NCBI GenBank assembly: GCA_021324655.1
Contig: JAJPIP010000061.1
Coordinates: 1 to 64,000, forward strand
Length of the DNA: 64,000 nt
Origin: Pseudomonadota bacterium
GTDB lineage: Bacteria; Chloroflexota; UBA5177
Reading direction: 5' to 3'
The notes beneath the pieces were generated by a model that was not told the origin of the DNA, searched no databases, and saw only the letters and a list, made by a program, of their open reading frames with translations. This document shows positions 1 to 64,000 of this stretch, piece after piece (the stretch's first letter is position 1; each line of letters starts with the position of its first letter). The translations under genes were made by a program, and so were the position numbers.

Positions 1-25
1 CCACTTGGCCACGTCGCCAAAAAAA

Positions 26-100
<75 letters not shown>

Positions 101-165
101 TCGCGCCGTATCGGCAACTGTTATTTACCACAAGATTTTCCGCACGGTCAAGGCGGCTACCGTGC

Positions 166-171
166 TATATT
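166..171 (+). promoter_or_regulatory. Putative -10 element of a leaderless transcript
   Basis: TATATT ends five bases before the GTG at 177, so initiation at the usual distance would start at or next to the start codon. No Shine-Dalgarno sequence precedes that GTG. No convincing -35 hexamer is visible, so this is a suggestive site only. Confidence 0.4.
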
Positions 172-176
172 CCCCC

Positions 177-863
177 GTGCTTCGACTCCTCATCGGTTCG
201 ATCGTGCTCGCCGTGGCCCTCCTTCCGGTTCGGGCAGACGCTCAGTCGATACCACATCTGTCGCTTCGCATCGCGCCGATTGTCGATGTTGGCTCGGTCG
301 CGACATTCAGTCTTAGCGCTCAACGATGGCCGGCCGGCATCAGCGTCATGATGAAATTTGTCTCGGCTCACCATGGGTTCAGCGGACCGATGTACTGGAG
401 TCGAGGGTGCGGGTGCTATCAAGCCAGGGTCCGCATGGTCTGGCATGTCCATCCGCTCGAACAGGCCTACGCTGTGGCGACGGTGCGGTTCCCGTCCGGC
501 CAGACGGTTCAGGCGGCAACACGATTTCGTATCCGAGGACTTGCGGCCGGCGGCCAGCGGTTCGCACCGGGCGGTCAGCCATTTCTGAGCGCCTGGGTAT
601 CAGATTCGACTCCCGCACTGGATGAGCTCGAGCACTTCTGCGCCTGGGTGCATGCGTCCGACAACTTCCCCATCTCCGGCGTGACAGTCCACGTGACCGT
701 TCACACCGGAGGAGGAGACGTGCTGCTGACCGGTGCTCGCACCAACCAGAACGGCGTTGGATGCGCCGAGTACACGTTTTCTGACCTTGCCCCGCACGTC
801 ACCGTGGCCGCCGATGTCAGCGCCGCCGGCCAAACCGCGCGCGTCAGTTTTACGCCCTCCTAA
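177..863 (+). CDS. Secreted protein of unknown function, Ig-like fold likely
   Basis: A 228-residue protein with a clear signal peptide: short basic start, hydrophobic core around residues 5-18, and a likely cut after A-D-A. The mature part is rich in beta-type segments with scattered cysteines and has a C-terminal stretch resembling a bacterial Ig-like domain (TNQNGVGCAEYTF). I do not recognise a named family. A GTG at 162 would add five residues. GTG 177 is preferred because it gives a normal signal peptide and sits just behind a TATATT element. The 3' end overlaps the convergent J-domain gene by four bases. Confidence 0.7.
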   Translation: MLRLLIGSIVLAVALLPVRADAQSIPHLSLRIAPIVDVGSVATFSLSAQRWPAGISVMMKFVSAHHGFSGPMYWSRGCGCYQARVRMVWHVHPLEQAYAVATVRFPSGQTVQAATRFRIRGLAAGGQRFAPGGQPFLSAWVSDSTPALDELEHFCAWVHASDNFPISGVTVHVTVHTGGGDVLLTGARTNQNGVGCAEYTFSDLAPHVTVAADVSAAGQTARVSFTPS

Positions 864-1351
864 CGCCCGGCATCGTAGCGAGCGCGCCGGATTGGGTCAC
901 GTAGCACATCCATAGCGGCGTTGAGCTGCCGCAGGCGCCTCTCCGCATCCTTCTGCGCCGCCGGGTCACCGTGGAAGCGATCCGGGTGCCACTCCGCCAC
1001 CCGGCGGCGATAGGCGCGCTCGATGTCGCGGTCTGACGCACCGGCCTCGACTCCGAGAAGAGCGTAGAGGTCGTCGCGAGGGGCACGCCGGCGCGGCCGC
1101 CGTGAAGCGCGCACTCGCTGACGGCGCGATGCCTCCGGGTCGAAAGGATCCCACCGCTGCGTGCCGTCACCCCACGCTCCCGGGCGCCAGCGGTACTCGC
1201 CCTCCAGCGGATTCTGCGTCGGCGGATCGTCGAAGTGAGGCGTGAAGCGGTGCTCAGCCGGAGGAACCCTCCTCGGAGCGCGCAAGCTCCACAACAAGAT
1301 AGTGAGCGCCGACAGCGCCACGACGAGCAGGATGACGAGGAGTACAGTCAA
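860..1351 (-). CDS. Membrane-anchored J-domain protein (DnaJ-like)
   Basis: A 163-residue protein with one N-terminal membrane segment (residues 3-21), a basic Arg/Pro-rich linker, and a C-terminal J-domain (about residues 93-160) carrying the diagnostic HPD tripeptide in WHPDRF. J-domains stimulate the ATPase of Hsp70/DnaK. Here the domain would face the cytoplasm at the membrane, as in DjlA-like co-chaperones. No zinc-finger or C-terminal substrate-binding domain is present. The start is a TTG with no obvious Shine-Dalgarno sequence; a GTG ten codons in is an alternative. It converges with the upstream gene with overlapping stop codons. Confidence 0.85.
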   Translation of the reverse strand: MTVLLVILLVVALSALTILLWSLRAPRRVPPAEHRFTPHFDDPPTQNPLEGEYRWRPGAWGDGTQRWDPFDPEASRRQRVRASRRPRRRAPRDDLYALLGVEAGASDRDIERAYRRRVAEWHPDRFHGDPAAQKDAERRLRQLNAAMDVLRDPIRRARYDAGR

Positions 1352-1632
1352 TCGGAACCGACCATGCTAATGCACTCTGTGTTTGCCCTGCCGTTCCATG
1401 CCCCGCCGCGATCTGGGCTCGTGCCGCCAGGGCTCAAGATAGCCTGCCGGAACTTTGGCGTCAAACGTCAGGGCTCACTGGAGCCTCTGATTCTGCCGGC
1501 CGCGGCCGGCGCGCCGAATCGGGGCACGGGGTTAATGGAGTCCAACGTCCGGTCCTAGGGGTGACCTTCGTACATAGCCGAAAGGGAGGTCGCTGTGGTT
1601 TCCTTCCAGTGGTTTGAGGGGAGGTCAACACG
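1352..1632. other. Divergent intergenic region with a GC-rich palindrome
   Basis: This gap holds the divergent upstream regions of the J-domain and cupredoxin genes. Around 1493-1508 lies a perfect GC palindrome (GCCGGCCGCGGCCGGC), flanked more loosely by GATTC and GAATC. I see no RNA gene, open reading frame or recognisable riboswitch in it. Confidence 0.4.
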
Positions 1633-2538
1633 GTGGATGACTCTGGAGACGTGGCGAGCTCCGGCAGAGCCGCGTCTCGTCGCCGCCTCTGGCCGGCGAG
1701 GGCAGCGATTGCGGCCGCGACGGCGTCATGTGCCTTTGGGCTTGCCGGACTGCTCTGGCATGTAACATCACCGAACGAGGTGTCGAGCCGCCTCCTGGGG
1801 ATCCCCGACGTGCAGCCGGCGAGCCTGCCCGCCGTCTCTGTTATCGCGATCTCCGGCAAGGCGGGGAACTTCGCGCCACGGGTGGCCGCCGCTGTCCTGG
1901 GGGGCCGTGTGGTGCTTCACAATTCGCTGCATCGGACCGTGCACCTCGTATCGGCGGCCCTGTCGCCGTCAGATTTCTCCGTGGTCATCAAGCCCGGAAA
2001 GTCGGCGGTGCTTCGGCTTATGAGGCCCGGGCTCTATCACTACTACGATGCGGTCGCGGCCCATCCGCTTGCTGTCGTCGCCGGCAACCAGGTTGTCGTG
2101 AGCCGTCAGGGGTCCGGCATCGTACCGGAGGGATGGCTCGCTGTCCTGCCGAAGATGCCCGCATCGGTCGGTCATCTCTCGATTCCAGCCGGGCAAGATC
2201 TGTTTAGCCCCAAGGCAATAGTCACCATCGTGGGTGCATCCGTGGTCATCTCTAACCACGACGCGGATGCTCATAATTTTGTGGTCGATCCCGCGTCACC
2301 TGCCGGGGCGGCATTTCTGATAGAAGGCACGGACACGGAGCCCCACTCCGGGTGGAAACGAATTCTGACTGTGCAACGGCCCGGTCTCTACCACGTCTAC
2401 TGTACGTTGCACACGCGTGTTGTCGGGGTGGTCGATGGCTGGCATGTCGTCGTTCCGAGGAGTTATGCGTCGGGATTCCGGCAGCACAACGCGATGGACG
2501 CCTGGATCGTCGCGCTTCCCGTCACGGTGGCACTATGA
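1633..2538 (+). CDS. Membrane-anchored tandem cupredoxin-like protein
   Basis: A 301-residue protein with one N-terminal membrane segment (about residues 20-43), placing the rest outside the membrane, followed by two cupredoxin-like domains. Domain 2 (about 175-285) keeps a plastocyanin-type ligand set: His in DAHNF, then Cys and His in YCTLH. The axial Met expected a few residues later is missing. Domain 1 (about 65-160) has the fold pattern but no Cys, so it is probably metal-free. Starts at GTG behind GGGGAGG. Its stop overlaps the next start (ATGA), implying translational coupling to the c-di-GMP enzyme. A copper or redox role is inferred from the fold. Confidence 0.75.
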   Translation: MDDSGDVASSGRAASRRRLWPARAAIAAATASCAFGLAGLLWHVTSPNEVSSRLLGIPDVQPASLPAVSVIAISGKAGNFAPRVAAAVLGGRVVLHNSLHRTVHLVSAALSPSDFSVVIKPGKSAVLRLMRPGLYHYYDAVAAHPLAVVAGNQVVVSRQGSGIVPEGWLAVLPKMPASVGHLSIPAGQDLFSPKAIVTIVGASVVISNHDADAHNFVVDPASPAGAAFLIEGTDTEPHSGWKRILTVQRPGLYHVYCTLHTRVVGVVDGWHVVVPRSYASGFRQHNAMDAWIVALPVTVAL

Positions 2539-4610
2539 GACTTCAGTCGGTTCGGACGGGGATTGCGGCGACCCTCGGCGTCCTGACCCTGGGGCTCTGT
2601 TTCGTCGGCGGCCTGGCGGTAGACGCCTCGGTGCGGGCAGCGCAACAAGCGGCAACGTTTCAGGTAAAGAGCGTGGTGCCGGTGGTGCGCTTGAGCTCCG
2701 TGATGCAGAGCATTGATCAGGAGCGTGACCTGCTCGATCAGGACATGGCACACCTTCCCGCCGATCGCCGCAGCGCACTGTGGGCTGAGATGGGCGCGCT
2801 GGACCGGACCGTCGCCTCGACTGCATCGCAGTCCCTACCGCCCGATGCGTACCGACAGTGGAGCACGACCTGGCAAGAATTTCTTGGGCAGCGAGCCCGC
2901 TACGAGGCGTCCCTCCAGACAGGGAAGACTCCCAGCCTGTCGGCCCGAGAGCAGCTCTCCGACCGTTTGGATCGTTCGCTGGATCTGGTCGAGCAATATG
3001 CCGGCGTGCACCTGTATCAGGGGCAGCGGCTCTATTCGCACGCGGTGGCGCAAGACTGGCTCGTGATCCGCATCACGGCGTTCGGGGTGCTGCTCACGAT
3101 TCTGCTGGGACTCGTCGTCGGCGCGCTGGTCGTCCGGCGTCTGACCAGAGGTCTACGAAATCTCTCCGCTGCCGCCAACGAGATCACGAACGGCAATCTC
3201 GAGGTGCGGGCCGGCACGGAGGGAAACGACGAATTGACGGCAGTGGCCCGCGCCTTCAACCACATGACGGACGCACTGCTGGCCATGGAGCGGACGGCCC
3301 TCACGGATCCCTTGACGGGTCTCGGCAATCACCGGGCGTTCCAGGAGGAGTTGCAACGAGAATGCGCGCGTGCGGTGCGGCATGGCCACGCGCTCTCGCT
3401 TGCACTCGTCGACGCCGACGACTTCAAGCTCCTCAATGACTCGCGGGGCCATGCGACCGGAGACCAGGCACTCTCGACCCTGGCAGCCTGCATGCGCGAG
3501 ACTCGCACGGGCGATCGTCATTTCCGAGTCGGTGGCGACGAATTCGCCATTCTGTTGCCATACGCAACCGGCGCGGAAGCCGAACAGGTCGTGGAGCGCC
3601 TCCGCGGGCGGGTCGAGGGCTCGGTGCATGGGCTCACGATCAGCTGCGGTGTCGCCGACCTGTCGGATGGCGTCCGAGACGCCGAAACGCTGAGGGAACA
3701 GGCGGATGCGGCGCTCTATGAAGCGAAGCGCCGGGGCCGGAACCGGGTATCGCTTTTTGAAGCGATCCGGGGCCACGCGGTCATCATCTCCCCCGAAAAG
3801 ATTCAGGCGGTGCGGCAGATTCTGAGCGATCGTTCCGTCATCCCCGTTTTCCAACCGATCTGGGGACTGGACGAAGGGACGGTGCTCGGGTACGAGGCGC
3901 TAATGCGCCCGCCGGCCGACCTTGCCATCGTCAATCCGCAGGAAGTGTTCGACATCGCGGAAAAGTTGGGACGCGCCGCGGAGCTGGACAGCATCTGCCT
4001 GCATGCCATCCTTCAACGCGCACGTGAGATTCCTCCCCAGGCGTTGCTCTTCGTCAATCTCTCCCCGCAATCCCTCGATTACGGCTCACTGCGAGCCGGC
4101 CCCCTGATGACGATGGTCGAGGAGGCGGGGCTGGAGCCGCGGAGGCTGGTCTTCGAGATAACCGAGCGGTCTGTGGCCCGCGTGGATACTGTGGTCCGCG
4201 AGGCGAAGCGATTGAGAGAACTCGGCTTCAATCTGGCTCTGGACGATGTGGGTGCCGGGAATGCGGGCCTCGACATGCTCCGGCAGGTCGCGGTCGATTT
4301 CGTCAAGATCGACCGTAGCGTCATCACGGCCGCCCTCGTCGACGACTCCGCGGCAGCAGTCCTCTCCGGCATCGTCGCGTTCGCGCGCCACGCGCGCACG
4401 TACGTGATCGCGGAGGGCATCGAGACACCGGCAATGCTCGAGATGATTCGATCGGTTAGCGTCGCCGATCCCGCCCTGCCGTTGGGAGTCCAGGCCGTGC
4501 AGGGATATCTCCTCGGCCGGCCCAGCCCAGAGATCGCGCCTCCTCCGGCGCCCGACATCGGCAGCCTGCTCGACGAGAGGATGATCGATGAGCGTCGGGC
4601 GGCGAGCTGA
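2535..4610 (+). CDS. Bifunctional diguanylate cyclase / phosphodiesterase (HAMP-GGDEF-EAL)
   Basis: A 691-residue membrane sensor that would make and break cyclic di-GMP. Order: TM1 (10-30), an extracytoplasmic sensing region of about 140 residues, TM2 (175-198), HAMP (to about 250), GGDEF and EAL. The GGDEF signature is intact near residue 333, with an RxxD inhibitory site five residues before it (RTGD). The EAL domain keeps its catalytic set: EALMR near 454, NLS, FEITE, LDDVG, KID, AEGIE and a C-terminal QGYLLG. Both halves look active. The start overlaps the cupredoxin gene, so the two are probably made together and may form one sensing unit. Confidence 0.93.
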   Translation: MRLQSVRTGIAATLGVLTLGLCFVGGLAVDASVRAAQQAATFQVKSVVPVVRLSSVMQSIDQERDLLDQDMAHLPADRRSALWAEMGALDRTVASTASQSLPPDAYRQWSTTWQEFLGQRARYEASLQTGKTPSLSAREQLSDRLDRSLDLVEQYAGVHLYQGQRLYSHAVAQDWLVIRITAFGVLLTILLGLVVGALVVRRLTRGLRNLSAAANEITNGNLEVRAGTEGNDELTAVARAFNHMTDALLAMERTALTDPLTGLGNHRAFQEELQRECARAVRHGHALSLALVDADDFKLLNDSRGHATGDQALSTLAACMRETRTGDRHFRVGGDEFAILLPYATGAEAEQVVERLRGRVEGSVHGLTISCGVADLSDGVRDAETLREQADAALYEAKRRGRNRVSLFEAIRGHAVIISPEKIQAVRQILSDRSVIPVFQPIWGLDEGTVLGYEALMRPPADLAIVNPQEVFDIAEKLGRAAELDSICLHAILQRAREIPPQALLFVNLSPQSLDYGSLRAGPLMTMVEEAGLEPRRLVFEITERSVARVDTVVREAKRLRELGFNLALDDVGAGNAGLDMLRQVAVDFVKIDRSVITAALVDDSAAAVLSGIVAFARHARTYVIAEGIETPAMLEMIRSVSVADPALPLGVQAVQGYLLGRPSPEIAPPPAPDIGSLLDERMIDERRAAS

Positions 4611-4657
4611 CCGACGGGGCGACCTGGGCCGCACGACATCCCCGCCATTCGCCGTGA

Positions 4658-5239
4658 CTACAGGTCGGACGGTCCGGGGGCGTACTGCGTGTCGGCAGCC
4701 CAACGCGTCGCGCCGGCCATGATGATGTCGCAGACCGGGTCTTTGACGTCGTAGTACGCCGCGACGTCGTCGGGATGGAGGGTGGCGAGGGCCTGCTTGA
4801 CCTGCGCATACGCCCGTGAGGCGGCAGGCGTCACCCGCAGGTAGTCGCGGAAGAGTATGGGGTACAGCTGATTGGCCCTGCCGGCCTGGCGGACATGGAG
4901 GTGGGTGGCGCGCTGATGAGAGGGAGCGTAAAAGTAGAGTTTGCGCCACTGCTCGGGCGACGGATCCCAGTCCGGAGGGATGTGATCTCCGGCGATGCCG
5001 TTGTGGATCATGTATCCGAGGGGGGCCAGCGCGTCGCTGATTGTCAGCCCATCGAGGACCGCAACCGTCACCTGGACGTCGATGATGTCCTTCGCCGGCA
5101 AGCCGGGCACGGATGTCGAGCCAATGTGATCGATGCGCATCGCGAGGGCACTCAGGGCCTGACGCAGAGGTAACGCCACGGAGTGAAACTCCTCAGGCCA
5201 CGTCGAGTCATAGGGTACGATCCGGATCGTCGGGGACAC
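4658..5239 (-). CDS. GrpB family protein (UPF0157)
   Basis: A 193-residue protein with the family hallmark HIGSTSVPGLPAKDIIDVQV near the N-terminus. This is the strand-loop of a nucleotidyltransferase-like fold, with Gly-Ser and a D-x-D-type pair. The family is linked to dephospho-CoA kinase-like fusions and unknown nucleotidyl transfer; no substrate can be assigned. GTG 5239 is chosen because GGAGAAG lies at correct spacing and the protein then has normal family length. It is convergent with the c-di-GMP gene. Confidence 0.88.
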   Translation of the reverse strand: MSPTIRIVPYDSTWPEEFHSVALPLRQALSALAMRIDHIGSTSVPGLPAKDIIDVQVTVAVLDGLTISDALAPLGYMIHNGIAGDHIPPDWDPSPEQWRKLYFYAPSHQRATHLHVRQAGRANQLYPILFRDYLRVTPAASRAYAQVKQALATLHPDDVAAYYDVKDPVCDIIMAGATRWAADTQYAPGPSDL

Positions 5240-5419
5240 TGCTTCTTCTCCACACAAAGTACTGGATGCCAGCAACGTGGTGCCGCTACCACCCACTGCT
5301 GCACTCCGGCGCCCGTACTCGCTCGAGGGTCGCCACGATAGCTACCATATTCCCTGCCTCACCGGATGGTATAAGCGATAACGGCAGGACTCCTTGCCCG
5401 ACCGGGAGAGGACTGAACA

Positions 5420-6061
5420 GTGGGCACAAATCGACCCGGCGGACGTGCCGGACCACGAATGCGGGGTGCGCGTGCGTCGCCCAACCCGGTCGGGAACGCC
5501 AGCTACATCCTGACGGCGTTCGCTCTCAGCGGTGTCTTCATCCTGATTGCCGCCTGCGCGGCGCCGAGTTCACGAAGTCGTGCAGACACGGCTCTCGTGC
5601 TGTCGCATGCCGCAGGGATCTGTCCCTCGCACATCGTGTACGTGACCGGGCCTGCGTTCTGTGAATTCAGCCGGGTCGGCAATGTGGCCGTCGGAAACTT
5701 TCGGACCCCGCATCGCTTGTGGGGTATCGCTTATGCCTTCAACTGTGGCCGACAGCCCGGCCAGTTCACGTTCGCCGAGTGGCTCCCCCTCATGGACCAC
5801 ATGGCCTTGCCCGGCGTCGCGCGTTACGGCAAGCATGGGTCGGGCTACCTCATGGTCCCGGCCGGCAGGTGGAACAGTTTCATCGCGACGATCCCCAGCT
5901 ACCTGAAGTTCGACGGCGATTGGACGGCGATTGCCGTGAATACCACATGCACTTTCCATGTCGTCGCTATCCGCGGTTCGCGCCAGGACGTCTCATCCTC
6001 CATCCCGCCGATACCTGTCCCGGAGCGCCCCTGGTGGCGGAAGGGCCACTCGCGGACGTAG
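5420..6061 (+). CDS. Putative lipoprotein of unknown function
   Basis: A 213-residue protein with an Arg-rich N-terminus, a hydrophobic segment (about residues 28-45) and a lipobox-like L-I-A-A-C, so probably exported and lipid-anchored. The mature part contains two or three cysteines and aromatic-rich stretches. I recognise no family. The start is GTG behind GGGAGAGG. The N-region before the hydrophobic core is unusually long, so a downstream start (ATG at 5459) is possible. A TATAAG element near 5370 may be its promoter. Confidence 0.6.
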   Translation: MGTNRPGGRAGPRMRGARASPNPVGNASYILTAFALSGVFILIAACAAPSSRSRADTALVLSHAAGICPSHIVYVTGPAFCEFSRVGNVAVGNFRTPHRLWGIAYAFNCGRQPGQFTFAEWLPLMDHMALPGVARYGKHGSGYLMVPAGRWNSFIATIPSYLKFDGDWTAIAVNTTCTFHVVAIRGSRQDVSSSIPPIPVPERPWWRKGHSRT

Positions 6062-6169
6062 TGGGGGGAGCCGGCGGCTCTCTATTGCGCCGCCACGAAC
6101 CGATTCGGCATGATGACGAAGTTATTCTCGGCCTGTCAAAGCCGATACCAGACCACAACGGAAAGGGTG

Positions 6170-7015
6170 ATGAGCGTGACGAACGAGTCCCACCAGCCGG
6201 CCGCCGACCCGCACACCCGCAAGGCCTATTACCTCGGCCATTTCCGCCGCAACCGCGAGGCGATCCTCGCGGCCGCCGGCCTCGGCCTGGATCGGCCGAT
6301 CACGGGATGCCCGGGCTGGGACGTCGCGGGTCTCACCGGGCACATGGGCCGCGTGTACACCTTCTGGCTGAAGTGGGTGAGCGAGCGGCCCCGCGGTTTC
6401 AGCCGCGAAGCCATGAGCGAGATCGCGGCTGATCGCGATGTCCGCCTTCCCGGCTACACTGCGTGGGATCAGACGGGATTCCCGCGGGACGCACGACCCG
6501 ACGGCATCGTGCCCTTTGCCCGCCACGCAGGCGACGAACTCGACGCCGCCCTCGTTGGCCTCGAACCCGATGAGATCGTCTGGACCTTCATCCCGCCCCG
6601 CCAGACCGGCGACTTCGTCTTCCGCCGCCTGGCCATGGAGACCACCATCCACCGCTGGGACGCCGAGGAAGCTCACGGTATCGCCGGCCGCATCGACGAC
6701 GCGCTCGCGCGCGACGGCATCGACGAGATGCTCATGCAGTTTCGCGAGGATCCGGCGTATGACGTGAACCGCGATCGTCGGCACGGCCAGACGATCCTCC
6801 TCCGTGAGGACGGCGGCGCCGGCCGCTGGCTGGTGTCTTTCGACCAATCCGGCATCACCACCGCCCCGAGCGCCGGCCCGGCCGACGCGACCGTCGCGGG
6901 CACCGCCTCCGACTTGTGGCTCTTCATCATGGGCCGGCGGCGGCCGGAGGACATGCGCATCGACGGGGACCAGAGCCTGGCCGCGGCGTGGGGAGACCTC
7001 GCCGGCCGGTTCTGA
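6170..7015 (+). CDS. TIGR03083-type maleylpyruvate isomerase family protein
   Basis: A 281-residue protein of the TIGR03083 family. The N-terminal half is a DinB-like helical domain (GCPGWDVAGLTGHMGRV, with a metal-binding His, and ETTIHRWDAEEAHG with a second). The C-terminal half is an SCP2/MDMPI-C-like domain. Relatives in Actinobacteria use mycothiol as cofactor for isomerisation or thiol transfer. Whether this organism makes mycothiol cannot be told here. Start ATG 6170 follows GGAAAGG. Single gene, no operon partner. Confidence 0.83.
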   Translation: MSVTNESHQPAADPHTRKAYYLGHFRRNREAILAAAGLGLDRPITGCPGWDVAGLTGHMGRVYTFWLKWVSERPRGFSREAMSEIAADRDVRLPGYTAWDQTGFPRDARPDGIVPFARHAGDELDAALVGLEPDEIVWTFIPPRQTGDFVFRRLAMETTIHRWDAEEAHGIAGRIDDALARDGIDEMLMQFREDPAYDVNRDRRHGQTILLREDGGAGRWLVSFDQSGITTAPSAGPADATVAGTASDLWLFIMGRRRPEDMRIDGDQSLAAAWGDLAGRF

Positions 7016-7169
7016 TCACTCGCTCGCCATGCCCGGCTGCATCCGGCCGCCGGGGTACGGAGGCGGTGACTCACGGGCGCGCGCCGGCGGAACGAGGGGC
7101 AACGCTCTCGAGGTCGGAGATACGGCGGCCCGGCCGATCGCTGGTTCGCGTCGTCCTGAAGGGGTTTGC

Positions 7170-7245
7170 TGGTGCCGAGGGCCGGAATCGAACCGGCGAC
7201 ACATGGATTTTCAGTCCATTGCTCTACCGACTGAGCTACCTCGGC
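7170..7245 (-). tRNA. tRNA-Phe (GAA)
   Basis: On the minus strand the acceptor stem pairs GCCGAGG with CCTCGGC, the anticodon loop reads CTGAAAA (anticodon GAA, Phe), and the T-arm has GGTTCGATTCC. The 3' CCA is encoded (TGG at 7170-7172). It lies inside an otherwise gene-free stretch (7016-7324) in which I see nothing else. Confidence 0.96.
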
Positions 7246-7324
7246 GCGTCAGGCGACAGATTTTACCATGGCATCCCTCGGACTCCGGAGGGCCCGGGTG
7301 TCAGGCGCCGCGCGGCGGGCCATA

Positions 7325-7855
7325 ATGATGGGTACAGCTGTGATCCTCCCGAAAGACCGCGACCATCGCTTTGTCACCATCCGGCGTGGGGGCACGCTTA
7401 CCGACGCCAATCATCGGCTCCTCGCGTTGTGGGCCGCGACATGCGCAGAACATGTCCTGCCGCTCTTTGAGACGGCGCGACCGTCGGACCCCCGGCCGCG
7501 CCAGGCGATCGAGCAAATCCGGGCATGGGTGCGCGGCGAGATCAGGATGTCTCAGTCCCGCGCCGCAGGTGGTCACGCGATGGCGGCGGCAAGAGAATTG
7601 AGCGGCGCCGCTCGACACGCCGCCTATGCCGCCGGCCAGGCCCCGGTGGTCGCGCATGTCGCCGCGCATGACCTCGGCGCGGCGGCGTACGCCATCAAGG
7701 CGGCACGCGCCGCCGCCCCCGAAGGCGAGGGAGAGAGTTGCGGCCGGCTCGAGTGCCGGTGGCAGCGCGAGCAACTCCCTGAGGCCATCCGTGAACTGGT
7801 CCTCGATGATCAGCGGGTGCGAAACGACATTTGCTGGTCGGTGTTCGACTGCTGA
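7325..7855 (+). CDS. Putative immunity protein, Imm-5-like family
   Basis: A 176-residue protein that begins with the conserved stretch DHRFVTIRRGGTLTDANHR and continues LLALWAATCAEHVLPLFE, typical of proteins named putative immunity protein (Imm-5-like). The remainder is an Ala-rich helical array. The family is associated with polymorphic toxin systems, but no toxin gene is adjacent, so a real immunity role is unproven. Start ATG 7325 is preferred because the conserved region begins shortly after; ATG 7268 would extend it 19 residues with non-conserved sequence. Confidence 0.72.
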   Translation: MMGTAVILPKDRDHRFVTIRRGGTLTDANHRLLALWAATCAEHVLPLFETARPSDPRPRQAIEQIRAWVRGEIRMSQSRAAGGHAMAAARELSGAARHAAYAAGQAPVVAHVAAHDLGAAAYAIKAARAAAPEGEGESCGRLECRWQREQLPEAIRELVLDDQRVRNDICWSVFDC

Positions 7856-7869
7856 CGCGCTCACGTGCT

Positions 7870-9036
7870 TCAGTGACGCGTCACCGAACCCGAGGCGATC
7901 GCCTCCACCAGGCCCTCCAGAAGCGCGACGCGGGGTGCGACGGACGTAACGTCGATGTACTCGTCGGGACTGTGCGCATTCCCGCCGACCGGCCCGAGCC
8001 CGTCGAGTACCGGCTTGCCGGCCTGAGCCGCCGTGTTGCCGTCAGACGCTCCGCCCGTGGCCACCGCTGTGATGGACAGGCCCAGGTCGGCTCCTAGCCC
8101 TTGCGCCAGAACCACCAATTGGTTGGTGGCGGCCGTGCGATGCATGGGCCAGTGCTCGATCCGAACATCCGCCTCCGCATTGGTTTGTGCAATCGTCCGC
8201 CACGCGACGGTCTCACGTACCAGTTCCACGGCGTGCTGCAAGCTCTCTGGTTCGAGTGCCCGAATCTCCATCTCGGCCGAGGCATGATCCGGCACGACAT
8301 TCACCCGCTCGCCTCCTTGAATCACTCCCACGTTCAGCGTGACATCCGGCATGATCCCGTTGAGAGCTTCCAGGCGCGTGACGAGGTAGGCGAGTTCGAG
8401 AATCGCGCTCCGTCCGCGGTTGTGATTGACGCCCGCGTGGGCCGCGACACCGCGCACCGTAATGTCCACACGGGCGATTCCTTTGCGGGCGGCCACGATG
8501 TTCCCGTTCTCCCGTCCCGGCTCGAGGACGAGAACCGCATCGGCCGTCTCGGCCATCTGTCGAATGAGCCCCCGGCTGCTCGGCGATCCGATCTCCTCGT
8601 CGCTATTGTGGATGACGATCACTCGCCCGAGATTCGCGTCCAACGCGACCAGATCCTCGAGTGCGTAGACGATGGCGAGGTCGCCGGCCTTCATGTCGGC
8701 CGTGCCGGGGCCGAAGAGCAGATCTCCTTCGCGCCGCATGGGCCTCATCGCGGCTGTGCCGGCCGGGTAGACGGTATCGGTGTGACCGAGCAGGAGCGTC
8801 ACCGGCCCCGATGCTCCCAGTTCGGCCACGATTGTATCGCCGAGGACATCGTGTCGGTGACGGCTGACCCGCGCGCCGAGTCGGTCGTAGCGGTCGGAGA
8901 GCATCGATGCCACCTGGTCGACCCCGACTTTGTCGTACGTCCCGGAATCGATAGACGCGAGGGAGTCGAGATCCCGCAAGTATTCGGGGAGCCGCGCCGC
9001 CACGCGCGCGGCGGCTCCGGTGAGGTCGAGCCGCAT
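7870..9036 (-). CDS. M20 family metallopeptidase (glutamate carboxypeptidase-like)
   Basis: A 388-residue zinc hydrolase of the M20/CPG2 type. All metal ligands are visible in order: His in GHTDTV, bridging Asp in GTADMK, the catalytic Glu pair in NSDEEIGS, Glu in LEPGRENG, and C-terminal His in GNAHSPDEY. The lid/dimerisation domain (about residues 185-300) separates the two halves of the catalytic domain. It would remove a C-terminal amino acid such as glutamate from peptides or folate-like compounds. No signal peptide, so cytoplasmic. The start is one base from the stop of the upstream secreted-protein gene, so the two may be co-transcribed. Confidence 0.9.
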   Translation of the reverse strand: MRLDLTGAAARVAARLPEYLRDLDSLASIDSGTYDKVGVDQVASMLSDRYDRLGARVSRHRHDVLGDTIVAELGASGPVTLLLGHTDTVYPAGTAAMRPMRREGDLLFGPGTADMKAGDLAIVYALEDLVALDANLGRVIVIHNSDEEIGSPSSRGLIRQMAETADAVLVLEPGRENGNIVAARKGIARVDITVRGVAAHAGVNHNRGRSAILELAYLVTRLEALNGIMPDVTLNVGVIQGGERVNVVPDHASAEMEIRALEPESLQHAVELVRETVAWRTIAQTNAEADVRIEHWPMHRTAATNQLVVLAQGLGADLGLSITAVATGGASDGNTAAQAGKPVLDGLGPVGGNAHSPDEYIDVTSVAPRVALLEGLVEAIASGSVTRH

Positions 9037-9037
9037 C

Positions 9038-9859
9038 CTAGGGAAGGATGATCAACTGGATGGCACGTGAAGGGACGCCGCAGGGCGGCGTGGCCTGCAA
9101 GCACAGGGGATTGACCGTGATGAGGGTCGTGCCCGCCCTTGCGGCCGTGTACATCCAGTAGCTGTAGTACGTCCCGGGCGCGCACGATGCCGTCCCATTC
9201 ACACACGTGATGTCGCCGGTGATCCCCGAGCCGGTGAACTGGAGGTAGTTCGAATCAACCGCGACGGTTGACGGCACGGTCGGAGCCACGAGAACCTCGA
9301 CCTGCATTCCAACGTGCGTCTGGTAACTGGAGAGCGGCGATTGAGTGTTGATGATGAGCGTCTGCGCCGCCGGCGGAGAGGGGACTGCCGCCAGGGTGAC
9401 GGACCCACCCGACGTGCTGTAGATCCAGACCGAGCCGCCCTGCGGGATCTGGCTTACCGTCTGGTACTGCCCGATGGCCGGATTCCAGTACCAGGCAGTG
9501 GTGCCGGCAGGAACCGTGGCCGGCGCGTCGAACGGATTGCCGACCATCGTCCAGCCGGCTTGCAGAGGACAGGTCATGGAGGCGGCGGTCGGTGGAGTGG
9601 CTAGTGGAACGAGCGTGTTGGCGTTGAAGTATGCCCAGTAGCCGCCGCATAGCGCCGTTGTCCGGCTGGAGGACGTGACATAGGCGCCGTTCTGATATGT
9701 GAACAGCGCCGCGGCGGACGAGAAGTCGGTTCCGGGGGGCGCGCCCACCATGTTCCAGCCGGTGAGGTAAAAGGACGCGGGTACACTGCTCTGCGCCCTG
9801 ACGGCGCCTGGTACCAATGGCAGCAAGAGAAAGACGGCGACGATTCCACGCTTTAACAT
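9038..9859 (-). CDS. Secreted protein with two GW-x-MVG-x-P repeats
   Basis: A 273-residue exported protein with a signal peptide cut near VRAQS. The motif GWNMVGAPPGTDF recurs as GWTMVGNPFDAP about 70 residues later, each followed by an aromatic-rich YWxY-type stretch, so the N-terminal two thirds are two copies of a small beta domain seen in cell-surface proteins. The C-terminal third looks Ig-like, with cysteines (CVNGTASCAPG). Function unknown; a surface or matrix protein is plausible. Start ATG follows GGAGGAAGG. It is transcribed divergently from rnpB. Confidence 0.7.
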   Translation of the reverse strand: MLKRGIVAVFLLLPLVPGAVRAQSSVPASFYLTGWNMVGAPPGTDFSSAAALFTYQNGAYVTSSSRTTALCGGYWAYFNANTLVPLATPPTAASMTCPLQAGWTMVGNPFDAPATVPAGTTAWYWNPAIGQYQTVSQIPQGGSVWIYSTSGGSVTLAAVPSPPAAQTLIINTQSPLSSYQTHVGMQVEVLVAPTVPSTVAVDSNYLQFTGSGITGDITCVNGTASCAPGTYYSYWMYTAARAGTTLITVNPLCLQATPPCGVPSRAIQLIILP

Positions 9860-9880
9860 TGCCCTTCCTCCCTCAAACCC

Positions 9881-9910
9881 TTGACGAATCTGAGCAATTC
9901 ATCATACACT
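9881..9910 (+). promoter_or_regulatory. rnpB promoter
   Basis: TTGACG (9881-9886) and TACACT (9905-9910) are spaced by 18 bases. The predicted start falls at about 9917, the first base of the RNase P RNA P1 helix. It is the best sigma-70-type promoter seen upstream of an RNA gene in the window. Confidence 0.7.
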
Positions 9911-9916
9911 TACGCG

Positions 9917-10292
9917 CCCAAGTAAGCAGGGTGATCGCGTGCGCGGAGGTGCACGAGGAAAGTCCGAGCTCCGTAGAGCAGGGTGCTGGGTAACACCCAG
10001 TGGGGGCGACCCCAAGGAAAGTGCCACAGAAACATACCGCCGGCATCCGCCGGTAAGGGCGAAATGGTGAGGTAAGAGCTCACCGGCAGCCGGGTGATCG
10101 GCTGGCCGGGCAAACCCCATCTGGAGCAAGACGAATAGGAAGGTGCGGCGCTTCGGCGCCTAAGGGCTGCTCGTCCGAGGCCTTCGGGTAGCGTCGCTTG
10201 AGGCGGCGGGCAATCGCCGTCGTAGATAGATGATCACCACCGGCCGCGCCGTAAGGGCGGTCGGGACAGAACTCGGCTTACGGCTTACTTGG
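9917..10292 (+). ncRNA. rnpB: RNase P RNA (bacterial type A)
   Basis: This is the catalytic RNA of RNase P, which trims tRNA 5' ends. It shows the universally conserved pieces in order: GAGGAAAGTCCGAGCTCC (P3-P4 side), the internal ACAGAA, GCAAGACGAATAGGA, and the closing ACAGAACTCGGCTTAC. The ends pair as the P1 helix (CCAAGTAAGC at 9918-9927 with GCTTACTTGG at 10283-10292). Length of about 375 bases fits type A. The 3' strand of P1 overlaps the stop end of the neighbouring minus-strand gene. Confidence 0.97.
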
Positions 10293-10521
10293 ACTCCCCA
10301 GAGGGACCTCCCTGTGGGGATTCGTCTATTTCCGGCACGGGTTCCTGCTTCGCCCGGCCCTCCATGGCGAGGCCGGCGACAAAGGCGAGCAGACCAACTA
10401 TCAGGAAAACCATCGCCAGCACCGTCAGCGCGGGCGTCGAGCGCGCCGTGACCGCCTGAACCAGGAGGATGACGGCACCGACGATGACAGCGAGACGGCT
10501 ATACCAGACGATCTCATGCAT
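10285..10521 (-). CDS. Small two-helix membrane protein, unknown
   Basis: A 78-residue protein with two hydrophobic segments (about residues 8-26 and 32-53) and an acidic, proline-rich tail. No family recognised. The stop codon lies inside the P1 helix of rnpB on the opposite strand. The upstream region is shared with the divergent cysteine desulfurase. An ATG six codons upstream (10539) is possible but would run further into that gene's start. Confidence 0.6.
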   Translation of the reverse strand: MHEIVWYSRLAVIVGAVILLVQAVTARSTPALTVLAMVFLIVGLLAFVAGLAMEGRAKQEPVPEIDESPQGGPSGESK

Positions 10522-10560
10522 GGCGCCCGATCGTACCATCGGGTGCTACAGTTGGGCACG

Positions 10561-11718
10561 GTGGATGGCCCGATCTACCTCGATTACAACGCGACGACGC
10601 CGGTCGACGACCGCGTCGTCGCGGCCATGATGCCCTACTTCACCACGCGGTTCGGCAATGCCTCGAGTGCGCATGCCTACGGGATCGAAGCGCGGCGTGC
10701 TGTGGAAGAGGCACGGGCCCGCGTCGCTGAACTCATTGGGGCGTGTCCCGACGAGATGATCTTCACGCAAGGCGGCAGTGAGAGTGACAACCTGGCGTTG
10801 AAGGGAATAGCCTTCGCGCGGTGGCCCGCAAGCACCCACATCGTCTCGAGTGCGGTCGAGCATCCCGCCGTCCTCGGCACTCTTCAGTACCTGCATGATC
10901 GATTTGGGTGTAAGTTTACGATCGTGCCGGTTGACGCCTTCGGGATGGTGTCCCCTGATGCCGTGAAAGGCGCCCTGCGTCCCAACACGGCGCTCGTCAG
11001 CATCATGCACGCCAATAACGAGGTCGGGACCGTGAATCCGCTTAGAGACATCGCTGAAGTCGTCCACGCCGCGGGGGCCCTCCTCCATGTCGACGCGTCG
11101 CAGTCCGCAGGAAAGATGGACGTGGACGTTGACGGGTTGGGCGCCGACCTACTCACCATTGCCGGCCACAAGTTGTACGCACCGAAAGGAATCGGGGCCC
11201 TGTACCTACGCCGAGGGGTGTTCATTGACCCGCTGGTTCATGGCGGTGGGCAGGAAGGCGGCCGGCGCGCCGGCACCGAGAATGTTCCTTACATCGTCGC
11301 GCTCGGAGCCGCGGCGACAATCGCTCGGGACGAGCGACCGGAGGAGGAGCGACGTCTCACCCGCCTCCGCGACGCGCTGCACGATTTGTTGTCGTCACAG
11401 GTGCCGGGCCTGTCGCTGAACGGGCATCCGACACTGCGGGCGCCCGGGACTCTGAATGTCAGCTTCCCGCATGTGGCCGGCCGCATGGTGCTCGACCTCA
11501 CGCCCGGCGTGGCCGCTTCCACGGGTTCTGCCTGCCACTCGGCCGCCGGCGAACCGTCGGGAGTGCTCGATCTCATGGGCCTGTCTCGTGAGCGGGCGCA
11601 GGGAGCCGTGCGCCTTTCCCTGGGCAGGTGGACTACCCAGGACGATATCGAGGGTGCGGCGTCTGCGCTTGCTGCGGGGTATTTTCAAGCGCTCGACTAC
11701 GTCGGCCTCGCGGGCTAG
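10561..11718 (+). CDS. Cysteine desulfurase (NifS/IscS family)
   Basis: A 385-residue PLP enzyme that would take sulfur from cysteine for Fe-S cluster or thio-cofactor synthesis. It begins YLDYNATTPVD, a NifS-family signature. It has the PLP-contacting His in SAVEHPAV, the Schiff-base Lys in TIAGHKLYAPKG, and the sulfur-carrying Cys in STGSACHSAAGEPS, inside the long mobile loop of the IscS/NifS (group I) type. The start is weakly marked: GTG 10561 is taken because homology begins at once, but GTG 10543 or ATG 10516 is possible. No iscU/sufU neighbour. The stop overlaps the trpEG stop on the other strand. Confidence 0.9.
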   Translation: MDGPIYLDYNATTPVDDRVVAAMMPYFTTRFGNASSAHAYGIEARRAVEEARARVAELIGACPDEMIFTQGGSESDNLALKGIAFARWPASTHIVSSAVEHPAVLGTLQYLHDRFGCKFTIVPVDAFGMVSPDAVKGALRPNTALVSIMHANNEVGTVNPLRDIAEVVHAAGALLHVDASQSAGKMDVDVDGLGADLLTIAGHKLYAPKGIGALYLRRGVFIDPLVHGGGQEGGRRAGTENVPYIVALGAAATIARDERPEEERRLTRLRDALHDLLSSQVPGLSLNGHPTLRAPGTLNVSFPHVAGRMVLDLTPGVAASTGSACHSAAGEPSGVLDLMGLSRERAQGAVRLSLGRWTTQDDIEGAASALAAGYFQALDYVGLAG

Positions 11719-13871
11719 TCCGGCGCAACCGGCGATAGCGCAAGGCGGCTCACCACGGTCTGAATCAACTTCAGGCCGACGTTGTCTTCCATTGTCAGGA
11801 TGGACTCGGGGTGGAATTGCACCGCTGCCATCGGCAGGTCGCGATGCTCGATCGCCATGATTGCTCCATCCTCGGAGCGCGCGGTTATCAGAAGGTCGGC
11901 CGGTAGATTGTCGGCGTCGGCGTACAGCGAGTGATATCGGCCGACCCGAAATGTGGACGGGAGACCGCGGAGCAAGCGACCGCCCTCGACGACGACTCGG
12001 GATCCCTTGCCGTGCACGGGGTAGTCAAGCACGTCCAGCCTGCCCCCGCAATATTCCACTAGCCCTTGGAGGCCGAGACACACGCCGAAAACCGGGATCC
12101 CGCGCACGGCCGCCGCCCCGATCGTGCCGGCCACGTCGAAGTCCTGCGGACAGCCGGGGCCGGGGGAAAGGACGATCAAATGAGGCCGCAGCGCATCAAG
12201 GTCGTCCCGAGGGAATCCGGAGCGCCACGTCACGACGTCGGCGCCGGTCTGGCGAATATAGTTGGCGAGCGTGTGGACGAATGAATCCTCGTGATCGACG
12301 AGCAGCACGCGCCGGGCCGTTCCGGCCTGTCCACCACCGACTATCTCTGTGTTCTCGTGATCCGGACGCCGGATGGCGTCCAGCAATGCGGACGCTTTCA
12401 TGCGGGTCTCCGCCTCCTCGCTCTCCGGGTCGGAGTCGAACAGCAGAGTCGCGCCGGCCCGCACCTCGGCCACTCCGTCCTTGATGCGGATTGTCCGCAG
12501 CGTGAGTCCCGTGTTCATATTGCCGTCGAATCCGATGAGGCCGACCGCTCCTCCGTACCATGCGCGCGGCGACTTCTCGTGCCGCTCGATGAACCGCATC
12601 GCCCACGTCTTGGGGGCGCCGGTCACCGTTACGGCCCACGTGTGGGAAAGAAAGGCATCCAGGGCGTCGAACTCGGGGCGCAGCCGGCCTTCCACATGAT
12701 CGACCGTGTGGATGAGGCGGGAGTACATTTCGATCTGCCGGCGGCCGATGACCCGCACGCTCCCCGGCACACAAATCCGGGACTTATCGTTCCGGTCTAC
12801 ATCGGTGCACATCGTCAACTCGGACTCATCCTTCGCCGAGTTCAAGAGTTCCTGGATCTGCTGAGCGTCGCCAATAGCGTCCTGTCCGCGGGCGATGGTG
12901 CCGGAGATCGGGCAGGTCTCCACCCGCGAACCATCGACACGGACATACATTTCCGGTGAGGCACCCACCAGATACTCCGCGTCGCCGAGATTGATCAAAA
13001 ATCCGTAGGGAGCCGGGTTGCGCCGCCGCAGGCGCTCAAACAGAGTAGATGGAGGTGCGCTGCATGGCTCAAAGAACGTCTGCCCTGGAACGACCTCAAA
13101 AAGGTCTCCACGTCGAAACGACTCTCTCGCCACGGCGACCATAGCCGCATACTCGCCCGGCAAATGGTCTCCGGGGCTTGGGGGCCGGCGAGGACCGGCC
13201 GAGGACGTGGCAGAGGTGTCACGCCGCAGACCGGCGGTGGAACGATCGGCCACGGCGAACTCATACCGGCGGAGTTCGGCGCGCTCTCGCTGGTGGTCGA
13301 CCACGACAATCTCGTCGGGGATATAGAGGACGAGATCGCGTTGATCCGACGGTCGCGGCAAGCACAGGTCGATGGGCTCGAATTGGAAAGCGAGATCATA
13401 CCCGAATGCGCCGTACAGGCCCAGATAGGGATCTTCAACGCTGTGGAACAGATCAACCAGCACGCGAATGAGAGAAAACACCGAGGGCTGCCGGCTCCGC
13501 TGCTCCTCCGGAAAGCGACCCAGCGGCTCGCGGACCGTCCCGCGTACTGAAGTGGCGCTCACCTCGACGTGCGATACGGCCTCACAGGTCCGGACAGCGG
13601 AAGCGATGGCCGCCAGCAGAAGGGCCCCGCGCTCGTTCAGAGCGTCCACTCGGAAGTCGCGGCCGCGCGCGGTGACTTGCACGGGCGGGTCGACGAATCC
13701 TATGTCCCAGCGCGTATAGCGCCCCGGATACTCGTAGCTGGAGGCCAGCAGGACTCCGCGACGCTCGTTCAGAGCCAGCACGATATGATCGATGGCCCCG
13801 TCGACCGGCAACGGGTCTATGGCTCGATCGACGGTGATTCCTCCCGCGGTTCGATACTGCCGGTTGCTCAT
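11715..13871 (-). CDS. trpEG: Fused anthranilate synthase (TrpE-TrpG)
   Basis: A 718-residue single-chain anthranilate synthase that converts chorismate and glutamine to anthranilate, the first step to tryptophan. The TrpE part (to about residue 510) has PISGTIARG and DVDRNDKSRICVPGSV. The glutamine amidotransferase part (about 525-718) has its nucleophile in FGVCLGLQG and the His-Glu pair in VQFHPES. This one-chain layout resembles the Rhizobium/Azospirillum TrpE(G) clade (TIGR01815). It is the last gene of the aromatic operon, overlapping aroH by ATGA. The other trp genes are not in the window. Confidence 0.95.
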   Translation of the reverse strand: MSNRQYRTAGGITVDRAIDPLPVDGAIDHIVLALNERRGVLLASSYEYPGRYTRWDIGFVDPPVQVTARGRDFRVDALNERGALLLAAIASAVRTCEAVSHVEVSATSVRGTVREPLGRFPEEQRSRQPSVFSLIRVLVDLFHSVEDPYLGLYGAFGYDLAFQFEPIDLCLPRPSDQRDLVLYIPDEIVVVDHQRERAELRRYEFAVADRSTAGLRRDTSATSSAGPRRPPSPGDHLPGEYAAMVAVARESFRRGDLFEVVPGQTFFEPCSAPPSTLFERLRRRNPAPYGFLINLGDAEYLVGASPEMYVRVDGSRVETCPISGTIARGQDAIGDAQQIQELLNSAKDESELTMCTDVDRNDKSRICVPGSVRVIGRRQIEMYSRLIHTVDHVEGRLRPEFDALDAFLSHTWAVTVTGAPKTWAMRFIERHEKSPRAWYGGAVGLIGFDGNMNTGLTLRTIRIKDGVAEVRAGATLLFDSDPESEEAETRMKASALLDAIRRPDHENTEIVGGGQAGTARRVLLVDHEDSFVHTLANYIRQTGADVVTWRSGFPRDDLDALRPHLIVLSPGPGCPQDFDVAGTIGAAAVRGIPVFGVCLGLQGLVEYCGGRLDVLDYPVHGKGSRVVVEGGRLLRGLPSTFRVGRYHSLYADADNLPADLLITARSEDGAIMAIEHRDLPMAAVQFHPESILTMEDNVGLKLIQTVVSRLALSPVAPD

Positions 13872-14218
13872 GACTCACCCGCGAGATCAGGACGGAGCGC
13901 GCGCGCCCCACCCAGATAGCAGTGGTGAACCGGTCCACGACCCTCTACATGCAGCAGCACCCGGAGGCAACGTTCGAGCGCGCCGGGTACCGGTACTTCC
14001 TGCATGTCAAGCATCGGCACGTCCCAGCCCATGGCTCGCGCCCCCCGTGCCGGGAAGACGGCGTCGAGGTCAGGAGTCAGCGTGAAGAACATGCTGATGG
14101 TATCCCGGGGGCCGACGCGGTTGGTCCGCGCCACTTCCGCCAGCAATTCCTGGGTCGCGGCCGTGATGGCGTCGTCGGTGTTCTGTTCGACGGTGATGGC
14201 TCCCCGAATCGCCCGCAT
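13868..14218 (-). CDS. aroH: Monofunctional chorismate mutase, AroH class
   Basis: A 116-residue enzyme that converts chorismate to prephenate at the Tyr/Phe branch. It matches the Bacillus AroH trimer type: it begins RAIRGAITVEQNT, with the active-site Arg in the first residues, and has the later motifs TPDLDAVFPARGAR and MQEVPVPGALERCLRVL. It overlaps aroQ upstream and trpEG downstream, each by a shared ATGA, so translation is probably coupled. Confidence 0.93.
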   Translation of the reverse strand: MRAIRGAITVEQNTDDAITAATQELLAEVARTNRVGPRDTISMFFTLTPDLDAVFPARGARAMGWDVPMLDMQEVPVPGALERCLRVLLHVEGRGPVHHCYLGGARALRPDLAGES

Positions 14219-14655
14219 CAGTCGGCCTCCAGGAGGTGGAGAAGGGTATCGAGTGCGGCGAGGTAGCTATACCACCCGAATCCCGCAACCTGGCCACGCG
14301 CGACCGGCGCGATAACGGACTGGTGGCGAAAGTCTTCACGGGCGGCCGGCACTGACATATGGACTTCAACCACAGGGTAGTCGACGGCGGTGATCGCGTC
14401 ACGCAGCGCATAGGCGTAGTGCGTCAGCGCCCCCGGGTTGAATAGGGCCCCGTCCGCCCAACCGATGGAGTCTTGCAGGGTATCGATGAGCGTTCCCTCG
14501 TGATTCGTCTGGAGTATCCGGAGCTGCGCGCGGTTCACGGCTCGTGCTTCCAGGAGACGGTTGATGTCATCGAGCGTCGTGGTCCCGTACACATCCGGCT
14601 CACGCCGGCCGGTGAGATTCAGATTCGGTCCGTGCAGAACCAAGATATTCTTCAC
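14218..14655 (-). CDS. aroQ: 3-dehydroquinate dehydratase, type II
   Basis: A 145-residue enzyme for the third shikimate step. It begins KNILVLHGPNLNLTGRREP with the lid Arg, has the catalytic Tyr in EPDVYG, the substrate loop FNPGALTHYAYALRDA, and the catalytic His in VEVHMS before REDFRHQSVIAP. Start GTG 14655 is fixed by the motif beginning immediately and by its GTGA overlap with the aroKB stop. Confidence 0.95.
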   Translation of the reverse strand: MKNILVLHGPNLNLTGRREPDVYGTTTLDDINRLLEARAVNRAQLRILQTNHEGTLIDTLQDSIGWADGALFNPGALTHYAYALRDAITAVDYPVVEVHMSVPAAREDFRHQSVIAPVARGQVAGFGWYSYLAALDTLLHLLEAD

Positions 14656-16214
14656 GCGCGCACTCCTGGCGATGCGCCGAGCGCCGACGACAAGTCGGTG
14701 AGGGCAAGCGCACGCAGCGTCCCGCGGCCGATTCGCTCGGGCACGGCCAGGGTGACCGAATCTCCAGTTCGCTTCTTGTCGTGGCCCATGGCGTGCACGG
14801 CGACAGCCGCGTCGAGATCCGGGGCGCGCGCAGGAAGCTCGAACGAATCGAGCAGCTCGCGCAGAATTTCGCCCACTTCCGACTCCGTCCAGCCGCACGT
14901 CCGGGCCACAGAGACTTCGGCGCTCATGCCAATGGCCACGGCTGCTCCGTGCGGCAGCCGGTACTCGCTCGCCGCTTCCAGCGCGTGACCGACTGTATGG
15001 CCAAAGTTCAGGAGCATGCGCTCACCTCGCTCGAATGGGTCAGCGCGCACCACGTCCGCCTTCAGCCGCGCAGCTTGTTTGATCACGGAGTTCCCATCCA
15101 CGAGCGCCTCGAGACCGCCCAGCGACCGAAGGTCGGCCACGAGTGAGGGAGAGCACATCAGGGCGATCTTTATGATCTCGGCGGCGCCCCACGCCAATTC
15201 GGACGAGGGAAGGGTCGCCAGGGTGTCGCTGTCGATGGCGACGACGGTCGCGGGGTAGAAGGCCCCGATCAAGTTTTTGATCCCACCAAAGTCGAACCCG
15301 ACTTTGCCGCCGATCGCCGCGTCGGCCTGGGCAAGGAGAGTCGTCGGAACGAGTGCGAGCATGGTTCCACGCATGTAAGTCGCAGCCACGAATCCGGCGA
15401 GGTCACACACGACCCCGCCACCGACACCGACGACGAGATCCGATCGCTGTAGGCCGAACTCGAGTGCCTCCTGGTACGCGGCGTGGATGCTTTGAGCCGA
15501 CTTGTATGCCTCGCCGGCAGGAATAATGACTGTCGCGACGTCAGCCGTGTCACGCAATGACGATGCCACCCGCTCCGCGTGCCCGTGCGCCGCCACGTTA
15601 TCGTCGGTCACGATGAGACAGCGGCCGGGTTTCTTGGCACCGAGGAGAGATGCTAGCTCGGCTGCGGCGCCGGACCGGACATAGATAGCGCTCTTGGTGT
15701 GGCGGGTGAACGGAACCACGGCCGCCGGAAGGCCAAGGGCGTCGGCAACAGCATCCGCGGCGCCTTCCGGAGTTCGACCATCGGTATCTACCTGCATGAG
15801 CGTGTCGTACACGGACCGGCGCGTCTCCAGCAGACGCCGCAGCGCGCCGCCTCCGTCGAGAAGGGGTCGATCCGGTCCCGTCCGGATCCTCTCATGCAGG
15901 GTTTCGACGGACGCCGTGAGACAGACCAGATACTTGTCCGCCAGGAGCTGGCGATTGCGATCGGCCAGAATCGTTCCCCCGCCGAGCGCGACTACGCGGC
16001 CGTGACCCGGCGCCAGGTCCGCGAGCACCTTCGACTCATGTTCCCGGAATGCCTCCTCTCCGTCCTGTCGGATGATCTCAGCCGGCGTCCGACGGGTTCG
16101 GGCAGTGATCTCATCGTCCAGGTCCACGAAGTCCAGGCCATACCGGTCCGCCAAGATTCGTCCGACCGTTGTCTTGCCGGTTCCCATGAAGCCGGCCAGC
16201 ACCACATCTCTCAC
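14652..16214 (-). CDS. aroKB: Shikimate kinase - 3-dehydroquinate synthase fusion
   Basis: A 520-residue two-enzyme fusion. Residues 1-165 are shikimate kinase, with P-loop GFMGTGKTT, DLDDEI, GGGTI and the RPLLDG lid. Residues 175-520 are 3-dehydroquinate synthase, with GGGVVCDLAGFVAATYMRG, the metal-ligand Glu in WGAAEIIKIAL, and His residues in FGHTVGHALE and GHDKK. It covers steps 2 and 5 of the shikimate pathway in one chain; an AroKB fusion is also known in Thermotoga. Start GTG 16214 overlaps the aroC stop (GTGA), and its stop overlaps the aroQ start in the same way. Confidence 0.95.
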   Translation of the reverse strand: MRDVVLAGFMGTGKTTVGRILADRYGLDFVDLDDEITARTRRTPAEIIRQDGEEAFREHESKVLADLAPGHGRVVALGGGTILADRNRQLLADKYLVCLTASVETLHERIRTGPDRPLLDGGGALRRLLETRRSVYDTLMQVDTDGRTPEGAADAVADALGLPAAVVPFTRHTKSAIYVRSGAAAELASLLGAKKPGRCLIVTDDNVAAHGHAERVASSLRDTADVATVIIPAGEAYKSAQSIHAAYQEALEFGLQRSDLVVGVGGGVVCDLAGFVAATYMRGTMLALVPTTLLAQADAAIGGKVGFDFGGIKNLIGAFYPATVVAIDSDTLATLPSSELAWGAAEIIKIALMCSPSLVADLRSLGGLEALVDGNSVIKQAARLKADVVRADPFERGERMLLNFGHTVGHALEAASEYRLPHGAAVAIGMSAEVSVARTCGWTESEVGEILRELLDSFELPARAPDLDAAVAVHAMGHDKKRTGDSVTLAVPERIGRGTLRALALTDLSSALGASPGVRA

Positions 16215-17323
16215 CGCGGGGCCCCGTAGCGTTCGGCGATTTCCGAAATACTGTCCCCGCCAACCTTTTCGAGGAAGGCGTCGGCCATGACGAGAGCAAC
16301 CATGGCCTCCGCGACCACGGACGCGGCGGGAACCGCGCAGATGTCCGACCTCTGATAGGTCGCCCGAGCGGGATTCCCTGTCCGTACGTCGACGCTCTGC
16401 ATGGGAGTGAGGGTCGTCGAGATGGGTTTCATGGCGGCGCGCACGACAACCTGCCCACCGGTCGTCACGCCTCCTTCCAGTCCCCCCGCCCGATTCGACG
16501 TCCGGACGGGCCCGAAGTCGGACGGAACAATCGCGTCGTGAACCCGGGTGCCGGGCGCCAGGGCGTTGGCGAACGCCGATCCGATTTCGACGCCCTTGAT
16601 CGCCTGAATGCTCATGACGGCCTGCGCCAGCCGGCCGTCCAACTTTCGGTCCCACTGCACGTAGCTGCCGAGTCCAACCGGCGCTCCTGCGACCGTCACC
16701 TCGACGATGCCCCCGAGAGTGTCACGGGCTCGGCGCGCTTCGTCAATCGCCGCTACCATGCGCTCCCCGGCAGCGGCGTCCGCCACACGAACCGGTGACT
16801 CTTCGACATGTCGCCGCGCCTCCGGGTCGGACAGATCGGCCGGCTCGGCCGTTACCTCGCCGATCGCCAGCACCTGACTCCAGACGCCGATGCCGAACCG
16901 CCACAAGAGCTGTTTGGCAATTGCCCCAATCGCGACGCGCATCGCCGTCTCGCGCGCGCTGGCTCGTTCCAGCACGGTCCGCATGTCGTCAAGGCGGTAC
17001 TTCTGAGCACCGGCGAGGTCAGCATGTCCCGGGCGCGGAACGGTGAGGACGGGCTTCTCCCGCTTGAGTTGGTTGGGATAGTCGCGATTCTCAACCCTGA
17101 TAGCGATCGGTGCGCCCGTCGTCCTCTCTCGCTCGACACCACCCAGGAACACAACCTCGTCGTGCTCGATCCGTTGCCGGCCGCTGCGTCCGTAACCACC
17201 CTGCCGCCGCCGGAGGTCGTCGTTGATGCGCTCCACGTCCAGTTCCAGACCTGCCGGCATCCCCTCCAGGATTCCGAGGAGCTCCGGTCCGTGCGATTCA
17301 CCGGCCGTCAAGAAGCGCAGCAT
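16211..17323 (-). CDS. aroC: Chorismate synthase
   Basis: A 370-residue enzyme that makes chorismate from EPSP using reduced FMN. It begins LRFLTAGESHGPELLGILEGMPAG, the family start signature. It also has RRRQGGYGRSGRQ, VPRPGHADLAGAQKY, RASARETAMRVAIGA and the C-terminal GLEGGVTTGG. Start ATG 17323 lies behind GGAGG with good spacing; earlier codons are not conserved. It overlaps aroE by 16 bases upstream and aroKB by 4 downstream. Confidence 0.96.
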   Translation of the reverse strand: MLRFLTAGESHGPELLGILEGMPAGLELDVERINDDLRRRQGGYGRSGRQRIEHDEVVFLGGVERERTTGAPIAIRVENRDYPNQLKREKPVLTVPRPGHADLAGAQKYRLDDMRTVLERASARETAMRVAIGAIAKQLLWRFGIGVWSQVLAIGEVTAEPADLSDPEARRHVEESPVRVADAAAGERMVAAIDEARRARDTLGGIVEVTVAGAPVGLGSYVQWDRKLDGRLAQAVMSIQAIKGVEIGSAFANALAPGTRVHDAIVPSDFGPVRTSNRAGGLEGGVTTGGQVVVRAAMKPISTTLTPMQSVDVRTGNPARATYQRSDICAVPAASVVAEAMVALVMADAFLEKVGGDSISEIAERYGAPR

Positions 17324-18132
17324 CTTTTCGCCTCCAGAGCAAGACGGCACGCCTCGCGCATCACGTCGATATTTGGCTCCAGTCCCGTCCACATACGAAA
17401 TGACTCCGCCCCCTGGAAGATCAACATCTCCAGGCCATCCATAACCACGGCGCCTTGTCGTTCAGCCTCTCGAAGGAACGGCGTGGAACGACCGTACACC
17501 AGATCCATAACGACCACTCCCGGCCGCAGTATCGCGCCGTCGGGCAAGGGAGACTGAGCCGCATGGCGCCCCATGCCGAGCGGCGTGCAATTGACGATGA
17601 GATCGGCAGATGCGAGATCGTCGAGCTGCGAGCTGCCAGGAATGGCGCCCAGAGTAGAAAGCCTCTCCACACGTTCCGGGGACCGCGCGTAGACGTGCGG
17701 ACGAATGCCTCGCAGATTCAAAGCGTAGGTCACGGCGCGCGCCGCTCCACCGGCACCCAACACCACCGCGCGCCTTCCGTCAAGCCCAACACGGGCCGAC
17801 TCAAGCGCGCGTTGGAATCCCGCCGGGTCCGTATTACTCGCTTCCACTCGTCCTCCCCGAACGGACACGGTGTTGGCGGCACCCAGCGTCTCCACAATGT
17901 GATCGCGCACATCGACCAGCGCCACAACGGTTTCCTTGTGGGGAATAGTCACATTGAAGCCGCGGTATGCATGGCTCAGGTCTGCGAAGCGAGCCGTGAG
18001 GTCGTGACATGAGACCCTCTCGGCCTGATACTCCGCGGAAATGCCGGCGGCCCTGAAAGCCGCATTGTGCATGGCAGGCGACAAACTGTGCGAGATCGGG
18101 TCGCCGATCACCGCATAACGATCAGCCGACAT
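17308..18132 (-). CDS. aroE: Shikimate dehydrogenase
   Basis: A 274-residue NADP-type dehydrogenase that reduces 3-dehydroshikimate to shikimate. The substrate domain has VIGDPISHSLSPAMHNAAF and the catalytic Lys in NVTIPHKE. The nucleotide domain has VVLGAGGAARAVTYAL and a C-terminal GLEMLIFQGAESFRMWTG. ATG 18132 is chosen because the conserved sequence begins there. It overlaps the aroA stop by 11 bases and the aroC start by 16. Confidence 0.95.
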   Translation of the reverse strand: MSADRYAVIGDPISHSLSPAMHNAAFRAAGISAEYQAERVSCHDLTARFADLSHAYRGFNVTIPHKETVVALVDVRDHIVETLGAANTVSVRGGRVEASNTDPAGFQRALESARVGLDGRRAVVLGAGGAARAVTYALNLRGIRPHVYARSPERVERLSTLGAIPGSSQLDDLASADLIVNCTPLGMGRHAAQSPLPDGAILRPGVVVMDLVYGRSTPFLREAERQGAVVMDGLEMLIFQGAESFRMWTGLEPNIDVMREACRLALEAKRCCAS

Positions 18133-19393
18133 CGATCGTCCCTCCCAGACGATGGAGATCGGCGGCGAAGCCGGGATACGACACGTCCGCCACCTCAACT
18201 CCATTTACGACGGTCTCTCCATCCGCCCGCATTCCGGCGACCGCTCCCATCATGGCCAGCCGGTGATCCCCGTGGCTTTGGATGGTTGCGCCGCGGAGGC
18301 GAGACGGGCCGTCGATCACAAATCCGTCGTCCAGCGGAACGATGGAGGCGTCCAGCCGGCCGAGAATCTCCGCGACGGCCAGGATGCGGTCGGTTTCCTT
18401 GACTCGCAACTCCCGCGCGCCGCGTATGACGGATCGGCCCTCCGCCTGCGTCGCGAGAAGAGCCAAAAGGGGAATCTCGTCAATCAGCGACGGGACGTCC
18501 CCAGGTTCGATAAGCAGGGGGCTTTGTACTCGACCGCTGACTCTAATATCGCCGACCGGCTCCCCCAGCCTCTCGCCTCCCGTCCGGATCTCAACGTCGG
18601 CTCCCATCCGCTGGATGCCGCGAAAGAACCCAAGCCGATGGGTGTTCAGGGAGACGTTGCGAATGGTCACCTCCCCGCCGCTCAGGAGGGCAGCCGCGGC
18701 CGCGAAGGCAGCGGATGACGGATCACCAGGTATGTCAAATCGGAAACCTGGAACGATACCGGGCCGAATAGTCACGTCCTTGCCGTCAAGCGTTATGTCG
18801 AGCCCCAGGGCCGATAGTAGCCGCTCCGTATGGTCACGCGTCGGGATGGGCTCGGATACCGTCGTTTCCCCCTCGGCGTCGAGGCCCGCCAGCAGGACCG
18901 CGGACTTCACCTGGGCGCTCGCCACCGGGAGCCGGTATCGGATGCCGGTGAGTCGACGGCCCCGTATTGACACAGGAGCATGACCGTCCGACGTCTCGAT
19001 CTCCGCGCCCATACGGGCGAGCGGTTCCACCACGCGCTGCATGGGGCGGCGCGAGAGGGAGTCGTCTCCCGCCAGACACGATGAGAAAGGGCGTCCGGCG
19101 AGGATTCCGGCCAGCAGGCGCATGGTGGTGCCGGAGTTTCCCGCGTTCAACGGAGCGACCGGCGCTCGCAGGCCACCATGTACGGTGGCTCGGTTCTCGG
19201 CAAGTGTGACGTCGGCACCGAGAGTCCGCAGACACGCAACCGTCGACATCACGTCCGCTCCGTCCGGAACGCCGGCGATGACGGACTCACCGTCGGCCAC
19301 GGCCGCCAGCATCAAGGCGCGGTGGGCAAGGGATTTGTCTCCCGGCACCGACGCGGTACCGGCTACCTGTGAGGGTCGCAGGACCCACCTCAC
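18122..19393 (-). CDS. aroA: 5-enolpyruvylshikimate-3-phosphate synthase
   Basis: A 423-residue enzyme that joins PEP to shikimate-3-phosphate. It has the N-terminal PGDKSLAHRALMLAA, the PEP-site motif NAGNSGTTMRLL (closer to the Bacillus-type than to the E. coli NAGTAMRPL form), DDSLSRRPM, and C-terminal RVKETDRI and SHGDHRLAM. Start GTG 19393 overlaps the tyrA stop (GTGA). Confidence 0.95.
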   Translation of the reverse strand: MRWVLRPSQVAGTASVPGDKSLAHRALMLAAVADGESVIAGVPDGADVMSTVACLRTLGADVTLAENRATVHGGLRAPVAPLNAGNSGTTMRLLAGILAGRPFSSCLAGDDSLSRRPMQRVVEPLARMGAEIETSDGHAPVSIRGRRLTGIRYRLPVASAQVKSAVLLAGLDAEGETTVSEPIPTRDHTERLLSALGLDITLDGKDVTIRPGIVPGFRFDIPGDPSSAAFAAAAALLSGGEVTIRNVSLNTHRLGFFRGIQRMGADVEIRTGGERLGEPVGDIRVSGRVQSPLLIEPGDVPSLIDEIPLLALLATQAEGRSVIRGARELRVKETDRILAVAEILGRLDASIVPLDDGFVIDGPSRLRGATIQSHGDHRLAMMGAVAGMRADGETVVNGVEVADVSYPGFAADLHRLGGTIDVG

Positions 19394-20199
19394 GGCGCCA
19401 CCTCGGCGGCGTTCAGTCCCAGCAGCCGCTCTATGGACGCTGCGTCTTCGCGCTCCAGCGCCGCCAGCAGTTCATCGAGACGGTCGCGATACCGGCGCGT
19501 CACGCCGGAGATCTCCGCGGCGTTCGCCAGCAAGACATCGCGCCAGAGAGTTACATCGCTGTCCGCCAGGCGCGTCATGTCGAGATACCCCGGACCGATC
19601 AAGGGAGAATCGGGCGGCACGCAGACTCGTAGCAGGCTGGAAAGGATCTGCGGCAAGTGACTGGTCCCGGCCACGATGCGGTCGTGCTCGCGCGCATCCA
19701 TGACCACTGGTCTCGCACCGGCCTCGGACACGAGGGCGGAAGCGGCGGCCAGGAATGCCGGGTCGGTGGCCGGACCTGGCGTGAGAACAAACGGGCGATC
19801 GCGGAAGAGCGCCGGGTCGGCTGCTTCCGGGCCGGATTGCTCGGAGCCAGCCAGCGGATGACCGCCCACCATACGGTGCGCCCCGGGACAGATCGACATC
19901 GCCTCAACCACGGCTCCCTTGGCGCTTCCCGTATCGATAATGATGGTGTCGGCCGGCGCCGCGGCGTCGACCGCGGGCAGGAGGCCGGCAATGCGGAGGA
20001 CGGGCGCCGCGAGAATCACCACCTCGCTCGTCGCCGCCAGCTCCCGTAGCGGAGAGGCCGATTCGATCCAGCCGAGCTGGAGAGCGCGGGATTGCCTGCC
20101 CGGCGCAATGTCGTAGCCGGAAATCTCGTGGCCGACAAGTCCCAGGGCGCCGCCCAGCGAGCCTCCGATCAAGCCGAGCCCCACGATGCCGATGCGCAT
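19390..20199 (-). CDS. tyrA: Prephenate dehydrogenase
   Basis: A 269-residue NAD(P)-dependent enzyme that converts prephenate to 4-hydroxyphenylpyruvate, the tyrosine branch. It has an N-terminal Rossmann motif GLGLIGGSLGGAL, the GGHPLAGSEQSGP substrate loop with catalytic His, and a C-terminal helical domain. No ACT regulatory domain follows. Its ATG overlaps the aroF stop (ATGA). No prephenate dehydratase (Phe branch) is in this operon. Confidence 0.94.
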   Translation of the reverse strand: MRIGIVGLGLIGGSLGGALGLVGHEISGYDIAPGRQSRALQLGWIESASPLRELAATSEVVILAAPVLRIAGLLPAVDAAAPADTIIIDTGSAKGAVVEAMSICPGAHRMVGGHPLAGSEQSGPEAADPALFRDRPFVLTPGPATDPAFLAAASALVSEAGARPVVMDAREHDRIVAGTSHLPQILSSLLRVCVPPDSPLIGPGYLDMTRLADSDVTLWRDVLLANAAEISGVTRRYRDRLDELLAALEREDAASIERLLGLNAAEVAP

Positions 20200-21212
20200 C
20201 AGAGAGTTCGTCCTACCGCCGCGGCGAGCGGACGCAATTCCTCCATCAACGTGCGGAAGCGGTCCGGCCGCAGCGCTTGTGCCCCGTCGGAGAGCGCGTC
20301 CTCCGGACGGCAGTGGACCTCCACGATGAGTCCGTCGGCACCCGCGGCGATGGCTGCCTTCGCGATCGGCGCCACGAGATTCCACTTCCCTGCCGCATGG
20401 CTAGGATCGACGATCACGGGCAGGTGCGTCAGACTCTTGAGAACCGGCACGGCGCTGATGTCCAGGGTGAAACGGGTGGAGTCTTCAAAGGTGCGGATGC
20501 CGCGCTCACAGAGAATGACGCGTTCGTTGTGGTTTGCGAGTATGTACTCGGCAGACATGAGCAACTCCTCGATCTTCGCGCTCATGCCGCGCTTCAGAAG
20601 TACGGGGTGCCCGGAGCGGCCGACCTCTTGCAGCAAGGCAAAGTTCTGCATATTGCGAGCACCGACCTGGAGCATGTCCACGTGGCCCGCGACCAACTCG
20701 ACGTCTTCTGCCGACAGAACCTCGCTGACGACAAACAGCCCGAGACGGCGTCGTACGTCGTCCAGCATCTCCAGCGCCCGGACTCCCAGACCCTGGAAAC
20801 TGTACGGAGACGTGCGAGGCTTGAACGCACCGGCTCGCAGGATGCGCACGCCGGCCTCTTTCATCGCTACCGCGGTTTCCCACAGCTGCTCTTCGCTCTC
20901 CACAGCACAGGGGCCCGCGATCACGACGATTCCGGTATCTCCAAACGCCTGTCCATTGAGGGGCACGACCGTGCTTTTGGGACGAAAGTCGCGGCTGCTC
21001 AACTTGAACGGCTTTGACACCGGGACCAGGCGATCCACGCCGGGGAGCAACTCAAGACCGGTGAGGCGCTCCGGAGTCAGATGACCGATGATGCCGATGA
21101 TCGTCGTTTCGTCTCCCTCCGACAAATGAGGCCTCAGTCCGAGCTCCTGTACGCGCGCCACAACGCCCTCGACCTGCTGTCGGGTCGCGTGACTTTGCAT
21201 AATGATGATCAC
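20199..21212 (-). CDS. aroF: DAHP synthase, type I-beta with N-terminal ferredoxin-like domain
   Basis: A 337-residue enzyme that condenses PEP and erythrose-4-phosphate, the committed step of aromatic synthesis. Residues 1-75 form the ferredoxin-like domain that gives Tyr/Phe feedback in the Thermotoga enzyme. The barrel has AGPCAVES, RAGAFKPRTSPYSFQG, GARNMQNF, LLKRGMSA, ILCERGIRTFE, VIVDPSHAAG and GLIVEVH, with the metal Cys, His, Glu and Asp ligands. Start GTG 21212 follows GGGAGGCAGGAG and gives the same N-terminus and length as the Thermotoga type. First enzyme gene of the operon, directly behind the attenuator-like leader. Confidence 0.95.
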   Translation of the reverse strand: MIIIMQSHATRQQVEGVVARVQELGLRPHLSEGDETTIIGIIGHLTPERLTGLELLPGVDRLVPVSKPFKLSSRDFRPKSTVVPLNGQAFGDTGIVVIAGPCAVESEEQLWETAVAMKEAGVRILRAGAFKPRTSPYSFQGLGVRALEMLDDVRRRLGLFVVSEVLSAEDVELVAGHVDMLQVGARNMQNFALLQEVGRSGHPVLLKRGMSAKIEELLMSAEYILANHNERVILCERGIRTFEDSTRFTLDISAVPVLKSLTHLPVIVDPSHAAGKWNLVAPIAKAAIAAGADGLIVEVHCRPEDALSDGAQALRPDRFRTLMEELRPLAAAVGRTL

Positions 21213-21248
21213 GTCTCCTGCCTCCCTACTGACGATCGCCAACAAATC

Positions 21249-21288
21249 CTCCAAAAAGAGAGGCCGGAGGCGTTTCCGCCTCCGGCCT
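21249..21288 (-). terminator. Intrinsic terminator-like hairpin in the aro leader (attenuator)
   Basis: On the minus strand AGGCCGGAGGCG (21288-21277) pairs perfectly with CGCCTCCGGCCT (21272-21261) around a GAAA tetraloop, giving 12 GC-rich pairs. CTCTTTTT follows. It sits between the leader reading frame and the aroF ribosome-binding site. That is the place of an attenuator rather than of an end-of-operon terminator. Confidence 0.85.
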
Positions 21289-21289
21289 T

Positions 21290-21340
21290 GAGGGTATGAC
21301 GCTGCGGGCGGCTCTCAACGAGCCGTCAGCTCACACCCTC
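21290..21340 (-). promoter_or_regulatory. Leader hairpin overlapping the leader-peptide stop codon
   Basis: GAGGGTGTGA (21340-21331, minus strand) pairs with TCATACCCTC (21299-21290): ten pairs with one G-U. Inside lies a second stem, CGGCTC with GAGCCG (21325-21320 and 21314-21309). The outer stem starts at the last base of the leader stop codon, so a ribosome at the end of the leader would block it. The outer stem ends one base before the terminator stem. A classical competing antiterminator pairing is not obvious by eye. Confidence 0.6.
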
Positions 21341-21450
21341 TATGTCCACCAGTAATAGCAGCCGTTGCCGGCCGGGCTCTTCGATACCACGGTTCTTTCC
21401 GTACACCAGTCGAGTACCATAGTAAAGCATTCCGGGAAGGCAAGCCGCAA
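21340..21450 (-). CDS. Aromatic operon leader peptide with Tyr-Tyr-Trp-Trp control codons
   Basis: A 36-codon reading frame before aroF. AGGAGG (21465-21460) lies nine bases before a TTG start at 21450. An in-frame ATG at 21420 would give 26 codons. Both versions end Cys-Tyr-Tyr-Trp-Trp-Thr-stop, with a further Trp earlier (residue 15 of the long form). Just before the Tyr codons the RNA can form CGGCCG-GCAA-CGGCUG, a six-pair hairpin with one G-U. The control codons match the branch products of the operon's own tyrA and trpEG. By analogy with trp, his and pheA leaders, ribosome stalling at scarce Tyr- or Trp-tRNA should relieve the downstream terminator. Not seen as a protein; inferred from layout. 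Confidence 0.8.
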   Translation of the reverse strand: MRLAFPECFTMVLDWCTERTVVSKSPAGNGCYYWWT

Positions 21451-21463
21451 GGGACGAAGCCTC

Positions 21464-21841
21464 CTATATGGGGTCGTGTGTCACCCCGACCGGCTTCCCC
21501 TGCTCGATCTCGATCATTCGCTCGATCGCGCGGCGCAAGTGTGGAATGACAATCGAGCCGCCGACGACCAGAGCCACGTTCATTGCTTCGATCATTTCGT
21601 CCCGGCTCGCCCCGCGCTCGTGACTCTGAATCACGTGATAGGTGACGCAGTCGTCGCAGCGCAGGACCAGGGACGCAACCAGCCCCAGAAGCTCCTTGAT
21701 CTTCAGAGGCAGGACCCCGGGTTCGTAGGCCTGATGGTCGAGCGCAAAGAAGCGCCTGATGTTGAGATTGGCACTGCCCAACACGAGCTCGTTGAGCCGC
21801 TCGCGCTCCGCTTCCCACTCCTCCACTGACAGCTGTGACAT
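21464..21841 (-). CDS. AhpD/carboxymuconolactone decarboxylase-like protein
   Basis: A 125-residue all-helical protein with the AhpD-type core RCDDCVTYHVIQSHERGAS, that is CxxC followed by His. In AhpD proteins this gives thiol-dependent peroxidase support; in CMD proteins it is a decarboxylase. Substrate unknown. Start ATG 21841 has GGGAGAG at good spacing. The stop codon is fused to the AGGAGG that opens the aro leader frame, so transcription may run from here into the aro operon. It is divergent from a TetR gene, its likely regulator. Confidence 0.85.
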   Translation of the reverse strand: MSQLSVEEWEAERERLNELVLGSANLNIRRFFALDHQAYEPGVLPLKIKELLGLVASLVLRCDDCVTYHVIQSHERGASRDEMIEAMNVALVVGGSIVIPHLRRAIERMIEIEQGKPVGVTHDPI

Positions 21842-21875
21842 TGGAACTCTCCCGATTGATTCGTATGGTGGACCC

Positions 21876-21895
21876 GGTATACTTTTGGGTATACT
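21876..21895. promoter_or_regulatory. Direct repeats / operator and -10 element between CMD and TetR genes
   Basis: GGTATACT occurs twice, at 21876-21883 and 21888-21895, twelve bases apart. Each copy contains the palindrome GTATAC. The second copy supplies TATACT seven bases before the TetR start codon, fitting a leaderless tetR transcript. A regulator bound here would block both divergent genes. Confidence 0.6.
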
Positions 21896-21901
21896 ACATC
21901 T

Positions 21902-22516
21902 ATGACTGCCTACCTTGATCCCGGCCGTCGAGAGCGCAAGCGGCAGGCCCTGCATGAAATGCTACTCGTCACGGCCAACCAATTGTTCCGTGAGCGCGGC
22001 ATCGCCGGAACGACCGTCGACGACATCGCCGAGGCGGCGGACGTGGCCAGGCAGACTGTCTTCAACCACTTTCCATACAAAGAGGCCTTCGCCCTCGAGT
22101 TAGGCGCGGCGGTTATTCATCACGCGGGCGAGCGCGCCCAGGCCCTGCTGGAAGCGGGCATGCCGGCCCTGGACGTCGTTCAGCTCGTGGGCGAGTGGGT
22201 TCTGGAAGCGGCGACGCACGACCCAGACGTCGCGATTGTCGTGGCCCGGGAATTGCTCCACTCGGACCCGGTGCGCGCGGCGCGCGCGGCGACACACGTA
22301 CCCCTCTGCGAACTTTTGCAAGCCCTGCTGGAACAGGCGCGGGAAGAAGGCGGCATCCGAGAATCGTTCCCAACGGACGTCGCCGCAGCCCGTTTTAGTT
22401 CGGTGATCGCGAGCCTGACGGCTCAGGTCGCCTGCCGCGAGGCCGGCGCGTTACGGCGCGACCTCGCCATTTCATTCGACATGTTATTGCACGGAATAGT
22501 GAAGAGGAGCGCATGA
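21902..22516 (+). CDS. TetR family transcriptional regulator
   Basis: A 204-residue regulator. The N-terminal helix-turn-helix spans about residues 20-65 and includes RERGIAGTTVDDIAEAADV and the recognition helix before TVFNHFPYKEA. The C-terminal ligand domain is a helical, Ala-rich region without obvious ligand clue. It probably represses itself and the divergent AhpD-like gene through the GGTATACT repeats. The ATG is seven bases behind TATACT with no ribosome-binding site, suggesting a leaderless mRNA. The stop overlaps the next start. Confidence 0.9.
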   Translation: MTAYLDPGRRERKRQALHEMLLVTANQLFRERGIAGTTVDDIAEAADVARQTVFNHFPYKEAFALELGAAVIHHAGERAQALLEAGMPALDVVQLVGEWVLEAATHDPDVAIVVARELLHSDPVRAARAATHVPLCELLQALLEQAREEGGIRESFPTDVAAARFSSVIASLTAQVACREAGALRRDLAISFDMLLHGIVKRSA

Positions 22517-22833
22517 TGCTTTCTTGGACCAATTCGCGACGCTTCGGCCACCGACTGCTGAGCGCCACCCTGCGGTGCCGGCAGTGCAGCCGCCCGGCAG
22601 GCGATCTCGTCGGCTTTGCCGATCGCACTCTCTCTGAAGCCCGGTTTCTTCCCCTGGACACCGGCTTCATGCCGCACAATCTGGCAGGCGAGCTCCGCTG
22701 CGGGCGCTGTGCCGGTCAGTTGTTCATCGACGACATCGAGCCGCTGGGCCGCAGCGTTCCACTCGATGAGGCCGGCGGCATTCCGTTTGCTCGCATTCTG
22801 GGCGAGCGCGAGGGAGCCGGCACCGCCGCCTAG
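22513..22833 (+). CDS. Small zinc-ribbon-like protein, unknown
   Basis: A 106-residue protein with two cysteine pairs, LRCRQCSRP and LRCGRCAGQL, about 40 residues apart, typical of a zinc ribbon. The rest is not recognisable. It overlaps the TetR stop (ATGATG), so it is co-translated with the regulator, and is followed by a strong terminator. A role tied to the TetR regulon is inferred from position only. Confidence 0.65.
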   Translation: MMLSWTNSRRFGHRLLSATLRCRQCSRPAGDLVGFADRTLSEARFLPLDTGFMPHNLAGELRCGRCAGQLFIDDIEPLGRSVPLDEAGGIPFARILGEREGAGTAA

Positions 22834-22846
22834 AGCACCGCGCGAG

Positions 22847-22883
22847 GCGCCGTGGACAGTTCAGTCCACGGCGCTTGTTATTT
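22847..22883 (+). terminator. Rho-independent terminator after the TetR/zinc-ribbon pair
   Basis: GCGCCGTGGAC (22847-22857) pairs perfectly with GTCCACGGCGC (22864-22874) around a six-base loop, followed by TTGTTATTT. It ends the two-gene plus-strand unit. Confidence 0.85.
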
Positions 22884-22985
22884 AACGGTGCCGGAACCTG
22901 ATCCCCTTCCCCGATTCAACGACCAGGCGTGATAATGAACCGCCTGATTCGATCGGGCAAGCCTATCTATGTATGAGGACTATGT

Positions 22986-24182
22986 ATGACAGCAAACGAT
23001 TCCGAGAATCACCGATCCGACGCCGCACTCTTTATTGACTGGGACAATCTCAAGGTCGGGCTGAAGCAACTGGGGGGCCAGCCCAACATTTCGTCACTTC
23101 TCGACGCCGTCAGCCGGCGGGGGCGCGTCGTCGTGGCGCGCGCCTACGCAGATTGGCAGCAGCGACTGAATGCCTTCGATCCTCCGAATCTGTATGCCGC
23201 CGGGATCGAGCCCGTCTACGTACCGGTGAGGACACAGGGCGGCAAGATCGTGAAAAACAGCGCGGACGTCAAGCTCGCCGTGGATTGCATCGACTTGCTC
23301 AATACCGCGCCCCACCTCAAGGTCTTCGTCCTGGTTTCGGGCGATGCCGACCTGGTTCACCTCGTCAACTTCCTCCGCGCCCGCGGCAAGAAGGTTGTTG
23401 TGATCGGCGTTTCCGGAACGGTATCGTCGGCGCTGACGGAAAACGTCGACGACCTCCTGATGTACGACGTGGATATCGAGCCCATCCGTCAGCCGGAAGC
23501 GGCCGGATCACAGCCGCGCAAGCCGAAGCCGGCCTCCGACACCGCGAAGCTGGAGGAGGCGTACGCTCAGCTGGAGGACCTTCTCCGCAACCGCAGCAAT
23601 CGGGTCGGTTCCCTCCTGTCGTGGATCGGCATCCAGCTGGCGCGGCGCGGCTTTGACTATCGTGCCCTGGGCTTTGAACGGCTCAAGGACTTTCTTCGCG
23701 AAGCCGAACGGAACGGCCGCGTACGGATCCTGACGCGCGGGCTGCAGGATTGGGTGTACCTGCCCGAGCAGTACGAAAGCATCATCGAAAACGAAGTCGA
23801 GGCCGAAGAACGAGAGGCCGCTGAGGAAGACTCAAACGACCTGTCCAGTGAAGTTGCCGTCGCAGCGCTTGACGAAGGCGAGCAACAAAACTTCCTGCGC
23901 TATCTCATCGAGCTGGAGAGACGTTCAGACTACCTCATCCCTCCGTATATCGTCACTCATCTCGTGAAGGACAGCGTGTTGCCTTCCCTCTCGCAGAGTC
24001 AACTGCGGTCGCTGGTGCGGGACGCTGCGTCCGAGTCGATCCTTGTCCCTTCGACGTACACCGTGACGCATCGGCAGACAGGGAAGCCGCACGACCTCCG
24101 AACGGTCATCGTCAACAAGGATCACCCGGCGGTCGCACCGTTGCTGCCCGAGACGGAAGCGGCGGAAGCGGTCGCCGGCTAG
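22986..24182 (+). CDS. NYN domain protein with C-terminal LOTUS/OST-HTH region
   Basis: A 398-residue predicted RNA-processing protein. The N-terminal NYN (PIN-like) nuclease domain (about 10-165) has the acidic residues FIDWDNL, NSADVKLAVD and VSGDADLVHLV expected of a metal-dependent RNase. After a charged linker a winged-helix OST-HTH/LOTUS-like domain (about 185-260) follows, then an acidic stretch and a further helical region (about 295-385). LabA/DUF88 relatives behave as RNases. Start ATG 22986 follows GAGGA; CTATGTATGA is duplicated at the start. Convergent with dnaN. Confidence 0.85.
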   Translation: MTANDSENHRSDAALFIDWDNLKVGLKQLGGQPNISSLLDAVSRRGRVVVARAYADWQQRLNAFDPPNLYAAGIEPVYVPVRTQGGKIVKNSADVKLAVDCIDLLNTAPHLKVFVLVSGDADLVHLVNFLRARGKKVVVIGVSGTVSSALTENVDDLLMYDVDIEPIRQPEAAGSQPRKPKPASDTAKLEEAYAQLEDLLRNRSNRVGSLLSWIGIQLARRGFDYRALGFERLKDFLREAERNGRVRILTRGLQDWVYLPEQYESIIENEVEAEEREAAEEDSNDLSSEVAVAALDEGEQQNFLRYLIELERRSDYLIPPYIVTHLVKDSVLPSLSQSQLRSLVRDAASESILVPSTYTVTHRQTGKPHDLRTVIVNKDHPAVAPLLPETEAAEAVAG

Positions 24183-24190
24183 CTCCGGCC

Positions 24191-25327
24191 CTACGAGCCG
24201 GGCACGTGCATCGGCATGACCACGTGCGTGTAATCCGCGGCGTCAATCGGCTTGAAGACAGCGGCGGAATTCGGGCCGGTTAGCTCGAGTCCGACCTGGT
24301 CGGAACGGACAACACCGAGCACATCGGTGATGTAGCGGGAATTGAAAGAGACCTTCTGGGCTCCCCCGTTGACGACGGCATCCAACTCGCCACGGTCTTC
24401 ACCCAACTCGGCGGCTGCGCCCATCACCGCGACACTGCCGACGCCGGCTTCTCCACCGGGCTGCACGTCGAGAGTGACGATGTTGGAGTTGTCGCGAGAA
24501 AAGAAGCTGGCGATTTTCGTGGCCTTCAGCAATTCGCCCGTGTTGACCACGACGCGGGTGGAGAACTTCGCCGGAATAATCTGACGGTAGTTGGGATACT
24601 GCCCCTCGACCAGCCGCGAGACGACATGAAGGTTCTCGGTGCGAAACACGACCTGATTGCGATTCGGCGTGACGGAGATCTCGACTGCTTCATCGCCATC
24701 CGGCAAAATGCGGGTCAGTTCCGCCAGGGTCCGCGCCGGGATGATCACGCTGAAGTCTCCGGCCGCTGCCGTCTCCAGCCGCCCGGCGCGCGTGGCCAGC
24801 CGGAAGCCGTTCGTGGCCGTCAGGGTGACCTCGTCGCCCCCGAACGTAGCGAGCACGCCCGTCAGAACCGGCCGCGTATCATCCATAGCGGCCGCGAACA
24901 CCACTTGCTCCAGCATCTCCTTGAGGAGAGACGCCGTCACCGACGCCGCTGTCTCCTCGGCCGAAGTCGGAATCGCGGGGAAGTCGTCGGCGCTCATGCC
25001 GCGGATCGTGGCTTCAAAGCGGCCGGCCTGCAGGCGGGCCGCGTGCGATCCCTGTTTCACCGTGATGTCGACCGGCTCGGCCGGCAGGGTGTCCACAAAT
25101 TCCGTGAGCAACTTGGCGGGCAGAGTGACCGCGCCCTCCTCACCGACCGTGGCATCTATCCACGTCGTGATCGCGATTTCCAGGTTCGTGGCAGCCACCC
25201 GCAGGCGGTGGCCGTCGGTCGCCATAAGGATGTTGGCGGTAATCGGCAGCGGGCTCCTCGTCCCCACGGCACGCCCGGCAACCCGCAATCCGTGGCTCAG
25301 TTGCTCCTGCCTCGCGGTGATCTTCAA
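24191..25327 (-). CDS. dnaN: DNA polymerase III beta sliding clamp
   Basis: A 378-residue protein with the three repeated clamp domains. Recognisable stretches are LPITANILMATDGHRLRVAATNLEI in domain 1, RPVLTGVLATF and TNGFRLATR in domain 2, QYPNYRQIIP before domain 3, and the C-terminal VVMPMHV. It forms the ring that tethers polymerase to DNA. The start is TTG behind GAGGAG at six bases. dnaA and recF are not next to it; its neighbours are dacA and an NYN gene, so this is not the usual dnaA-dnaN-recF origin locus. Confidence 0.95.
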   Translation of the reverse strand: MKITARQEQLSHGLRVAGRAVGTRSPLPITANILMATDGHRLRVAATNLEIAITTWIDATVGEEGAVTLPAKLLTEFVDTLPAEPVDITVKQGSHAARLQAGRFEATIRGMSADDFPAIPTSAEETAASVTASLLKEMLEQVVFAAAMDDTRPVLTGVLATFGGDEVTLTATNGFRLATRAGRLETAAAGDFSVIIPARTLAELTRILPDGDEAVEISVTPNRNQVVFRTENLHVVSRLVEGQYPNYRQIIPAKFSTRVVVNTGELLKATKIASFFSRDNSNIVTLDVQPGGEAGVGSVAVMGAAAELGEDRGELDAVVNGGAQKVSFNSRYITDVLGVVRSDQVGLELTGPNSAAVFKPIDAADYTHVVMPMHVPGS

Positions 25328-25408
25328 GTCTGACTCCTCAGCGCATTGTTATGTCGACTAGAGCGTGCCGCACGGGGCACCAGGCTCGACGGATTGGGGG
25401 AACGGACG

Positions 25409-25437
25409 ATTATACGGACGACTCCTCGCGCGTTCAA
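25409..25437 (-). promoter_or_regulatory. dnaN promoter
   Basis: On the minus strand TTGAAC (25437-25432) and a perfect TATAAT (25414-25409) are separated by 17 bases. Transcription would start about 75 bases before the dnaN TTG. The -35 box lies over the last codons of dacA. Confidence 0.75.
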
Positions 25438-26255
25438 CGCGCCGTGGGGAGCGCCGGATCGACCGACAGGCCATAACGAACCAGGTTCCAGCCATCGGGA
25501 AACCGGGAGGCTTCGCTGTCACCCATGATGACCACGATCACCCAGTGCTTCCCGGCTTGCGCCGACGAGACCAGGCAGGCCCCGGCCCCGGGGGTCGTCC
25601 CGGTCTTTACTCCGTTGATGACGGCGGACTGCCACAGTAGCTGGTCGAGATTTACCCAGTGATGAACCGGTATGCCGGCGGTCCGCACCGTCCATGAGCG
25701 GGTGCGGACGATGCGCGCGAAGGTCGGGTTGTGCATGGCGACCGCCGTGAGGGCGGCAAGATCCCGCGCCGTGGTGACCTGCCCCGGCTGATCGAAACCG
25801 TTCGGACTGAGGTAGTGGGTGTGCCGCAGCCCCAGCTCCCGTGCTGTGGCATTCATAAGATCGACGAAGTGCGGAATGGTGTGGCCCACGACCTCGGCTA
25901 ACTCGGCCGCCGCGTCGTTGCCGGAGGGCAGCATCATGCCGTGCAGCAGGTTCCAGATGCTGATCCGCTCGCCGATAGACAGCCCGGCGGTTGACCCGCC
26001 GTAGGAGACGGCAGTCTGATCGACGGTGACCATCGTGTGCAGCGGGATGTGGCTGCGCAGCACGATGAGAGCGGTCATGATCTTGACCGTGCTGGCAGGA
26101 TAGCGCTCGACGTCGGGCCGCCGCGCCCAGAGCACCTGGCCCGTCCATCCGTCCACGACGATCCCCTCCGGAGCCGACACCGGCGGACCCGCCGCGTGTG
26201 CCGGCGCGGGAAGCGCTAGCCCCAAAAGAGCAAGACAGAGCACGAGAGGTCGCAC
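25434..26255 (-). CDS. D-alanyl-D-alanine carboxypeptidase (S11 family)
   Basis: A 273-residue exported penicillin-binding protein that trims the terminal D-Ala of peptidoglycan stem peptides. It has a signal peptide (cut near AHAAG) and the three active-site motifs: SxxK in PASTVKIMTA, SxN in PSGNDAAAE, and KTG in GVKTGTTPGAG. It is shorter than E. coli DacA and lacks the C-terminal beta domain and amphipathic anchor, as in DacF-like soluble forms. Start GTG. Confidence 0.92.
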   Translation of the reverse strand: MRPLVLCLALLGLALPAPAHAAGPPVSAPEGIVVDGWTGQVLWARRPDVERYPASTVKIMTALIVLRSHIPLHTMVTVDQTAVSYGGSTAGLSIGERISIWNLLHGMMLPSGNDAAAELAEVVGHTIPHFVDLMNATARELGLRHTHYLSPNGFDQPGQVTTARDLAALTAVAMHNPTFARIVRTRSWTVRTAGIPVHHWVNLDQLLWQSAVINGVKTGTTPGAGACLVSSAQAGKHWVIVVIMGDSEASRFPDGWNLVRYGLSVDPALPTAR

Positions 26256-26348
26256 AGCGCTCTATGGTAGCCGCACGACCTCCCGCTTGACAGGTTTCGG
26301 CAGCGGGACAAATACTGGCCGACGGGCGGCCACGCACAAGGAGGATCT

Positions 26349-27050
26349 ATGCAATCTCTGCCGCAGCTCATGCCAGGCGATATCGGTACAGCTCAGGCTC
26401 CCGGCGTCACCTATTCGATTCAGGGCGACCTGGTTCCGGTGCTGACCTGTCAACTGGATGGATCGATTCCCATTTACTTCGAGCATCACGTCGTTCTCTG
26501 GAAGGATCCGGGGCTGGAGATCGGTATGCACGCCGTGAAGGGAGCGCTGAAGCGCATGGTGGCCGGCATGCAGGTCTTCATGACTGAGGCCAGGGGCCCG
26601 GGGGAGGTCGCGTTCTCGCGAGACGGCGTTGGGCACGTGTTCCCCCTTCACCTGCAGCCGGGCCAGGCGGTCCTGGCGCGTGAACACCAGTTTCTGGCCG
26701 CGACCGGGCATGTTGAATACTCGGTCAGCCGGGTGAAGGGCGTGGGAAGCATGCTCTTCGGATCCAGCGGCTTCTTCGTGGATCGGTTTCAAGCCGGACA
26801 ACAGGAGGGCGTCCTCTGGCTGCACGGCTTCGGCAACGTCTTTGAGAAGACGCTGGCCGCCGGAGAACAATTCGACGTGGAGCCGGGCGGCTGGGTGTAC
26901 CGTGACGAGACCGTTCGGATGGACGTGCAGGTGATGGGCTTGCGGACCGGGATCATCGGGGGCGGAGGACGGCTCGTGTTCAATCGCTTTACCGGTCCGG
27001 GACGTGTTGGAATCCAGTCGATGTACTTCCACCTTCCGACGTCCGAATGA
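26349..27050 (+). CDS. AIM24 family protein
   Basis: A 233-residue protein of the AIM24/TIGR00266 type, named after the mitochondrial biogenesis factor. It is all-beta with Gly turns, and typical stretches are GEVAFSRDGVGHVFPLHL, REHQFLAATGHVEYSV, WLHGFGNVFEKTLAAGEQF and the end GPGRVGIQSMYF. Molecular function in bacteria is not established. ATG follows a strong AAGGAGG. Monocistronic. Confidence 0.88.
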   Translation: MQSLPQLMPGDIGTAQAPGVTYSIQGDLVPVLTCQLDGSIPIYFEHHVVLWKDPGLEIGMHAVKGALKRMVAGMQVFMTEARGPGEVAFSRDGVGHVFPLHLQPGQAVLAREHQFLAATGHVEYSVSRVKGVGSMLFGSSGFFVDRFQAGQQEGVLWLHGFGNVFEKTLAAGEQFDVEPGGWVYRDETVRMDVQVMGLRTGIIGGGGRLVFNRFTGPGRVGIQSMYFHLPTSE

Positions 27051-27087
27051 GTCTCGTGTGACAGGTCGCTCGACTGGAGCGTGATGT

Positions 27088-27118
27088 TGAAACTTCGCGG
27101 CGCGTTGGCGCGTATATT
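27088..27118 (+). promoter_or_regulatory. ECF-type promoter, probably autoregulatory
   Basis: TGAAAC (27088-27093) and CGTA (27111-27114) are 17 bases apart, very like the sigma-W class consensus (TGAAAC, 16-17, CGTA). TATATT overlaps at 27113-27118, and the sigma gene's ATG at 27125 lies where transcription would begin. This suggests that the ECF factor drives its own operon from a leaderless transcript. Confidence 0.65.
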
Positions 27119-27124
27119 CTCTCA

Positions 27125-27700
27125 ATGGACCAAGGTCTAACCCCGGACAGAGAACTCATCGACCTCGCCCGACGCGGTGATCATGCCGCGTACGGGGAGA
27201 TAGTCGAGAGGTACAAGGACGCCGGGTACCGCGCCGCTCTCAACATCCTGCGCGAGCCTGCCGATGCCGAAGACGCCCTGCAGGAGGCTTTTGTCAGGGC
27301 CTATGTCCACCTCAACTCCTACAAACCGGAGTTCCGTTTCTACACCTGGTTCTCGACGATCGTGCGCAACGTCGCGCTGTCTCATCTCCGCGCTCGCGAT
27401 TGGCTCGTGACGCCTCTGACAGACGACATGATACGCCCCGCCCGTGCCCTTATCCAGGAATCGCCCGAGTTAGTGGCGCTGGCGGCAACGCGAGCCGAGA
27501 TCATCCGCGACGCCGTGAACTTGCTCCCGGATCGCTACCGCCGCGTCCTGATCCTGCGTTACTGGCATGATCTGACGTACGAGGAGATCGCCCGGGTGAC
27601 CGAGCAATCACTGGGCGCGGTGAAGACGCAGATTCACCGGGCGAAACTCATGCTGGCGGATGCCGCCTCCATGGGTTCCCTGGGTCTGGCCCTGGAATAA
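27125..27700 (+). CDS. ECF sigma factor (RpoE-like)
   Basis: A 191-residue sigma-70 family factor with only regions 2 and 4. Region 2 includes DAEDALQEAFVRAYVHL and FRFYTWFSTIVRNVALSHLR. Region 4 (about 125-180) includes LPDRYRRVLILRYWHDLTYEEIARVTEQSLGAVKTQIHRAK with its helix-turn-helix. It would redirect RNA polymerase to a stress regulon. The next gene starts three bases after the stop and encodes a membrane protein that may act as anti-sigma factor. Confidence 0.92.
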   Translation: MDQGLTPDRELIDLARRGDHAAYGEIVERYKDAGYRAALNILREPADAEDALQEAFVRAYVHLNSYKPEFRFYTWFSTIVRNVALSHLRARDWLVTPLTDDMIRPARALIQESPELVALAATRAEIIRDAVNLLPDRYRRVLILRYWHDLTYEEIARVTEQSLGAVKTQIHRAKLMLADAASMGSLGLALE

Positions 27701-27703
27701 GGC

Positions 27704-28048
27704 ATGTCTGTCCACCCCCACCCGGACTTCGCGCGGCGCATCGAGCGATCCCTCAACGGCGCCGACACGGCGCGTCGCTGGCACCAGTGGAAGGAACGTG
27801 CCCGTCTCGCTCTTCCCGTCGTCCTACTCGCCGGCCCGGTCATCGGCTGGCATCTTCTGCAGCACACGCCGGGAAGCGGCCACATGGCGGTGGCTGCTCT
27901 CGCCACCGTCGCCTTCATACTCGACGTCGGTGTACACCTCGATACGTCGTTGCTGTCGTCGCTCGGATTGGCGGACCTACCGACGGTCGTCGGCCTCCTC
28001 CTGCTGGTCATGGTGGCCGCGTCCGTCCTCTGGCGCGAGGACAAATGA
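27704..28048 (+). CDS. Membrane protein next to ECF sigma, possible anti-sigma factor
   Basis: A 114-residue protein with a basic cytoplasmic N-terminus of about 33 residues and two or three membrane helices (about 35-51, 60-78, 90-107). It has no zinc-binding HxxxCxxC motif of typical ZAS anti-sigma factors. The position directly after the sigma gene, and coupling to the following gene by ATGA, make an anti-sigma or sensor role plausible but unproven. Confidence 0.7.
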   Translation: MSVHPHPDFARRIERSLNGADTARRWHQWKERARLALPVVLLAGPVIGWHLLQHTPGSGHMAVAALATVAFILDVGVHLDTSLLSSLGLADLPTVVGLLLLVMVAASVLWREDK

Positions 28049-28938
28049 TGAGGCGGCGACTCCTCATAGCGGGATGGACCGTCATCCTCTGCCTGTCGGC
28101 TCTGCTCCCTCTGTCGGCCATCTTTCACGGCATCGTTCACGTCGGGCCCGGCGCCGTGACCGTGGATCCCCACCGGCGGACCCCGGTTTTGTCCCTGGGC
28201 GGTAACGTCCGCTTACCGCGAGGGAGTGGATCGGTCGTTGTGGTCTTGTTCGGCGATGTCTGGGCGCACGGGACGGTGGGAGACGACGTCGTCACGGCCC
28301 GCGGCCGCATCTACCTCGAGCCTCACACCCGAGTCATGGGGGACATCGTGTCGGTGCTGGGAGGCATCTATCGCGCGCCCGGGGTCTCCATGACGGGACG
28401 GGTCGGCGGAGCTTTACACGTCTGGAATGGTCGGAGTCCGGAGCCGAGCCGGGCGTTTCTTCCCTTCTTGCTTTCTACCATGCGTTTGGGGATGGCGGCG
28501 GGCCTGGCTCTGCTGCTCATCGGCACGTGCCTCACGGTCGTGTTTCCGTGGCAGATCGTGCTCATTTCTTCGACGTTGCGTGGGTCGCCGGTCAAGAGCA
28601 CGGCCGCCGGATTGCTGAGTCTTTTGACATTCCTCTTTCTGGTGGTGCCGCTTGGTCTCAGCCTCGCCGGACTTCCCTTCGCTTTGCTGCTGACCGGAGC
28701 GGCGATCCTCGCCTGGTTGTTCGGGATCACTGCGGCGTCGGTCGTACTCGGTCGCGCCCTGGCGCGTAACCCAGCCTCACTCCTCTGGGCGGCCGGCGCC
28801 GGCCTGATCGCTCTCGCCCTCGGCATGTCCGTCCCGGTCGCCGGGCCGCTGATTGTTCTCCTCTTGGGTCTGGCGGGCGCAGGCGCGCTGGCTGTAGCGC
28901 TGCTGGGACGCGGATCACCGGTCGTTCCCGTCGCCTGA
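28045..28938 (+). CDS. Membrane protein with bactofilin-like beta-helix domain
   Basis: A 297-residue protein: N-terminal membrane segment (5-25), then about 100 residues of repeating Gly/Val-rich strands with an internal period (GDVWAHGTVGDDVVTARGRIYLEPHTRVMGD is part), resembling bactofilin/polymer-forming beta-helices, then four to five membrane helices (about 145-290). The beta-helix would lie outside the cytoplasm if the first segment spans the membrane. The start overlaps the previous stop (ATGATG). With the sigma gene it forms a three-gene operon, suggesting envelope-stress sensing or an envelope structure. Function is inferred. Confidence 0.68.
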   Translation: MMRRRLLIAGWTVILCLSALLPLSAIFHGIVHVGPGAVTVDPHRRTPVLSLGGNVRLPRGSGSVVVVLFGDVWAHGTVGDDVVTARGRIYLEPHTRVMGDIVSVLGGIYRAPGVSMTGRVGGALHVWNGRSPEPSRAFLPFLLSTMRLGMAAGLALLLIGTCLTVVFPWQIVLISSTLRGSPVKSTAAGLLSLLTFLFLVVPLGLSLAGLPFALLLTGAAILAWLFGITAASVVLGRALARNPASLLWAAGAGLIALALGMSVPVAGPLIVLLLGLAGAGALAVALLGRGSPVVPVA

Positions 28939-28999
28939 AACTTTTCCGGCGCGGCGTGGGTATATCCGGGGTAGATAACGCCGCGTGAAAGGACCGCGC

Positions 29000-29455
29000 A
29001 TGACAGAACTGGCAGTGGCCCCTTCGCTAGGATTCTGGTCGGAACGGGTTGCGATTCGGACGTCGGGTCCCCGCCAATTCATCGACATGACGGAGGAAGT
29101 CAGCCGCTGCATCGCCCAGGCGGGCATTCGAGCAGGGCTCGCGGTTGTCTCGTCGCTTCACACGACAGCCGCGCTCTTCATCAACGAACACGAGCCGGAG
29201 CTCCTCAAGGACCTGGACCGCCTGCTCACCCGCCTGGCGCCGCCGGGCGCCGGATACCTCCACAACGCTGTTCCCTGCCTGCCCGGCGAGATGCCGAACG
29301 GCCATTCCCACTGTCAGTCATTGCTGCTGCAGGCCAGCGTCACCCTGCCCATTCTCGGAGGAACGCTGGACATCGGGCGCTGGCAGCGGATCTTCTTCGT
29401 CGAGCTCGATTCCGCGCGTGACCGTTCCGTGGCCGTGACGTTGATGGGATCCTGA
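29000..29455 (+). CDS. YjbQ family protein (UPF0047)
   Basis: A 151-residue protein of the YjbQ/UPF0047 family, in which members can show weak thiamine-phosphate synthase activity. Family hallmarks: SSLHTTAALFINEHEPELLKD, the HNAVPCLPGEMPNGHSHCQSLLL stretch with conserved His and Glu, and a C-terminal GRWQRIFFVELD. ATG 29000 is selected because AAAGGA stands six bases before it; GTG 28985 is possible. Confidence 0.9.
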   Translation: MTELAVAPSLGFWSERVAIRTSGPRQFIDMTEEVSRCIAQAGIRAGLAVVSSLHTTAALFINEHEPELLKDLDRLLTRLAPPGAGYLHNAVPCLPGEMPNGHSHCQSLLLQASVTLPILGGTLDIGRWQRIFFVELDSARDRSVAVTLMGS

Positions 29456-29456
29456 T

Positions 29457-29771
29457 TTACCAGGTCAGCGGCTCGACGAAGATATCAACTTCGCCGCCAC
29501 ACGAGAGTCCAACCTGGAACGCCATCTCATCAGAAATGCCGTAATGCACGAGGCGCCCGACCCCGCTTTCCAGGGCGGCCATTCCCTCCTCGTACACGGC
29601 CGCCTCCAGGCAGCCCCCGCTGACCGATCCGGCGATCTTCCCGGAGGGCGTCATCGCCATGGCCGCGCCGGCCGGCCGCGGCGTTGATCCCGCCGTGCGA
29701 ACGACGGTTGCAACGGCGACTTTCTCCCCGGCGGCACGCCACGCCTCCACTGCTGACAGTACTTCCTTCAT
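29457..29771 (-). CDS. Stand-alone XdhC/CoxI N-terminal domain protein
   Basis: A 104-residue protein made only of the XdhC/CoxI domain: KVAVATVVRTAGSTPRPAGAAMAM, GSVSGGCLEAAVYEE and YGISDEMAFQVGLSCGGEVDIFVEP are all typical. XdhC-type proteins insert or sulfurate the molybdenum cofactor of xanthine dehydrogenase-like enzymes. The usual C-terminal Rossmann domain is absent, and no molybdoenzyme gene is nearby. Single-domain forms occur in other bacteria, so this need not be a fragment. Convergent with the YjbQ gene. Confidence 0.87.
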   Translation of the reverse strand: MKEVLSAVEAWRAAGEKVAVATVVRTAGSTPRPAGAAMAMTPSGKIAGSVSGGCLEAAVYEEGMAALESGVGRLVHYGISDEMAFQVGLSCGGEVDIFVEPLTW

Positions 29772-29822
29772 CGGGATACTCCGTCCCAGTGTATCCTGGT
29801 GCAGCCGCCGACGCGGCGTGTT

Positions 29823-30599
29823 ATGACGATCTACCTCGGGACTCAGGGCTGGAGCTATCCGGATTGGGTCGGCTCCTTTTATCCCACGGGCGCGCGGCAA
29901 CGGGACTTTCTCGCGCTCTATGCCGAGGTCTTTGACGCCGTCGAGCTCGACACGACGTTTTACGCCACGCCCCGCGACACGCAGGTGGAGGCCTGGCGCG
30001 ACGCGACTCCGGAGGGCTTCCAGTTCACGGCAAAAGTGCCGCGCACCATCACCCATGACCGTCATCTGGTGGGAACTGACCAGGACATGGACGATTTTCT
30101 GACGACCATGACCCTTCTGGGGGATAAACTCGGAGCCGTCCTGGTGCAGTTACCGCCGGACTTCCGCTGGGACGAGCGCGCCGAGCTCGACCGGTTCCTG
30201 GCTCGGTTGCCGCGCGATGTACGGACCGCTGTCGAGTTCCGAAACCGCTCGTGGATACGGCCGGAGACAGCCGAGCTCCTGGCTCAATATGGCGTCGCGT
30301 TCACGATGATCGACCTCCACTACATGCCCCGGGTCACCGAAACCACGGCAGACTTCACCTATGTTCGCTGGCTGGGTGAACGCAGCAAGATCACGCGCAT
30401 GCACGAAACACAGATCGATAGGCATGATGATCTGGATCGCTGGGCGGCCGTCCTCGGCGAGGTCGCGATGCGGGTCCAGCGGGTCTACGGCTTCGCCAAT
30501 AACCACTATTCCGGCCACTCACCCGCCGATATCCGCTATCTCAAGCAGCGTCTCGACCTACCCGAGCGAGAGCGCCCGAGCCAGGGCCGGCTGCTATGA
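29823..30599 (+). CDS. DUF72 (YecE family) protein
   Basis: A 258-residue TIM-barrel protein of DUF72. It begins IYLGTQGWSYPDWVGSFYP and has VELDTTFYATP, FTAKVPRTITHDR, VQLPPDF, VEFRNRSW and the C-terminal YGFANNHYSGHSPADI, all family signatures. Activity is not known. Start ATG 29823. Coupled by ATGA to a small membrane-protein gene. Confidence 0.9.
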   Translation: MTIYLGTQGWSYPDWVGSFYPTGARQRDFLALYAEVFDAVELDTTFYATPRDTQVEAWRDATPEGFQFTAKVPRTITHDRHLVGTDQDMDDFLTTMTLLGDKLGAVLVQLPPDFRWDERAELDRFLARLPRDVRTAVEFRNRSWIRPETAELLAQYGVAFTMIDLHYMPRVTETTADFTYVRWLGERSKITRMHETQIDRHDDLDRWAAVLGEVAMRVQRVYGFANNHYSGHSPADIRYLKQRLDLPERERPSQGRLL

Positions 30600-30862
30600 A
30601 CCTCTGGTATTCGATCTGGGAGTCGCCGCACCGCTGGTCGTTGCTGGCCGGCATGACGTTTTTTGCCGGGCTCGCCGTGACGATCTTCATGCTCGCCGTG
30701 GGATGGGACCACACTCTCGACCGTGTATGGCTGTATCTAGTCCTTCTGGCGACGGCCGCACTACTCGTACTGGCGGGTCGAGATTGGGTTCGCCGCACCG
30801 AGGCGGCGATCGATGCGGCCCCGGATCAGGAGAATCAAGACGTCGCGCCGCCCGCCTCGTGA
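30596..30862 (+). CDS. Small two-helix membrane protein, unknown
   Basis: An 88-residue protein with two hydrophobic helices (about residues 15-35 and 43-61) and an acidic tail. Translationally coupled to the DUF72 gene (ATGA). No family recognised. Confidence 0.62.
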   Translation: MNLWYSIWESPHRWSLLAGMTFFAGLAVTIFMLAVGWDHTLDRVWLYLVLLATAALLVLAGRDWVRRTEAAIDAAPDQENQDVAPPAS

Positions 30863-30868
30863 CTCAAC

Positions 30869-31456
30869 CTAGACGCCGGCGAGACCGAGATCCTCGGCAA
30901 TTCCTCGCATGGCCGCTATGACGATCTCGACATGCTCATTGAGATCGACGCCCAACTCGTCGGCGCCACGCTGCATGTCCTCTCGGCTGACGGCCCGAGC
31001 GAACGCCTTATCCTTCATTTTCTTGCGCACCGAGCGTGCTTCCAGACTGTGTATGCTTTTGTCGGGTCGAACCAGGGCGGCCGCCGTGATGAACCCTGTC
31101 AATTCGTCGACAGCAAATAGCGCGCGGTCCATAGGGGCGCGTCGAGGCAGGTCAAGGTACTCGGCGTGCGTCTTGATAGCGTAGATCACGTCGTCCGGAT
31201 ACCCTTGCGCCTCCAGCACCCGTGCGCCGAAGAGCGGGTGCTCGTTCTCGTCGGCAACGCCGTTTGGATTCGGGTGCTCCTCGTAGTCGAAGTCGTGGAG
31301 CAGGCCGGCAAGGGCCCATCGGTCCTCGTCCTCCCCAAAACGTCTCGCATACGCACGCATGGCCGCTTCCACCGCCAGCATGTGTCGACGCAGGCTCTCA
31401 CTCTCGGTATGGGCAGTCACCAACGCCCAGGCATCTTCTCGGGTCTTGTTCGTCAC
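30869..31456 (-). CDS. HD domain phosphohydrolase-like protein
   Basis: A 195-residue HD-superfamily protein: RRHMLAVEAAMRAYARRF with the first His, LAGLLHDFDYEEHP with the HD pair, a later His in IKTHAEYL and Asp in AVDELTGFI. These are metal ligands of a phosphohydrolase; the substrate is unknown. Similar single-domain HD proteins are common and unassigned. Start GTG 31456 with GAGGAGA at good spacing. It is divergent from the ALDH gene; TATACT lies on its strand around 31480-31475. Confidence 0.85.
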   Translation of the reverse strand: MTNKTREDAWALVTAHTESESLRRHMLAVEAAMRAYARRFGEDEDRWALAGLLHDFDYEEHPNPNGVADENEHPLFGARVLEAQGYPDDVIYAIKTHAEYLDLPRRAPMDRALFAVDELTGFITAAALVRPDKSIHSLEARSVRKKMKDKAFARAVSREDMQRGADELGVDLNEHVEIVIAAMRGIAEDLGLAGV

Positions 31457-31497
31457 GCCGTCTCCTCTCGCGAGTATAACGGCGCCCAGAGCCCACC

Positions 31498-31503
31498 TAT
31501 AAT
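31498..31503 (+). promoter_or_regulatory. -10 element for the aldehyde dehydrogenase gene
   Basis: A perfect TATAAT lies 34 bases upstream of the ALDH start. No good -35 box is seen at 17 bases. The untranslated leader then contains a small GCCGCCGAAGGCGG hairpin and a GGAGGAGG ribosome-binding site. Confidence 0.5.
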
Positions 31504-31537
31504 GCTGTGCCGCCGAAGGCGGACGGAGGAGGACGGC

Positions 31538-33037
31538 ATGGCGGAGGTCTATCACAATTACATCGGTGGCAAGTGGGTTCCGTCGCAGAACGGTGACACG
31601 TTCGAAAGCTGCAACCCGGCGTGCACGTCCGAAGTGATCGGCGTCTTCCAGCGTTCGAACAAGCAAGACGTCATATCGGCGATCGATGCCGCCCATGCCG
31701 CGCTACCCGGTTGGATGAGCACACCGGCTCCCATCCGCGCCTCGTATGTCCGTCGTGTCGGTCAGCTGCTCGAGCGTGACAAGGAAGCTCTGGCGCAGCT
31801 GGAGACGCGCGAGATGGGCAAGGTTGTCGAAGAGGGACGCGGCGATGTCCAGGAAGGCATCGACATGGCGGACTACATCAGTGGCGAGGGCCGCCGTATG
31901 TTCGGCGAGACGGTTCCCTCCGAGCTGCGCGACAAGTTCGCCATGATGGTGCGTCAGCCCCTGGGGGTTGTCGGCCTCATCACACCCTGGAACTTCCCGG
32001 TCGCGATTCCGACCTGGAAGATTTTTCCCGCGCTCGTCACCGGCAACACGATAGTATTCAAGCCGGCGGAGGATACGCCTGCTGCCGCCACCGCCCTCGT
32101 CAAGTTGTTCGAAGAGGCCGGGCTACCGGCCGGTGTCCTTAACCTGGTGACCGGCTATGGGCCGGAAGCGGGAGCGCCCATCGTGGAAGACGCGCGGATC
32201 CGCATGATCTCTTTCACCGGGTCGTCCGCCGTGGGCCGCGAGATTGCGGCCAAGGCCGGGCGAGATCTCAAGAAGACCATGTTGGAGTTGGGTGGAAAGA
32301 ACCCGATGATCGTGATGCCCGACGCCGATCTCGATCTCGCGCTGGAGGGCGCGCTGTGGGGCGCTTTTGGGACGACCGGTCAGCGCTGCACGGCGACGAG
32401 CCGGATCATTGTGCACCGCGACATCGCCGATGAGTTCACGACCCGGCTGATCCAGCAGGCCAAAAGCCTCAAGGTCGGTTACGGGCTCGAGCCGGGGGTC
32501 CAGGTCGGGCCACTCATCAACGCGCAACAACTGCAGACGGTCGACGAGTATGTGCAAATCGGGAAGCAAGAAGGCGCAAGCCTGTTGCTCGGAGGCAAGC
32601 GCTTGACCGGCGGCTCCTATGACAACGGGTACTTCTACGCGCCGACAATCTTCGGCGATGTGAACTACCGAATGCGCATTGCCCAGGAAGAGATCTTCGG
32701 TCCGGTCGTCGCCGTGATGCCGGTGTCGTCGTACGACGAGGCGATCCAGGTCGCCAATTCCACCGAGTACGGTTTGTCCAGCTCCATTTACACCCGCGAC
32801 GTCAACCTGGCCTTCCGCGCCATGCGGGACATGGAGGCCGGCATCTCCTATGTCAATGCCCCGACGATCGGCGCCGAGATCCAGCTGCCTTTCGGCGGTG
32901 TCAAAGCCACCGGGAACGGGCATCGCGAAGCCGGCACCTCGGCAATCAAGGAGTTCACCGAGCCGAAGGCCATCTATGTCGATTACAGCGGCCGCTTGCA
33001 GCGGGCACAGATTGACGTCGAGCACCATGCGTCGTAG
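31538..33037 (+). CDS. NAD(P)-dependent aldehyde dehydrogenase
   Basis: A 499-residue ALDH-superfamily enzyme that oxidises an aldehyde to its acid. The active-site Glu lies in LELGGKNPM, the nucleophilic Cys in [11 protein letters not shown], and the cofactor-binding motifs [14 protein letters not shown] and FTGSSAVG are intact. The N-terminal YIGGKWVPS resembles the ketoglutaric-semialdehyde dehydrogenase group, but substrate cannot be assigned. Start ATG 31538 behind GGAGGAGG. Confidence 0.92.
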
Positions 33038-33066
33038 CGGCTGGTACCATGGGCCAGGAGGATCCG

Positions 33067-33594
33067 GTGGCAAGACGTGAGATTGTGACGCTGGGGCACC
33101 CGACGCTTCGGGTGAAGGCGAAGAAGATTCACCGTGTGGACGAGTCGATCAAAGCCCTCGTACAAGATCTGATCGACACGCTGGAGGCGACGCCCAACGG
33201 CGCCGGACTGGCCGCCCCGCAAATCGGTGTCCCTTTGCGAGCGATTGTCACTCTCGCCGACGGAACGCGCCGCGTGGTCATCAATCCTGAAATTGTCGAG
33301 GAGTCGGAGGAGGAGGTCGAAGGCGAAGAGGGCTGCCTGAGTATTCCGGGGTGGTATGGACCGGTGTGGCGCAAGCAGAAAGTCACCGTCCGGGGTCTCG
33401 GACCGTCGGGGAAGCCGCTCAAGGTCAAGACCGAAGACTTCGAGGCGCGCGTCTTCCAGCATGAGATTGATCACCTGGACGGTGTCCTCTTCGTCGACCG
33501 CATTGAGGACCGCAGCCGTCTCCATCGGGTCGAGCCGGAGGAGGAGGCGAGCGACGACGAAGACGAGGTTGCGGACACGGAAGCGCTGGCCTAG
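33067..33594 (+). CDS. def: Peptide deformylase
   Basis: A 175-residue metalloenzyme that removes the formyl group from new proteins. All three motifs are present: GAGLAAPQIGV, EGCLSIPGW (metal Cys) and QHEIDHLDG (two metal His, catalytic Glu). An acidic C-terminal tail of about 25 residues is added. Start GTG 33067 has AGGAGG just before; ATG 33049 is less likely because it precedes that site. fmt is not adjacent. Confidence 0.95.
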   Translation: MARREIVTLGHPTLRVKAKKIHRVDESIKALVQDLIDTLEATPNGAGLAAPQIGVPLRAIVTLADGTRRVVINPEIVEESEEEVEGEEGCLSIPGWYGPVWRKQKVTVRGLGPSGKPLKVKTEDFEARVFQHEIDHLDGVLFVDRIEDRSRLHRVEPEEEASDDEDEVADTEALA

Positions 33595-33621
33595 CGCCGT
33601 CCGTCCGCGCTTCTTAGCACG

Positions 33622-34191
33622 CTAACTGCGTCTCATGTCCGCGTATTGTTTGCGGAACTTGGCGACTTTCGGCGCAATGACGTAGTTGCAGTACATCGCG
33701 CCGGGGTTTCTGGCGAAGTATTCCTGGTGGTAATCCTCGGCCGGGTAGAAGACGTCGTACGGCACGAGCTGCGTAACGATCGGCTTTCCCCAAACGCCTT
33801 CGGCCCGAAGTGCTGCCATGATCTCCTCCGCCGCTTGCTTCTGCTCGGGGCTGTGATAGAAGATCACTGACCGATACTGCGTGCCGACGTCATTACCCTG
33901 TCGATTTAGAGTCGTGGGGTCGTGGATCGAGAAAAAAATACGCAGGATGTCCTGGTAGGAGATCTGGGCCGGGTCGAAGTTGACCTGCACCACTTCGGCG
34001 TGACCTGTCCGCCCGCTGCAGACCTGTTCGTAGGTCGGATTCGGAACCGTGCCGCCGGCGTACCCGGACTCGACGGAGATCACGCCCCGCAGATCGTCGA
34101 AGACGGGTTCGAGACACCAGAAACACCCGCCTCCCAGGGTCGCCACTTCCCGGCCGCCTGATGCGCGAGCGCCGTCCGCGGGGTCATCCAT
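33622..34191 (-). CDS. msrA: Peptide methionine sulfoxide reductase A
   Basis: A 189-residue enzyme that repairs S-methionine sulfoxide. The catalytic Cys is in GGGCFWCLEPVF, and GYAGG, YEQVCSGRTGHAEVVQV, FFSIHDPTTLNRQGNDVGTQYRS and AEDYHQEYF are all conserved. It is a free-standing MsrA with no MsrB fusion. Convergent with def. Confidence 0.95.
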   Translation of the reverse strand: MDDPADGARASGGREVATLGGGCFWCLEPVFDDLRGVISVESGYAGGTVPNPTYEQVCSGRTGHAEVVQVNFDPAQISYQDILRIFFSIHDPTTLNRQGNDVGTQYRSVIFYHSPEQKQAAEEIMAALRAEGVWGKPIVTQLVPYDVFYPAEDYHQEYFARNPGAMYCNYVIAPKVAKFRKQYADMRRS

Positions 34192-34272
34192 GGTTACAGC
34201 TTAGAGGATGCGCGATCCGTCGGCGGAGGACGGCCCGGGTTCACCGTGCCGCCCTCCTCGGCGCTTTGCTCG

Positions 34273-34983
34273 TCAGGCGCAAGTCGCGATGTGCACTATG
34301 TCGGTGTCGACATACGTCTTGATGCGCCGGTTGAAGAACGACTCCGTGATGTTGATCGTCTCTCCGGGCTTCAGATCGGCCCACGAGCCGAGTGCTCCAT
34401 TGCACAGGTAGACTTGAGAGCGCCCGCCCCGGACGGCATGGACGATGCCGGATACCGGCCCCTGCGCGTCCGCGCTGAGGACATAAAGGGTGAGGCGATC
34501 GCCAGCACTCGCGATGAAGTCTTGACTGTTGGTGAACGCCTCCTGAAGGTCGACGTCCTGGATCGCCGCCGTGGGATTCAAGGCGTAGCCGTTATCCATC
34601 AGTTGTCCCCAGGCACGGATGCGATCACCGTCCCTCATGAAGCCGACCGTAATCGGAGCTCCGTAGCGAGCGCGAAGCGCCGTGGCGGGAGACAACTCGA
34701 GAAGGACCAACCGTCCCTCTTCCGTGCAAATCACCAGTCCACGTTGCTGCTGAACGGCTGTATTGATCGTCGTCTGGTCTCGGTCCCGGCAGCGGGGCGG
34801 CAACGTTGACTCGCCGCTCACCGGCTTGGCCACCAGCGTCCCCACGACAGCGGGACGCCCGTCCCCAAGCGAGGACGCATGGTGTCGACCTGCTGCGGCA
34901 ACTGCTGTCGGGATCACCCCCGGCAGCAATCCAGCGACGAGGAGCACGAGCGCTGCGACGCGGAAAGGTCGGATGCCGATCAT
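34273..34983 (-). CDS. Secreted protein of unknown function
   Basis: A 236-residue protein with a signal peptide (hydrophobic core around residues 8-28, A-V-A-A cut). The mature part has beta-strand-like repeats and four cysteines (RCRD, VICTEE, YLCNGAL, IATCA), perhaps two disulfides. No family recognised. Start ATG 34983 is chosen because GGAGG lies six bases upstream. A TTG two codons earlier is too close to that site. Confidence 0.65.
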   Translation of the reverse strand: MIGIRPFRVAALVLLVAGLLPGVIPTAVAAAGRHHASSLGDGRPAVVGTLVAKPVSGESTLPPRCRDRDQTTINTAVQQQRGLVICTEEGRLVLLELSPATALRARYGAPITVGFMRDGDRIRAWGQLMDNGYALNPTAAIQDVDLQEAFTNSQDFIASAGDRLTLYVLSADAQGPVSGIVHAVRGGRSQVYLCNGALGSWADLKPGETINITESFFNRRIKTYVDTDIVHIATCA

Positions 34984-35112
34984 GTTCAACCTCCAATCCT
35001 CGAGGTGACGTGATAGCGCTATCTCCGTCTACTTCCGATGCTAGGCACCGCCGCTTACCTGCCGGCTATCAATGCGTTACACAGGCGTGAACAGAAGAAG
35101 AACTAATGACGC

Positions 35113-36204
35113 TCACGCGCTGCCGGACAGGACATCGTGGTAGACGCCCGCCGTCTGCTCCGCGATCCGCGCGTGCGTGAAGTGCTCCAGCACCCGCGCC
35201 CGGCCTCGCCGCGCCAGATCCTCCCTGAGCGCCGGATCCTCCAACAGAACCCGAAGAGCCCGGTAAAGCGCTTCCTCGTCCTGTTCCGGGACGACGATAC
35301 CGGCATCTCCGATCACGTGGGGAATCTCGCCGGAGTCGGACCCGATCACCGGAACACCGGCCGCCATGGCCTCCATGATGACGCGTCCAAACTGCTCTTT
35401 CCAGTTGGCCATCGTGCGCGAAGGCAGCGCGACGACATGCACCGAGCGCATCAAGTCGGGCATCTCTGATGACGGGACGCGGGGCAAAATGCTCACCCTC
35501 CCGGCAAGCGGGATCGCAGCTTCCTGGACCTCCGCCGACAGCGGGCCATCGCCGACGATGACCAACTCGGTCTCCGCGGGCAGGCGTTCAAATGCTCGCA
35601 ACAGGAGGAGAGGGTCCTTGCCCAGCACCAGACGGTTGAAGAAGCCTATGCGAAACGCGCCGCCGGGCGGGGCTGCCGGCGAGAAGACGTTCGGGTCCAC
35701 TCCGAACTGCGGGATGACCGTGATATGACCGCGGTAATCCTTGGAGCGGAGGACGTGAGCGGCATCGGCACTGCCCGCGATAGCATGCTGACAAGTTCCG
35801 TACACAGCCTTCTCGATCCAGCGAAACGGCGGCGGGTAGCGACGAAGCAGATTTTGCCAGGTGAAGAACAGGGCCGGGACCCCCTTTCGCCGCGCCGAGC
35901 GCACGGCGTGATAGGTGGCGACGTTGTACGGCTCCTCGTCCATATGCAGAATGTCAGGCTGAATCTCGTCCAGGAGGCGCGGAATGTCCGGGTACCAGTG
36001 GAGATGGAAATGCCCGTTCAGGCGCATGCGAGTGATCCGCAGAGCCGCCTCTCCGTCATCCTGCTCCAGAGGTAGTATCCGCCCCCCTTCTCGCCAGCCG
36101 GCAGGCGCCGCGCCGATGGCCTCGATCCCCAACCGCCGCAGCTCCCTCAGCTTCTGGCGGTAGGCGGCCGACACGAATGCCTTGGAGACGATGAGGACGC
36201 GCAT
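35113..36204 (-). CDS. GT4 family glycosyltransferase
   Basis: A 363-residue retaining glycosyltransferase of the GT-B fold. The N-terminal half begins MRVLIVSKAFVSAAYRQKL. The C-terminal donor half has GFFNRLVLGKDPLLLLRAFERLP, VIVGDGPL and the E-x7-E type motif in FGRVIMEAMAAGVPVIGSDSGEIP. It adds a nucleotide-sugar-derived unit during surface polysaccharide assembly; sugar unknown. Start overlaps the previous gene's stop (ATGA). It is the last gene of a six-gene cluster. Confidence 0.9.
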   Translation of the reverse strand: MRVLIVSKAFVSAAYRQKLRELRRLGIEAIGAAPAGWREGGRILPLEQDDGEAALRITRMRLNGHFHLHWYPDIPRLLDEIQPDILHMDEEPYNVATYHAVRSARRKGVPALFFTWQNLLRRYPPPFRWIEKAVYGTCQHAIAGSADAAHVLRSKDYRGHITVIPQFGVDPNVFSPAAPPGGAFRIGFFNRLVLGKDPLLLLRAFERLPAETELVIVGDGPLSAEVQEAAIPLAGRVSILPRVPSSEMPDLMRSVHVVALPSRTMANWKEQFGRVIMEAMAAGVPVIGSDSGEIPHVIGDAGIVVPEQDEEALYRALRVLLEDPALREDLARRGRARVLEHFTHARIAEQTAGVYHDVLSGSA

Positions 36205-37328
36205 CAGGCCACGGACCGATAGACCGAGGCGGTCTCCGCCGCGAGACGGTCCCACGAGAAGTCACTCGCGCGTCGCTTGCCCGCTTCGGACATCCTGCTG
36301 CGCTCGGCATCATCCAGGAGGAGAGCGCGGAGGGCCTCCGACCACAGCTCCGGACGCCCCGGCGGCAGAAGACGGGCGGCGCCGCCCGTGACCTCGGGCA
36401 GGCTCGACGCGCACGAGGCGAGCACCGGAACCCCGCTGGCCATGGCCTCCACCGGCGGCAAGCCGAAGCCCTCGTACTCCGACGGAAAGGCAAACAGCGC
36501 GGCGGCATGATACAGCGCCGGCTTATCACGCTCGTCAACAGCCGGAATCAGGGTTACCTGCTTCAGGCCCAACTCACGCACCAGGCCCGGAATGTCGGGA
36601 TACAGGGCGTCCGGACGAGGAAAACGCGCGACAATGACCAGCCCGGCGTCCACGCGCTGATCGTCCCGCTCGAGCCGTGCCCAGGCCCGCACCAATGTGT
36701 CTAAGCCTTTGCGTCGCTCCGCCCCCCCGACATAGAGCACGAAGCGATCGGGAAGTCCGTACTGCCTTCGTACTTCGGCCAGGCGGCCCACATCCACGTG
36801 CTCATCAAACGTCTCGTCGGCCGCCTCGTAGGTGACATGAACGCGCTCTTCCGGGACGTGCAACGCGTCCACGATGTCTCGCTTCGAATGTTCTGAGACC
36901 GTCAGAATCGCCGCGGCGCGCCGGGATACGCGCGCCATGAAGGCAGCGTAGAGCGCGGACTGGCGCGTGCGGTGGTAGCCCGGCAGGACCAGGGGGATGA
37001 CGTCGTGGATCGTCACCACCACCGGCCGGCGCGACACGGCTGGGACGCTGAAATACGGCACGTGCAGCACATGCGCCGCCCGCGCCGCGAGGGGAAAGGC
37101 CACTTCCTCCCACAAGAACTTGTCCGCTTGCGCTCCCACGGGACCGGGGATCCGGGCCAGCGGGGTGCTGAGCTCCGTAGAGTTCGGGAGTGGCGTCCGG
37201 CGCGTAAACAGCTCCACGCTGATGTCGGGAGCCACCCTCGGCAGCCGGGCGAGGAGGTTAGAGACATAGACGGCGCTGCCGGAATGGGGAAAGTCCAGCG
37301 GCAAGCCGTTGAGGCCCACCTCAAGCAT
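36204..37328 (-). CDS. GT4 family glycosyltransferase
   Basis: A 374-residue GT-B glycosyltransferase. N-terminal region: LPLDFPHSGSAVYVSNLLARL and TIHDVIPL. C-terminal region: VLYVGGAERRKGLDTLVRAWARL and FPSEYEGFGLPPVEAMASGVPVLAS. It is closely similar in layout to the next gene, so the pair may be an old duplication with divergence of acceptor specificity. Start ATG 37328 chosen at the homology start, overlapping the upstream gene by eight bases. Confidence 0.9.
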   Translation of the reverse strand: MLEVGLNGLPLDFPHSGSAVYVSNLLARLPRVAPDISVELFTRRTPLPNSTELSTPLARIPGPVGAQADKFLWEEVAFPLAARAAHVLHVPYFSVPAVSRRPVVVTIHDVIPLVLPGYHRTRQSALYAAFMARVSRRAAAILTVSEHSKRDIVDALHVPEERVHVTYEAADETFDEHVDVGRLAEVRRQYGLPDRFVLYVGGAERRKGLDTLVRAWARLERDDQRVDAGLVIVARFPRPDALYPDIPGLVRELGLKQVTLIPAVDERDKPALYHAAALFAFPSEYEGFGLPPVEAMASGVPVLASCASSLPEVTGGAARLLPPGRPELWSEALRALLLDDAERSRMSEAGKRRASDFSWDRLAAETASVYRSVA

Positions 37329-38442
37329 GGGCGAGACGTGAGTACAACAGGGCGGTCGCCTCGGCGGTTTTATCCCAGGAAAACCGGGCAGCGCGCGCCG
37401 GTCCGCGCGCGCGGAGATCGGCTGATAAAGTCCTGTCACCCAGGAGCCGATCGAGAGCCCTCGTCATACCGTCAACGCTTTCCGGATCGAACGTCAGCGC
37501 CGCGTCGCCCACGACCTCGGGTAAAGACGACGTGGCGCTGCATGCCGTCGGTGTCCCGGCGGCGAGCGCTTCCAGCGGCGGAATGCCGAAGCCCTCATAC
37601 AGCGACGGATAGATAAACGCATCAGCCGTACGATACAGGGCCGCCAGGACGCGGTCATCGGGACGCAAGATCGACACGTAGTCCGTGAGATTGAGGGCAC
37701 GAAGCGCCTCAAAAATCGGCTCGTCCATCCAGCCTCGAGCGCCGGCAATCACGAGTCGGTGGCGCCACCCAAGCTCCCGCAGGGACGCGTAAGCTTCGAG
37801 AAGTCGCGGGTAATTCTTGCGCGGCTCCAGCGTCCCAACGGCCAGGATGAACCTTCCTGCCACCACCTTCCGCACGAGGGCATTCGCTTCGGACTCAGAT
37901 AGACGCGGGAGCGACGACAGGCCCTCCGGGATCACCGTCACCTTCTCTCCCGGAACGCCCAGCAGCTCCACGATGTCCCGGCGGGTCTGTTCCGAGACCG
38001 CGATAATGTGAGTCGCGCGCCGGGCCGCCCGCGGCACCACTTGCTCGAGGTACGCGCGCAAGGTGGGGTAGGCACACTCCGGCCGGCGCAGAAACGCCAG
38101 GTCATGGATTGTGACCACCGTCGGCACACGCGGCGCCGGCGGCGCGGTGAAGTCGGGTGCATGGAAGAGATCAATGCGCCCGGTGAAGAACTGTACTGGG
38201 ATGGGGAGACGAGCGCGGTGCCACACGGCGTTGGCGATGCGATCGGTCACCGGCAGCGGGCGTGCCTGGAAACGAGAAGAGAGGGTCGGCAGGCGTCCGT
38301 CGGGACCGGAGCAGTAAATGAGCCGGTAGCGAGTCGGGTCTTCGCGACGCGCCAGCGCAGCGAGGAGCTCGCGCGTGTAGCGCCCGATCCCCGCTCTCTG
38401 ACGCACGGCGGAGGTTGCGTCAAACCCGATGGTGACCGGCAT
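37321..38442 (-). CDS. GT4 family glycosyltransferase
   Basis: A 373-residue GT-B glycosyltransferase with a mannosyltransferase-like profile: FDATSAVRQRAGIGRYTREL at the start, TIHDLAFL, AVGTLEPRKNYPRLLEAYASL and YPSLYEGFGIPPLEALAAGTP. It overlaps the upstream YbhN-like gene by ATGA. The Gly-Ile-Gly-Arg-Tyr motif near the N-terminus is common in GT4 enzymes of O-antigen or exopolysaccharide clusters. Confidence 0.9.
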   Translation of the reverse strand: MPVTIGFDATSAVRQRAGIGRYTRELLAALARREDPTRYRLIYCSGPDGRLPTLSSRFQARPLPVTDRIANAVWHRARLPIPVQFFTGRIDLFHAPDFTAPPAPRVPTVVTIHDLAFLRRPECAYPTLRAYLEQVVPRAARRATHIIAVSEQTRRDIVELLGVPGEKVTVIPEGLSSLPRLSESEANALVRKVVAGRFILAVGTLEPRKNYPRLLEAYASLRELGWRHRLVIAGARGWMDEPIFEALRALNLTDYVSILRPDDRVLAALYRTADAFIYPSLYEGFGIPPLEALAAGTPTACSATSSLPEVVGDAALTFDPESVDGMTRALDRLLGDRTLSADLRARGPARAARFSWDKTAEATALLYSRLAHA

Positions 38443-39515
38443 CAGGCGTGGGCGCGGAAGTGTGACCTCTTGCTGACCAGGTACACGATGAAGCCCAGAA
38501 TCGCGATGCTGTAGTAACTCAACAGGCGATCCACGAGCACGACCGCCGCCGCATCGGCCGTGGGGATGCCCAGATAAATCATGAGCGAACCGAGACCTGC
38601 CTCGACAACGCCCAATCCGCCGGGAGTAATGGGAAGAGTGGTCAGTACCGCCGTGCCGAGTGCAAAGAACAGCATCGGCACGTACGGCAGGTTGGTGATG
38701 TGGGGGTGAATGCCGAGGGAGAGAAACACGAGCTGCAAACGTCCTCCCTCAAGCATCCAGATAATCGCCGTGAGGCCCAGCAACAGCGGGAGCCGGCGGA
38801 AGGACTGGAGCGTGCCCTCTTCAAACGATACATAGCGTTCGGCGAAGCGGGCCGGAACCAGTCGGCGGATGTGTGAACTGAAGAGGCGCATGCCGACAAG
38901 CACCAGAATGCCGACCACGGCCAGTCCGACGCCCAGGATCAGTAAGACGCCGACCTGCCCGAGCCGGCTGTGAAACACGATGAACCCCGTCAGCGCCAGC
39001 AAGAAGCTCAGGACGAGAATGTCGAGCAGGCGCTCGGCGAGAATGGTGCCGACTGTCTTGGCCCACGAGACGCGCGCCCAGAGCTTGGCGAGATAGGCCC
39101 GATAGAGGTCTCCCAGCTTGGCGGGCACCACGCAGTTCACGAACCACGAGATGTAGATGATTTCGGTGAGACCGCGAACCGTCATATGGCTGACGGACGA
39201 GGGATCCTCGTCGCGGTACGCGTTGTCGATCATCATCTTCCACCGGTAACCGCGCAAGGGGAAGGTGCTGTAGTACACGAAGAAAGCGGCCACGAAGAGC
39301 CCGAGGTTGATGGTTCGGATCCTGGCCCAGAGGGTGGCCGGGTCGATTCCGGCCTTGTAGATCACGAAAGCAAAAATAAGGATGGCAACGCCGAACGACG
39401 CGACGCTCTTCCAGTTATGAAGTCGATTCCCGATGGAAAGTTCGGCCTCAACTCGCTGCTCTTCAGCCGGCGGCCATTCGGCTTGCTCGTCGATGCTCGT
39501 ATCCGTCGTCGCCAC
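38442..39515 (-). CDS. YbhN/AglD2-type lysylphosphatidylglycerol synthase-like membrane protein
   Basis: A 357-residue integral membrane protein with about eight helices, of the UPF0104 family (flippase-like domain). Conserved pieces are LRGYRWKMMI, SWFVNCVVPAKLGDLYRAYLA, AERLLDILVLSFLL and the C-terminal LPITPGGLGVVEAGLGSLM. The soluble LPG-synthase domain is missing, as in most YbhN relatives. The family is suspected to move lipid or lipid-linked sugar; a transport role here is inferred from its glycosyltransferase neighbours. Start GTG. Confidence 0.87.
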   Translation of the reverse strand: MATTDTSIDEQAEWPPAEEQRVEAELSIGNRLHNWKSVASFGVAILIFAFVIYKAGIDPATLWARIRTINLGLFVAAFFVYYSTFPLRGYRWKMMIDNAYRDEDPSSVSHMTVRGLTEIIYISWFVNCVVPAKLGDLYRAYLAKLWARVSWAKTVGTILAERLLDILVLSFLLALTGFIVFHSRLGQVGVLLILGVGLAVVGILVLVGMRLFSSHIRRLVPARFAERYVSFEEGTLQSFRRLPLLLGLTAIIWMLEGGRLQLVFLSLGIHPHITNLPYVPMLFFALGTAVLTTLPITPGGLGVVEAGLGSLMIYLGIPTADAAAVVLVDRLLSYYSIAILGFIVYLVSKRSHFRAHA

Positions 39516-39531
39516 GATGACTCTTTTCGCC

Positions 39532-40920
39532 CTAGCCCGCTTCCCTCACGCCGAGGCTGACTGGCACGAGGGCGACAAGCAACCCGAGAAGCGCGACCAG
39601 GCCGTGGACGTAGAGGACATCAAAGACGTTGTGAAAATCCGTCGCTACCAGAACTCCGAGAAGGCCAAGGGCGGCGACAAAAGAAAAGCGATCGGTTGCA
39701 AGCCGAATCGCACGATAACTATACCAGAGCGCAGAACCGGCGACCAACAGGTAGGCGCCCAGTCCTACGACGCCGGCTTCGGCGGCGACGTTGATGTAGT
39801 AGTTGTGCGCGTGCTCGAGGGAAGCGTACCAGCCACGCGGATGATAGCGCGGGTAGGCGAGACCGAAGTTGCCGATGCCCACGCCCAACAACGGGTGAGC
39901 GGAGAACATGCGCACGCCCGCCAGCCAGTGCGCGGCGCGCTCCACGGCAGAGAAATTCGCGTTCGTCACGTTGCTGAACGTCACATTCAGACCGACCGCA
40001 TTGATGAGCTTCTGAAATGGCCCGAGCGGCACCAACCCGAACGAAGCCAACCACCCACCAGCCGCCAGAGCAAGCAGACCCAACCGGGCCATGGCAGCCG
40101 CGCGTGACCACAGGACTGAACAAACAATCGTGGAAGCGACCAGAAACGCCAGCAGCGCGCCGCGTGATTGGCTTGCCAGCAACGCGCCGACCATAAGAAT
40201 GAAGGCCGCCCACGAAAGGCCGCGGCCGCGGCCGGGAAGCGCGCCGAGGACCAGACTGAAGGGGATGATCATGTTCAAATAGCCGGCGTACGGGTTGGGC
40301 TGATCGAAGGTGCCGTAGGCACGTAAGAACAGGCGATGCTGTAGGAACGCTTCCGGGCCAAGGCCGAAGAGGAACTGAATGTAGCCGAGAATTGCCTGGC
40401 TGACACCGGCAGCGATGAGGGCGGCAAGAACAAACGGCACGTCGCGGCGGCGCAAGAACCGGACGGCTGCCAGGTAGATCACCAGCATCTCCGCCCACTT
40501 CACGATCTCCTTGAGGGACGAGTGCCAGTCGAGTCCGGCGAGCGCGGACAGAGAGATCGCCACGAGGTACAGAAACACATACGGTGTCCAGATGCGTGTC
40601 GCGATGAGAGAATGCCGTCGCACCGCGGCGTCGGCCAGCCATGCAATCCCGATGCCGGCAATGAGAAGGTCAGTCGGAGCGAGCGAGAACGTCCCGAAGG
40701 TTTGCTCCATCCCGCCCAGCCAGGGCGCGGCGACGGCTAGTGCAATGAACCCAACGACCGGGCGGACGAGGGTGAGAAACACAACGGCGGCGATGCTGAT
40801 CCCGACGAGGACGGCGCCAGGCGGCAGCAACATGCCCAGGGCAAGCACCGCGCACGCCACCAGCAGAACCGTGCCGCGCGCAGCGGCGGATACGGGAAAG
40901 GAGATGGCCTCAGGCTGCAC
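39532..40920 (-). CDS. O-antigen ligase family membrane protein
   Basis: A 462-residue protein with about 11-12 membrane helices and the long periplasmic loop typical of the Wzy/WaaL family. The loop includes YGTFDQPNPYAGYLN and, later, HPLLGVGIGNFGLAYPRYHP, followed by LEHAHNYYINVAAEAG with the conserved His/Asn motif. It would polymerise or ligate lipid-linked glycans. Start GTG 40920 overlaps the upstream ligase gene by 11 bases. The start codon is not strongly supported by a ribosome-binding site. Confidence 0.85.
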   Translation of the reverse strand: MQPEAISFPVSAAARGTVLLVACAVLALGMLLPPGAVLVGISIAAVVFLTLVRPVVGFIALAVAAPWLGGMEQTFGTFSLAPTDLLIAGIGIAWLADAAVRRHSLIATRIWTPYVFLYLVAISLSALAGLDWHSSLKEIVKWAEMLVIYLAAVRFLRRRDVPFVLAALIAAGVSQAILGYIQFLFGLGPEAFLQHRLFLRAYGTFDQPNPYAGYLNMIIPFSLVLGALPGRGRGLSWAAFILMVGALLASQSRGALLAFLVASTIVCSVLWSRAAAMARLGLLALAAGGWLASFGLVPLGPFQKLINAVGLNVTFSNVTNANFSAVERAAHWLAGVRMFSAHPLLGVGIGNFGLAYPRYHPRGWYASLEHAHNYYINVAAEAGVVGLGAYLLVAGSALWYSYRAIRLATDRFSFVAALGLLGVLVATDFHNVFDVLYVHGLVALLGLLVALVPVSLGVREAG

Positions 40921-42298
40921 GGCGCGTCGAAGGAGGAAGCGCCACGGCGAGGGCGCAGAGCAGCCAGAAGATGAGCGCCAGATCCGGCAGGAAGTACGAG
41001 TTATCGACCAGGCCATGGACGAGACCCGCCAGCATAGCCCCCATCACACCCAGCGTCAGCGCGTCTCGACGGACGAACCAGTCCTTCAGGGCGCGCCGCC
41101 AGAACATGACCTGGAGCCAGGCGTACGCGATCAGTCCCAGGATTCCTGTGCTCAGCCAGAAGTCAAGAATTTCCTCGTGAGGATGAGATAGACAGGGCTC
41201 CCATCCCTCGCTCGGCTGCATATAGCCCAGACCCGGGGCGCAGTCGTGCTGCCACCTGTCCTCTTGCCGCGTCGGAGCGTAATACCGCTGGAAGTTGTCC
41301 GGCCCCACGCCCAGCAGCGGGTGGTTGTGAATCATCGAGACGGCCGAGTGCCAGATATCGACGCGGCGCTGCACCGTCCCTGCATGGCCGACGCGTAAGG
41401 CGTGCACGATCTTCGGGCCCGCGATCACTCCCGCCCCGACCGCCAGGACCACAGTGCCCACGACGAGCCATGGCCCACGACGCGTGGCCAGCGCTGCCAT
41501 GAACAGCACCCCGGCGGCAACGCCCGCCCATGCCCCACGCGAATACGTCAGAATCAGCACAGCGCCCGTGAACACAAGGATCGCCCACCAGAGGGACCGC
41601 AGCCGCCCCGCTGCTGCGGCGGCGAGCGCCGCCGTCAGCGGGATGACTCGGTCGTACAGCAACCCGAGATTGTCGGGACTGCCGTACGGACCGCGCACGT
41701 GTTGCATGACGCCATGCAACCCCATCGGAAGAGCCGCCACGAGCCCTATGATGCCGGCAACAAGGCCCGCCGCCACGACCGCCGCTGCCAGCAGTACCCA
41801 TTGCCACCGCTCCCGCAGCACGGAGACAGCGAGAACAAAGAATGCGAGCGGCTCGACGACAGTGAGCAGATACCAGTCCAGGGCATCGTGACGGTCCATG
41901 GCAAGCAAGGTGCTCAGCGTGGCCCCGAGGAACAAGAGAGCGGCCGGCCACAGAAACGGGTTGGAGCGCAGCGCGTCCACCCGCACCGTCAGCCGGCGCG
42001 TCGCCAGGAGCGCAAGTGCGATCACGACATCCAGCGTCAGAAAGATCTCACTCGGCGCGAAGGCATGCGAACCGATGTGCCGTGGTTCGCTGTAGAACGG
42101 CGCGAAGAGAAGGACAAGCGGCAGGGCCAGGTCAAGGCGGCGCCAGGTGAGAACGGCGAGCGCGGCCAGACCGGCCAGGGCAATGGGGAGCGGACTCAGA
42201 TAGAAGACGGCAGCGGCCGCGACCAGGGCGGCCTCCAGCAGGACTACCTGGCGTGTATCCCGGAGCGGGACAGCCGGCGAGGCTACAACTGCCTGCAC
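40910..42298 (-). CDS. O-antigen ligase family membrane protein
   Basis: A 462-residue multi-helix protein of the same Wzy/WaaL family as the next gene. The loop motifs are HVRGPYGSPDNLGLLYDRVIPL, YSRGAWAG and HNHPLLGVGPDNFQRYY, and a His-rich SHPHEEILDFWLSTG precedes the last helices. Two tandem paralogs suggest a polymerase plus a ligase, or two substrates. GTG 42298 (two bases before the ndk stop, behind GGGGTGA) is preferred; GTG 42328 would overlap ndk by 29 bases. Confidence 0.83.
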   Translation of the reverse strand: MQAVVASPAVPLRDTRQVVLLEAALVAAAAVFYLSPLPIALAGLAALAVLTWRRLDLALPLVLLFAPFYSEPRHIGSHAFAPSEIFLTLDVVIALALLATRRLTVRVDALRSNPFLWPAALLFLGATLSTLLAMDRHDALDWYLLTVVEPLAFFVLAVSVLRERWQWVLLAAAVVAAGLVAGIIGLVAALPMGLHGVMQHVRGPYGSPDNLGLLYDRVIPLTAALAAAAAGRLRSLWWAILVFTGAVLILTYSRGAWAGVAAGVLFMAALATRRGPWLVVGTVVLAVGAGVIAGPKIVHALRVGHAGTVQRRVDIWHSAVSMIHNHPLLGVGPDNFQRYYAPTRQEDRWQHDCAPGLGYMQPSEGWEPCLSHPHEEILDFWLSTGILGLIAYAWLQVMFWRRALKDWFVRRDALTLGVMGAMLAGLVHGLVDNSYFLPDLALIFWLLCALAVALPPSTRRAA

Positions 42299-42299
42299 G

Positions 42300-42758
42300 T
42301 CACCCCGTGACCCACTGATCGCCGGCACGCGAGTAGCTCAAGATTTCATCGGGCTGGAAGAAAAGATCGATCTCGGTCCGCGCCGTGTCAGGCCCATCCG
42401 AACCATGAATGAGGTTCTGCCCGATAGTGAGAGCGTACGTGCCACGGATACTGCCGGGATCAGCTGTTACCGGATTCGTCGCACCCATGATGTTCCGCGT
42501 GGCCTGAATGGCATCCGGGCCTTCGAGAACGCCGACGACGGAGGGCCCGGAGGTGATGAACTGTACCAGCCCCTCGTAAAACGGTTTGCCTTGATGGACC
42601 GCATAGTGTCGTTCGGCGAGGGAGCGATCGATATGCATGAGCTTGAGCGCGACGATGCGCAGTCCCTTCTGCTCGAATCGCGTCAGGATGGGACCCGCCA
42701 GAGCCCTCTGCACCCCATCCGGTTTCACGATGATCAGCGTGCGCTCGTTGTCGGCCAT
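42300..42758 (-). CDS. ndk: Nucleoside diphosphate kinase
   Basis: A 152-residue housekeeping kinase that balances NTP pools. It begins [13 protein letters not shown], has [14 protein letters not shown], the RGTYAL stretch and the phospho-accepting His in [12 protein letters not shown]. It is the first gene of the minus-strand unit leading into the polysaccharide cluster and may feed it nucleotide sugars indirectly, though position alone suggests this. Confidence 0.96.
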
Positions 42759-42868
42759 GTCCTCTCCCTCAGTCGGTGCTCACTCACTGTAGCAGCGGCT
42801 CAGGCGCCGGCCGAACCGTTGGCGCCGCGGTAAACGCCGCCCGCATCCAGTTGATCGAACTGCCGGCC

Positions 42869-44053
42869 TCAGCAACCGGAGCGGCAGAGCCAGCCGCGCC
42901 AGCGGGCAAGCAACGTCTCAATGGACGTGTGGTACACGGTGTGGGTGGCGACCTCGTAGTCGCGCACCTTATCGGTTGGCTGATGGGCCAGGACGTAGTA
43001 AAACCTGCCGAAGGTTCGATACCCGCGGCTCTCGATGAGGTAGGTGACAAATGACCCCCCCAGCGAATAGGCATCACCGGGGTTGACGGCAAAGAACCTC
43101 TTATCGGAGAGAATCTTCATCGGATTGACCCGCAAGATGGCGTCACGGGCGCAGTCGTTGAGAGGCACCCAATCCAGCGACGAGCAATAGTCGGAAAAGT
43201 GGGGATCGACCTCGGGGTTCTGCAGCGCGACGGCCATTCCTTCCGCAATGAAGCGCGGCGCGACGTAGACCATGGGCTGTCCGTGCTGGGTGAAGCCGGG
43301 TGGAACCAGGGAGAGCTGATAGACGTGGATGGCTTCGTGGAAAATGGCCTGAATCGTGGTCTGGATCGTGGGTGGCTTGGCGAACGGATCCGTGCACCCG
43401 ATCTCGTCCTGGCCGCCACAGCCGCTGTGCGTGAGTGAACGCATCAGGGACACCGTGGGGTAGAGGTAGACGGCCGCCAGCGGCGGCAGCCGTACGTGGA
43501 ACTTCCTCATGAAGATGCCGCGTTGGGACTCGAGCTGGCCCAGGTAGCGGCGATCGGCACCAACCACCTGGTACGGGCTGTGGTAGACGATGAAGTTGCC
43601 CAGCCGCGTGACCATCCAGTCGGCATTCTTGTAGCTGCTCCCGCGGACGCCGGTGGCAGCGGCCACGATGTCTCGTCGGGCCGGACGGAACACATAGATC
43701 CGATAGTCCGGGACAACCCTGGCATCTCCGGCCAGCCGAACCGTCCCCACATCCAGGCCACGCCCGAACCCGTGGCTATAGACGAGCGACGCACGGAGGC
43801 GTCCCACACCCGCCGCGTTCCACTGCTGCATCGCGGTGACGAGACCATTCGCCTCCGCGCGATCAACAATCAGCCGCCGTATTGCTTGCCAGTCACTGTG
43901 GTTGTAGTCCGACTGGAGAGCCGCCACGGCGGCTATCTCCCCGGCAGGCGCCGCAATCGGTGGCACGGTCGGGGCGGGCGTGGCCGCAGGAAGAGATCCC
44001 CGGGCGCCGCACCCGGCAATCAAGAAGACCAGGAGTAACAGCGGGACGCGCAC
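42869..44053 (-). CDS. Lipoprotein with gluzincin-type HExxH peptidase motif
   Basis: A 394-residue protein with a lipoprotein signal (lipobox I-A-G-C at residue 15) and a Pro/Ala-rich linker. The C-terminal half has FHEAIHVYQL, a zinc HExxH helix, followed about 30 residues later by RFIAEGMAVAL, which supplies the third ligand Glu. This is the peptidase-MA-like gluzincin layout. Four or more cysteines lie around it (SGCGGQDEIGC, YCSSLDW). It is probably an active surface metalloprotease of unknown substrate. Start GTG; no operon partner. Confidence 0.78.
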   Translation of the reverse strand: MRVPLLLLVFLIAGCGARGSLPAATPAPTVPPIAAPAGEIAAVAALQSDYNHSDWQAIRRLIVDRAEANGLVTAMQQWNAAGVGRLRASLVYSHGFGRGLDVGTVRLAGDARVVPDYRIYVFRPARRDIVAAATGVRGSSYKNADWMVTRLGNFIVYHSPYQVVGADRRYLGQLESQRGIFMRKFHVRLPPLAAVYLYPTVSLMRSLTHSGCGGQDEIGCTDPFAKPPTIQTTIQAIFHEAIHVYQLSLVPPGFTQHGQPMVYVAPRFIAEGMAVALQNPEVDPHFSDYCSSLDWVPLNDCARDAILRVNPMKILSDKRFFAVNPGDAYSLGGSFVTYLIESRGYRTFGRFYYVLAHQPTDKVRDYEVATHTVYHTSIETLLARWRGWLCRSGC

Positions 44054-44098
44054 GCCCGAGCATAGCTGAGACCACGCCGGGCGGCGCCACGAACCGAG

Positions 44099-44365
44099 TC
44101 AGTCCTTCGGCACCGGGCGCCCGTTCTGCCGGAACAGCTCACGCCAGTCTTGCTCGTGGACGTGTATCCCGAATTTCTTCGCCGCCGCGAGAATGCGCTT
44201 CCACGCCTCATCACGCTCCTGGTTCGTCACGCCCTCCACCTGATCGAAGCGAGCGAGCGCATCTCGCACATGGCCGGCGTTTTCGATCGGCTCCTTGCGT
44301 TCCTTCGGAAATGCGAAGTCACTATCCGGCAGAGCGTCCCGTTCTTTGTCTGTCAGCTTCGCCAT
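44099..44365 (-). CDS. DUF6582-like small protein
   Basis: An 88-residue charged helical protein. It begins KLTDKERDALPDSDFAFP and continues ERKEPIENAGHVRDALARFDQV and RDEAWKRILAAAKKFGI, a pattern shared by DUF6582 proteins found in many bacteria and in phage head regions. Function unknown; no phage genes are nearby. Confidence 0.8.
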   Translation of the reverse strand: MAKLTDKERDALPDSDFAFPKERKEPIENAGHVRDALARFDQVEGVTNQERDEAWKRILAAAKKFGIHVHEQDWRELFRQNGRPVPKD

Positions 44366-44429
44366 CGCGCACCTCCTGCGACATAACTATACATCGCATG
44401 GCAATGCAACTGTCGTGCCGGGCATTGAC

Positions 44430-45809
44430 CTACACGCGATGAGCGGCGTATGCCAGCCGGCGCCTTCCACTCCGCGCGTTGAAGCGGAAACGCGCGAACC
44501 AGATGTCGGTTTCATTGGCGCGATGCAGCTGGGTATCGGCCCAAACCACGCAGAGATCACCGGCCGCGGCTGCCACGCCGATGTAGTCTCCGAAGAACCG
44601 CCCGGGGCTAAAGCATGTGCTGCCGGGAGCAATGTACGTGATATCGCTGATCGGCGACGACCCGCGGCCGACCCGCCGATTGGGAGCCACGTGAAATCTC
44701 CCGTCGAATGCGACCTCGGTCGCGTACACCCCAAGATTGCCGGTTCCGGCGCGTCGATCGTAGAAGGCCAGGCCGACTGTATCGGCGCCGAGGGCCGTTA
44801 GCGCCGGCATGAAGCGGTCGCCCCGGGTCGCGTCGTTGACGCGGATGTGGCGGCTCCAGGTGGACCCTCCATCGGCGGACCGCGTCAACTCGATGTTGGC
44901 GTCGTAGCCGCTGCCGTCCCGGGCGCCGGCCTGTGTCCAGGCTAGGTAGACCGCCCCGCCCGCCGTGGCCGCCGCCGTGGCAGTGGGCAAAGTGCGCATG
45001 GAACCGGGCTGCTCCATGACGGGGATCGACGTGAATGATGCGACACGGCGGGCCGGCGAGAAATGCGCCCCATCGTCCGACGAGACGCGCATCATGATTC
45101 GTGTGGGACGGGGAGCAGATAGGCCGGCTTCCGGATAGGTCGACCAGAAGACGTAAATCCTGCCGTGCAGCCCGACAACCGGCACCGAGCCGAAGTTGTC
45201 GAGCGAGGTCGAGTACAACATGCGTGGACGTGAGAAAGTGGCCCCGCCGTTCGTCGAGCGAGCAACCCAGATGTCGCTGCTCGAGTTGTGCCAGCGCGTC
45301 CACGACACGAAGATGTGCGACGGCCGGCCCGGGACGCTTTCGACCGTCATGCTGGGTTTGTCGTCGGCGGGGTTGTTGTCGATGACAACCGGGTTCCTGT
45401 AACTCCGGCCGTGGTCAATGGAGTGAGTGAGAACGATGGCGGACTTCCCGCCGGAGCAGTAGGCGGGCGTCTCGCCCAGGTAATTGAAGAACACGGTCCC
45501 GTCCTGGGCAATGGCAACGGTAGGATCGGCGCCCGTGGTGTACGGTGCGTGGATCGGGACGGCGAGGGAATGGAAAGTGTGGCCCCCGTTGGTGCTGGCA
45601 TAGGAGCCCACCGGATACGTTCCATTCACCGGCGCGCCGTAATTCGTGTTGGAGCCCGCCACCATGATGGACGGGTTAGCCGGATCGACGGCGAGCACCG
45701 GCTCGGTCCGATTGACAGCGACGAGGACGTTCGCGGGCGGCGCAGCTGCTGCCGAAACCATTCCGGGCAGCCCCAGCAGGATGAACGCAATTGCGAGAGC
45801 ACGGGTCAT
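44430..45809 (-). CDS. Secreted BNR/Asp-box beta-propeller (sialidase-like)
   Basis: A 459-residue exported protein (signal peptide cut near VSAAA) with at least five Asp-box repeats: STNGGHTFHS, SIDHGRSYRN, STNGGATFSR, SSDDGAHFSP and SADGGSTWSR, evenly spaced, so a six-bladed propeller is likely. Sialidases share this fold, but the catalytic Arg triad cannot be confirmed by eye, so binding or another hydrolase activity is equally possible. Single gene. Confidence 0.8.
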   Translation of the reverse strand: MTRALAIAFILLGLPGMVSAAAAPPANVLVAVNRTEPVLAVDPANPSIMVAGSNTNYGAPVNGTYPVGSYASTNGGHTFHSLAVPIHAPYTTGADPTVAIAQDGTVFFNYLGETPAYCSGGKSAIVLTHSIDHGRSYRNPVVIDNNPADDKPSMTVESVPGRPSHIFVSWTRWHNSSSDIWVARSTNGGATFSRPRMLYSTSLDNFGSVPVVGLHGRIYVFWSTYPEAGLSAPRPTRIMMRVSSDDGAHFSPARRVASFTSIPVMEQPGSMRTLPTATAAATAGGAVYLAWTQAGARDGSGYDANIELTRSADGGSTWSRHIRVNDATRGDRFMPALTALGADTVGLAFYDRRAGTGNLGVYATEVAFDGRFHVAPNRRVGRGSSPISDITYIAPGSTCFSPGRFFGDYIGVAAAAGDLCVVWADTQLHRANETDIWFARFRFNARSGRRRLAYAAHRV

Positions 45810-45849
45810 GTGCCGAAGAATAGGGGGAACCCGCTTGTCGGGTCAACGA

Positions 45850-45888
45850 GGGGGCCGAAGGTCCCCCTTGCGGTCGGGACCTTCACCA
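45850..45888 (+). promoter_or_regulatory. Two DosR/DevR-like boxes
   Basis: Positions 45850-45867 read GGGGGCCGAAGGTCCCCC; on the other strand this is GGGGGACCTTCGGCCCCC, near the DosR box GGGACTWWAGTCCC (three core mismatches). A second half-site, CGGGACCTTCACC, follows at 45875-45887. The pair lies 42-80 bases before the start of a hypothetical gene. The match is by eye and the regulator is not in the window. The palindrome alone could also act as a hairpin. Confidence 0.4.
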
Positions 45889-45929
45889 GTGCACTGTATG
45901 TCAGGAAGGGCGACCCCTGGAGGCAATGG

Positions 45930-46412
45930 ATGAGCGCAAACCACAAGACGTTGCAGTACGAACAAGCCCTACGGGCGATCGGACGTCATCTTGATGCCGA
46001 ACCGGTGTACCAGATCAGTATGACGGAGGGTCCCGACGGCTTCGTCGTGCGGTCTCAGCAGTCCGGCCGCGGCCCGGGCACGAGATCAATCGAGTTCGGG
46101 TGGGATCGCCTCAACGATTTGGTCATTCTGCAGAAGGCGGGCCGCGGCCTTCGCAAGCGGCCTCCGCGCCACGCGGGTCTCTGGGCGAATTTCCCGAACG
46201 GACATGAGGATTACTTCCGCGCCCTTGGTCACATACTGGATGCCGAAGGTGCCTCGGGTTTGAAGGTAGATGAGGTGCCGGAGGGAATCGCGGTGTCGTA
46301 CGACCGCCGCGTGGACGGGCGGACCGAGCGCCAGGAGACGACAATGCACCGCGCCGACGTCGAGGAAATGCTCCGCGAAGCACAGAGCCGCCGAGACCTG
46401 CAGACCGCATAG
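45930..46412 (+). CDS. Protein of two repeated approx. 60-residue domains, unknown
   Basis: A 160-residue soluble protein made of two similar halves: YEQALRAIGRHLDAEPVYQI aligns with HEDYFRALGHILDAEGASGL, and in each copy GPDGFVV / PEGIAVSY and an Arg-rich stretch follow. This indicates an internal duplication. No named family recognised. Start ATG 45930 follows GGAGG. DosR-like boxes upstream hint at redox or hypoxia control. Confidence 0.7.
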   Translation: MSANHKTLQYEQALRAIGRHLDAEPVYQISMTEGPDGFVVRSQQSGRGPGTRSIEFGWDRLNDLVILQKAGRGLRKRPPRHAGLWANFPNGHEDYFRALGHILDAEGASGLKVDEVPEGIAVSYDRRVDGRTERQETTMHRADVEEMLREAQSRRDLQTA

Positions 46413-46521
46413 TCTGATCGCCGGCCGCCTGTCGCCGGCAATTGCTCCCATCGGGAGGTCCGGCCGGCGGGAAGGCCGCCTTGCCGACGCGCGCTCCTGA
46501 GTCCGCCATCGGAGCCCGGGA

Positions 46522-47304
46522 TTAGAGCAGCTTGGCACCCGAGATCAGCATGATAGACGCCATGCTGAGCCGCAGCATTTGCTCCGGAAACCCGATGGCG
46601 AGCCGGCTTCCCAACAACACTCCGGGGACCGATCCCAGCAGGAGAGAGAGCATCATGGGCACATTCACGTTGCCGACGGCGAATTGGGCGATACTGGCGG
46701 CGCTGACGAGCAGGGCGGCATGGAACACATCGGTGCCGACCAGGTCCTTCGACTCCCAGCGCGGGTAGAGGAATAGCAGCGCCAGGACAATGAGCGTCCC
46801 GGCGCCGACCGACGTGAGCCCGACGAGGAAGCCGACCAGGGCACCGATGATCGGGAGAACCCAGGGAACACGGTCACCCCAGGCGAGCAAATCCTCGCGC
46901 CAATCGGGATTAGTCAAGCGGCGGGTAATGAGCGGCTTGGCAACGAGCACCGCCGCCACCACTATCAGCGCCCAGGCGATCGCGTGGACAACGAAACCGC
47001 TTACCAGCGCTGGGTGGCTCTGCTTGATGTTCGTGATCAGCCCGACTCCAAGAAATGTCGAGGGGACACTGCCCAGGGCGAGAAGGTATGCCGTCTTGCG
47101 GTGCACCGTGTTTTGCCGGAGGTGCTGCGCGCCCCCCACGATTCTGGTCACGGCCCCGTAGGCGAGATCCGTTCCCACCGCTACCAGGGGCTTGACACCC
47201 ATCACCAGGATCATGACCGGGGTCATCAAGGAGCCGCCTCCCATCCCGGTCAAGCCGATCAGGAACCCGATGATGAGACCGATCAGGGTGAAGCGAAAGT
47301 CCAT
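46522..47304 (-). CDS. TauE/SafE (TSUP) family anion transporter
   Basis: A 260-residue membrane protein with eight or so helices and the duplicated TSUP signature: GFLIGLTGMGGGSLMTPVMI in the first half and GFLVGLTSVGAGTLIVLALL in the second. Members export or import sulfite, sulfoacetate or other sulfur oxyanions; the substrate here is unknown. The operator-like inverted repeat directly upstream overlaps the likely promoter. Start ATG 47304, with GTG 47307 as alternative. Confidence 0.9.
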   Translation of the reverse strand: MDFRFTLIGLIIGFLIGLTGMGGGSLMTPVMILVMGVKPLVAVGTDLAYGAVTRIVGGAQHLRQNTVHRKTAYLLALGSVPSTFLGVGLITNIKQSHPALVSGFVVHAIAWALIVVAAVLVAKPLITRRLTNPDWREDLLAWGDRVPWVLPIIGALVGFLVGLTSVGAGTLIVLALLFLYPRWESKDLVGTDVFHAALLVSAASIAQFAVGNVNVPMMLSLLLGSVPGVLLGSRLAIGFPEQMLRLSMASIMLISGAKLL

Positions 47305-47312
47305 CACACCCC

Positions 47313-47346
47313 CACTCGATGTAACACTTGTTACTTATATCGAGTG
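47313..47346. promoter_or_regulatory. Nested inverted repeats before the TSUP gene
   Basis: An outer perfect 8-bp repeat CACTCGAT / ATCGAGTG (47313-47320 and 47339-47346) encloses an inner one, GTAACA-CT-TGTTAC (47321-47334). On the minus strand TATAAG lies inside the array, so a dimeric repressor bound here would cover the -10 region. The repeat ends nine bases before the start codon. Confidence 0.7.
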
Positions 47347-47378
47347 TAGGAGGGGATGCGGCAAATTGCAAGCGATCC

Positions 47379-47981
47379 TTACAGCGGGTAATCGTCCGGC
47401 GGGGAGCCGGCCGATCCCGCGAGACGGTCAAACACATCCTCCCGCGCCGCCGGGCCCTCTTCCCGCTCCGATGCTTCGCTCACAAAGCGCTCGAACGCGG
47501 TCTCGCACTTCGCGAGAATTTCCTCCGCTTTCTGAGCCATCGGAGAGGAGAAGTAGTCTCTACCCTTGACCTGGTCCAGCCAGCGCACGAGGCGGCCGAG
47601 CTCGCTTTCCAGGTTGTCCACATCCGGGAAGCCGAAATCGTCTCGATCGACATCCTCCAGGACGTCCCGGAGGAAGCGCACCCCGGAGTGATAGATCTCG
47701 CCGTATTCGGCGGCACGTTCGTCATTGAAGCGCTTGACGAAATCGTCGCCATGACTGCCGGCGAACGGCGGATCGACAACCAAATAGGAGTTGCCTTCCT
47801 CGCGGTCAATGCGCTCGGTCAGTGCGTCCAGATGCGCCAGAAGGTCGGGCCTCCTCGGAAGCAAGGCAACGCCGTCCCGCAGATAGAGGGCTCCAAGCTT
47901 CTTCAGCTCACGCCACACGTAGGCACGGCGCCGCGACGGCTGTGACGGCAGGCTGTAAATGAGGAGCAGCCAATCGTGCAT
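47379..47981 (-). CDS. ChrB N-terminal-like protein
   Basis: A 200-residue protein whose start, LLLIYSLPSQPSRRRAYVWRELKKLGALYLRDGVALLP, matches the N-terminal domain of chromate-resistance regulator ChrB. The rest is helical and charged, without the rhodanese-like or ChrB C-terminal domain. In other genomes such proteins sit by chromate or sulfate-type anion transporters; here the TSUP transporter is downstream on the same strand. The long name should not be taken as proof of chromate function. Confidence 0.78.
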   Translation of the reverse strand: MHDWLLLIYSLPSQPSRRRAYVWRELKKLGALYLRDGVALLPRRPDLLAHLDALTERIDREEGNSYLVVDPPFAGSHGDDFVKRFNDERAAEYGEIYHSGVRFLRDVLEDVDRDDFGFPDVDNLESELGRLVRWLDQVKGRDYFSSPMAQKAEEILAKCETAFERFVSEASEREEGPAAREDVFDRLAGSAGSPPDDYPL

Positions 47982-48001
47982 GGTTCAGCGTACCCAACCC
48001 G

Positions 48002-48007
48002 TATAAT
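48002..48007 (+). promoter_or_regulatory. -10 element for the SLT protein gene
   Basis: A perfect TATAAT lies 13 bases before the ATG at 48021, so the transcript would have a leader of about seven bases. It overlaps the upstream side of the divergent ChrB-like gene's start. Confidence 0.55.
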
Positions 48008-48020
48008 CCAGACGAACAGG

Positions 48021-48542
48021 ATGGATGGACACGCACGCCGTGCGGTTGTCGCCGTCTCCCTCATCGTCCTCGCGGCGATGACGGTTCCCGGGACAACAGA
48101 GGCACGCTCCGGGCGCTCACACGCCTGCATATTCGATCACTCCAGTCTCCGGACGGCGCCGAATACCTGCCGTCCGCGCGCTTCCTCCTACCCTCGATAC
48201 GTGCGAACGTCGGTCGAGCGTTCCATCTACGACGGCTCGTTGACGTTCGGCATACCGTACCGCGTCTTGCTCGCCATTGCGGAGTGCGAGAGCTCGCTGA
48301 ATCCTCACGCCGACAACGGCACGCATTTCGGTCTCTACCAATTCGCGCCCCCGACGTTCCGGAATGGGGCGTCGCAGCTGTCGCGCGATACGGGCATCCA
48401 GGTTCATACATACTGGAACGCGCTCGACTCGTCGTACGTCGCCGGGTACCTCTTTGCGACAGGTCAGTCGGGGAGCTGGGCTTGTGAGGGTCCGCACGCG
48501 CCAACCGCCGGGCCCGCCGCACGCGGCGCGGTGACGGGCTGA
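48021..48542 (+). CDS. Secreted lysozyme-like (SLT) domain protein
   Basis: A 173-residue exported protein with a signal peptide (hydrophobic core about residues 7-23, cut near TEARS). The domain has the transglycosylase-type motif AIAECESSLNPHADN with catalytic Glu, followed by HFGLYQFAPPTF. It would cleave peptidoglycan. Two extra Cys pairs suggest disulfides. It is short but complete for this fold. Convergent with nth. Confidence 0.82.
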   Translation: MDGHARRAVVAVSLIVLAAMTVPGTTEARSGRSHACIFDHSSLRTAPNTCRPRASSYPRYVRTSVERSIYDGSLTFGIPYRVLLAIAECESSLNPHADNGTHFGLYQFAPPTFRNGASQLSRDTGIQVHTYWNALDSSYVAGYLFATGQSGSWACEGPHAPTAGPAARGAVTG

Positions 48543-48550
48543 CCCTGCGG

Positions 48551-49183
48551 TCAGCCGGTACCCGCCGACGGACAGATATCGGCCAGGATGCACTCCGCGC
48601 AGCGTGGACTGCGAGCAACGCAGACGCGCCGGCCGTGCCAGATCAGAAGGTCCGAAATCTTCCCCCAGAACGTGGGCGGAAGCAGGGCCATCAAATCTGC
48701 CTCGATTTTCTCCGGCACCGTTTCACGAGTCAGCCCTAGCCGCCGCGCGACCCGCTGGACGTGAGTGTCCACGGCGATCCCTTCGTGCCGTTGGAAGGCA
48801 TGGCACAGCACGACATTTGCGGTCTTGCGGGCGACCCCGGGGAGGGTGAGCAGCTCGTTCATCGTGGACGGCACCTCGCCGCCAAATCGCTCCACAAGCA
48901 CTTCCGCCATCGCTCGGATGTTTTTGGCCTTGTTTCGGTAGAAGCCGCAGGAGTGAATAATGGACTCCAACTCGTCGGGGTCGGCCGCGGCGAAATCGTC
49001 CGCGTTCGCAAAGCGGCCGAACAATGTCGGCGTCACCATGTTCACGCGCTCGTCGGTGCACTGCGCCGAGAGAATCGTCGCCACCACCAACTCCAGAGGG
49101 GTGGAGAAGGCCAGCCCCGTGGTGAGATGTCCATAAAGGGGCTCGAGCCGGCGCACGATTTCCAGCGCGTGCGGAGCACTCAT
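48551..49183 (-). CDS. nth: Endonuclease III
   Basis: A 210-residue base-excision-repair glycosylase/AP lyase. It has the helix-hairpin-helix LPGVARKTANVV with catalytic Lys, the catalytic Asp in AVDTHVQRV, and a C-terminal Fe-S cluster: C-x6-C-x2-C-x5-C in CVARSPRCAECILADIC. It is the last gene of the leucine-catabolic operon, coupled by ATGA to the HMG-CoA lyase gene. Confidence 0.96.
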   Translation of the reverse strand: MSAPHALEIVRRLEPLYGHLTTGLAFSTPLELVVATILSAQCTDERVNMVTPTLFGRFANADDFAAADPDELESIIHSCGFYRNKAKNIRAMAEVLVERFGGEVPSTMNELLTLPGVARKTANVVLCHAFQRHEGIAVDTHVQRVARRLGLTRETVPEKIEADLMALLPPTFWGKISDLLIWHGRRVCVARSPRCAECILADICPSAGTG

Positions 49184-50082
49184 GCCGCTTGCACATAGCG
49201 ACTGGTCGGCACGATGCCGGTCTCGGCCGCAAGATAGCGCGTCGCCTCGACGACCCCCGTGAGCGAGACTCCCGTCTCGATCCCCAGGCCATCGAGCATG
49301 TAGAGCAGATCTTCCGTGGCGAGGTTGCCGGAGGCGCCGGGAGCATAGGGACAGCCCCCCAGTCCCCCGGCCGACGAGTCAAACGTTGTGACGCCAACCT
49401 GCAGCCCGGCGAGAACGTTGGCGAGTGCCGTGCCGCGCGTATCGTGGAAGTGAAGCGCGATGCGCTCGAGCGGGAAGGCCTCCGCCATCGCGCCGATCAC
49501 GTCGACGACCTGCCGGGGCGTCGCGACTCCGATCGTGTCGCTGACGGCGATCTCGTCCACGCCGATCTCCCCGAGAGACCGGGCCACCGAGACAACGGCG
49601 TCAATGGGCACCGTGCCTTCGTACGGGCAGCCGAACGCCGTCGAGATGTAGCCTCGAAGCCACAACTTAAGCCGGCGCGCCTCCTCCGCAACCGGCCGAA
49701 AGCGCTGCAGCGTCTCCGCGACCGAAGCATTGGTGTTGTGACGGCTGAACGACTCGGAGGCAGCCGTAAAGACGGCGATGCCTCCCAGCCCCGCCGCTCG
49801 CGCCCGCTCCATGCCGCGCACGTTGGGAACCAGAGCCGTGTAGAGGGTTTGCGGCGCGCGATTGATGGACGCCACGACCTCCTCGGCATCCGAAAGCTGC
49901 GGAATGGCGCCGGGCCTGACGAAGGACGTGACTTCGATCCGCGGCAACCCGGATGCGGAGAGCATATCGACAAAGCGCACTTTGACGTCGACCGGCACGG
50001 GCTCGGGCTGGTTCTGCAACCCGTCGCGGGGCCCGACTTCATACACGGTGACGGCGCCGGGGAGATCGTCCAGCGGGTTCAT
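49180..50082 (-). CDS. Hydroxymethylglutaryl-CoA lyase
   Basis: A 300-residue TIM-barrel enzyme that splits HMG-CoA to acetyl-CoA and acetoacetate, the last step of leucine breakdown. It has EVGPRDGLQNQ at the start, VEVTSFV-like IEVTSFVRPGAIPQLSD, HFHDTRGTALANVLAGLQVG with metal His, and the catalytic Cys loop GGLGGCPYAPGASGNLATED. It overlaps mccA upstream and nth downstream by ATGA each. Confidence 0.95.
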   Translation of the reverse strand: MNPLDDLPGAVTVYEVGPRDGLQNQPEPVPVDVKVRFVDMLSASGLPRIEVTSFVRPGAIPQLSDAEEVVASINRAPQTLYTALVPNVRGMERARAAGLGGIAVFTAASESFSRHNTNASVAETLQRFRPVAEEARRLKLWLRGYISTAFGCPYEGTVPIDAVVSVARSLGEIGVDEIAVSDTIGVATPRQVVDVIGAMAEAFPLERIALHFHDTRGTALANVLAGLQVGVTTFDSSAGGLGGCPYAPGASGNLATEDLLYMLDGLGIETGVSLTGVVEATRYLAAETGIVPTSRYVQAA

Positions 50083-52037
50083 CCCTCCGACATCCTGACT
50101 ACCGGCGCGCCCGCCGGAACCAGATCTCCTACATTGAACATCACGGCATCGACGACCCCCGCGTGGGGCGCGGCGACGACGTGCTCCATCTTCATGGCTT
50201 CCAGGACCACGAGCGGCTCATGCGCTTCCACCCGTTGTCCGGGCGCAACGGCGACTTTGACGACAGTGCCGGGCATGGGCGCGGAGAGACCGGCTCCGCC
50301 GCCGTGCGCCGCGCTCTCCGTCCCGGCAATCGCCTGAGGCCGGCGTACGTCATAGACGGTGCCGTTATAGAAAACACTCGTCCCCGTATCGGAACGTGCC
50401 GCCGAGAACTCCAGAACCCTCGGCCCTTCGCGCACGACAATGACGCCCGGCCCGCCGGTCCCAAAGTGGACCAGGTGTGATTGGCCCCCCAGCGTGACCT
50501 CCCAGCCGTTCGTCGCGCGACACGCTGTCACGTCCCATTCCTGCCCTGCTGCCTCATATCGGAATCTCCGGGCGGATGCTCCAGAACGCCAGCCACTTTC
50601 CACCGCCCACGGGTTCCCGCCGGCTTTTGTCGACACGGGCTCCAGAAGATCGACTCCGACCGCCGCCAGAATCACCTCGGGAGGAAACGAGCGGTCCCGC
50701 GGCGGCCATTCGCGCTCCACCAGTTGCGTGTCCATTCGCCCCGAGCCGAATGCCGGCGTTCCGGCGACCCAGGACAGGAACCCCAGGTTGGTTGTTACCC
50801 CGAGGATCGGATAGCGCGCGAGCGCTCGCGTTAGCCGCTCCACGGCGTCAGCGCGGGTCTCGGCATGGACGATGAGTTTGGCCAGGATCGGGTCGTAGTA
50901 CGGCGTGATCTCACCGCCGGCATAGACACCGACATCGTTGCGAATGCCGGGTCCAGTGGGTGGGCGGTAGACGGAGATCCGTCCCGTGGCCGGCAGAAAG
51001 TTGTGGTCGGGATCCTCCGCGTAGAGACGAGCTTCGATGGCATGTCCGCGCAGGCTCACGTTGAGCTGACTCAGGCGCAGGGGTTCCCCGGCGGCGATTT
51101 CCAACTGATGTCGAACCAGGTCGAGCCCGGTCACCATTTCGGTTACCGGGTGCTCCACCTGAAGTCGCGTGTTGACCTCGAGGAAGTAGAAACGATCGCC
51201 GGCAAACAGAAACTCGACGGTCCCGGCATTGGTGTAGCCGGCCGCACGAGCAAGACGGAGCGCCGCTTCCCCCATGTCGGTGCGGATCTGCTCGGTCACG
51301 ACGGGCGACGGTGATTCCTCCAGCACCTTCTGGTGGCGCCGCTGGATCGTGCACTCACGCTCTCCCAGGTAAATGCCGTGCCCCCGGGCGTCCAGCAGGA
51401 CCTGGATCTCAATGTGACGAGGATGCATGAGGAGACGCTCGAGGAACAGGCGGCTGTCGCCAAAGGCCGAGTGCGCCTCGCGTTGCGCTCCGTCAACGGC
51501 GCCTTCCATCTGGGCCGGTGAGTCGACGACCCGCATGCCTTTACCGCCCCCGCCCGCCGCCGCCTTCAACATCACCGGATAGCCGATGCGCCCCGCTTCA
51601 ACCTGCAGACGCGCCGCCGATTGTTCCTCTCCGTAGTATCCGGGGATCACCGGGACGCCCGTCTCCTCCGCGAGCCGTTTCGATGCCACCTTGTCTCCGA
51701 GCAATGCGATCACCCGTGCCGGCGGCCCGATCCAGGCAAGCCCGGCATCGGTAACGGCTCGCGCGAAATCCGCGTTCTCCGCCAGGAAGCCGTACCCCGG
51801 ATGGACCGCCTGCGCGCCGCTCTCGACGGCCACGCGCAGAATCTCATCAATGCAAAGGTAGCTCTGAAGTGCCGGCGCGGGACCGATGCAATACGCCTCG
51901 TCGGCGCGCTGAACATGCAGTGACGACGCGTCCACCTCGCTGTAGACCGCGACTGTGCCTATGCCCATCTCTCGGCACGTTTGCATGATGCGGACGGCGA
52001 TCTCTCCCCGATTCGCCACCAAGACCTTTGAAAACAT
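50079..52037 (-). CDS. mccA: Methylcrotonyl-CoA carboxylase alpha (biotin) subunit
   Basis: A 652-residue protein. The biotin carboxylase part (to about 445) has KVLVANRGEIAVRIMQTC, the ATP-grasp Gly loop KAAAGGGGKGMRVV and VEFLFAGDRFYFLEVNTRLQVEHPVTE. The C-terminal carrier domain has the biotinyl-Lys motif EAMKMEHVVAAPHAG. It could serve another acyl-CoA carboxylase, but mccB, a methylglutaconyl-CoA hydratase and HMG-CoA lyase lie in the same operon, so leucine catabolism is likely. ATG 52037 overlaps the hydratase stop; GTG 52040 is an alternative. Confidence 0.9.
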   Translation of the reverse strand: MFSKVLVANRGEIAVRIMQTCREMGIGTVAVYSEVDASSLHVQRADEAYCIGPAPALQSYLCIDEILRVAVESGAQAVHPGYGFLAENADFARAVTDAGLAWIGPPARVIALLGDKVASKRLAEETGVPVIPGYYGEEQSAARLQVEAGRIGYPVMLKAAAGGGGKGMRVVDSPAQMEGAVDGAQREAHSAFGDSRLFLERLLMHPRHIEIQVLLDARGHGIYLGERECTIQRRHQKVLEESPSPVVTEQIRTDMGEAALRLARAAGYTNAGTVEFLFAGDRFYFLEVNTRLQVEHPVTEMVTGLDLVRHQLEIAAGEPLRLSQLNVSLRGHAIEARLYAEDPDHNFLPATGRISVYRPPTGPGIRNDVGVYAGGEITPYYDPILAKLIVHAETRADAVERLTRALARYPILGVTTNLGFLSWVAGTPAFGSGRMDTQLVEREWPPRDRSFPPEVILAAVGVDLLEPVSTKAGGNPWAVESGWRSGASARRFRYEAAGQEWDVTACRATNGWEVTLGGQSHLVHFGTGGPGVIVVREGPRVLEFSAARSDTGTSVFYNGTVYDVRRPQAIAGTESAAHGGGAGLSAPMPGTVVKVAVAPGQRVEAHEPLVVLEAMKMEHVVAAPHAGVVDAVMFNVGDLVPAGAPVVRMSEG

Positions 52038-52822
52038 CACTCAGTCCACGTGGCGGGGCGCTTTTCGAGGAACGCGCGTAACCCTTCCTGTCCTTCCGCC
52101 GAGGCACGCCGTTCGGCGATCCGGCGGACGGTCACTTCGCGCATATCGGCGTCATCCAGGCCGTGGCACTCCGTGATCAGGGTCTTCGCCGCGGCCACCG
52201 CCTCCGGTCCACTGGTGAGAAGGTCATTGACTCTGGACTCCACGACCTGGTCCAGATCCTCCGCGGCGGCAGTCCAGTGCACAAGTCCGATCAGGCGCGC
52301 GAGGTCAGGTCCGAAGCGCTCGCCGGTCAAATAGAGAGCACGCGCCCAACTCGGGCCGATCTTCGGCAGGGTGAAGCGAGAGATCACCGCGGGCAATATC
52401 CCCAACTTGGCTTCAGTGAAACCGAAGATCGTGCCTTCTTCCGCCACCACGATATCGCACACGGCGATCAGTCCCATCCCTCCGCCCAGAGCGGCGCCAT
52501 GGACCCGGGCCACCACCGGCAGGGGGCAGTCGTCGATTGCCGCGAACATGTCCGACATACGTCCCGCGTCGGCGACGTTCTCGTCGGTGGTGAAATCGAG
52601 TGAAGCCCGCATCCAGTTGATGTCCGCGCCGGCGCTGAAGGACCTTCCCTCTCCCCGCAGGACGACCACGCGCACGCCCGACCGGGCAGAAACCCCGCTG
52701 AAGACACCGGTGAGGTCGGCGATCATCTCCGCGTTAAACGCGTTCCGAACCTCGGGGCGATTCAGTGAGACTGTCAGGACCGGGCCGGACTGAGACAGCC
52801 TCAGAGTCCCGTGACCGTCCAA
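52037..52822 (-). CDS. Enoyl-CoA hydratase, probably methylglutaconyl-CoA hydratase
   Basis: A 261-residue crotonase-fold enzyme. It has the oxyanion-hole motif RSFSAGADINWM, GAALGGGMGLIAVCD and FGFTEAKLGILPAVIS with the catalytic Glu. Between mccA and mccB its most likely step is hydration of 3-methylglutaconyl-CoA to HMG-CoA. The start is TTG 52822: GGAGGAGA, which is also the end of the small upstream gene, lies ten bases before it and the conserved sequence follows. Confidence 0.88.
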   Translation of the reverse strand: MDGHGTLRLSQSGPVLTVSLNRPEVRNAFNAEMIADLTGVFSGVSARSGVRVVVLRGEGRSFSAGADINWMRASLDFTTDENVADAGRMSDMFAAIDDCPLPVVARVHGAALGGGMGLIAVCDIVVAEEGTIFGFTEAKLGILPAVISRFTLPKIGPSWARALYLTGERFGPDLARLIGLVHWTAAAEDLDQVVESRVNDLLTSGPEAVAAAKTLITECHGLDDADMREVTVRRIAERRASAEGQEGLRAFLEKRPATWTE

Positions 52823-52827
52823 TCCGA

Positions 52828-52980
52828 CTAGATCTCCTCCGGAGATCGGAAGCCAAGCCCGATTGAGATCACGCCGAGTCCCATGAGGCCGAAGTAGGCC
52901 ACGCTGGGATGAAGCGCGACGGTACCCGCGATACCCATCACAATTGCCGCGATGCCGAGAAACCAGAGAAGCGTGCGCAT
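52828..52980 (-). CDS. 50-residue two-helix membrane protein in the leucine operon
   Basis: A complete short gene. ATG 52980 is preceded by AGGAGG at four to five bases. Fifty residues follow, almost all hydrophobic in two segments (about 4-22 and 26-44), ending RSPEEI and a TAG. The last codons GAGGAG double as the ribosome-binding site of the hydratase gene, whose TTG start lies five bases beyond the stop. It is 15 bases behind mccB. No family recognised; a membrane partner of the carboxylase/hydratase pathway is only a guess. Confidence 0.75.
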   Translation of the reverse strand: MRTLLWFLGIAAIVMGIAGTVALHPSVAYFGLMGLGVISIGLGFRSPEEI

Positions 52981-52995
52981 GCTTCCTCCTGACTG

Positions 52996-54603
52996 TCACA
53001 TTCTGAAGACGCCAAAGTGGGTCGGCTCGATCGGGGCGTGCAGGGACGCTGCAATTCCCAGGCCGAGCACAGTCCTCGTGTCTACCGGGTCAACAATGCC
53101 GTCATCCCAGAGCCTGGCCGTGCTGTAGTACGGGCTGCCTTCCAGCTCGTACTGGGCAATTATCGGCTCCTTGAACTCTTCCTGCTGCTCCGGCGTCATC
53201 GTCTCACCCCGCCGCGCCAACCCTTCCAGGCGGACCGTCAGCAGCACATTGGCAGCCTGCGGTCCGCCCATGACCGAGATGCGCGCGTTGGGCCACATCC
53301 AGAGCTGACGCGGATTGTACGCGCGCCCGCACATGGCGTAGTTGCCGGCGCCGAATGACCCACCGATGATGACCGTGAACTTGGGGACTTTGGCATTCGC
53401 CACGGCCATCACCATCTTGGCGCCGTCTTTCGCGATTCCTCGATTCTCGTACTCCCGGCCCACCATGAAGCCCGTGATGTTTTGTAGAAAGACCAGCGGA
53501 ACGTGGCGTTGTACGGCCAGCTCGATAAAGTGCGTGCCTTTCAGTGCACTTTCGGAGAACAGGATGCCGTTGTTGGCGAGAATGGCGACCGGGTAGCCCA
53601 TGATGTGGGCAAAGCCGGTCACGAGAGTCGAGCCGTAGAGAGGTTTGAACTCTTGAAAGCGACTCCCGTCGACGATCCGGGCGATGATCTCGCGAACGTC
53701 AAAGGCCTGACGAAGATCGCGCGGCACAATGCCGTAGAGATCGGCCGGATCGTAGAGCGGCTCTTCCGGTTCACGCGTGTCCCAGGGAATATACCGGCGA
53801 CGCTGGAGATGAGACACGATGTTCCGCGCCATTGCCAGGGCCTGGTGTTCGTCATCGGCAAGGTAGTCGGTCACGCCGGAGATCTGGGAGTGGACGACCG
53901 CTCCACCCAGGTCCTCGGCGGACACTTCCTCGCCGGTCGCCGCTTTCACCAGAGGCGGGCCTCCCAGAAAAATCGTCCCGTTCCCCCGCACGATCACGGT
54001 TTCATCGCTCATCGCGGGAATGTACGCTCCGCCCGCGGTCGAGGAACCCAACACGACGGAGATCTGGGGAATGTCCAGAGACGACATCGTCGCCTCGTTG
54101 TAAAAGATGCGCCCGAAGTCATCCTTGTCAGGAAAGACCTCATCCTGCATCGGGAGGTACGCGCCTCCGGAATCGACCAGATACAGCGTGGGGAGCTGGT
54201 TCTGCTGGGAGATTTCCTGGGCTCGGAGATGTTTCTTCACCGTCATGGGGAAGTACGTGCCGCCCTTGACCGTGGCATCGTTGGCAACGATCACCACTTC
54301 CTGCCCCTCGACGGCGCCGATGCCGGTCACTATCCCGGCGGAGGGAGCCTCGTTGTCATACATGTCCCACGCGGCCAGCGTAGAAAACTCGAGGAAGGGC
54401 GATCCCGGGTCCAGCAGCGCCTGAATCCGCTCGCGCGGCAGGAGTTTCCCGCGAGCACGGTGGCGCTCGATTGCTTGATGCCCGCCGGCGCCCTCGACTC
54501 GCGCCGTGCGCGACCGCAACGTCTCAAGCAACCCGTGGTAATGATCGCGGTTTGCCGAGAACTCACAGCTGTCCCGGCGGACGTGAGTCGGGAGGACGGT
54601 CAC
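52996..54603 (-). CDS. mccB: Methylcrotonyl-CoA carboxylase beta (carboxyltransferase) subunit
   Basis: A 535-residue carboxyltransferase. It has [16 protein letters not shown] near the N-terminus, the acyl-CoA loop [50 protein letters not shown] and [27 protein letters not shown], all matching MCC beta better than propionyl-CoA carboxylases. The start GTG overlaps the plsX stop (GTGA). Confidence 0.92.
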
Positions 54604-55664
54604 GGTGTCGTGGCGCGAAGGTGGAGGGCTCGCGCCAGCCGGCGCCGACGCCCCGATTCGGCCGACTCGTGGTGGAGGTTCTCCCCGATCCGCTCGACCA
54701 GATGCTCACCCGCCATCTTCTCCGCCTGGAGAATTGCATTTTTGATGGCCAGCGCTTGAGAACGCCCGTGACAATTGATGACGACGCCGTCGACACCCAG
54801 CACGGGCACGCCGCCAACCTCCTGGTAGTCCACACGCCGGCGGATACGCTGAAACACCGGGATCAGAGCAGCGGAGGCGACGCGCGCCACGAAGTCCTTC
54901 TCGATCTCGTTCTTCATGAGATGGAAGATTTCGCCGGCGACGCCCTCGGCGGTTTTGAGGAGTACGTTACCGGAAAAGCCGTCACAGACGACAACATCCG
55001 CCGCACCGTCGAAGACCATGTTCCCTTCCACATTGCCGACGAAGTTGAGGTCGAGCTTCGCAAGGTGCTCGTACGCCTCCTTTATCACCTTGGTCCCCTT
55101 CGTGGGCTCGGATCCGTTACTGAGGAGGGCGATGCGGGGCACCTCGATCCCGTGGCACACCTGCACGTAGGCCTCGCCCATGATGGCGAATTGCACGAGG
55201 TTGTTTGGTTTCACCGCCGCATTGGCGCCGATATCGAGCACGAAGGTGCGGCCGTGGCCGGACGGCATGGGACCACCGAAGGCAGGACGGTCGATGCCGG
55301 GCTGCCGCCCAAGAACATGGATAGCAATGGCCATAATGGCGGCGCTGTTCCCCGCCGATACCGCCGCGCCGGCCTCCTCACGCGCGACCAGATCCACGGC
55401 AACGCGGAGGGACGAACGCTGGCGGTACATGGACGTCGACACCGCGTCATCCATCCCGATCACCGAGGGCGCATGATGAACGGGAAGGTCAACATTGAGG
55501 ATCTGCATGCGCTCGCGAACGACATCCTCCGGGCCAACCAGGACAACGCCGGCGCCTTCAGCGGCCGCGTCCGACGCGCCCTTGATGACCTCGTCGGGGG
55601 CGTGGTCGCCGCCCATGGCGTCCACGGCGATGGTGACGCCGTACCGCCGGCCTCGCGATGCCAC
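54600..55664 (-). CDS. plsX: Phosphate acyltransferase PlsX
   Basis: A 354-residue enzyme that converts acyl-ACP to acyl-phosphate for phospholipid synthesis. Signatures are [83 protein letters not shown] and a C-terminal [11 protein letters not shown]. Start GTG 55664 lies behind GGGAGGG and keeps normal length. The usual neighbours rpmF and fabHDG are absent; it overlaps mccB instead. Confidence 0.95.
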
Positions 55665-55719
55665 TCGTCGCCCTCCCGTTCCCGTCTGCTCCACTATACG
55701 GCCTGTACCAGGCGCGGAA

Positions 55720-56871
55720 TCACGAGGTGAGGTGTCGAGCCGAGCGTAGCGAGGGATAGGCGAGGGCGGCAATGGTGACGATGAGCATCCATGCCGCGCA
55801 CGAGAGAGCCGCTGCCCGCGGACCCCAGGCCTGGCTCACCGTGCCCACGGCCAGTGCGCCCAGCGGGAGCGCCGCCGTCTCGACCGACACGAAGACACTG
55901 TTGACCCGACCCTGAAGTTCGGGGGGGACCAGCGCCAGTCTGAAACCCACGACGCCCACGAGCGCCGCGGCGTCTATTGTCACAAGCCCTCCTGCCAGCA
56001 GACCGAGCACGACGGGAGAGTCAGCTGCGGCGAGGCCAAGGAAGACCAAACTCGCCACAAATAGGGTGACGACGAAGAGAGGACCAAGCTCGACAAGACG
56101 CACCACCCGTGGAGCCAGCGCCGACCCGATCAGTCCACCGGCAGCCCGCAGCGCGAAGACGAGGCCAATCTCCGGCGGAGAAGCCCCGAGACGCCGCGCG
56201 AGGAGGATGAGAAGCAGCGTGCTTGCCACATAGACCGGGTTGTACGCCGCCAGCGCGAGGCTCGTCGCACGGATGACCGGCTGGCGCCAGAACCAGGCAA
56301 GGCCCTCGACCAGATCCGCCAGGAGATTCCGGCGCCGCGAGGTGGTCTCGGGTTGAAGAGGCTCGTGGACGAAGGCGAGCGACACGATACGAAGGGCGTA
56401 GGTGGCAGCGTCGGCCACGAAGGGCAAAGCATGGCCGGCTCCGTAGAGCAAGCCGCCGAGAGGTCCGCCGGAGAGGGCACTCGCCTCCGCCGAGAACCGG
56501 TCCATGGCGGCGGCGACGCGCAACTCATCGCGGGCCACGATCTGTGGAATGGACGCCATCCGCGCCGACGAGTAAAGCGTTGCCAGGGCCCTCTCCGCCA
56601 CTACTGCAACGAAGATCTGCGGGATGGTCAGACGCCCGAGCCAGATAGCGACGGCAATACTTCCCAGTGCCACCGTTCGACCGACGTCGGTGAGGGCGAG
56701 CACTCGCTTGCGATCCCACCGATCGGAGAGCACCCCGGCGATGGGTCCGAAAAGGTAGGGCAGCATCGAAACGGCGCTAACAACACCGGCCAACGCCGCT
56801 GAATGGGTCTTTCCGAGAATCAGAAGCGGGACGGCCAGCGCCGAGATCTGCGTCCCGATCTGAGATGTCAA
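55720..56871 (-). CDS. MFS transporter with a damaged or unclear N-terminus
   Basis: A major-facilitator protein of at least 383 residues with 11-12 helices and the loop motif GVLSDRWDRKRVLALTD. The first usable start is TTG 56871, inside what should be helix 1. Upstream, in the same frame, the sequence reads RRNRSFVILWAGQL, which is normal for the family, but no start codon exists back to an in-frame TGA at about 56935. Seven codons further back is a GTG. So either a nonsense change or sequencing error removed the start, or a rare start codon is used. A multidrug-type exporter is likely; substrate unknown. Confidence 0.78.
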   Translation of the reverse strand: MTSQIGTQISALAVPLLILGKTHSAALAGVVSAVSMLPYLFGPIAGVLSDRWDRKRVLALTDVGRTVALGSIAVAIWLGRLTIPQIFVAVVAERALATLYSSARMASIPQIVARDELRVAAAMDRFSAEASALSGGPLGGLLYGAGHALPFVADAATYALRIVSLAFVHEPLQPETTSRRRNLLADLVEGLAWFWRQPVIRATSLALAAYNPVYVASTLLLILLARRLGASPPEIGLVFALRAAGGLIGSALAPRVVRLVELGPLFVVTLFVASLVFLGLAAADSPVVLGLLAGGLVTIDAAALVGVVGFRLALVPPELQGRVNSVFVSVETAALPLGALAVGTVSQAWGPRAAALSCAAWMLIVTIAALAYPSLRSARHLTS

Positions 56872-57158
56872 CTGGCCGGCCCACAGAATGACGAAGGACC
56901 GGTTTCGGCGTATGAAGTCGATGGCGGAAGGTGGTCAGCCGAAGGGCAAAGGGATCACCTCGGGCTATCCTAAACGCTCGGTCTCCTCGATGGGCACCGG
57001 CGTGGCGCACGCATCAAGGCGCGCCGGGACGCCGGTAAATTCATCTCGCGCGTGCCGCCTTGACGATTGCCCACGCTCTCTGTGGCCCAATCACACGCGC
57101 ACCCGTGCCGTACCGCTCCTACAATCGTTACGGACTCGTCACGCCGGGAGGTGGAATC
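56872..57158. other. Intergenic region with MFS 5' remnant
   Basis: The left part (56872 to about 56960) still codes, on the minus strand, the missing start of the MFS transporter, interrupted by TGA. The right part holds the upstream region of the HhH gene, with GGAGGTGG before its start. No RNA gene or repeat is visible. Confidence 0.5.
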
Positions 57159-57377
57159 ATGACCGTGGAATCGACGAGAGGCTTTCCGAAGGGTGTCCCC
57201 GCTCCCGCGATTCGCGCGCTGAACTCCGCAGGCTATCACGATCTCACTGACCCGGCAGACGTACCGATCGCCAACCTCAAGAACCTCCACGGCATCGGGC
57301 CCAAGGCTCTGCGCCTGATTCAGGCGGCGCTTGCCGCGCACGGGTTATCGCTCCCAGAATCGGAATCCGGCAGGTGA
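57159..57377 (+). CDS. Small helix-hairpin-helix protein (RpoA C-terminal-like)
   Basis: A 72-residue protein that ends in a helix-hairpin-helix: LKNLHGIGPKALRLIQAAL, close to RNA polymerase alpha C-terminal and other DNA-binding HhH units. The front half, GFPKGVPAPAIRALNSAGY, fits the same family of small RNA-polymerase-alpha-like HhH proteins. Start ATG 57159 behind GGAGGTGG. Function unknown; DNA binding likely. Confidence 0.78.
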   Translation: MTVESTRGFPKGVPAPAIRALNSAGYHDLTDPADVPIANLKNLHGIGPKALRLIQAALAAHGLSLPESESGR

Positions 57378-57427
57378 CGCGATTGGTGGGCAAGCGTCAT
57401 TAAGGCTGTGGCAAACCTGACCAACTC

Positions 57428-58375
57428 ATGACAGTTCCCTTCCTCATCGACACCGACACCGCATCCGACGACGCCGTGGCGCTGATCATGGCCTTGCAGG
57501 ATCCGAACGTGTCGGTTGAGGCGATCACCGTGGTGGCCGGCAACGTGCCGGTCGATCAGGGCGTGCGAAACGCGCTCCACACGGTGGACATGTGCGCCGC
57601 TCGCGTCCCGGTGTATCGCGGGATGGACGGGCCGCTCCTGCGTCCCCTCGAGACCGCCGAAAACGTTCATGGGCAGGATGGGCTGGGAGACATCGGCTTG
57701 CCCGACCCGAAGGGCTCGGCGAGCGCCGGCCATGCAGTCGACATCATCATCGAAACCATCAATCGGTTGCCCGGAGAGGTGACCCTCGTCTCGCTCGGCC
57801 CGCTCACGAACATTGCGATGGCGGTCAAACGAGATCCCACGATCGCAGGAAAGGTGAGACGTTATGTCATGATGGGCGGCACCTGGGACTCCGTCGGTAA
57901 CGTCACTCCGGTGGCCGAGTACAACATCTGGGTGGACCCTGAAGCGGCCGAGATCGTCTTCCACGCGGGATTCCGTCTCACCATGGCAGGGTGGGATATC
58001 TCCCGCAAGTACGCCGTGTTCAGGCCCAAGGATCAGGCCCGGATCCGGGCCATCGGCACCCGATTGGCGGACTTCAGCGTGGCGATTCAGGCCAGGCTTA
58101 ACGAGTTCGCGTTGAGCACGACGCACCTGGAAGGCTTTGACCTTCCCGACCCCATCGCCATGGCCATCGCCCTCCGGCCGGAGGTCGCGACGCGCACCGA
58201 GGATCGATACGTGGCCGTCGCCCTCGAAAGTGAGATGTGTCGGGGACAGACTGTCGTCGATCACCTCGGCGTCACGGGCAGGACCCCGAATGTCACCGGC
58301 GTGGTCGAGGCGTCACGCACCCGATTTCTCGATGTTCTCTTCGAGGCGGTGGAACGGCCCGTTTCAGCAGGTTGA
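57428..58375 (+). CDS. Inosine-uridine preferring nucleoside hydrolase family protein
   Basis: A 315-residue hydrolase that cleaves the N-glycosidic bond of nucleosides. The calcium-binding DTDTASDDAVAL begins at residue 8, and MMGGTWDSVGNVTPVAEYNIWVDPEAAEIV and a later DPIAMAIAL complete the site. Base specificity cannot be called. Likely used in nucleoside salvage. Confidence 0.92.
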   Translation: MTVPFLIDTDTASDDAVALIMALQDPNVSVEAITVVAGNVPVDQGVRNALHTVDMCAARVPVYRGMDGPLLRPLETAENVHGQDGLGDIGLPDPKGSASAGHAVDIIIETINRLPGEVTLVSLGPLTNIAMAVKRDPTIAGKVRRYVMMGGTWDSVGNVTPVAEYNIWVDPEAAEIVFHAGFRLTMAGWDISRKYAVFRPKDQARIRAIGTRLADFSVAIQARLNEFALSTTHLEGFDLPDPIAMAIALRPEVATRTEDRYVAVALESEMCRGQTVVDHLGVTGRTPNVTGVVEASRTRFLDVLFEAVERPVSAG

Positions 58376-58452
58376 TATGGTCAACGGAGGCGTCGCCACC
58401 GTGCGGACGGACCTCATAGACCTTGATAGTCACTCGATAGAGGGGGAATGAC

Positions 58453-59277
58453 ATGGAAATCACCGCGGTTCGGCCGCAATGGGTCACTCTGCCGGATGTG
58501 GGACCGGAACCCGGCATGCGGATATACATGGTGCGTCCGGCCGACGAAGGCACGTACCCGAGCGTGCTCGTCATCCAGGAAGCATTCGGACTGGATGAGC
58601 ACATCCAGGACGTGACTTTGCGATTCGCACGTGAAGGCTACGTCGCGATCGCCCCCGATCTTTTCTCGCTGGACCAGTTCGGACGAACGGTGAAGCCTCA
58701 GGAAATACAGGACCTCTTCGCGCTTCGCCGGCAGATTCCGGTCGAGCGTCGGCGGGATCCCGCTGCCCTGGACGACGAGATTGCCAAGTTGCCTCCGACC
58801 CAGGCCGAGCGGATGCGGCTGGTGGCTCGATGGAGCAGCAATCGCGACCTCGGACAGTTCGTTGAGCCGCTGTCCCACGTGCTGAACTGGGCGCGCCGGC
58901 AGCCGGGAAGCACGGGTAAAGTCGGCATCACCGGCTATTGCATGGGAGGAGGAGTGACGCTGCAGGTGGCGTTCGCCGGACTTCCCGTTGATGCCGCCGC
59001 GCCGTACTACGGCAGCAATCCGCCGCTGGAGAAGGCGAATCAGGTGCGTTGCCCGCTACTGCTCATTTACGGGCGCAAAGATCCGTTCATTATGCCGGGT
59101 GTCCCTGCCCTCCTTGGCGCGCTGCTGGACGCTGAGCTGGACTTCGGCATGCACATTTATGAAGACGCCGGGCACGCCTTCCTGAACGACATGCGACCCG
59201 ATATGTTCAACCCCGAAGCGGCCGCGGACGCGTGGTATCTCACGCTGGAATTCTTCCAGCAGCATCTGGAGACGTAA
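58453..59277 (+). CDS. Dienelactone hydrolase family protein
   Basis: A 274-residue alpha/beta hydrolase of the DLH family. The nucleophile is Cys in GITGYCMGGGVTLQ, and the other triad members fit Asp in GRKDPF and His in EDAGHAF. Members open lactone rings of aromatic catabolites, but the substrate here is unknown; no catechol pathway genes are near. It may share a transcript with the nucleoside hydrolase gene 77 bases upstream. Confidence 0.9.
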   Translation: MEITAVRPQWVTLPDVGPEPGMRIYMVRPADEGTYPSVLVIQEAFGLDEHIQDVTLRFAREGYVAIAPDLFSLDQFGRTVKPQEIQDLFALRRQIPVERRRDPAALDDEIAKLPPTQAERMRLVARWSSNRDLGQFVEPLSHVLNWARRQPGSTGKVGITGYCMGGGVTLQVAFAGLPVDAAAPYYGSNPPLEKANQVRCPLLLIYGRKDPFIMPGVPALLGALLDAELDFGMHIYEDAGHAFLNDMRPDMFNPEAAADAWYLTLEFFQQHLET

Positions 59278-59280
59278 CGC

Positions 59281-61248
59281 CTAAATCACGCGCTCGTTGC
59301 CACCGTCGACAGGTATCTGCGCACCCGTCGTCTTTGCGAAAGCGGGCCCGAGCACCGCGGCGGCCACCTCTGCGACGTCGCGGCTCGACACGGTGACACC
59401 GAGCACATTGTTGCGTTTGTACTCCTCGACGCCCATGCCGTAGCGGGCGGCACGATCTGCCAGGATCTCGTCCGTCCAGATTCCGGTGTCAAAGACGGCA
59501 TTGGGGTGCAGGACGTTGACACGGATACCGTCGCGCCCCCACTCCAGCGCCGCCACTCGCGCTACCTGTGTCAGCGCCGCTTTCGAGGCGGAGTAGGCCG
59601 CGGCGCCGGGTCCGGGCGCGGGCACATTCTTCGACCCGATCACGCAGACTCTCCCACCGCGCGGAGCCATGCACAGGAGGGGATGCGCGAGACGCATGAG
59701 GGATACATTGGCATCCAGATTGACTCTCATGACCGTGTCCCACTCGCTCGCATCGAGACCGGCGATGGACGCGCCGGACGGGAAGATGCCGGCGTTCAGG
59801 ATTAGCATGTCGAGTCCCCCGTAGGCCGCGACTCCCTGGCCGAGCGCGTCGTCTACGGCTGCGTCGTCCGTCACGTCGCATGTCAGGCCAAGGACTTCCT
59901 CCCCGGGCCACATGGCTTCGATCGCCGGGTCGACATCCAACGCGATGACGGCCGCGCCTCGCTCTCGCAGCGCGTCAACGCAGGCACGCCCTATGCCGGA
60001 GGCGGCACCGGTCACCAGCGCCACCTCCCCTTGCAGCAGCCCCGGCCGCCGCGCGTTCCGCAGCTTTGCCTGCTCCAGGGACCAGTACTCGACGTCGAAG
60101 ATCTCGCTTTCCGGCAGAGCACGGTACCCTCCCAGGGCCTCGGACCGGAGGATGATGGGAATCGTCCGGAGGTAGATGTCGGCGGCGATCATCGCCTCGC
60201 GCACCGACTTCCCGGCGGTGAGCAAGCCGAGCTCTGTGTCCAGGATGACGCGTGGCGCGGGATCGAGCATCACCGGGTCCGAGGCGAGCCGCGCCCGATG
60301 TCTCTCAAAGTAGGCCCGATACGTCTCGGCGTAGGCTTCGACATCCCGGCCGAGCAGAGGAATGCGTTTGGTCCGGATGACGTGATCGGGCGTGGCCGGC
60401 CCCTGCTGCGTCAGGGATGCGAGGTCTGGACGGCGGGCGAAGCTCGCAGCTTGCTGATCCAGGCAGGATCGCAGAATCATCGGCGTGCCGGCGGCTCGTG
60501 AGACGGCCAGCCTCAGCTCTGATAGGGCGATCCGGTCCTCCGCCGGCGGGCGCGTCTCGTTGGAAGGAATCCACCACGCGCCGCGTCCGCCCAGGTAGCG
60601 CTCGGCGCGGTCGACGAACTCGACCATCCGTTCGTAGCTCTCGCGGGCCGTATCTCCGAACGTCACCAGCCCGTGGTTCATGAGCACCAGTCCGCTGATG
60701 CCGCCGTGATTCCCGCTCAGCATGCGGGCCACCAATCTCGCCAGCGCGAAACCCGGCATGACGTACGGCACGATAAGCGCGTCGTCTCCGTAGACGTCTC
60801 GTACGTGTTCCTCGCCTGCCGGCGTATTGGTCAGGGAGATGAGGGCGTCGGCATGGGTGTGATCGACGAAGCGGGCGGGGAGGATTGCATGGAGGATAGC
60901 CTCGACCGACGGTGACGGAGCGGCCGGGTCCAGGGTCGCGACGCGCAGCTCCGCCGCCATTTGATCATCCGACAGCTCATCCAGCCCGGAGAGGGCGATG
61001 AGCCGCTGCAGGCGGACGGGCGCGAAGCCCTGCGGCTCGATCGTCGTCAGATCCCAACCGCTGCCCTTGATATAGAGAACGTCAATCTCTTCTCCCGTAA
61101 TGTCGCGCCGCGTGGCCTTGACCGATGTATTCCCGCCCCCGTGCAGCACGAGGCCAGGATCACGGCCGAGTAGCCGGGAGGTGTACACGCGGAGTCCGAG
61201 ATCGCCGTCGTACTGGGCCGCTTCACGGTCATCCCAGAGGCTCTGCAT
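59281..61248 (-). CDS. Bifunctional class II aldolase / short-chain dehydrogenase (RhaD-type)
   Basis: A 655-residue fusion. The N-terminal aldolase (to about 400) has LHGGGNTSVKA, the metal pair in DHTHADALISLTNTPAGEEHVR, and a later MNHGLVTFGDTARESYERM. The C-terminal SDR (about 410-655) has the NAD motif VTGAASGIGRACV, LNAG and the catalytic YSASKAA. Such YuxG/RhaD-SDR proteins act in deoxysugar breakdown (rhamnulose-1-phosphate cleavage plus lactaldehyde oxidation). No other rhamnose genes are here. Start ATG 61248; GTG 61257 is possible. Confidence 0.92.
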   Translation of the reverse strand: MQSLWDDREAAQYDGDLGLRVYTSRLLGRDPGLVLHGGGNTSVKATRRDITGEEIDVLYIKGSGWDLTTIEPQGFAPVRLQRLIALSGLDELSDDQMAAELRVATLDPAAPSPSVEAILHAILPARFVDHTHADALISLTNTPAGEEHVRDVYGDDALIVPYVMPGFALARLVARMLSGNHGGISGLVLMNHGLVTFGDTARESYERMVEFVDRAERYLGGRGAWWIPSNETRPPAEDRIALSELRLAVSRAAGTPMILRSCLDQQAASFARRPDLASLTQQGPATPDHVIRTKRIPLLGRDVEAYAETYRAYFERHRARLASDPVMLDPAPRVILDTELGLLTAGKSVREAMIAADIYLRTIPIILRSEALGGYRALPESEIFDVEYWSLEQAKLRNARRPGLLQGEVALVTGAASGIGRACVDALRERGAAVIALDVDPAIEAMWPGEEVLGLTCDVTDDAAVDDALGQGVAAYGGLDMLILNAGIFPSGASIAGLDASEWDTVMRVNLDANVSLMRLAHPLLCMAPRGGRVCVIGSKNVPAPGPGAAAYSASKAALTQVARVAALEWGRDGIRVNVLHPNAVFDTGIWTDEILADRAARYGMGVEEYKRNNVLGVTVSSRDVAEVAAAVLGPAFAKTTGAQIPVDGGNERVI

Positions 61249-61334
61249 ACACCACACCTATCCTTCCGCGGGGTTCGGCGGTTCACTACCGACCACTCGC
61301 GCGGCTACTCTCTAAGAAGAGAGGATGAAAACGC

Positions 61335-61949
61335 ATGACCAACATAACCGAGGATGTGCCTCGCGACCGCGAGACGGATGGACGCCCGGCCGTCATTATC
61401 GTCTCAGGACTCCCCCGCTCCGGCACATCGCTGATGATGCAGATGCTCGACGCGGGCGGCGTCGCCGTTTTGACGGACAACGAGCGTGTACCCGACATCG
61501 ACAACCCGAAAGGCTATTACGAGTTTGAGGCCGTGAAGCAGCTCCCCGGAAACACCACGTGGTTGCCGGAGGCCGAAGGCAAGGCGGTGAAGATGGTGTA
61601 CCGGTTGCTCTACGATCTGCCCGTAGAACACTCGTACGACGTGATCTTCATGGTGCGGAACCTGTCGGAGGTCATTCGCTCCCAGGATAAGATGCTGGAT
61701 CGTCTGGGCAAGTCCAAGGCTGACGTGCCCGACGACCGTCTGGAAAGCATCTACCGGCAGCAGACCGACGAGGTGCGCGAGTGGCTCGCGTCCCGACCGA
61801 ACTTCCGAACCCTGTATGTGCGCTACGACGACGTGATCGAGCATGCGCCGGCCGTGAGCCGGGATATAGCGCGTTTTTTGGGACTCGACCTCAACGTCGC
61901 AGCGATGGAGGCAGTTCCCGACCGCGCGCTCTACCGCAACAAGCAGTAG
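61335..61949 (+). CDS. Sulfotransferase family protein
   Basis: A 204-residue P-loop protein. The 5'-phosphosulfate loop is SGLPRSGTSLMMQML near residue 24, and the 3'-phosphate-binding region fits MVRNLSEVIRSQDKML. The acceptor is unknown, and transfer of sulfate is inferred from family. It lies one base before the YdjC-type gene, so both are probably translated together, which points to modification of a glycan. Confidence 0.86.
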   Translation: MTNITEDVPRDRETDGRPAVIIVSGLPRSGTSLMMQMLDAGGVAVLTDNERVPDIDNPKGYYEFEAVKQLPGNTTWLPEAEGKAVKMVYRLLYDLPVEHSYDVIFMVRNLSEVIRSQDKMLDRLGKSKADVPDDRLESIYRQQTDEVREWLASRPNFRTLYVRYDDVIEHAPAVSRDIARFLGLDLNVAAMEAVPDRALYRNKQ

Positions 61950-61950
61950 G

Positions 61951-62649
61951 ATGACCGTCCGTCTCGTGGTCAACGCCGACGACTTCGGCATGAGCCCTGG
62001 AGTCAATCGTGGCATTATCGAGGCTCACGAACGCGGCATCGTGACCAGTGCCAGCTTGATGGTTCGTTGGCCGGATGCGCCGGATGCGGCGCGAATGGCG
62101 GCGGACTTTCCCGACCTCGGGCTGGGTCTGCACATTGACCTGGGTGAGTGGATCTGGCAGGGGGAGGAGAGGGTCGCCCTCTACGAGGTGGTGAACCCGC
62201 GCCACCGACAGGCTGTCGAGGCGGAAGTCCGAAAACAGCTGGACCAGTTTCGCGACATGGTTGGCCGCGACCCCACGCATCTGGATGCTCACCAGCATGT
62301 GCACCGGCGCCAGCCGGTCCGGTCCATCGCCCAGTCACTCAGTGCCGAGCTCGATGTGCCGCTACGGATGTACCACCCCTCCATCACCTTCTGCCCCCGC
62401 TTTTACGGGCAAGTTCATCACGGCAGTCCGGCCCACCATCGCATCGGGGTCCCGCACCTGAGTCGCGTCCTGCGATCTTTGCCTGACGGAACCCACGAAC
62501 TGATGTGCCATCCTGGGTACGGCGAGGGGCTCGCGACGCCGTACCGGGACGAGCGGATCATCGAGCTGCGCACCCTGACGGATCCCGCCATTCGGGAGAT
62601 CGCGGCCTCACTTGAGCTGACCTCATTCGCCCCCTTCGCCGCCGGCTAA
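61951..62649 (+). CDS. ChbG/HpnK (YdjC) family carbohydrate deacetylase
   Basis: A 232-residue deacetylase-fold enzyme. It begins RLVVNADDFGMSPGVNRGI, with the metal Asp in NADDFG, and has the His motif LGLHIDLGEW, the second metal pair in HLDAHQHVHRR and a C-terminal MCHPGYGE. It would remove acetyl groups from a sugar, e.g. chito-oligosaccharide or a hopanoid sugar. Confidence 0.91.
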   Translation: MTVRLVVNADDFGMSPGVNRGIIEAHERGIVTSASLMVRWPDAPDAARMAADFPDLGLGLHIDLGEWIWQGEERVALYEVVNPRHRQAVEAEVRKQLDQFRDMVGRDPTHLDAHQHVHRRQPVRSIAQSLSAELDVPLRMYHPSITFCPRFYGQVHHGSPAHHRIGVPHLSRVLRSLPDGTHELMCHPGYGEGLATPYRDERIIELRTLTDPAIREIAASLELTSFAPFAAG

Positions 62650-62740
62650 CGCGCCACCACCGCGTCCACGCTGCACGAATCTTGCACATTCCGAGATACG
62701 GCCATCGGGCCGTACAACGACCGAAAGAGGAGCGTGACAC

Positions 62741-63190
62741 ATGGCAGACCGTAATGCCACAGTCGTGTGGACGGGAACTTTAACCGAAGGACAGGGCGAA
62801 CTGTCAACGCAGAGCGGCGCGCTCGATCACGCACCCGTGACATGGGCTTCTCGCATGGAGGCGCCAGCCGGGAAAACGAGCCCGGAAGAGCTACTGGCCG
62901 CGGCCGAGGCCGAGTGCTACGCCATGGGGCTCGTGAATTTGCTGAAGACGGAAGGCCACCCGGCAACCCGCATCGAAGTCAAGGCCACCGCGAGTATCGA
63001 GCGCGGGGACCAGGGACTGCGGATTACCACCATGAGCCTCGACGTGTCGGGGGACGTCCCAGGTATCGACCAGCACCAGTTTAACCAGTACGCGGACCGT
63101 TCGGAGCAGTCGTGCCCGGTGAGCAACGCCTTACGCGGCAACGTCAAGATTTCCGTCAACGCGCGGCTCACTGAACCCGCGGGACGGTAA
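62741..63190 (+). CDS. OsmC family peroxiredoxin
   Basis: A 149-residue protein of the OsmC/Ohr fold that detoxifies organic hydroperoxides. It has the two reactive cysteines: one in AAAEAECYAMGLV and one in SEQSCPVSNAL, about 60 residues apart, with ETGLWT-like TWASRMEAP before. OsmC rather than Ohr subtype by its N-terminal WTGTLTEGQGELS. The upstream gap has a possible TTGCAC hexamer near 62682, without a clear -10. Confidence 0.9.
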   Translation: MADRNATVVWTGTLTEGQGELSTQSGALDHAPVTWASRMEAPAGKTSPEELLAAAEAECYAMGLVNLLKTEGHPATRIEVKATASIERGDQGLRITTMSLDVSGDVPGIDQHQFNQYADRSEQSCPVSNALRGNVKISVNARLTEPAGR

Positions 63191-63370
63191 TTCTCGACGC
63201 TCCGCGCGCTCGCCGGGACGTGTCGGGAGCGTCGCGCCACGCAAGCGCGGGCTCCCGAGCCTCGGGTCGAAGTCGGGCGATAACCATCTCCTCTTGTGGC
63301 CCTGAATCTGCTCAGTGGGCAAGACGATCGCGGCGCGGGCGTGTCGCCTACCTCAGCGCGGGAGACGTAG

Positions 63371-63775
63371 ATGGACCTGGATGTCGATGCACCCAGGCTC
63401 GACATCGGATTGGCATTCGCCGGATCCATCTTGATGTTCATCGGATGGGTTCTCGCATTGGTTCCTGCGTTTCGATTGAAGACCCATCCTGAGATCGTCG
63501 TTCCGCTCGTGATCGCCGTCATCGCGTTTGGCGTTGTCCTGATTCCCGCGGGCCTTCAGTTTCTGGGTGAACCGGGTCGAAGAAGGGGCGTGAGTGTCGT
63601 CTTTGCCTCACTGGTGCCGGCGGCTCTGCTCTTCATCCTCGTCGTGGTCTTCTTCCCGCTGCAACCCGGCTTCCGCGCCCTCGCCATCGTCGCCGAGTTC
63701 CTCGGGCTGGCGGGCTACGGCTGGGCGTTCTACAACTACGGACGCGACACGTCGAGCCGTCAGAGCCGGCTATAG
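63371..63775 (+). CDS. Four-helix membrane protein, unknown
   Basis: A 134-residue protein with four hydrophobic helices (about residues 12-32, 42-62, 76-95, 102-121) and an Arg/Ser-rich tail. No family recognised. The 3' end overlaps the convergent NRAMP-like gene by six bases. In the 180-base gap before it I see no clear promoter or RNA. Confidence 0.65.
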   Translation: MDLDVDAPRLDIGLAFAGSILMFIGWVLALVPAFRLKTHPEIVVPLVIAVIAFGVVLIPAGLQFLGEPGRRRGVSVVFASLVPAALLFILVVVFFPLQPGFRALAIVAEFLGLAGYGWAFYNYGRDTSSRQSRL

Positions 63776-64000
63776 TCCGGCGCCAAACTGCTCCCAGAGG
63801 AAGTACACGCTGATCGCGGCGATGAGCAGAGCCGTGAACCATCCGACCGCCGTCAGCGCCTTGCCGATGGGATGATCCGACATGACACGGTGATCGCGCG
63901 CCACGATCAACAAGAAGGCCAGACTAATCGGGGTTCCGATGCCGCCGACAATGCCGGAGACGAACAGAAGCTGGATGGCAGAAATGCCCAGATATGAAAC
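63770..64000 (-). CDS. NRAMP divalent-metal transporter, C-terminal part
   Basis: A gene that runs off the right edge. The 76 codons present read like the end of an NRAMP/MntH transporter: VSGIVGGIGTPISLAFLLIVA, then HRVMSDHPIGKALTAVGWF, then a final helix and FLWEQF. NRAMP proteins carry Mn2+ or Fe2+ with protons. The stop overlaps the convergent membrane-protein gene. The catalytic helices lie outside the window. Confidence 0.8.
   Translation of the reverse strand, partial: VSYLGISAIQLLFVSGIVGGIGTPISLAFLLIVARDHRVMSDHPIGKALTAVGWFTALLIAAISVYFLWEQFGAGL

Follow-up and report, generated by a model that had tools for sequence, protein, structure and literature searches.

A predicted aromatic-codon, attenuator-like leader upstream of aroF and its family across the Chloroflexota

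The question raised by this locus was whether the short reading frame and the two hairpins that precede a nine-gene aromatic operon form a regulatory leader, which amino acids such a leader would sense, and how it would act on transcription. The sequence analysed (the window) was a 64-kb stretch of genome G000: positions 1 to 64,000 of contig JAJPIP010000061.1. The frame, both hairpins, the U-tract and aroF, all named in the initial annotation, are present in the minus-strand sequence. The features are listed below in approximate 5' to 3' order on that strand, each with the evidence used.

21465-21460, minus strand: AGGAGG (sequence)
21450 and 21420, minus strand: starts of the longer frames of the leader, TTG 21450 (36 codons) and ATG 21420 (26 codons) (sequence)
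21438..21443, minus strand: putative -35 box TTGCCT of the leader promoter (aligned with TTGACA/TTGACT of relatives)
21416..21421, minus strand: putative -10 box TATGGT, 16-nt spacer (alignment with relatives, promoter scoring)
21340..21390, minus strand: predicted leader peptide ORF, GTG start, 16 codons, VVSKSPAGNGCYYWWT (frame read from the sequence)
21346..21357, minus strand: control codons TAT TAC TGG TGG (Tyr Tyr Trp Trp) (conserved in the alignment of 85 leaders)
21342-21340, minus strand: TAG stop of the leader ORF (sequence)
21290..21340, minus strand: hairpin A, an outer helix and an inner stem-loop (folding; covariation in 6, 12 and 85 sequences)
21261..21288, minus strand: intrinsic terminator, 12-bp stem with 10 G-C pairs, GAAA loop (sequence, folding, covariation)
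21253..21260, minus strand: U-tract CTCTTTTT (sequence)
20199..21242, minus strand: aroF, which opens the operon and encodes a DAHP synthase with a ferredoxin-like domain (Pfam PF00793 and PF18152; alignment)
11715..20385, minus strand: tyrA, aroA, aroE, aroC, aroK-aroB fusion, aroQ, chorismate mutase aroH (CM_1) and trpE-trpG fusion (Pfam)

The predicted leader is a short ORF carrying consecutive end-product codons, and its 3' end reads TGC TAT TAC TGG TGG ACA TAG on the minus strand. The control codons end 5-14 nt upstream of hairpin A, the 5' arm of which begins with the G of the TAG stop codon; lying close to the leader stop, this helix could be opened by a ribosome that stalls or terminates. 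A single unpaired base separates it from the intrinsic terminator, which stands between the leader ORF and the first structural gene. Folding of the 217-nt leader region gave -105.3 kcal/mol, against -80.9 +/- 4.9 kcal/mol for shuffled sequences (z -4.9). A strict scan (a short ORF with four or more aromatic residues in six close to its end, and a strong terminator after it) matched 19 of 86 Chloroflexota aroF upstream regions and 0.5% of 3,532 arbitrary positions, the background covering the 64-kb window and the fetched loci. On both strands of the window, the aroF leader was the sole match.

Alignment with relatives placed a likely promoter just upstream of the leader ORF. Promoter scores of at least 9/12 were obtained directly upstream in 48 of the 85 leaders compared; the window scored 8/12 and its leader promoter did not pass a generic promoter scan. 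The starts proposed initially (TTG 21450 and ATG 21420) fall in or upstream of this likely promoter and are probably wrong, so that the 16-codon GTG frame from 21390 is more likely the translated leader. GTG 21390 sits 25 nt past the -10 box, about like the ATG of the relatives. The gene upstream, of the carboxymuconolactone-decarboxylase family (21464-21955, minus strand), stops 20 nt short of the leader promoter, and its stop codon overlaps the AGGAGG read earlier as the ribosome-binding site of the leader.

All nine genes of the operon, from aroF to the trpE-trpG fusion, were identified via Pfam. The start of aroF is TTG 21242 by homology (GTG 21212 is possible). Gene order is identical in G002, G003 and G005, and G001 and G004 have contigs that break off within the operon. 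Of the Phe branch, previously described as absent, a prephenate dehydratase gene lies elsewhere in the window's genome (G000:C67).

The five nearest operon-bearing genomes (G001-G005) share the layout of leader, long hairpin and GACCGGAGG-type terminator. Their leaders end in HYYWFNTGHMVTVL (HYYWFN) in G001, NYYWYMTGV in G002, RYYWFYRGIT in G003, YYYWFYRGMT in G004 and IWYWRRKGMT in G005. Loss of the Tyr/Trp codons or of the hairpins in close relatives had been put forward as a check on the leader; aromatic codons and both hairpins are retained. Covariance model R1, built on six sequences (G000-G005), detected more aroF leaders in other families (E 1e-14 to 3e-6), and it also gave many weak genome matches resembling bare terminators, so model R2 (twelve sequences; threshold E <= 1e-4) was used instead. 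At this threshold R2 matched 101 of the 400 Chloroflexota genomes, many genomes being MAGs and covariance-model E-values being rough. The predicted element is thus a member of a family spread over the Chloroflexota; the kinship-group genomes other than G002 are presumably Chloroflexota. When R2 was run on 80 aroF loci from many phyla, no match was obtained except L032, which is the locus of G002. No relevant Rfam family matched at gathering score in the window or in 12 further members, and matches at loose E-values were rejected as below the gathering scores.

Eighty-three R2 matches were read (G000-G005 and G192 were left out; 5 of the 83 were training sequences). Aromatic genes lay downstream in 81: 76 matches stood directly before aroF, three before pheS, one before tyrA-aroF and one before the gene of an AroG-type DAHP synthase. 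The other two, L302 and L304, had unrelated genes downstream and were set aside as false positives. In G064, a second copy of the element (L248) was found upstream of an AroG-type DAHP synthase gene, and therefore both DAHP synthase types of that genome carry it. In the pheS-linked members (L284, L300 and L307), Phe is the sole aromatic residue near the hairpin: the leaders have F-S-F in G144, and F alone after H-V-H in G315 and G369. Tandem aroF pairs were seen in some Chloroflexota (G317:C108, G183:C163 and G282:C12).

Conservation of the structure was assessed in an alignment of 85 leaders (A6) fitted to the covariance model. Both sides had changed in 27 of the 29 pairs of hairpin A (outer and inner) and the terminator, pair counts gave 92% paired in register versus 35-53% when slid, and the strongest covarying column pairs were nearly all pairs of the structure. 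With six leaders, RNAalifold returned both helices with compensatory change in 13 of 29 pairs, and the pair counts were 93% in register versus 34-48% slid. Hairpin A directly adjoins the terminator (0 nt) in 47 of the 85 leaders; 20 leaders have a spacing of 1 nt and no other exceeds 4 nt, that of one leader computing as -1, a one-base overlap of the two. The stop codon begins within hairpin A in 84 of the 85 leaders, and the window is the outlier, its stop codon beginning before the hairpin. With codons and hairpins conserved and covarying in relatives, the proposal of an attenuator-like leader ahead of the whole operon was upheld.

Counted back from hairpin A, successive codons are aromatic in 79, 78, 75, 68, 45, 23 and 18 of the 85 leaders; the four nearest are thus aromatic in 80-93%, and the most conserved position is the closest (3-5 nt away). 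Further upstream than the seventh codon, aromatic codons occur in just 2-5 of the 85, the signal being gone by ~24 nt. The reading frame taken was the one richest in aromatic codons, a choice that inflates these counts somewhat. Where one of the four closest codons starts with T, it encodes Tyr, Trp or Phe in 300 of 303 cases, Ser in three, and never Cys or Leu, which argues for selection on the amino acid beyond a U-rich RNA.

The leader had been proposed as a dual Tyr/Trp sensor, its codons matching the two branches of the operon. Among the 85 leaders, 81 contain Tyr, 77 Phe, 48 Trp and 40 all three; Trp codons occur in 6 of 6 leaders of the window's own group and in about half of the others. 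Phe stands beside Tyr/Trp in the same-family genomes G001, G003 and G004, all with tyrA downstream (G003 also has trpE/trpG homologues), and leaders of operons with no detected tyrA or trpE still have Tyr, and often Trp. Strict Tyr/Trp specificity is therefore unsupported, and the predicted sensor of the family is pan-aromatic (Tyr, Trp and Phe).

Alongside the leader ORF, the aromatic selection, the two covarying helices, their abutting geometry, the gene linkage and the promoters of relatives, all borne out by comparison of sequences, we give ribosome-mediated transcription attenuation by aromatic-tRNA charging, taken as a whole, a probability of roughly three in four. RNA polymerase would initiate just upstream of the leader ORF, and a trailing ribosome would translate the leader. 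With ample Tyr- and Trp-tRNA (in relatives, Phe-tRNA too), this ribosome would clear the aromatic run, reach the stop codon and leave; hairpin A would then close, stacked on the terminator, and transcription would end before aroF. When an aromatic tRNA is uncharged, the ribosome would stall at an aromatic codon 3-14 nt upstream of hairpin A, its leading edge would reach or enter the base of the hairpin and keep it open, and reduced termination would let the nine genes be transcribed. Within this scheme, ribosome stalling at the aromatic codons is what we infer; the conservation gradient towards hairpin A favours a stalled ribosome opening its base, and a direct action of hairpin A on the terminator is suggested by the way the two helices abut. 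That its opening lowers termination is a tentative step, to which we would give slightly worse than even odds.

In textbook attenuation, a stalled ribosome lets a helix form that captures the 5' arm of the terminator. Equilibrium folds with the ribosome-covered part masked were non-discriminating, because E. coli trpL, thrL and hisL all retained their terminators, and duplex and covariation tests were used instead. The duplex test compared duplex energies with those of shuffled sequences, in 17 leaders first and with E. coli leaders as controls; the control z values were -4.5 for thrL and -3.5 for hisL (both clear) and -1.3 for trpL (weak). Over the 85 leaders, an antiterminator competing with the terminator scored at chance level (fold z +0.10, duplex z -0.05). 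Neither the 3' arm of hairpin A nor the 80 nt upstream paired with the terminator above chance, and no covariation of the hairpin A 3' arm with the terminator 5' arm was found. A mutually exclusive antiterminator helix sharing terminator bases defines the trp/thr/his type. As no overlapping antiterminator rose above chance, the Chloroflexota element is, by its predicted structure, attenuator-like but lacks one of the traits that define the classical family. The initial remark that no simple antiterminator was obvious, and that the switch may be unusual, agrees with the fold, duplex and covariation results.

Hairpin A might itself be a steric antiterminator, its formed helix blocking full closure of the abutting terminator in the RNA exit channel. 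An early stall would then leave hairpin A free to form (read-through) and a ribosome at the stop codon would cover its 5' arm (termination), which would still be attenuation, with hairpin A working in the opposite sense. The narrow spacing of the helices (0 nt in 47 of the 85 leaders, 1 nt in 20 others and never more than 4 nt), the stop codon inside the 5' arm in nearly all leaders (compare the thrL stop, which abuts the antiterminator arm) and a search of 85 leaders that gave no other antiterminator all speak for it. A stall at the most conserved codon, 3-5 nt away, would however disturb hairpin A and favour termination, the wrong sense, and termination is reported to be better at tandem hairpins than at single ones (PMC8355165). 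We consider this explanation unlikely; it had ranked first until codon conservation proved strongest right next to hairpin A.

A classical trp-type switch with a weak antiterminator is a little less probable again. Once hairpin A was opened, GCCCC at its end could pair with GGAGGC in the terminator 5' arm, one A being bulged. This 4-5 bp pairing, or a related one, appears in masked folds of G000, G001, G004 and G005 when the terminator 3' arm is forbidden, but it does not outscore shuffled sequence in either the 17 or the 85 leaders, is conserved nowhere outside the family, and would face a 12-bp terminator.

TnaC senses Trp and turns on a catabolic operon, and the nascent leader peptide could likewise be an arrest peptide that senses free aromatic amino acids. 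Many relatives do have Pro-Pro-Ala-stop or Pro-Ala-stop after the aromatic run, but this ending is missing from the window and its family, residues upstream of the run are unconserved, the pheS leaders alter the codons, and the logic of TnaC, switching on catabolism, is the opposite. No TnaC-like conserved arrest sequence was found in the leaders, only the aromatic class being conserved while flanking residues vary, and we hold this explanation to be highly improbable. Finally, a chance aromatic run beside the ordinary terminator of the upstream carboxymuconolactone-decarboxylase-family gene, with no regulation, could appeal to the longer leader frames overlapping the end of that gene and to short frames being common, but as a general account it is refuted by an element that recurs in 101 genomes, helices that covary, the linkage to aromatic genes and the selection on the codons. 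Loss of function in the window's genome alone is possible.

The preferred reading, attenuation by aromatic-tRNA charging, resembles several known systems. As in E. coli thrL and ilvGMEDA, both multivalent attenuators, a single leader has codons for more than one amino acid. The thrL stop codon adjoins the antiterminator arm, and a strong antiterminator there shares terminator bases (z -4.5), whereas the Chloroflexota element has none. Upstream of aroF in Acidobacteriota (L064, L076, L096 and L104), a different Phe/Tyr/Trp-rich leader ORF (ASSFSYRFWHFA-like) with a terminator was found. These leaders have a classical-looking overlapping antiterminator (CGAGUGGcGUU with AACCCACUCG), which in the same kind of test was placed identically in 4 of 4 (z -0.6 to -3.5), and they gave no match to R2.

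The AroR element of Corynebacterium glutamicum aroF is described as a leader peptide with Phe-Tyr-Phe codons acting by ribosome-mediated attenuation (Neshat et al., 2014, via PMC11802643; PMC4046766); according to the review it responds to Phe limitation and not to Tyr, with no report of Trp codons (PMC11802643). Both systems place aromatic codons in a leader directly before a DAHP synthase gene, aroF; unlike AroR, the window leader has Tyr and Trp (Phe in relatives) and precedes nine genes including tyrA and trpEG, the comparison covering codons and genes. The uORFC-13-1 motif of Acholeplasma is a uORF with Phe codons upstream of aroF, adjoining an intrinsic terminator (PMC8632094); it differs in phylum and in having Phe only, and is likened here by description. 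The three members that precede pheS recall the E. coli pheST attenuator, a leader before the Phe-tRNA synthetase genes that is named in the review (PMC11802643), again by description.

The family was absent from Rfam 15 and from the open-licence papers searched (subscription papers might describe it). The claim that such a leader was undescribed is weakened: aromatic leaders at aroF were already known from AroR and from uORFC-13-1. In the open-licence literature searched, no account was found of a sensor for three amino acids, Trp among them, that governs a full supraoperon. What appears new is the variant with no terminator-sharing antiterminator. It could represent a phylum-wide class of attenuator, in which an abutting helix (0-4 nt), opened or allowed by the ribosome, tunes termination and Tyr, Trp and Phe are sensed jointly for the whole chorismate pathway; this broader proposal we put forward as plausible, though short of probable. 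A likely regulator is thereby named for the point at which aromatic amino acid synthesis begins in the Chloroflexota, where no described RNA control was found, and a single leader may monitor each of the three end products of the branched pathway. The pheS copies point to codons re-tuned to the downstream gene, and the missing antiterminator poses a testable question: how an abutting helix alters intrinsic termination.

Elsewhere in the window, an RNase P RNA of class A (Rfam RF00010) was identified at 9919-10295 on the plus strand, adjoined by a gene (10516-11718, plus strand) that we take by eye to encode a cysteine desulfurase.
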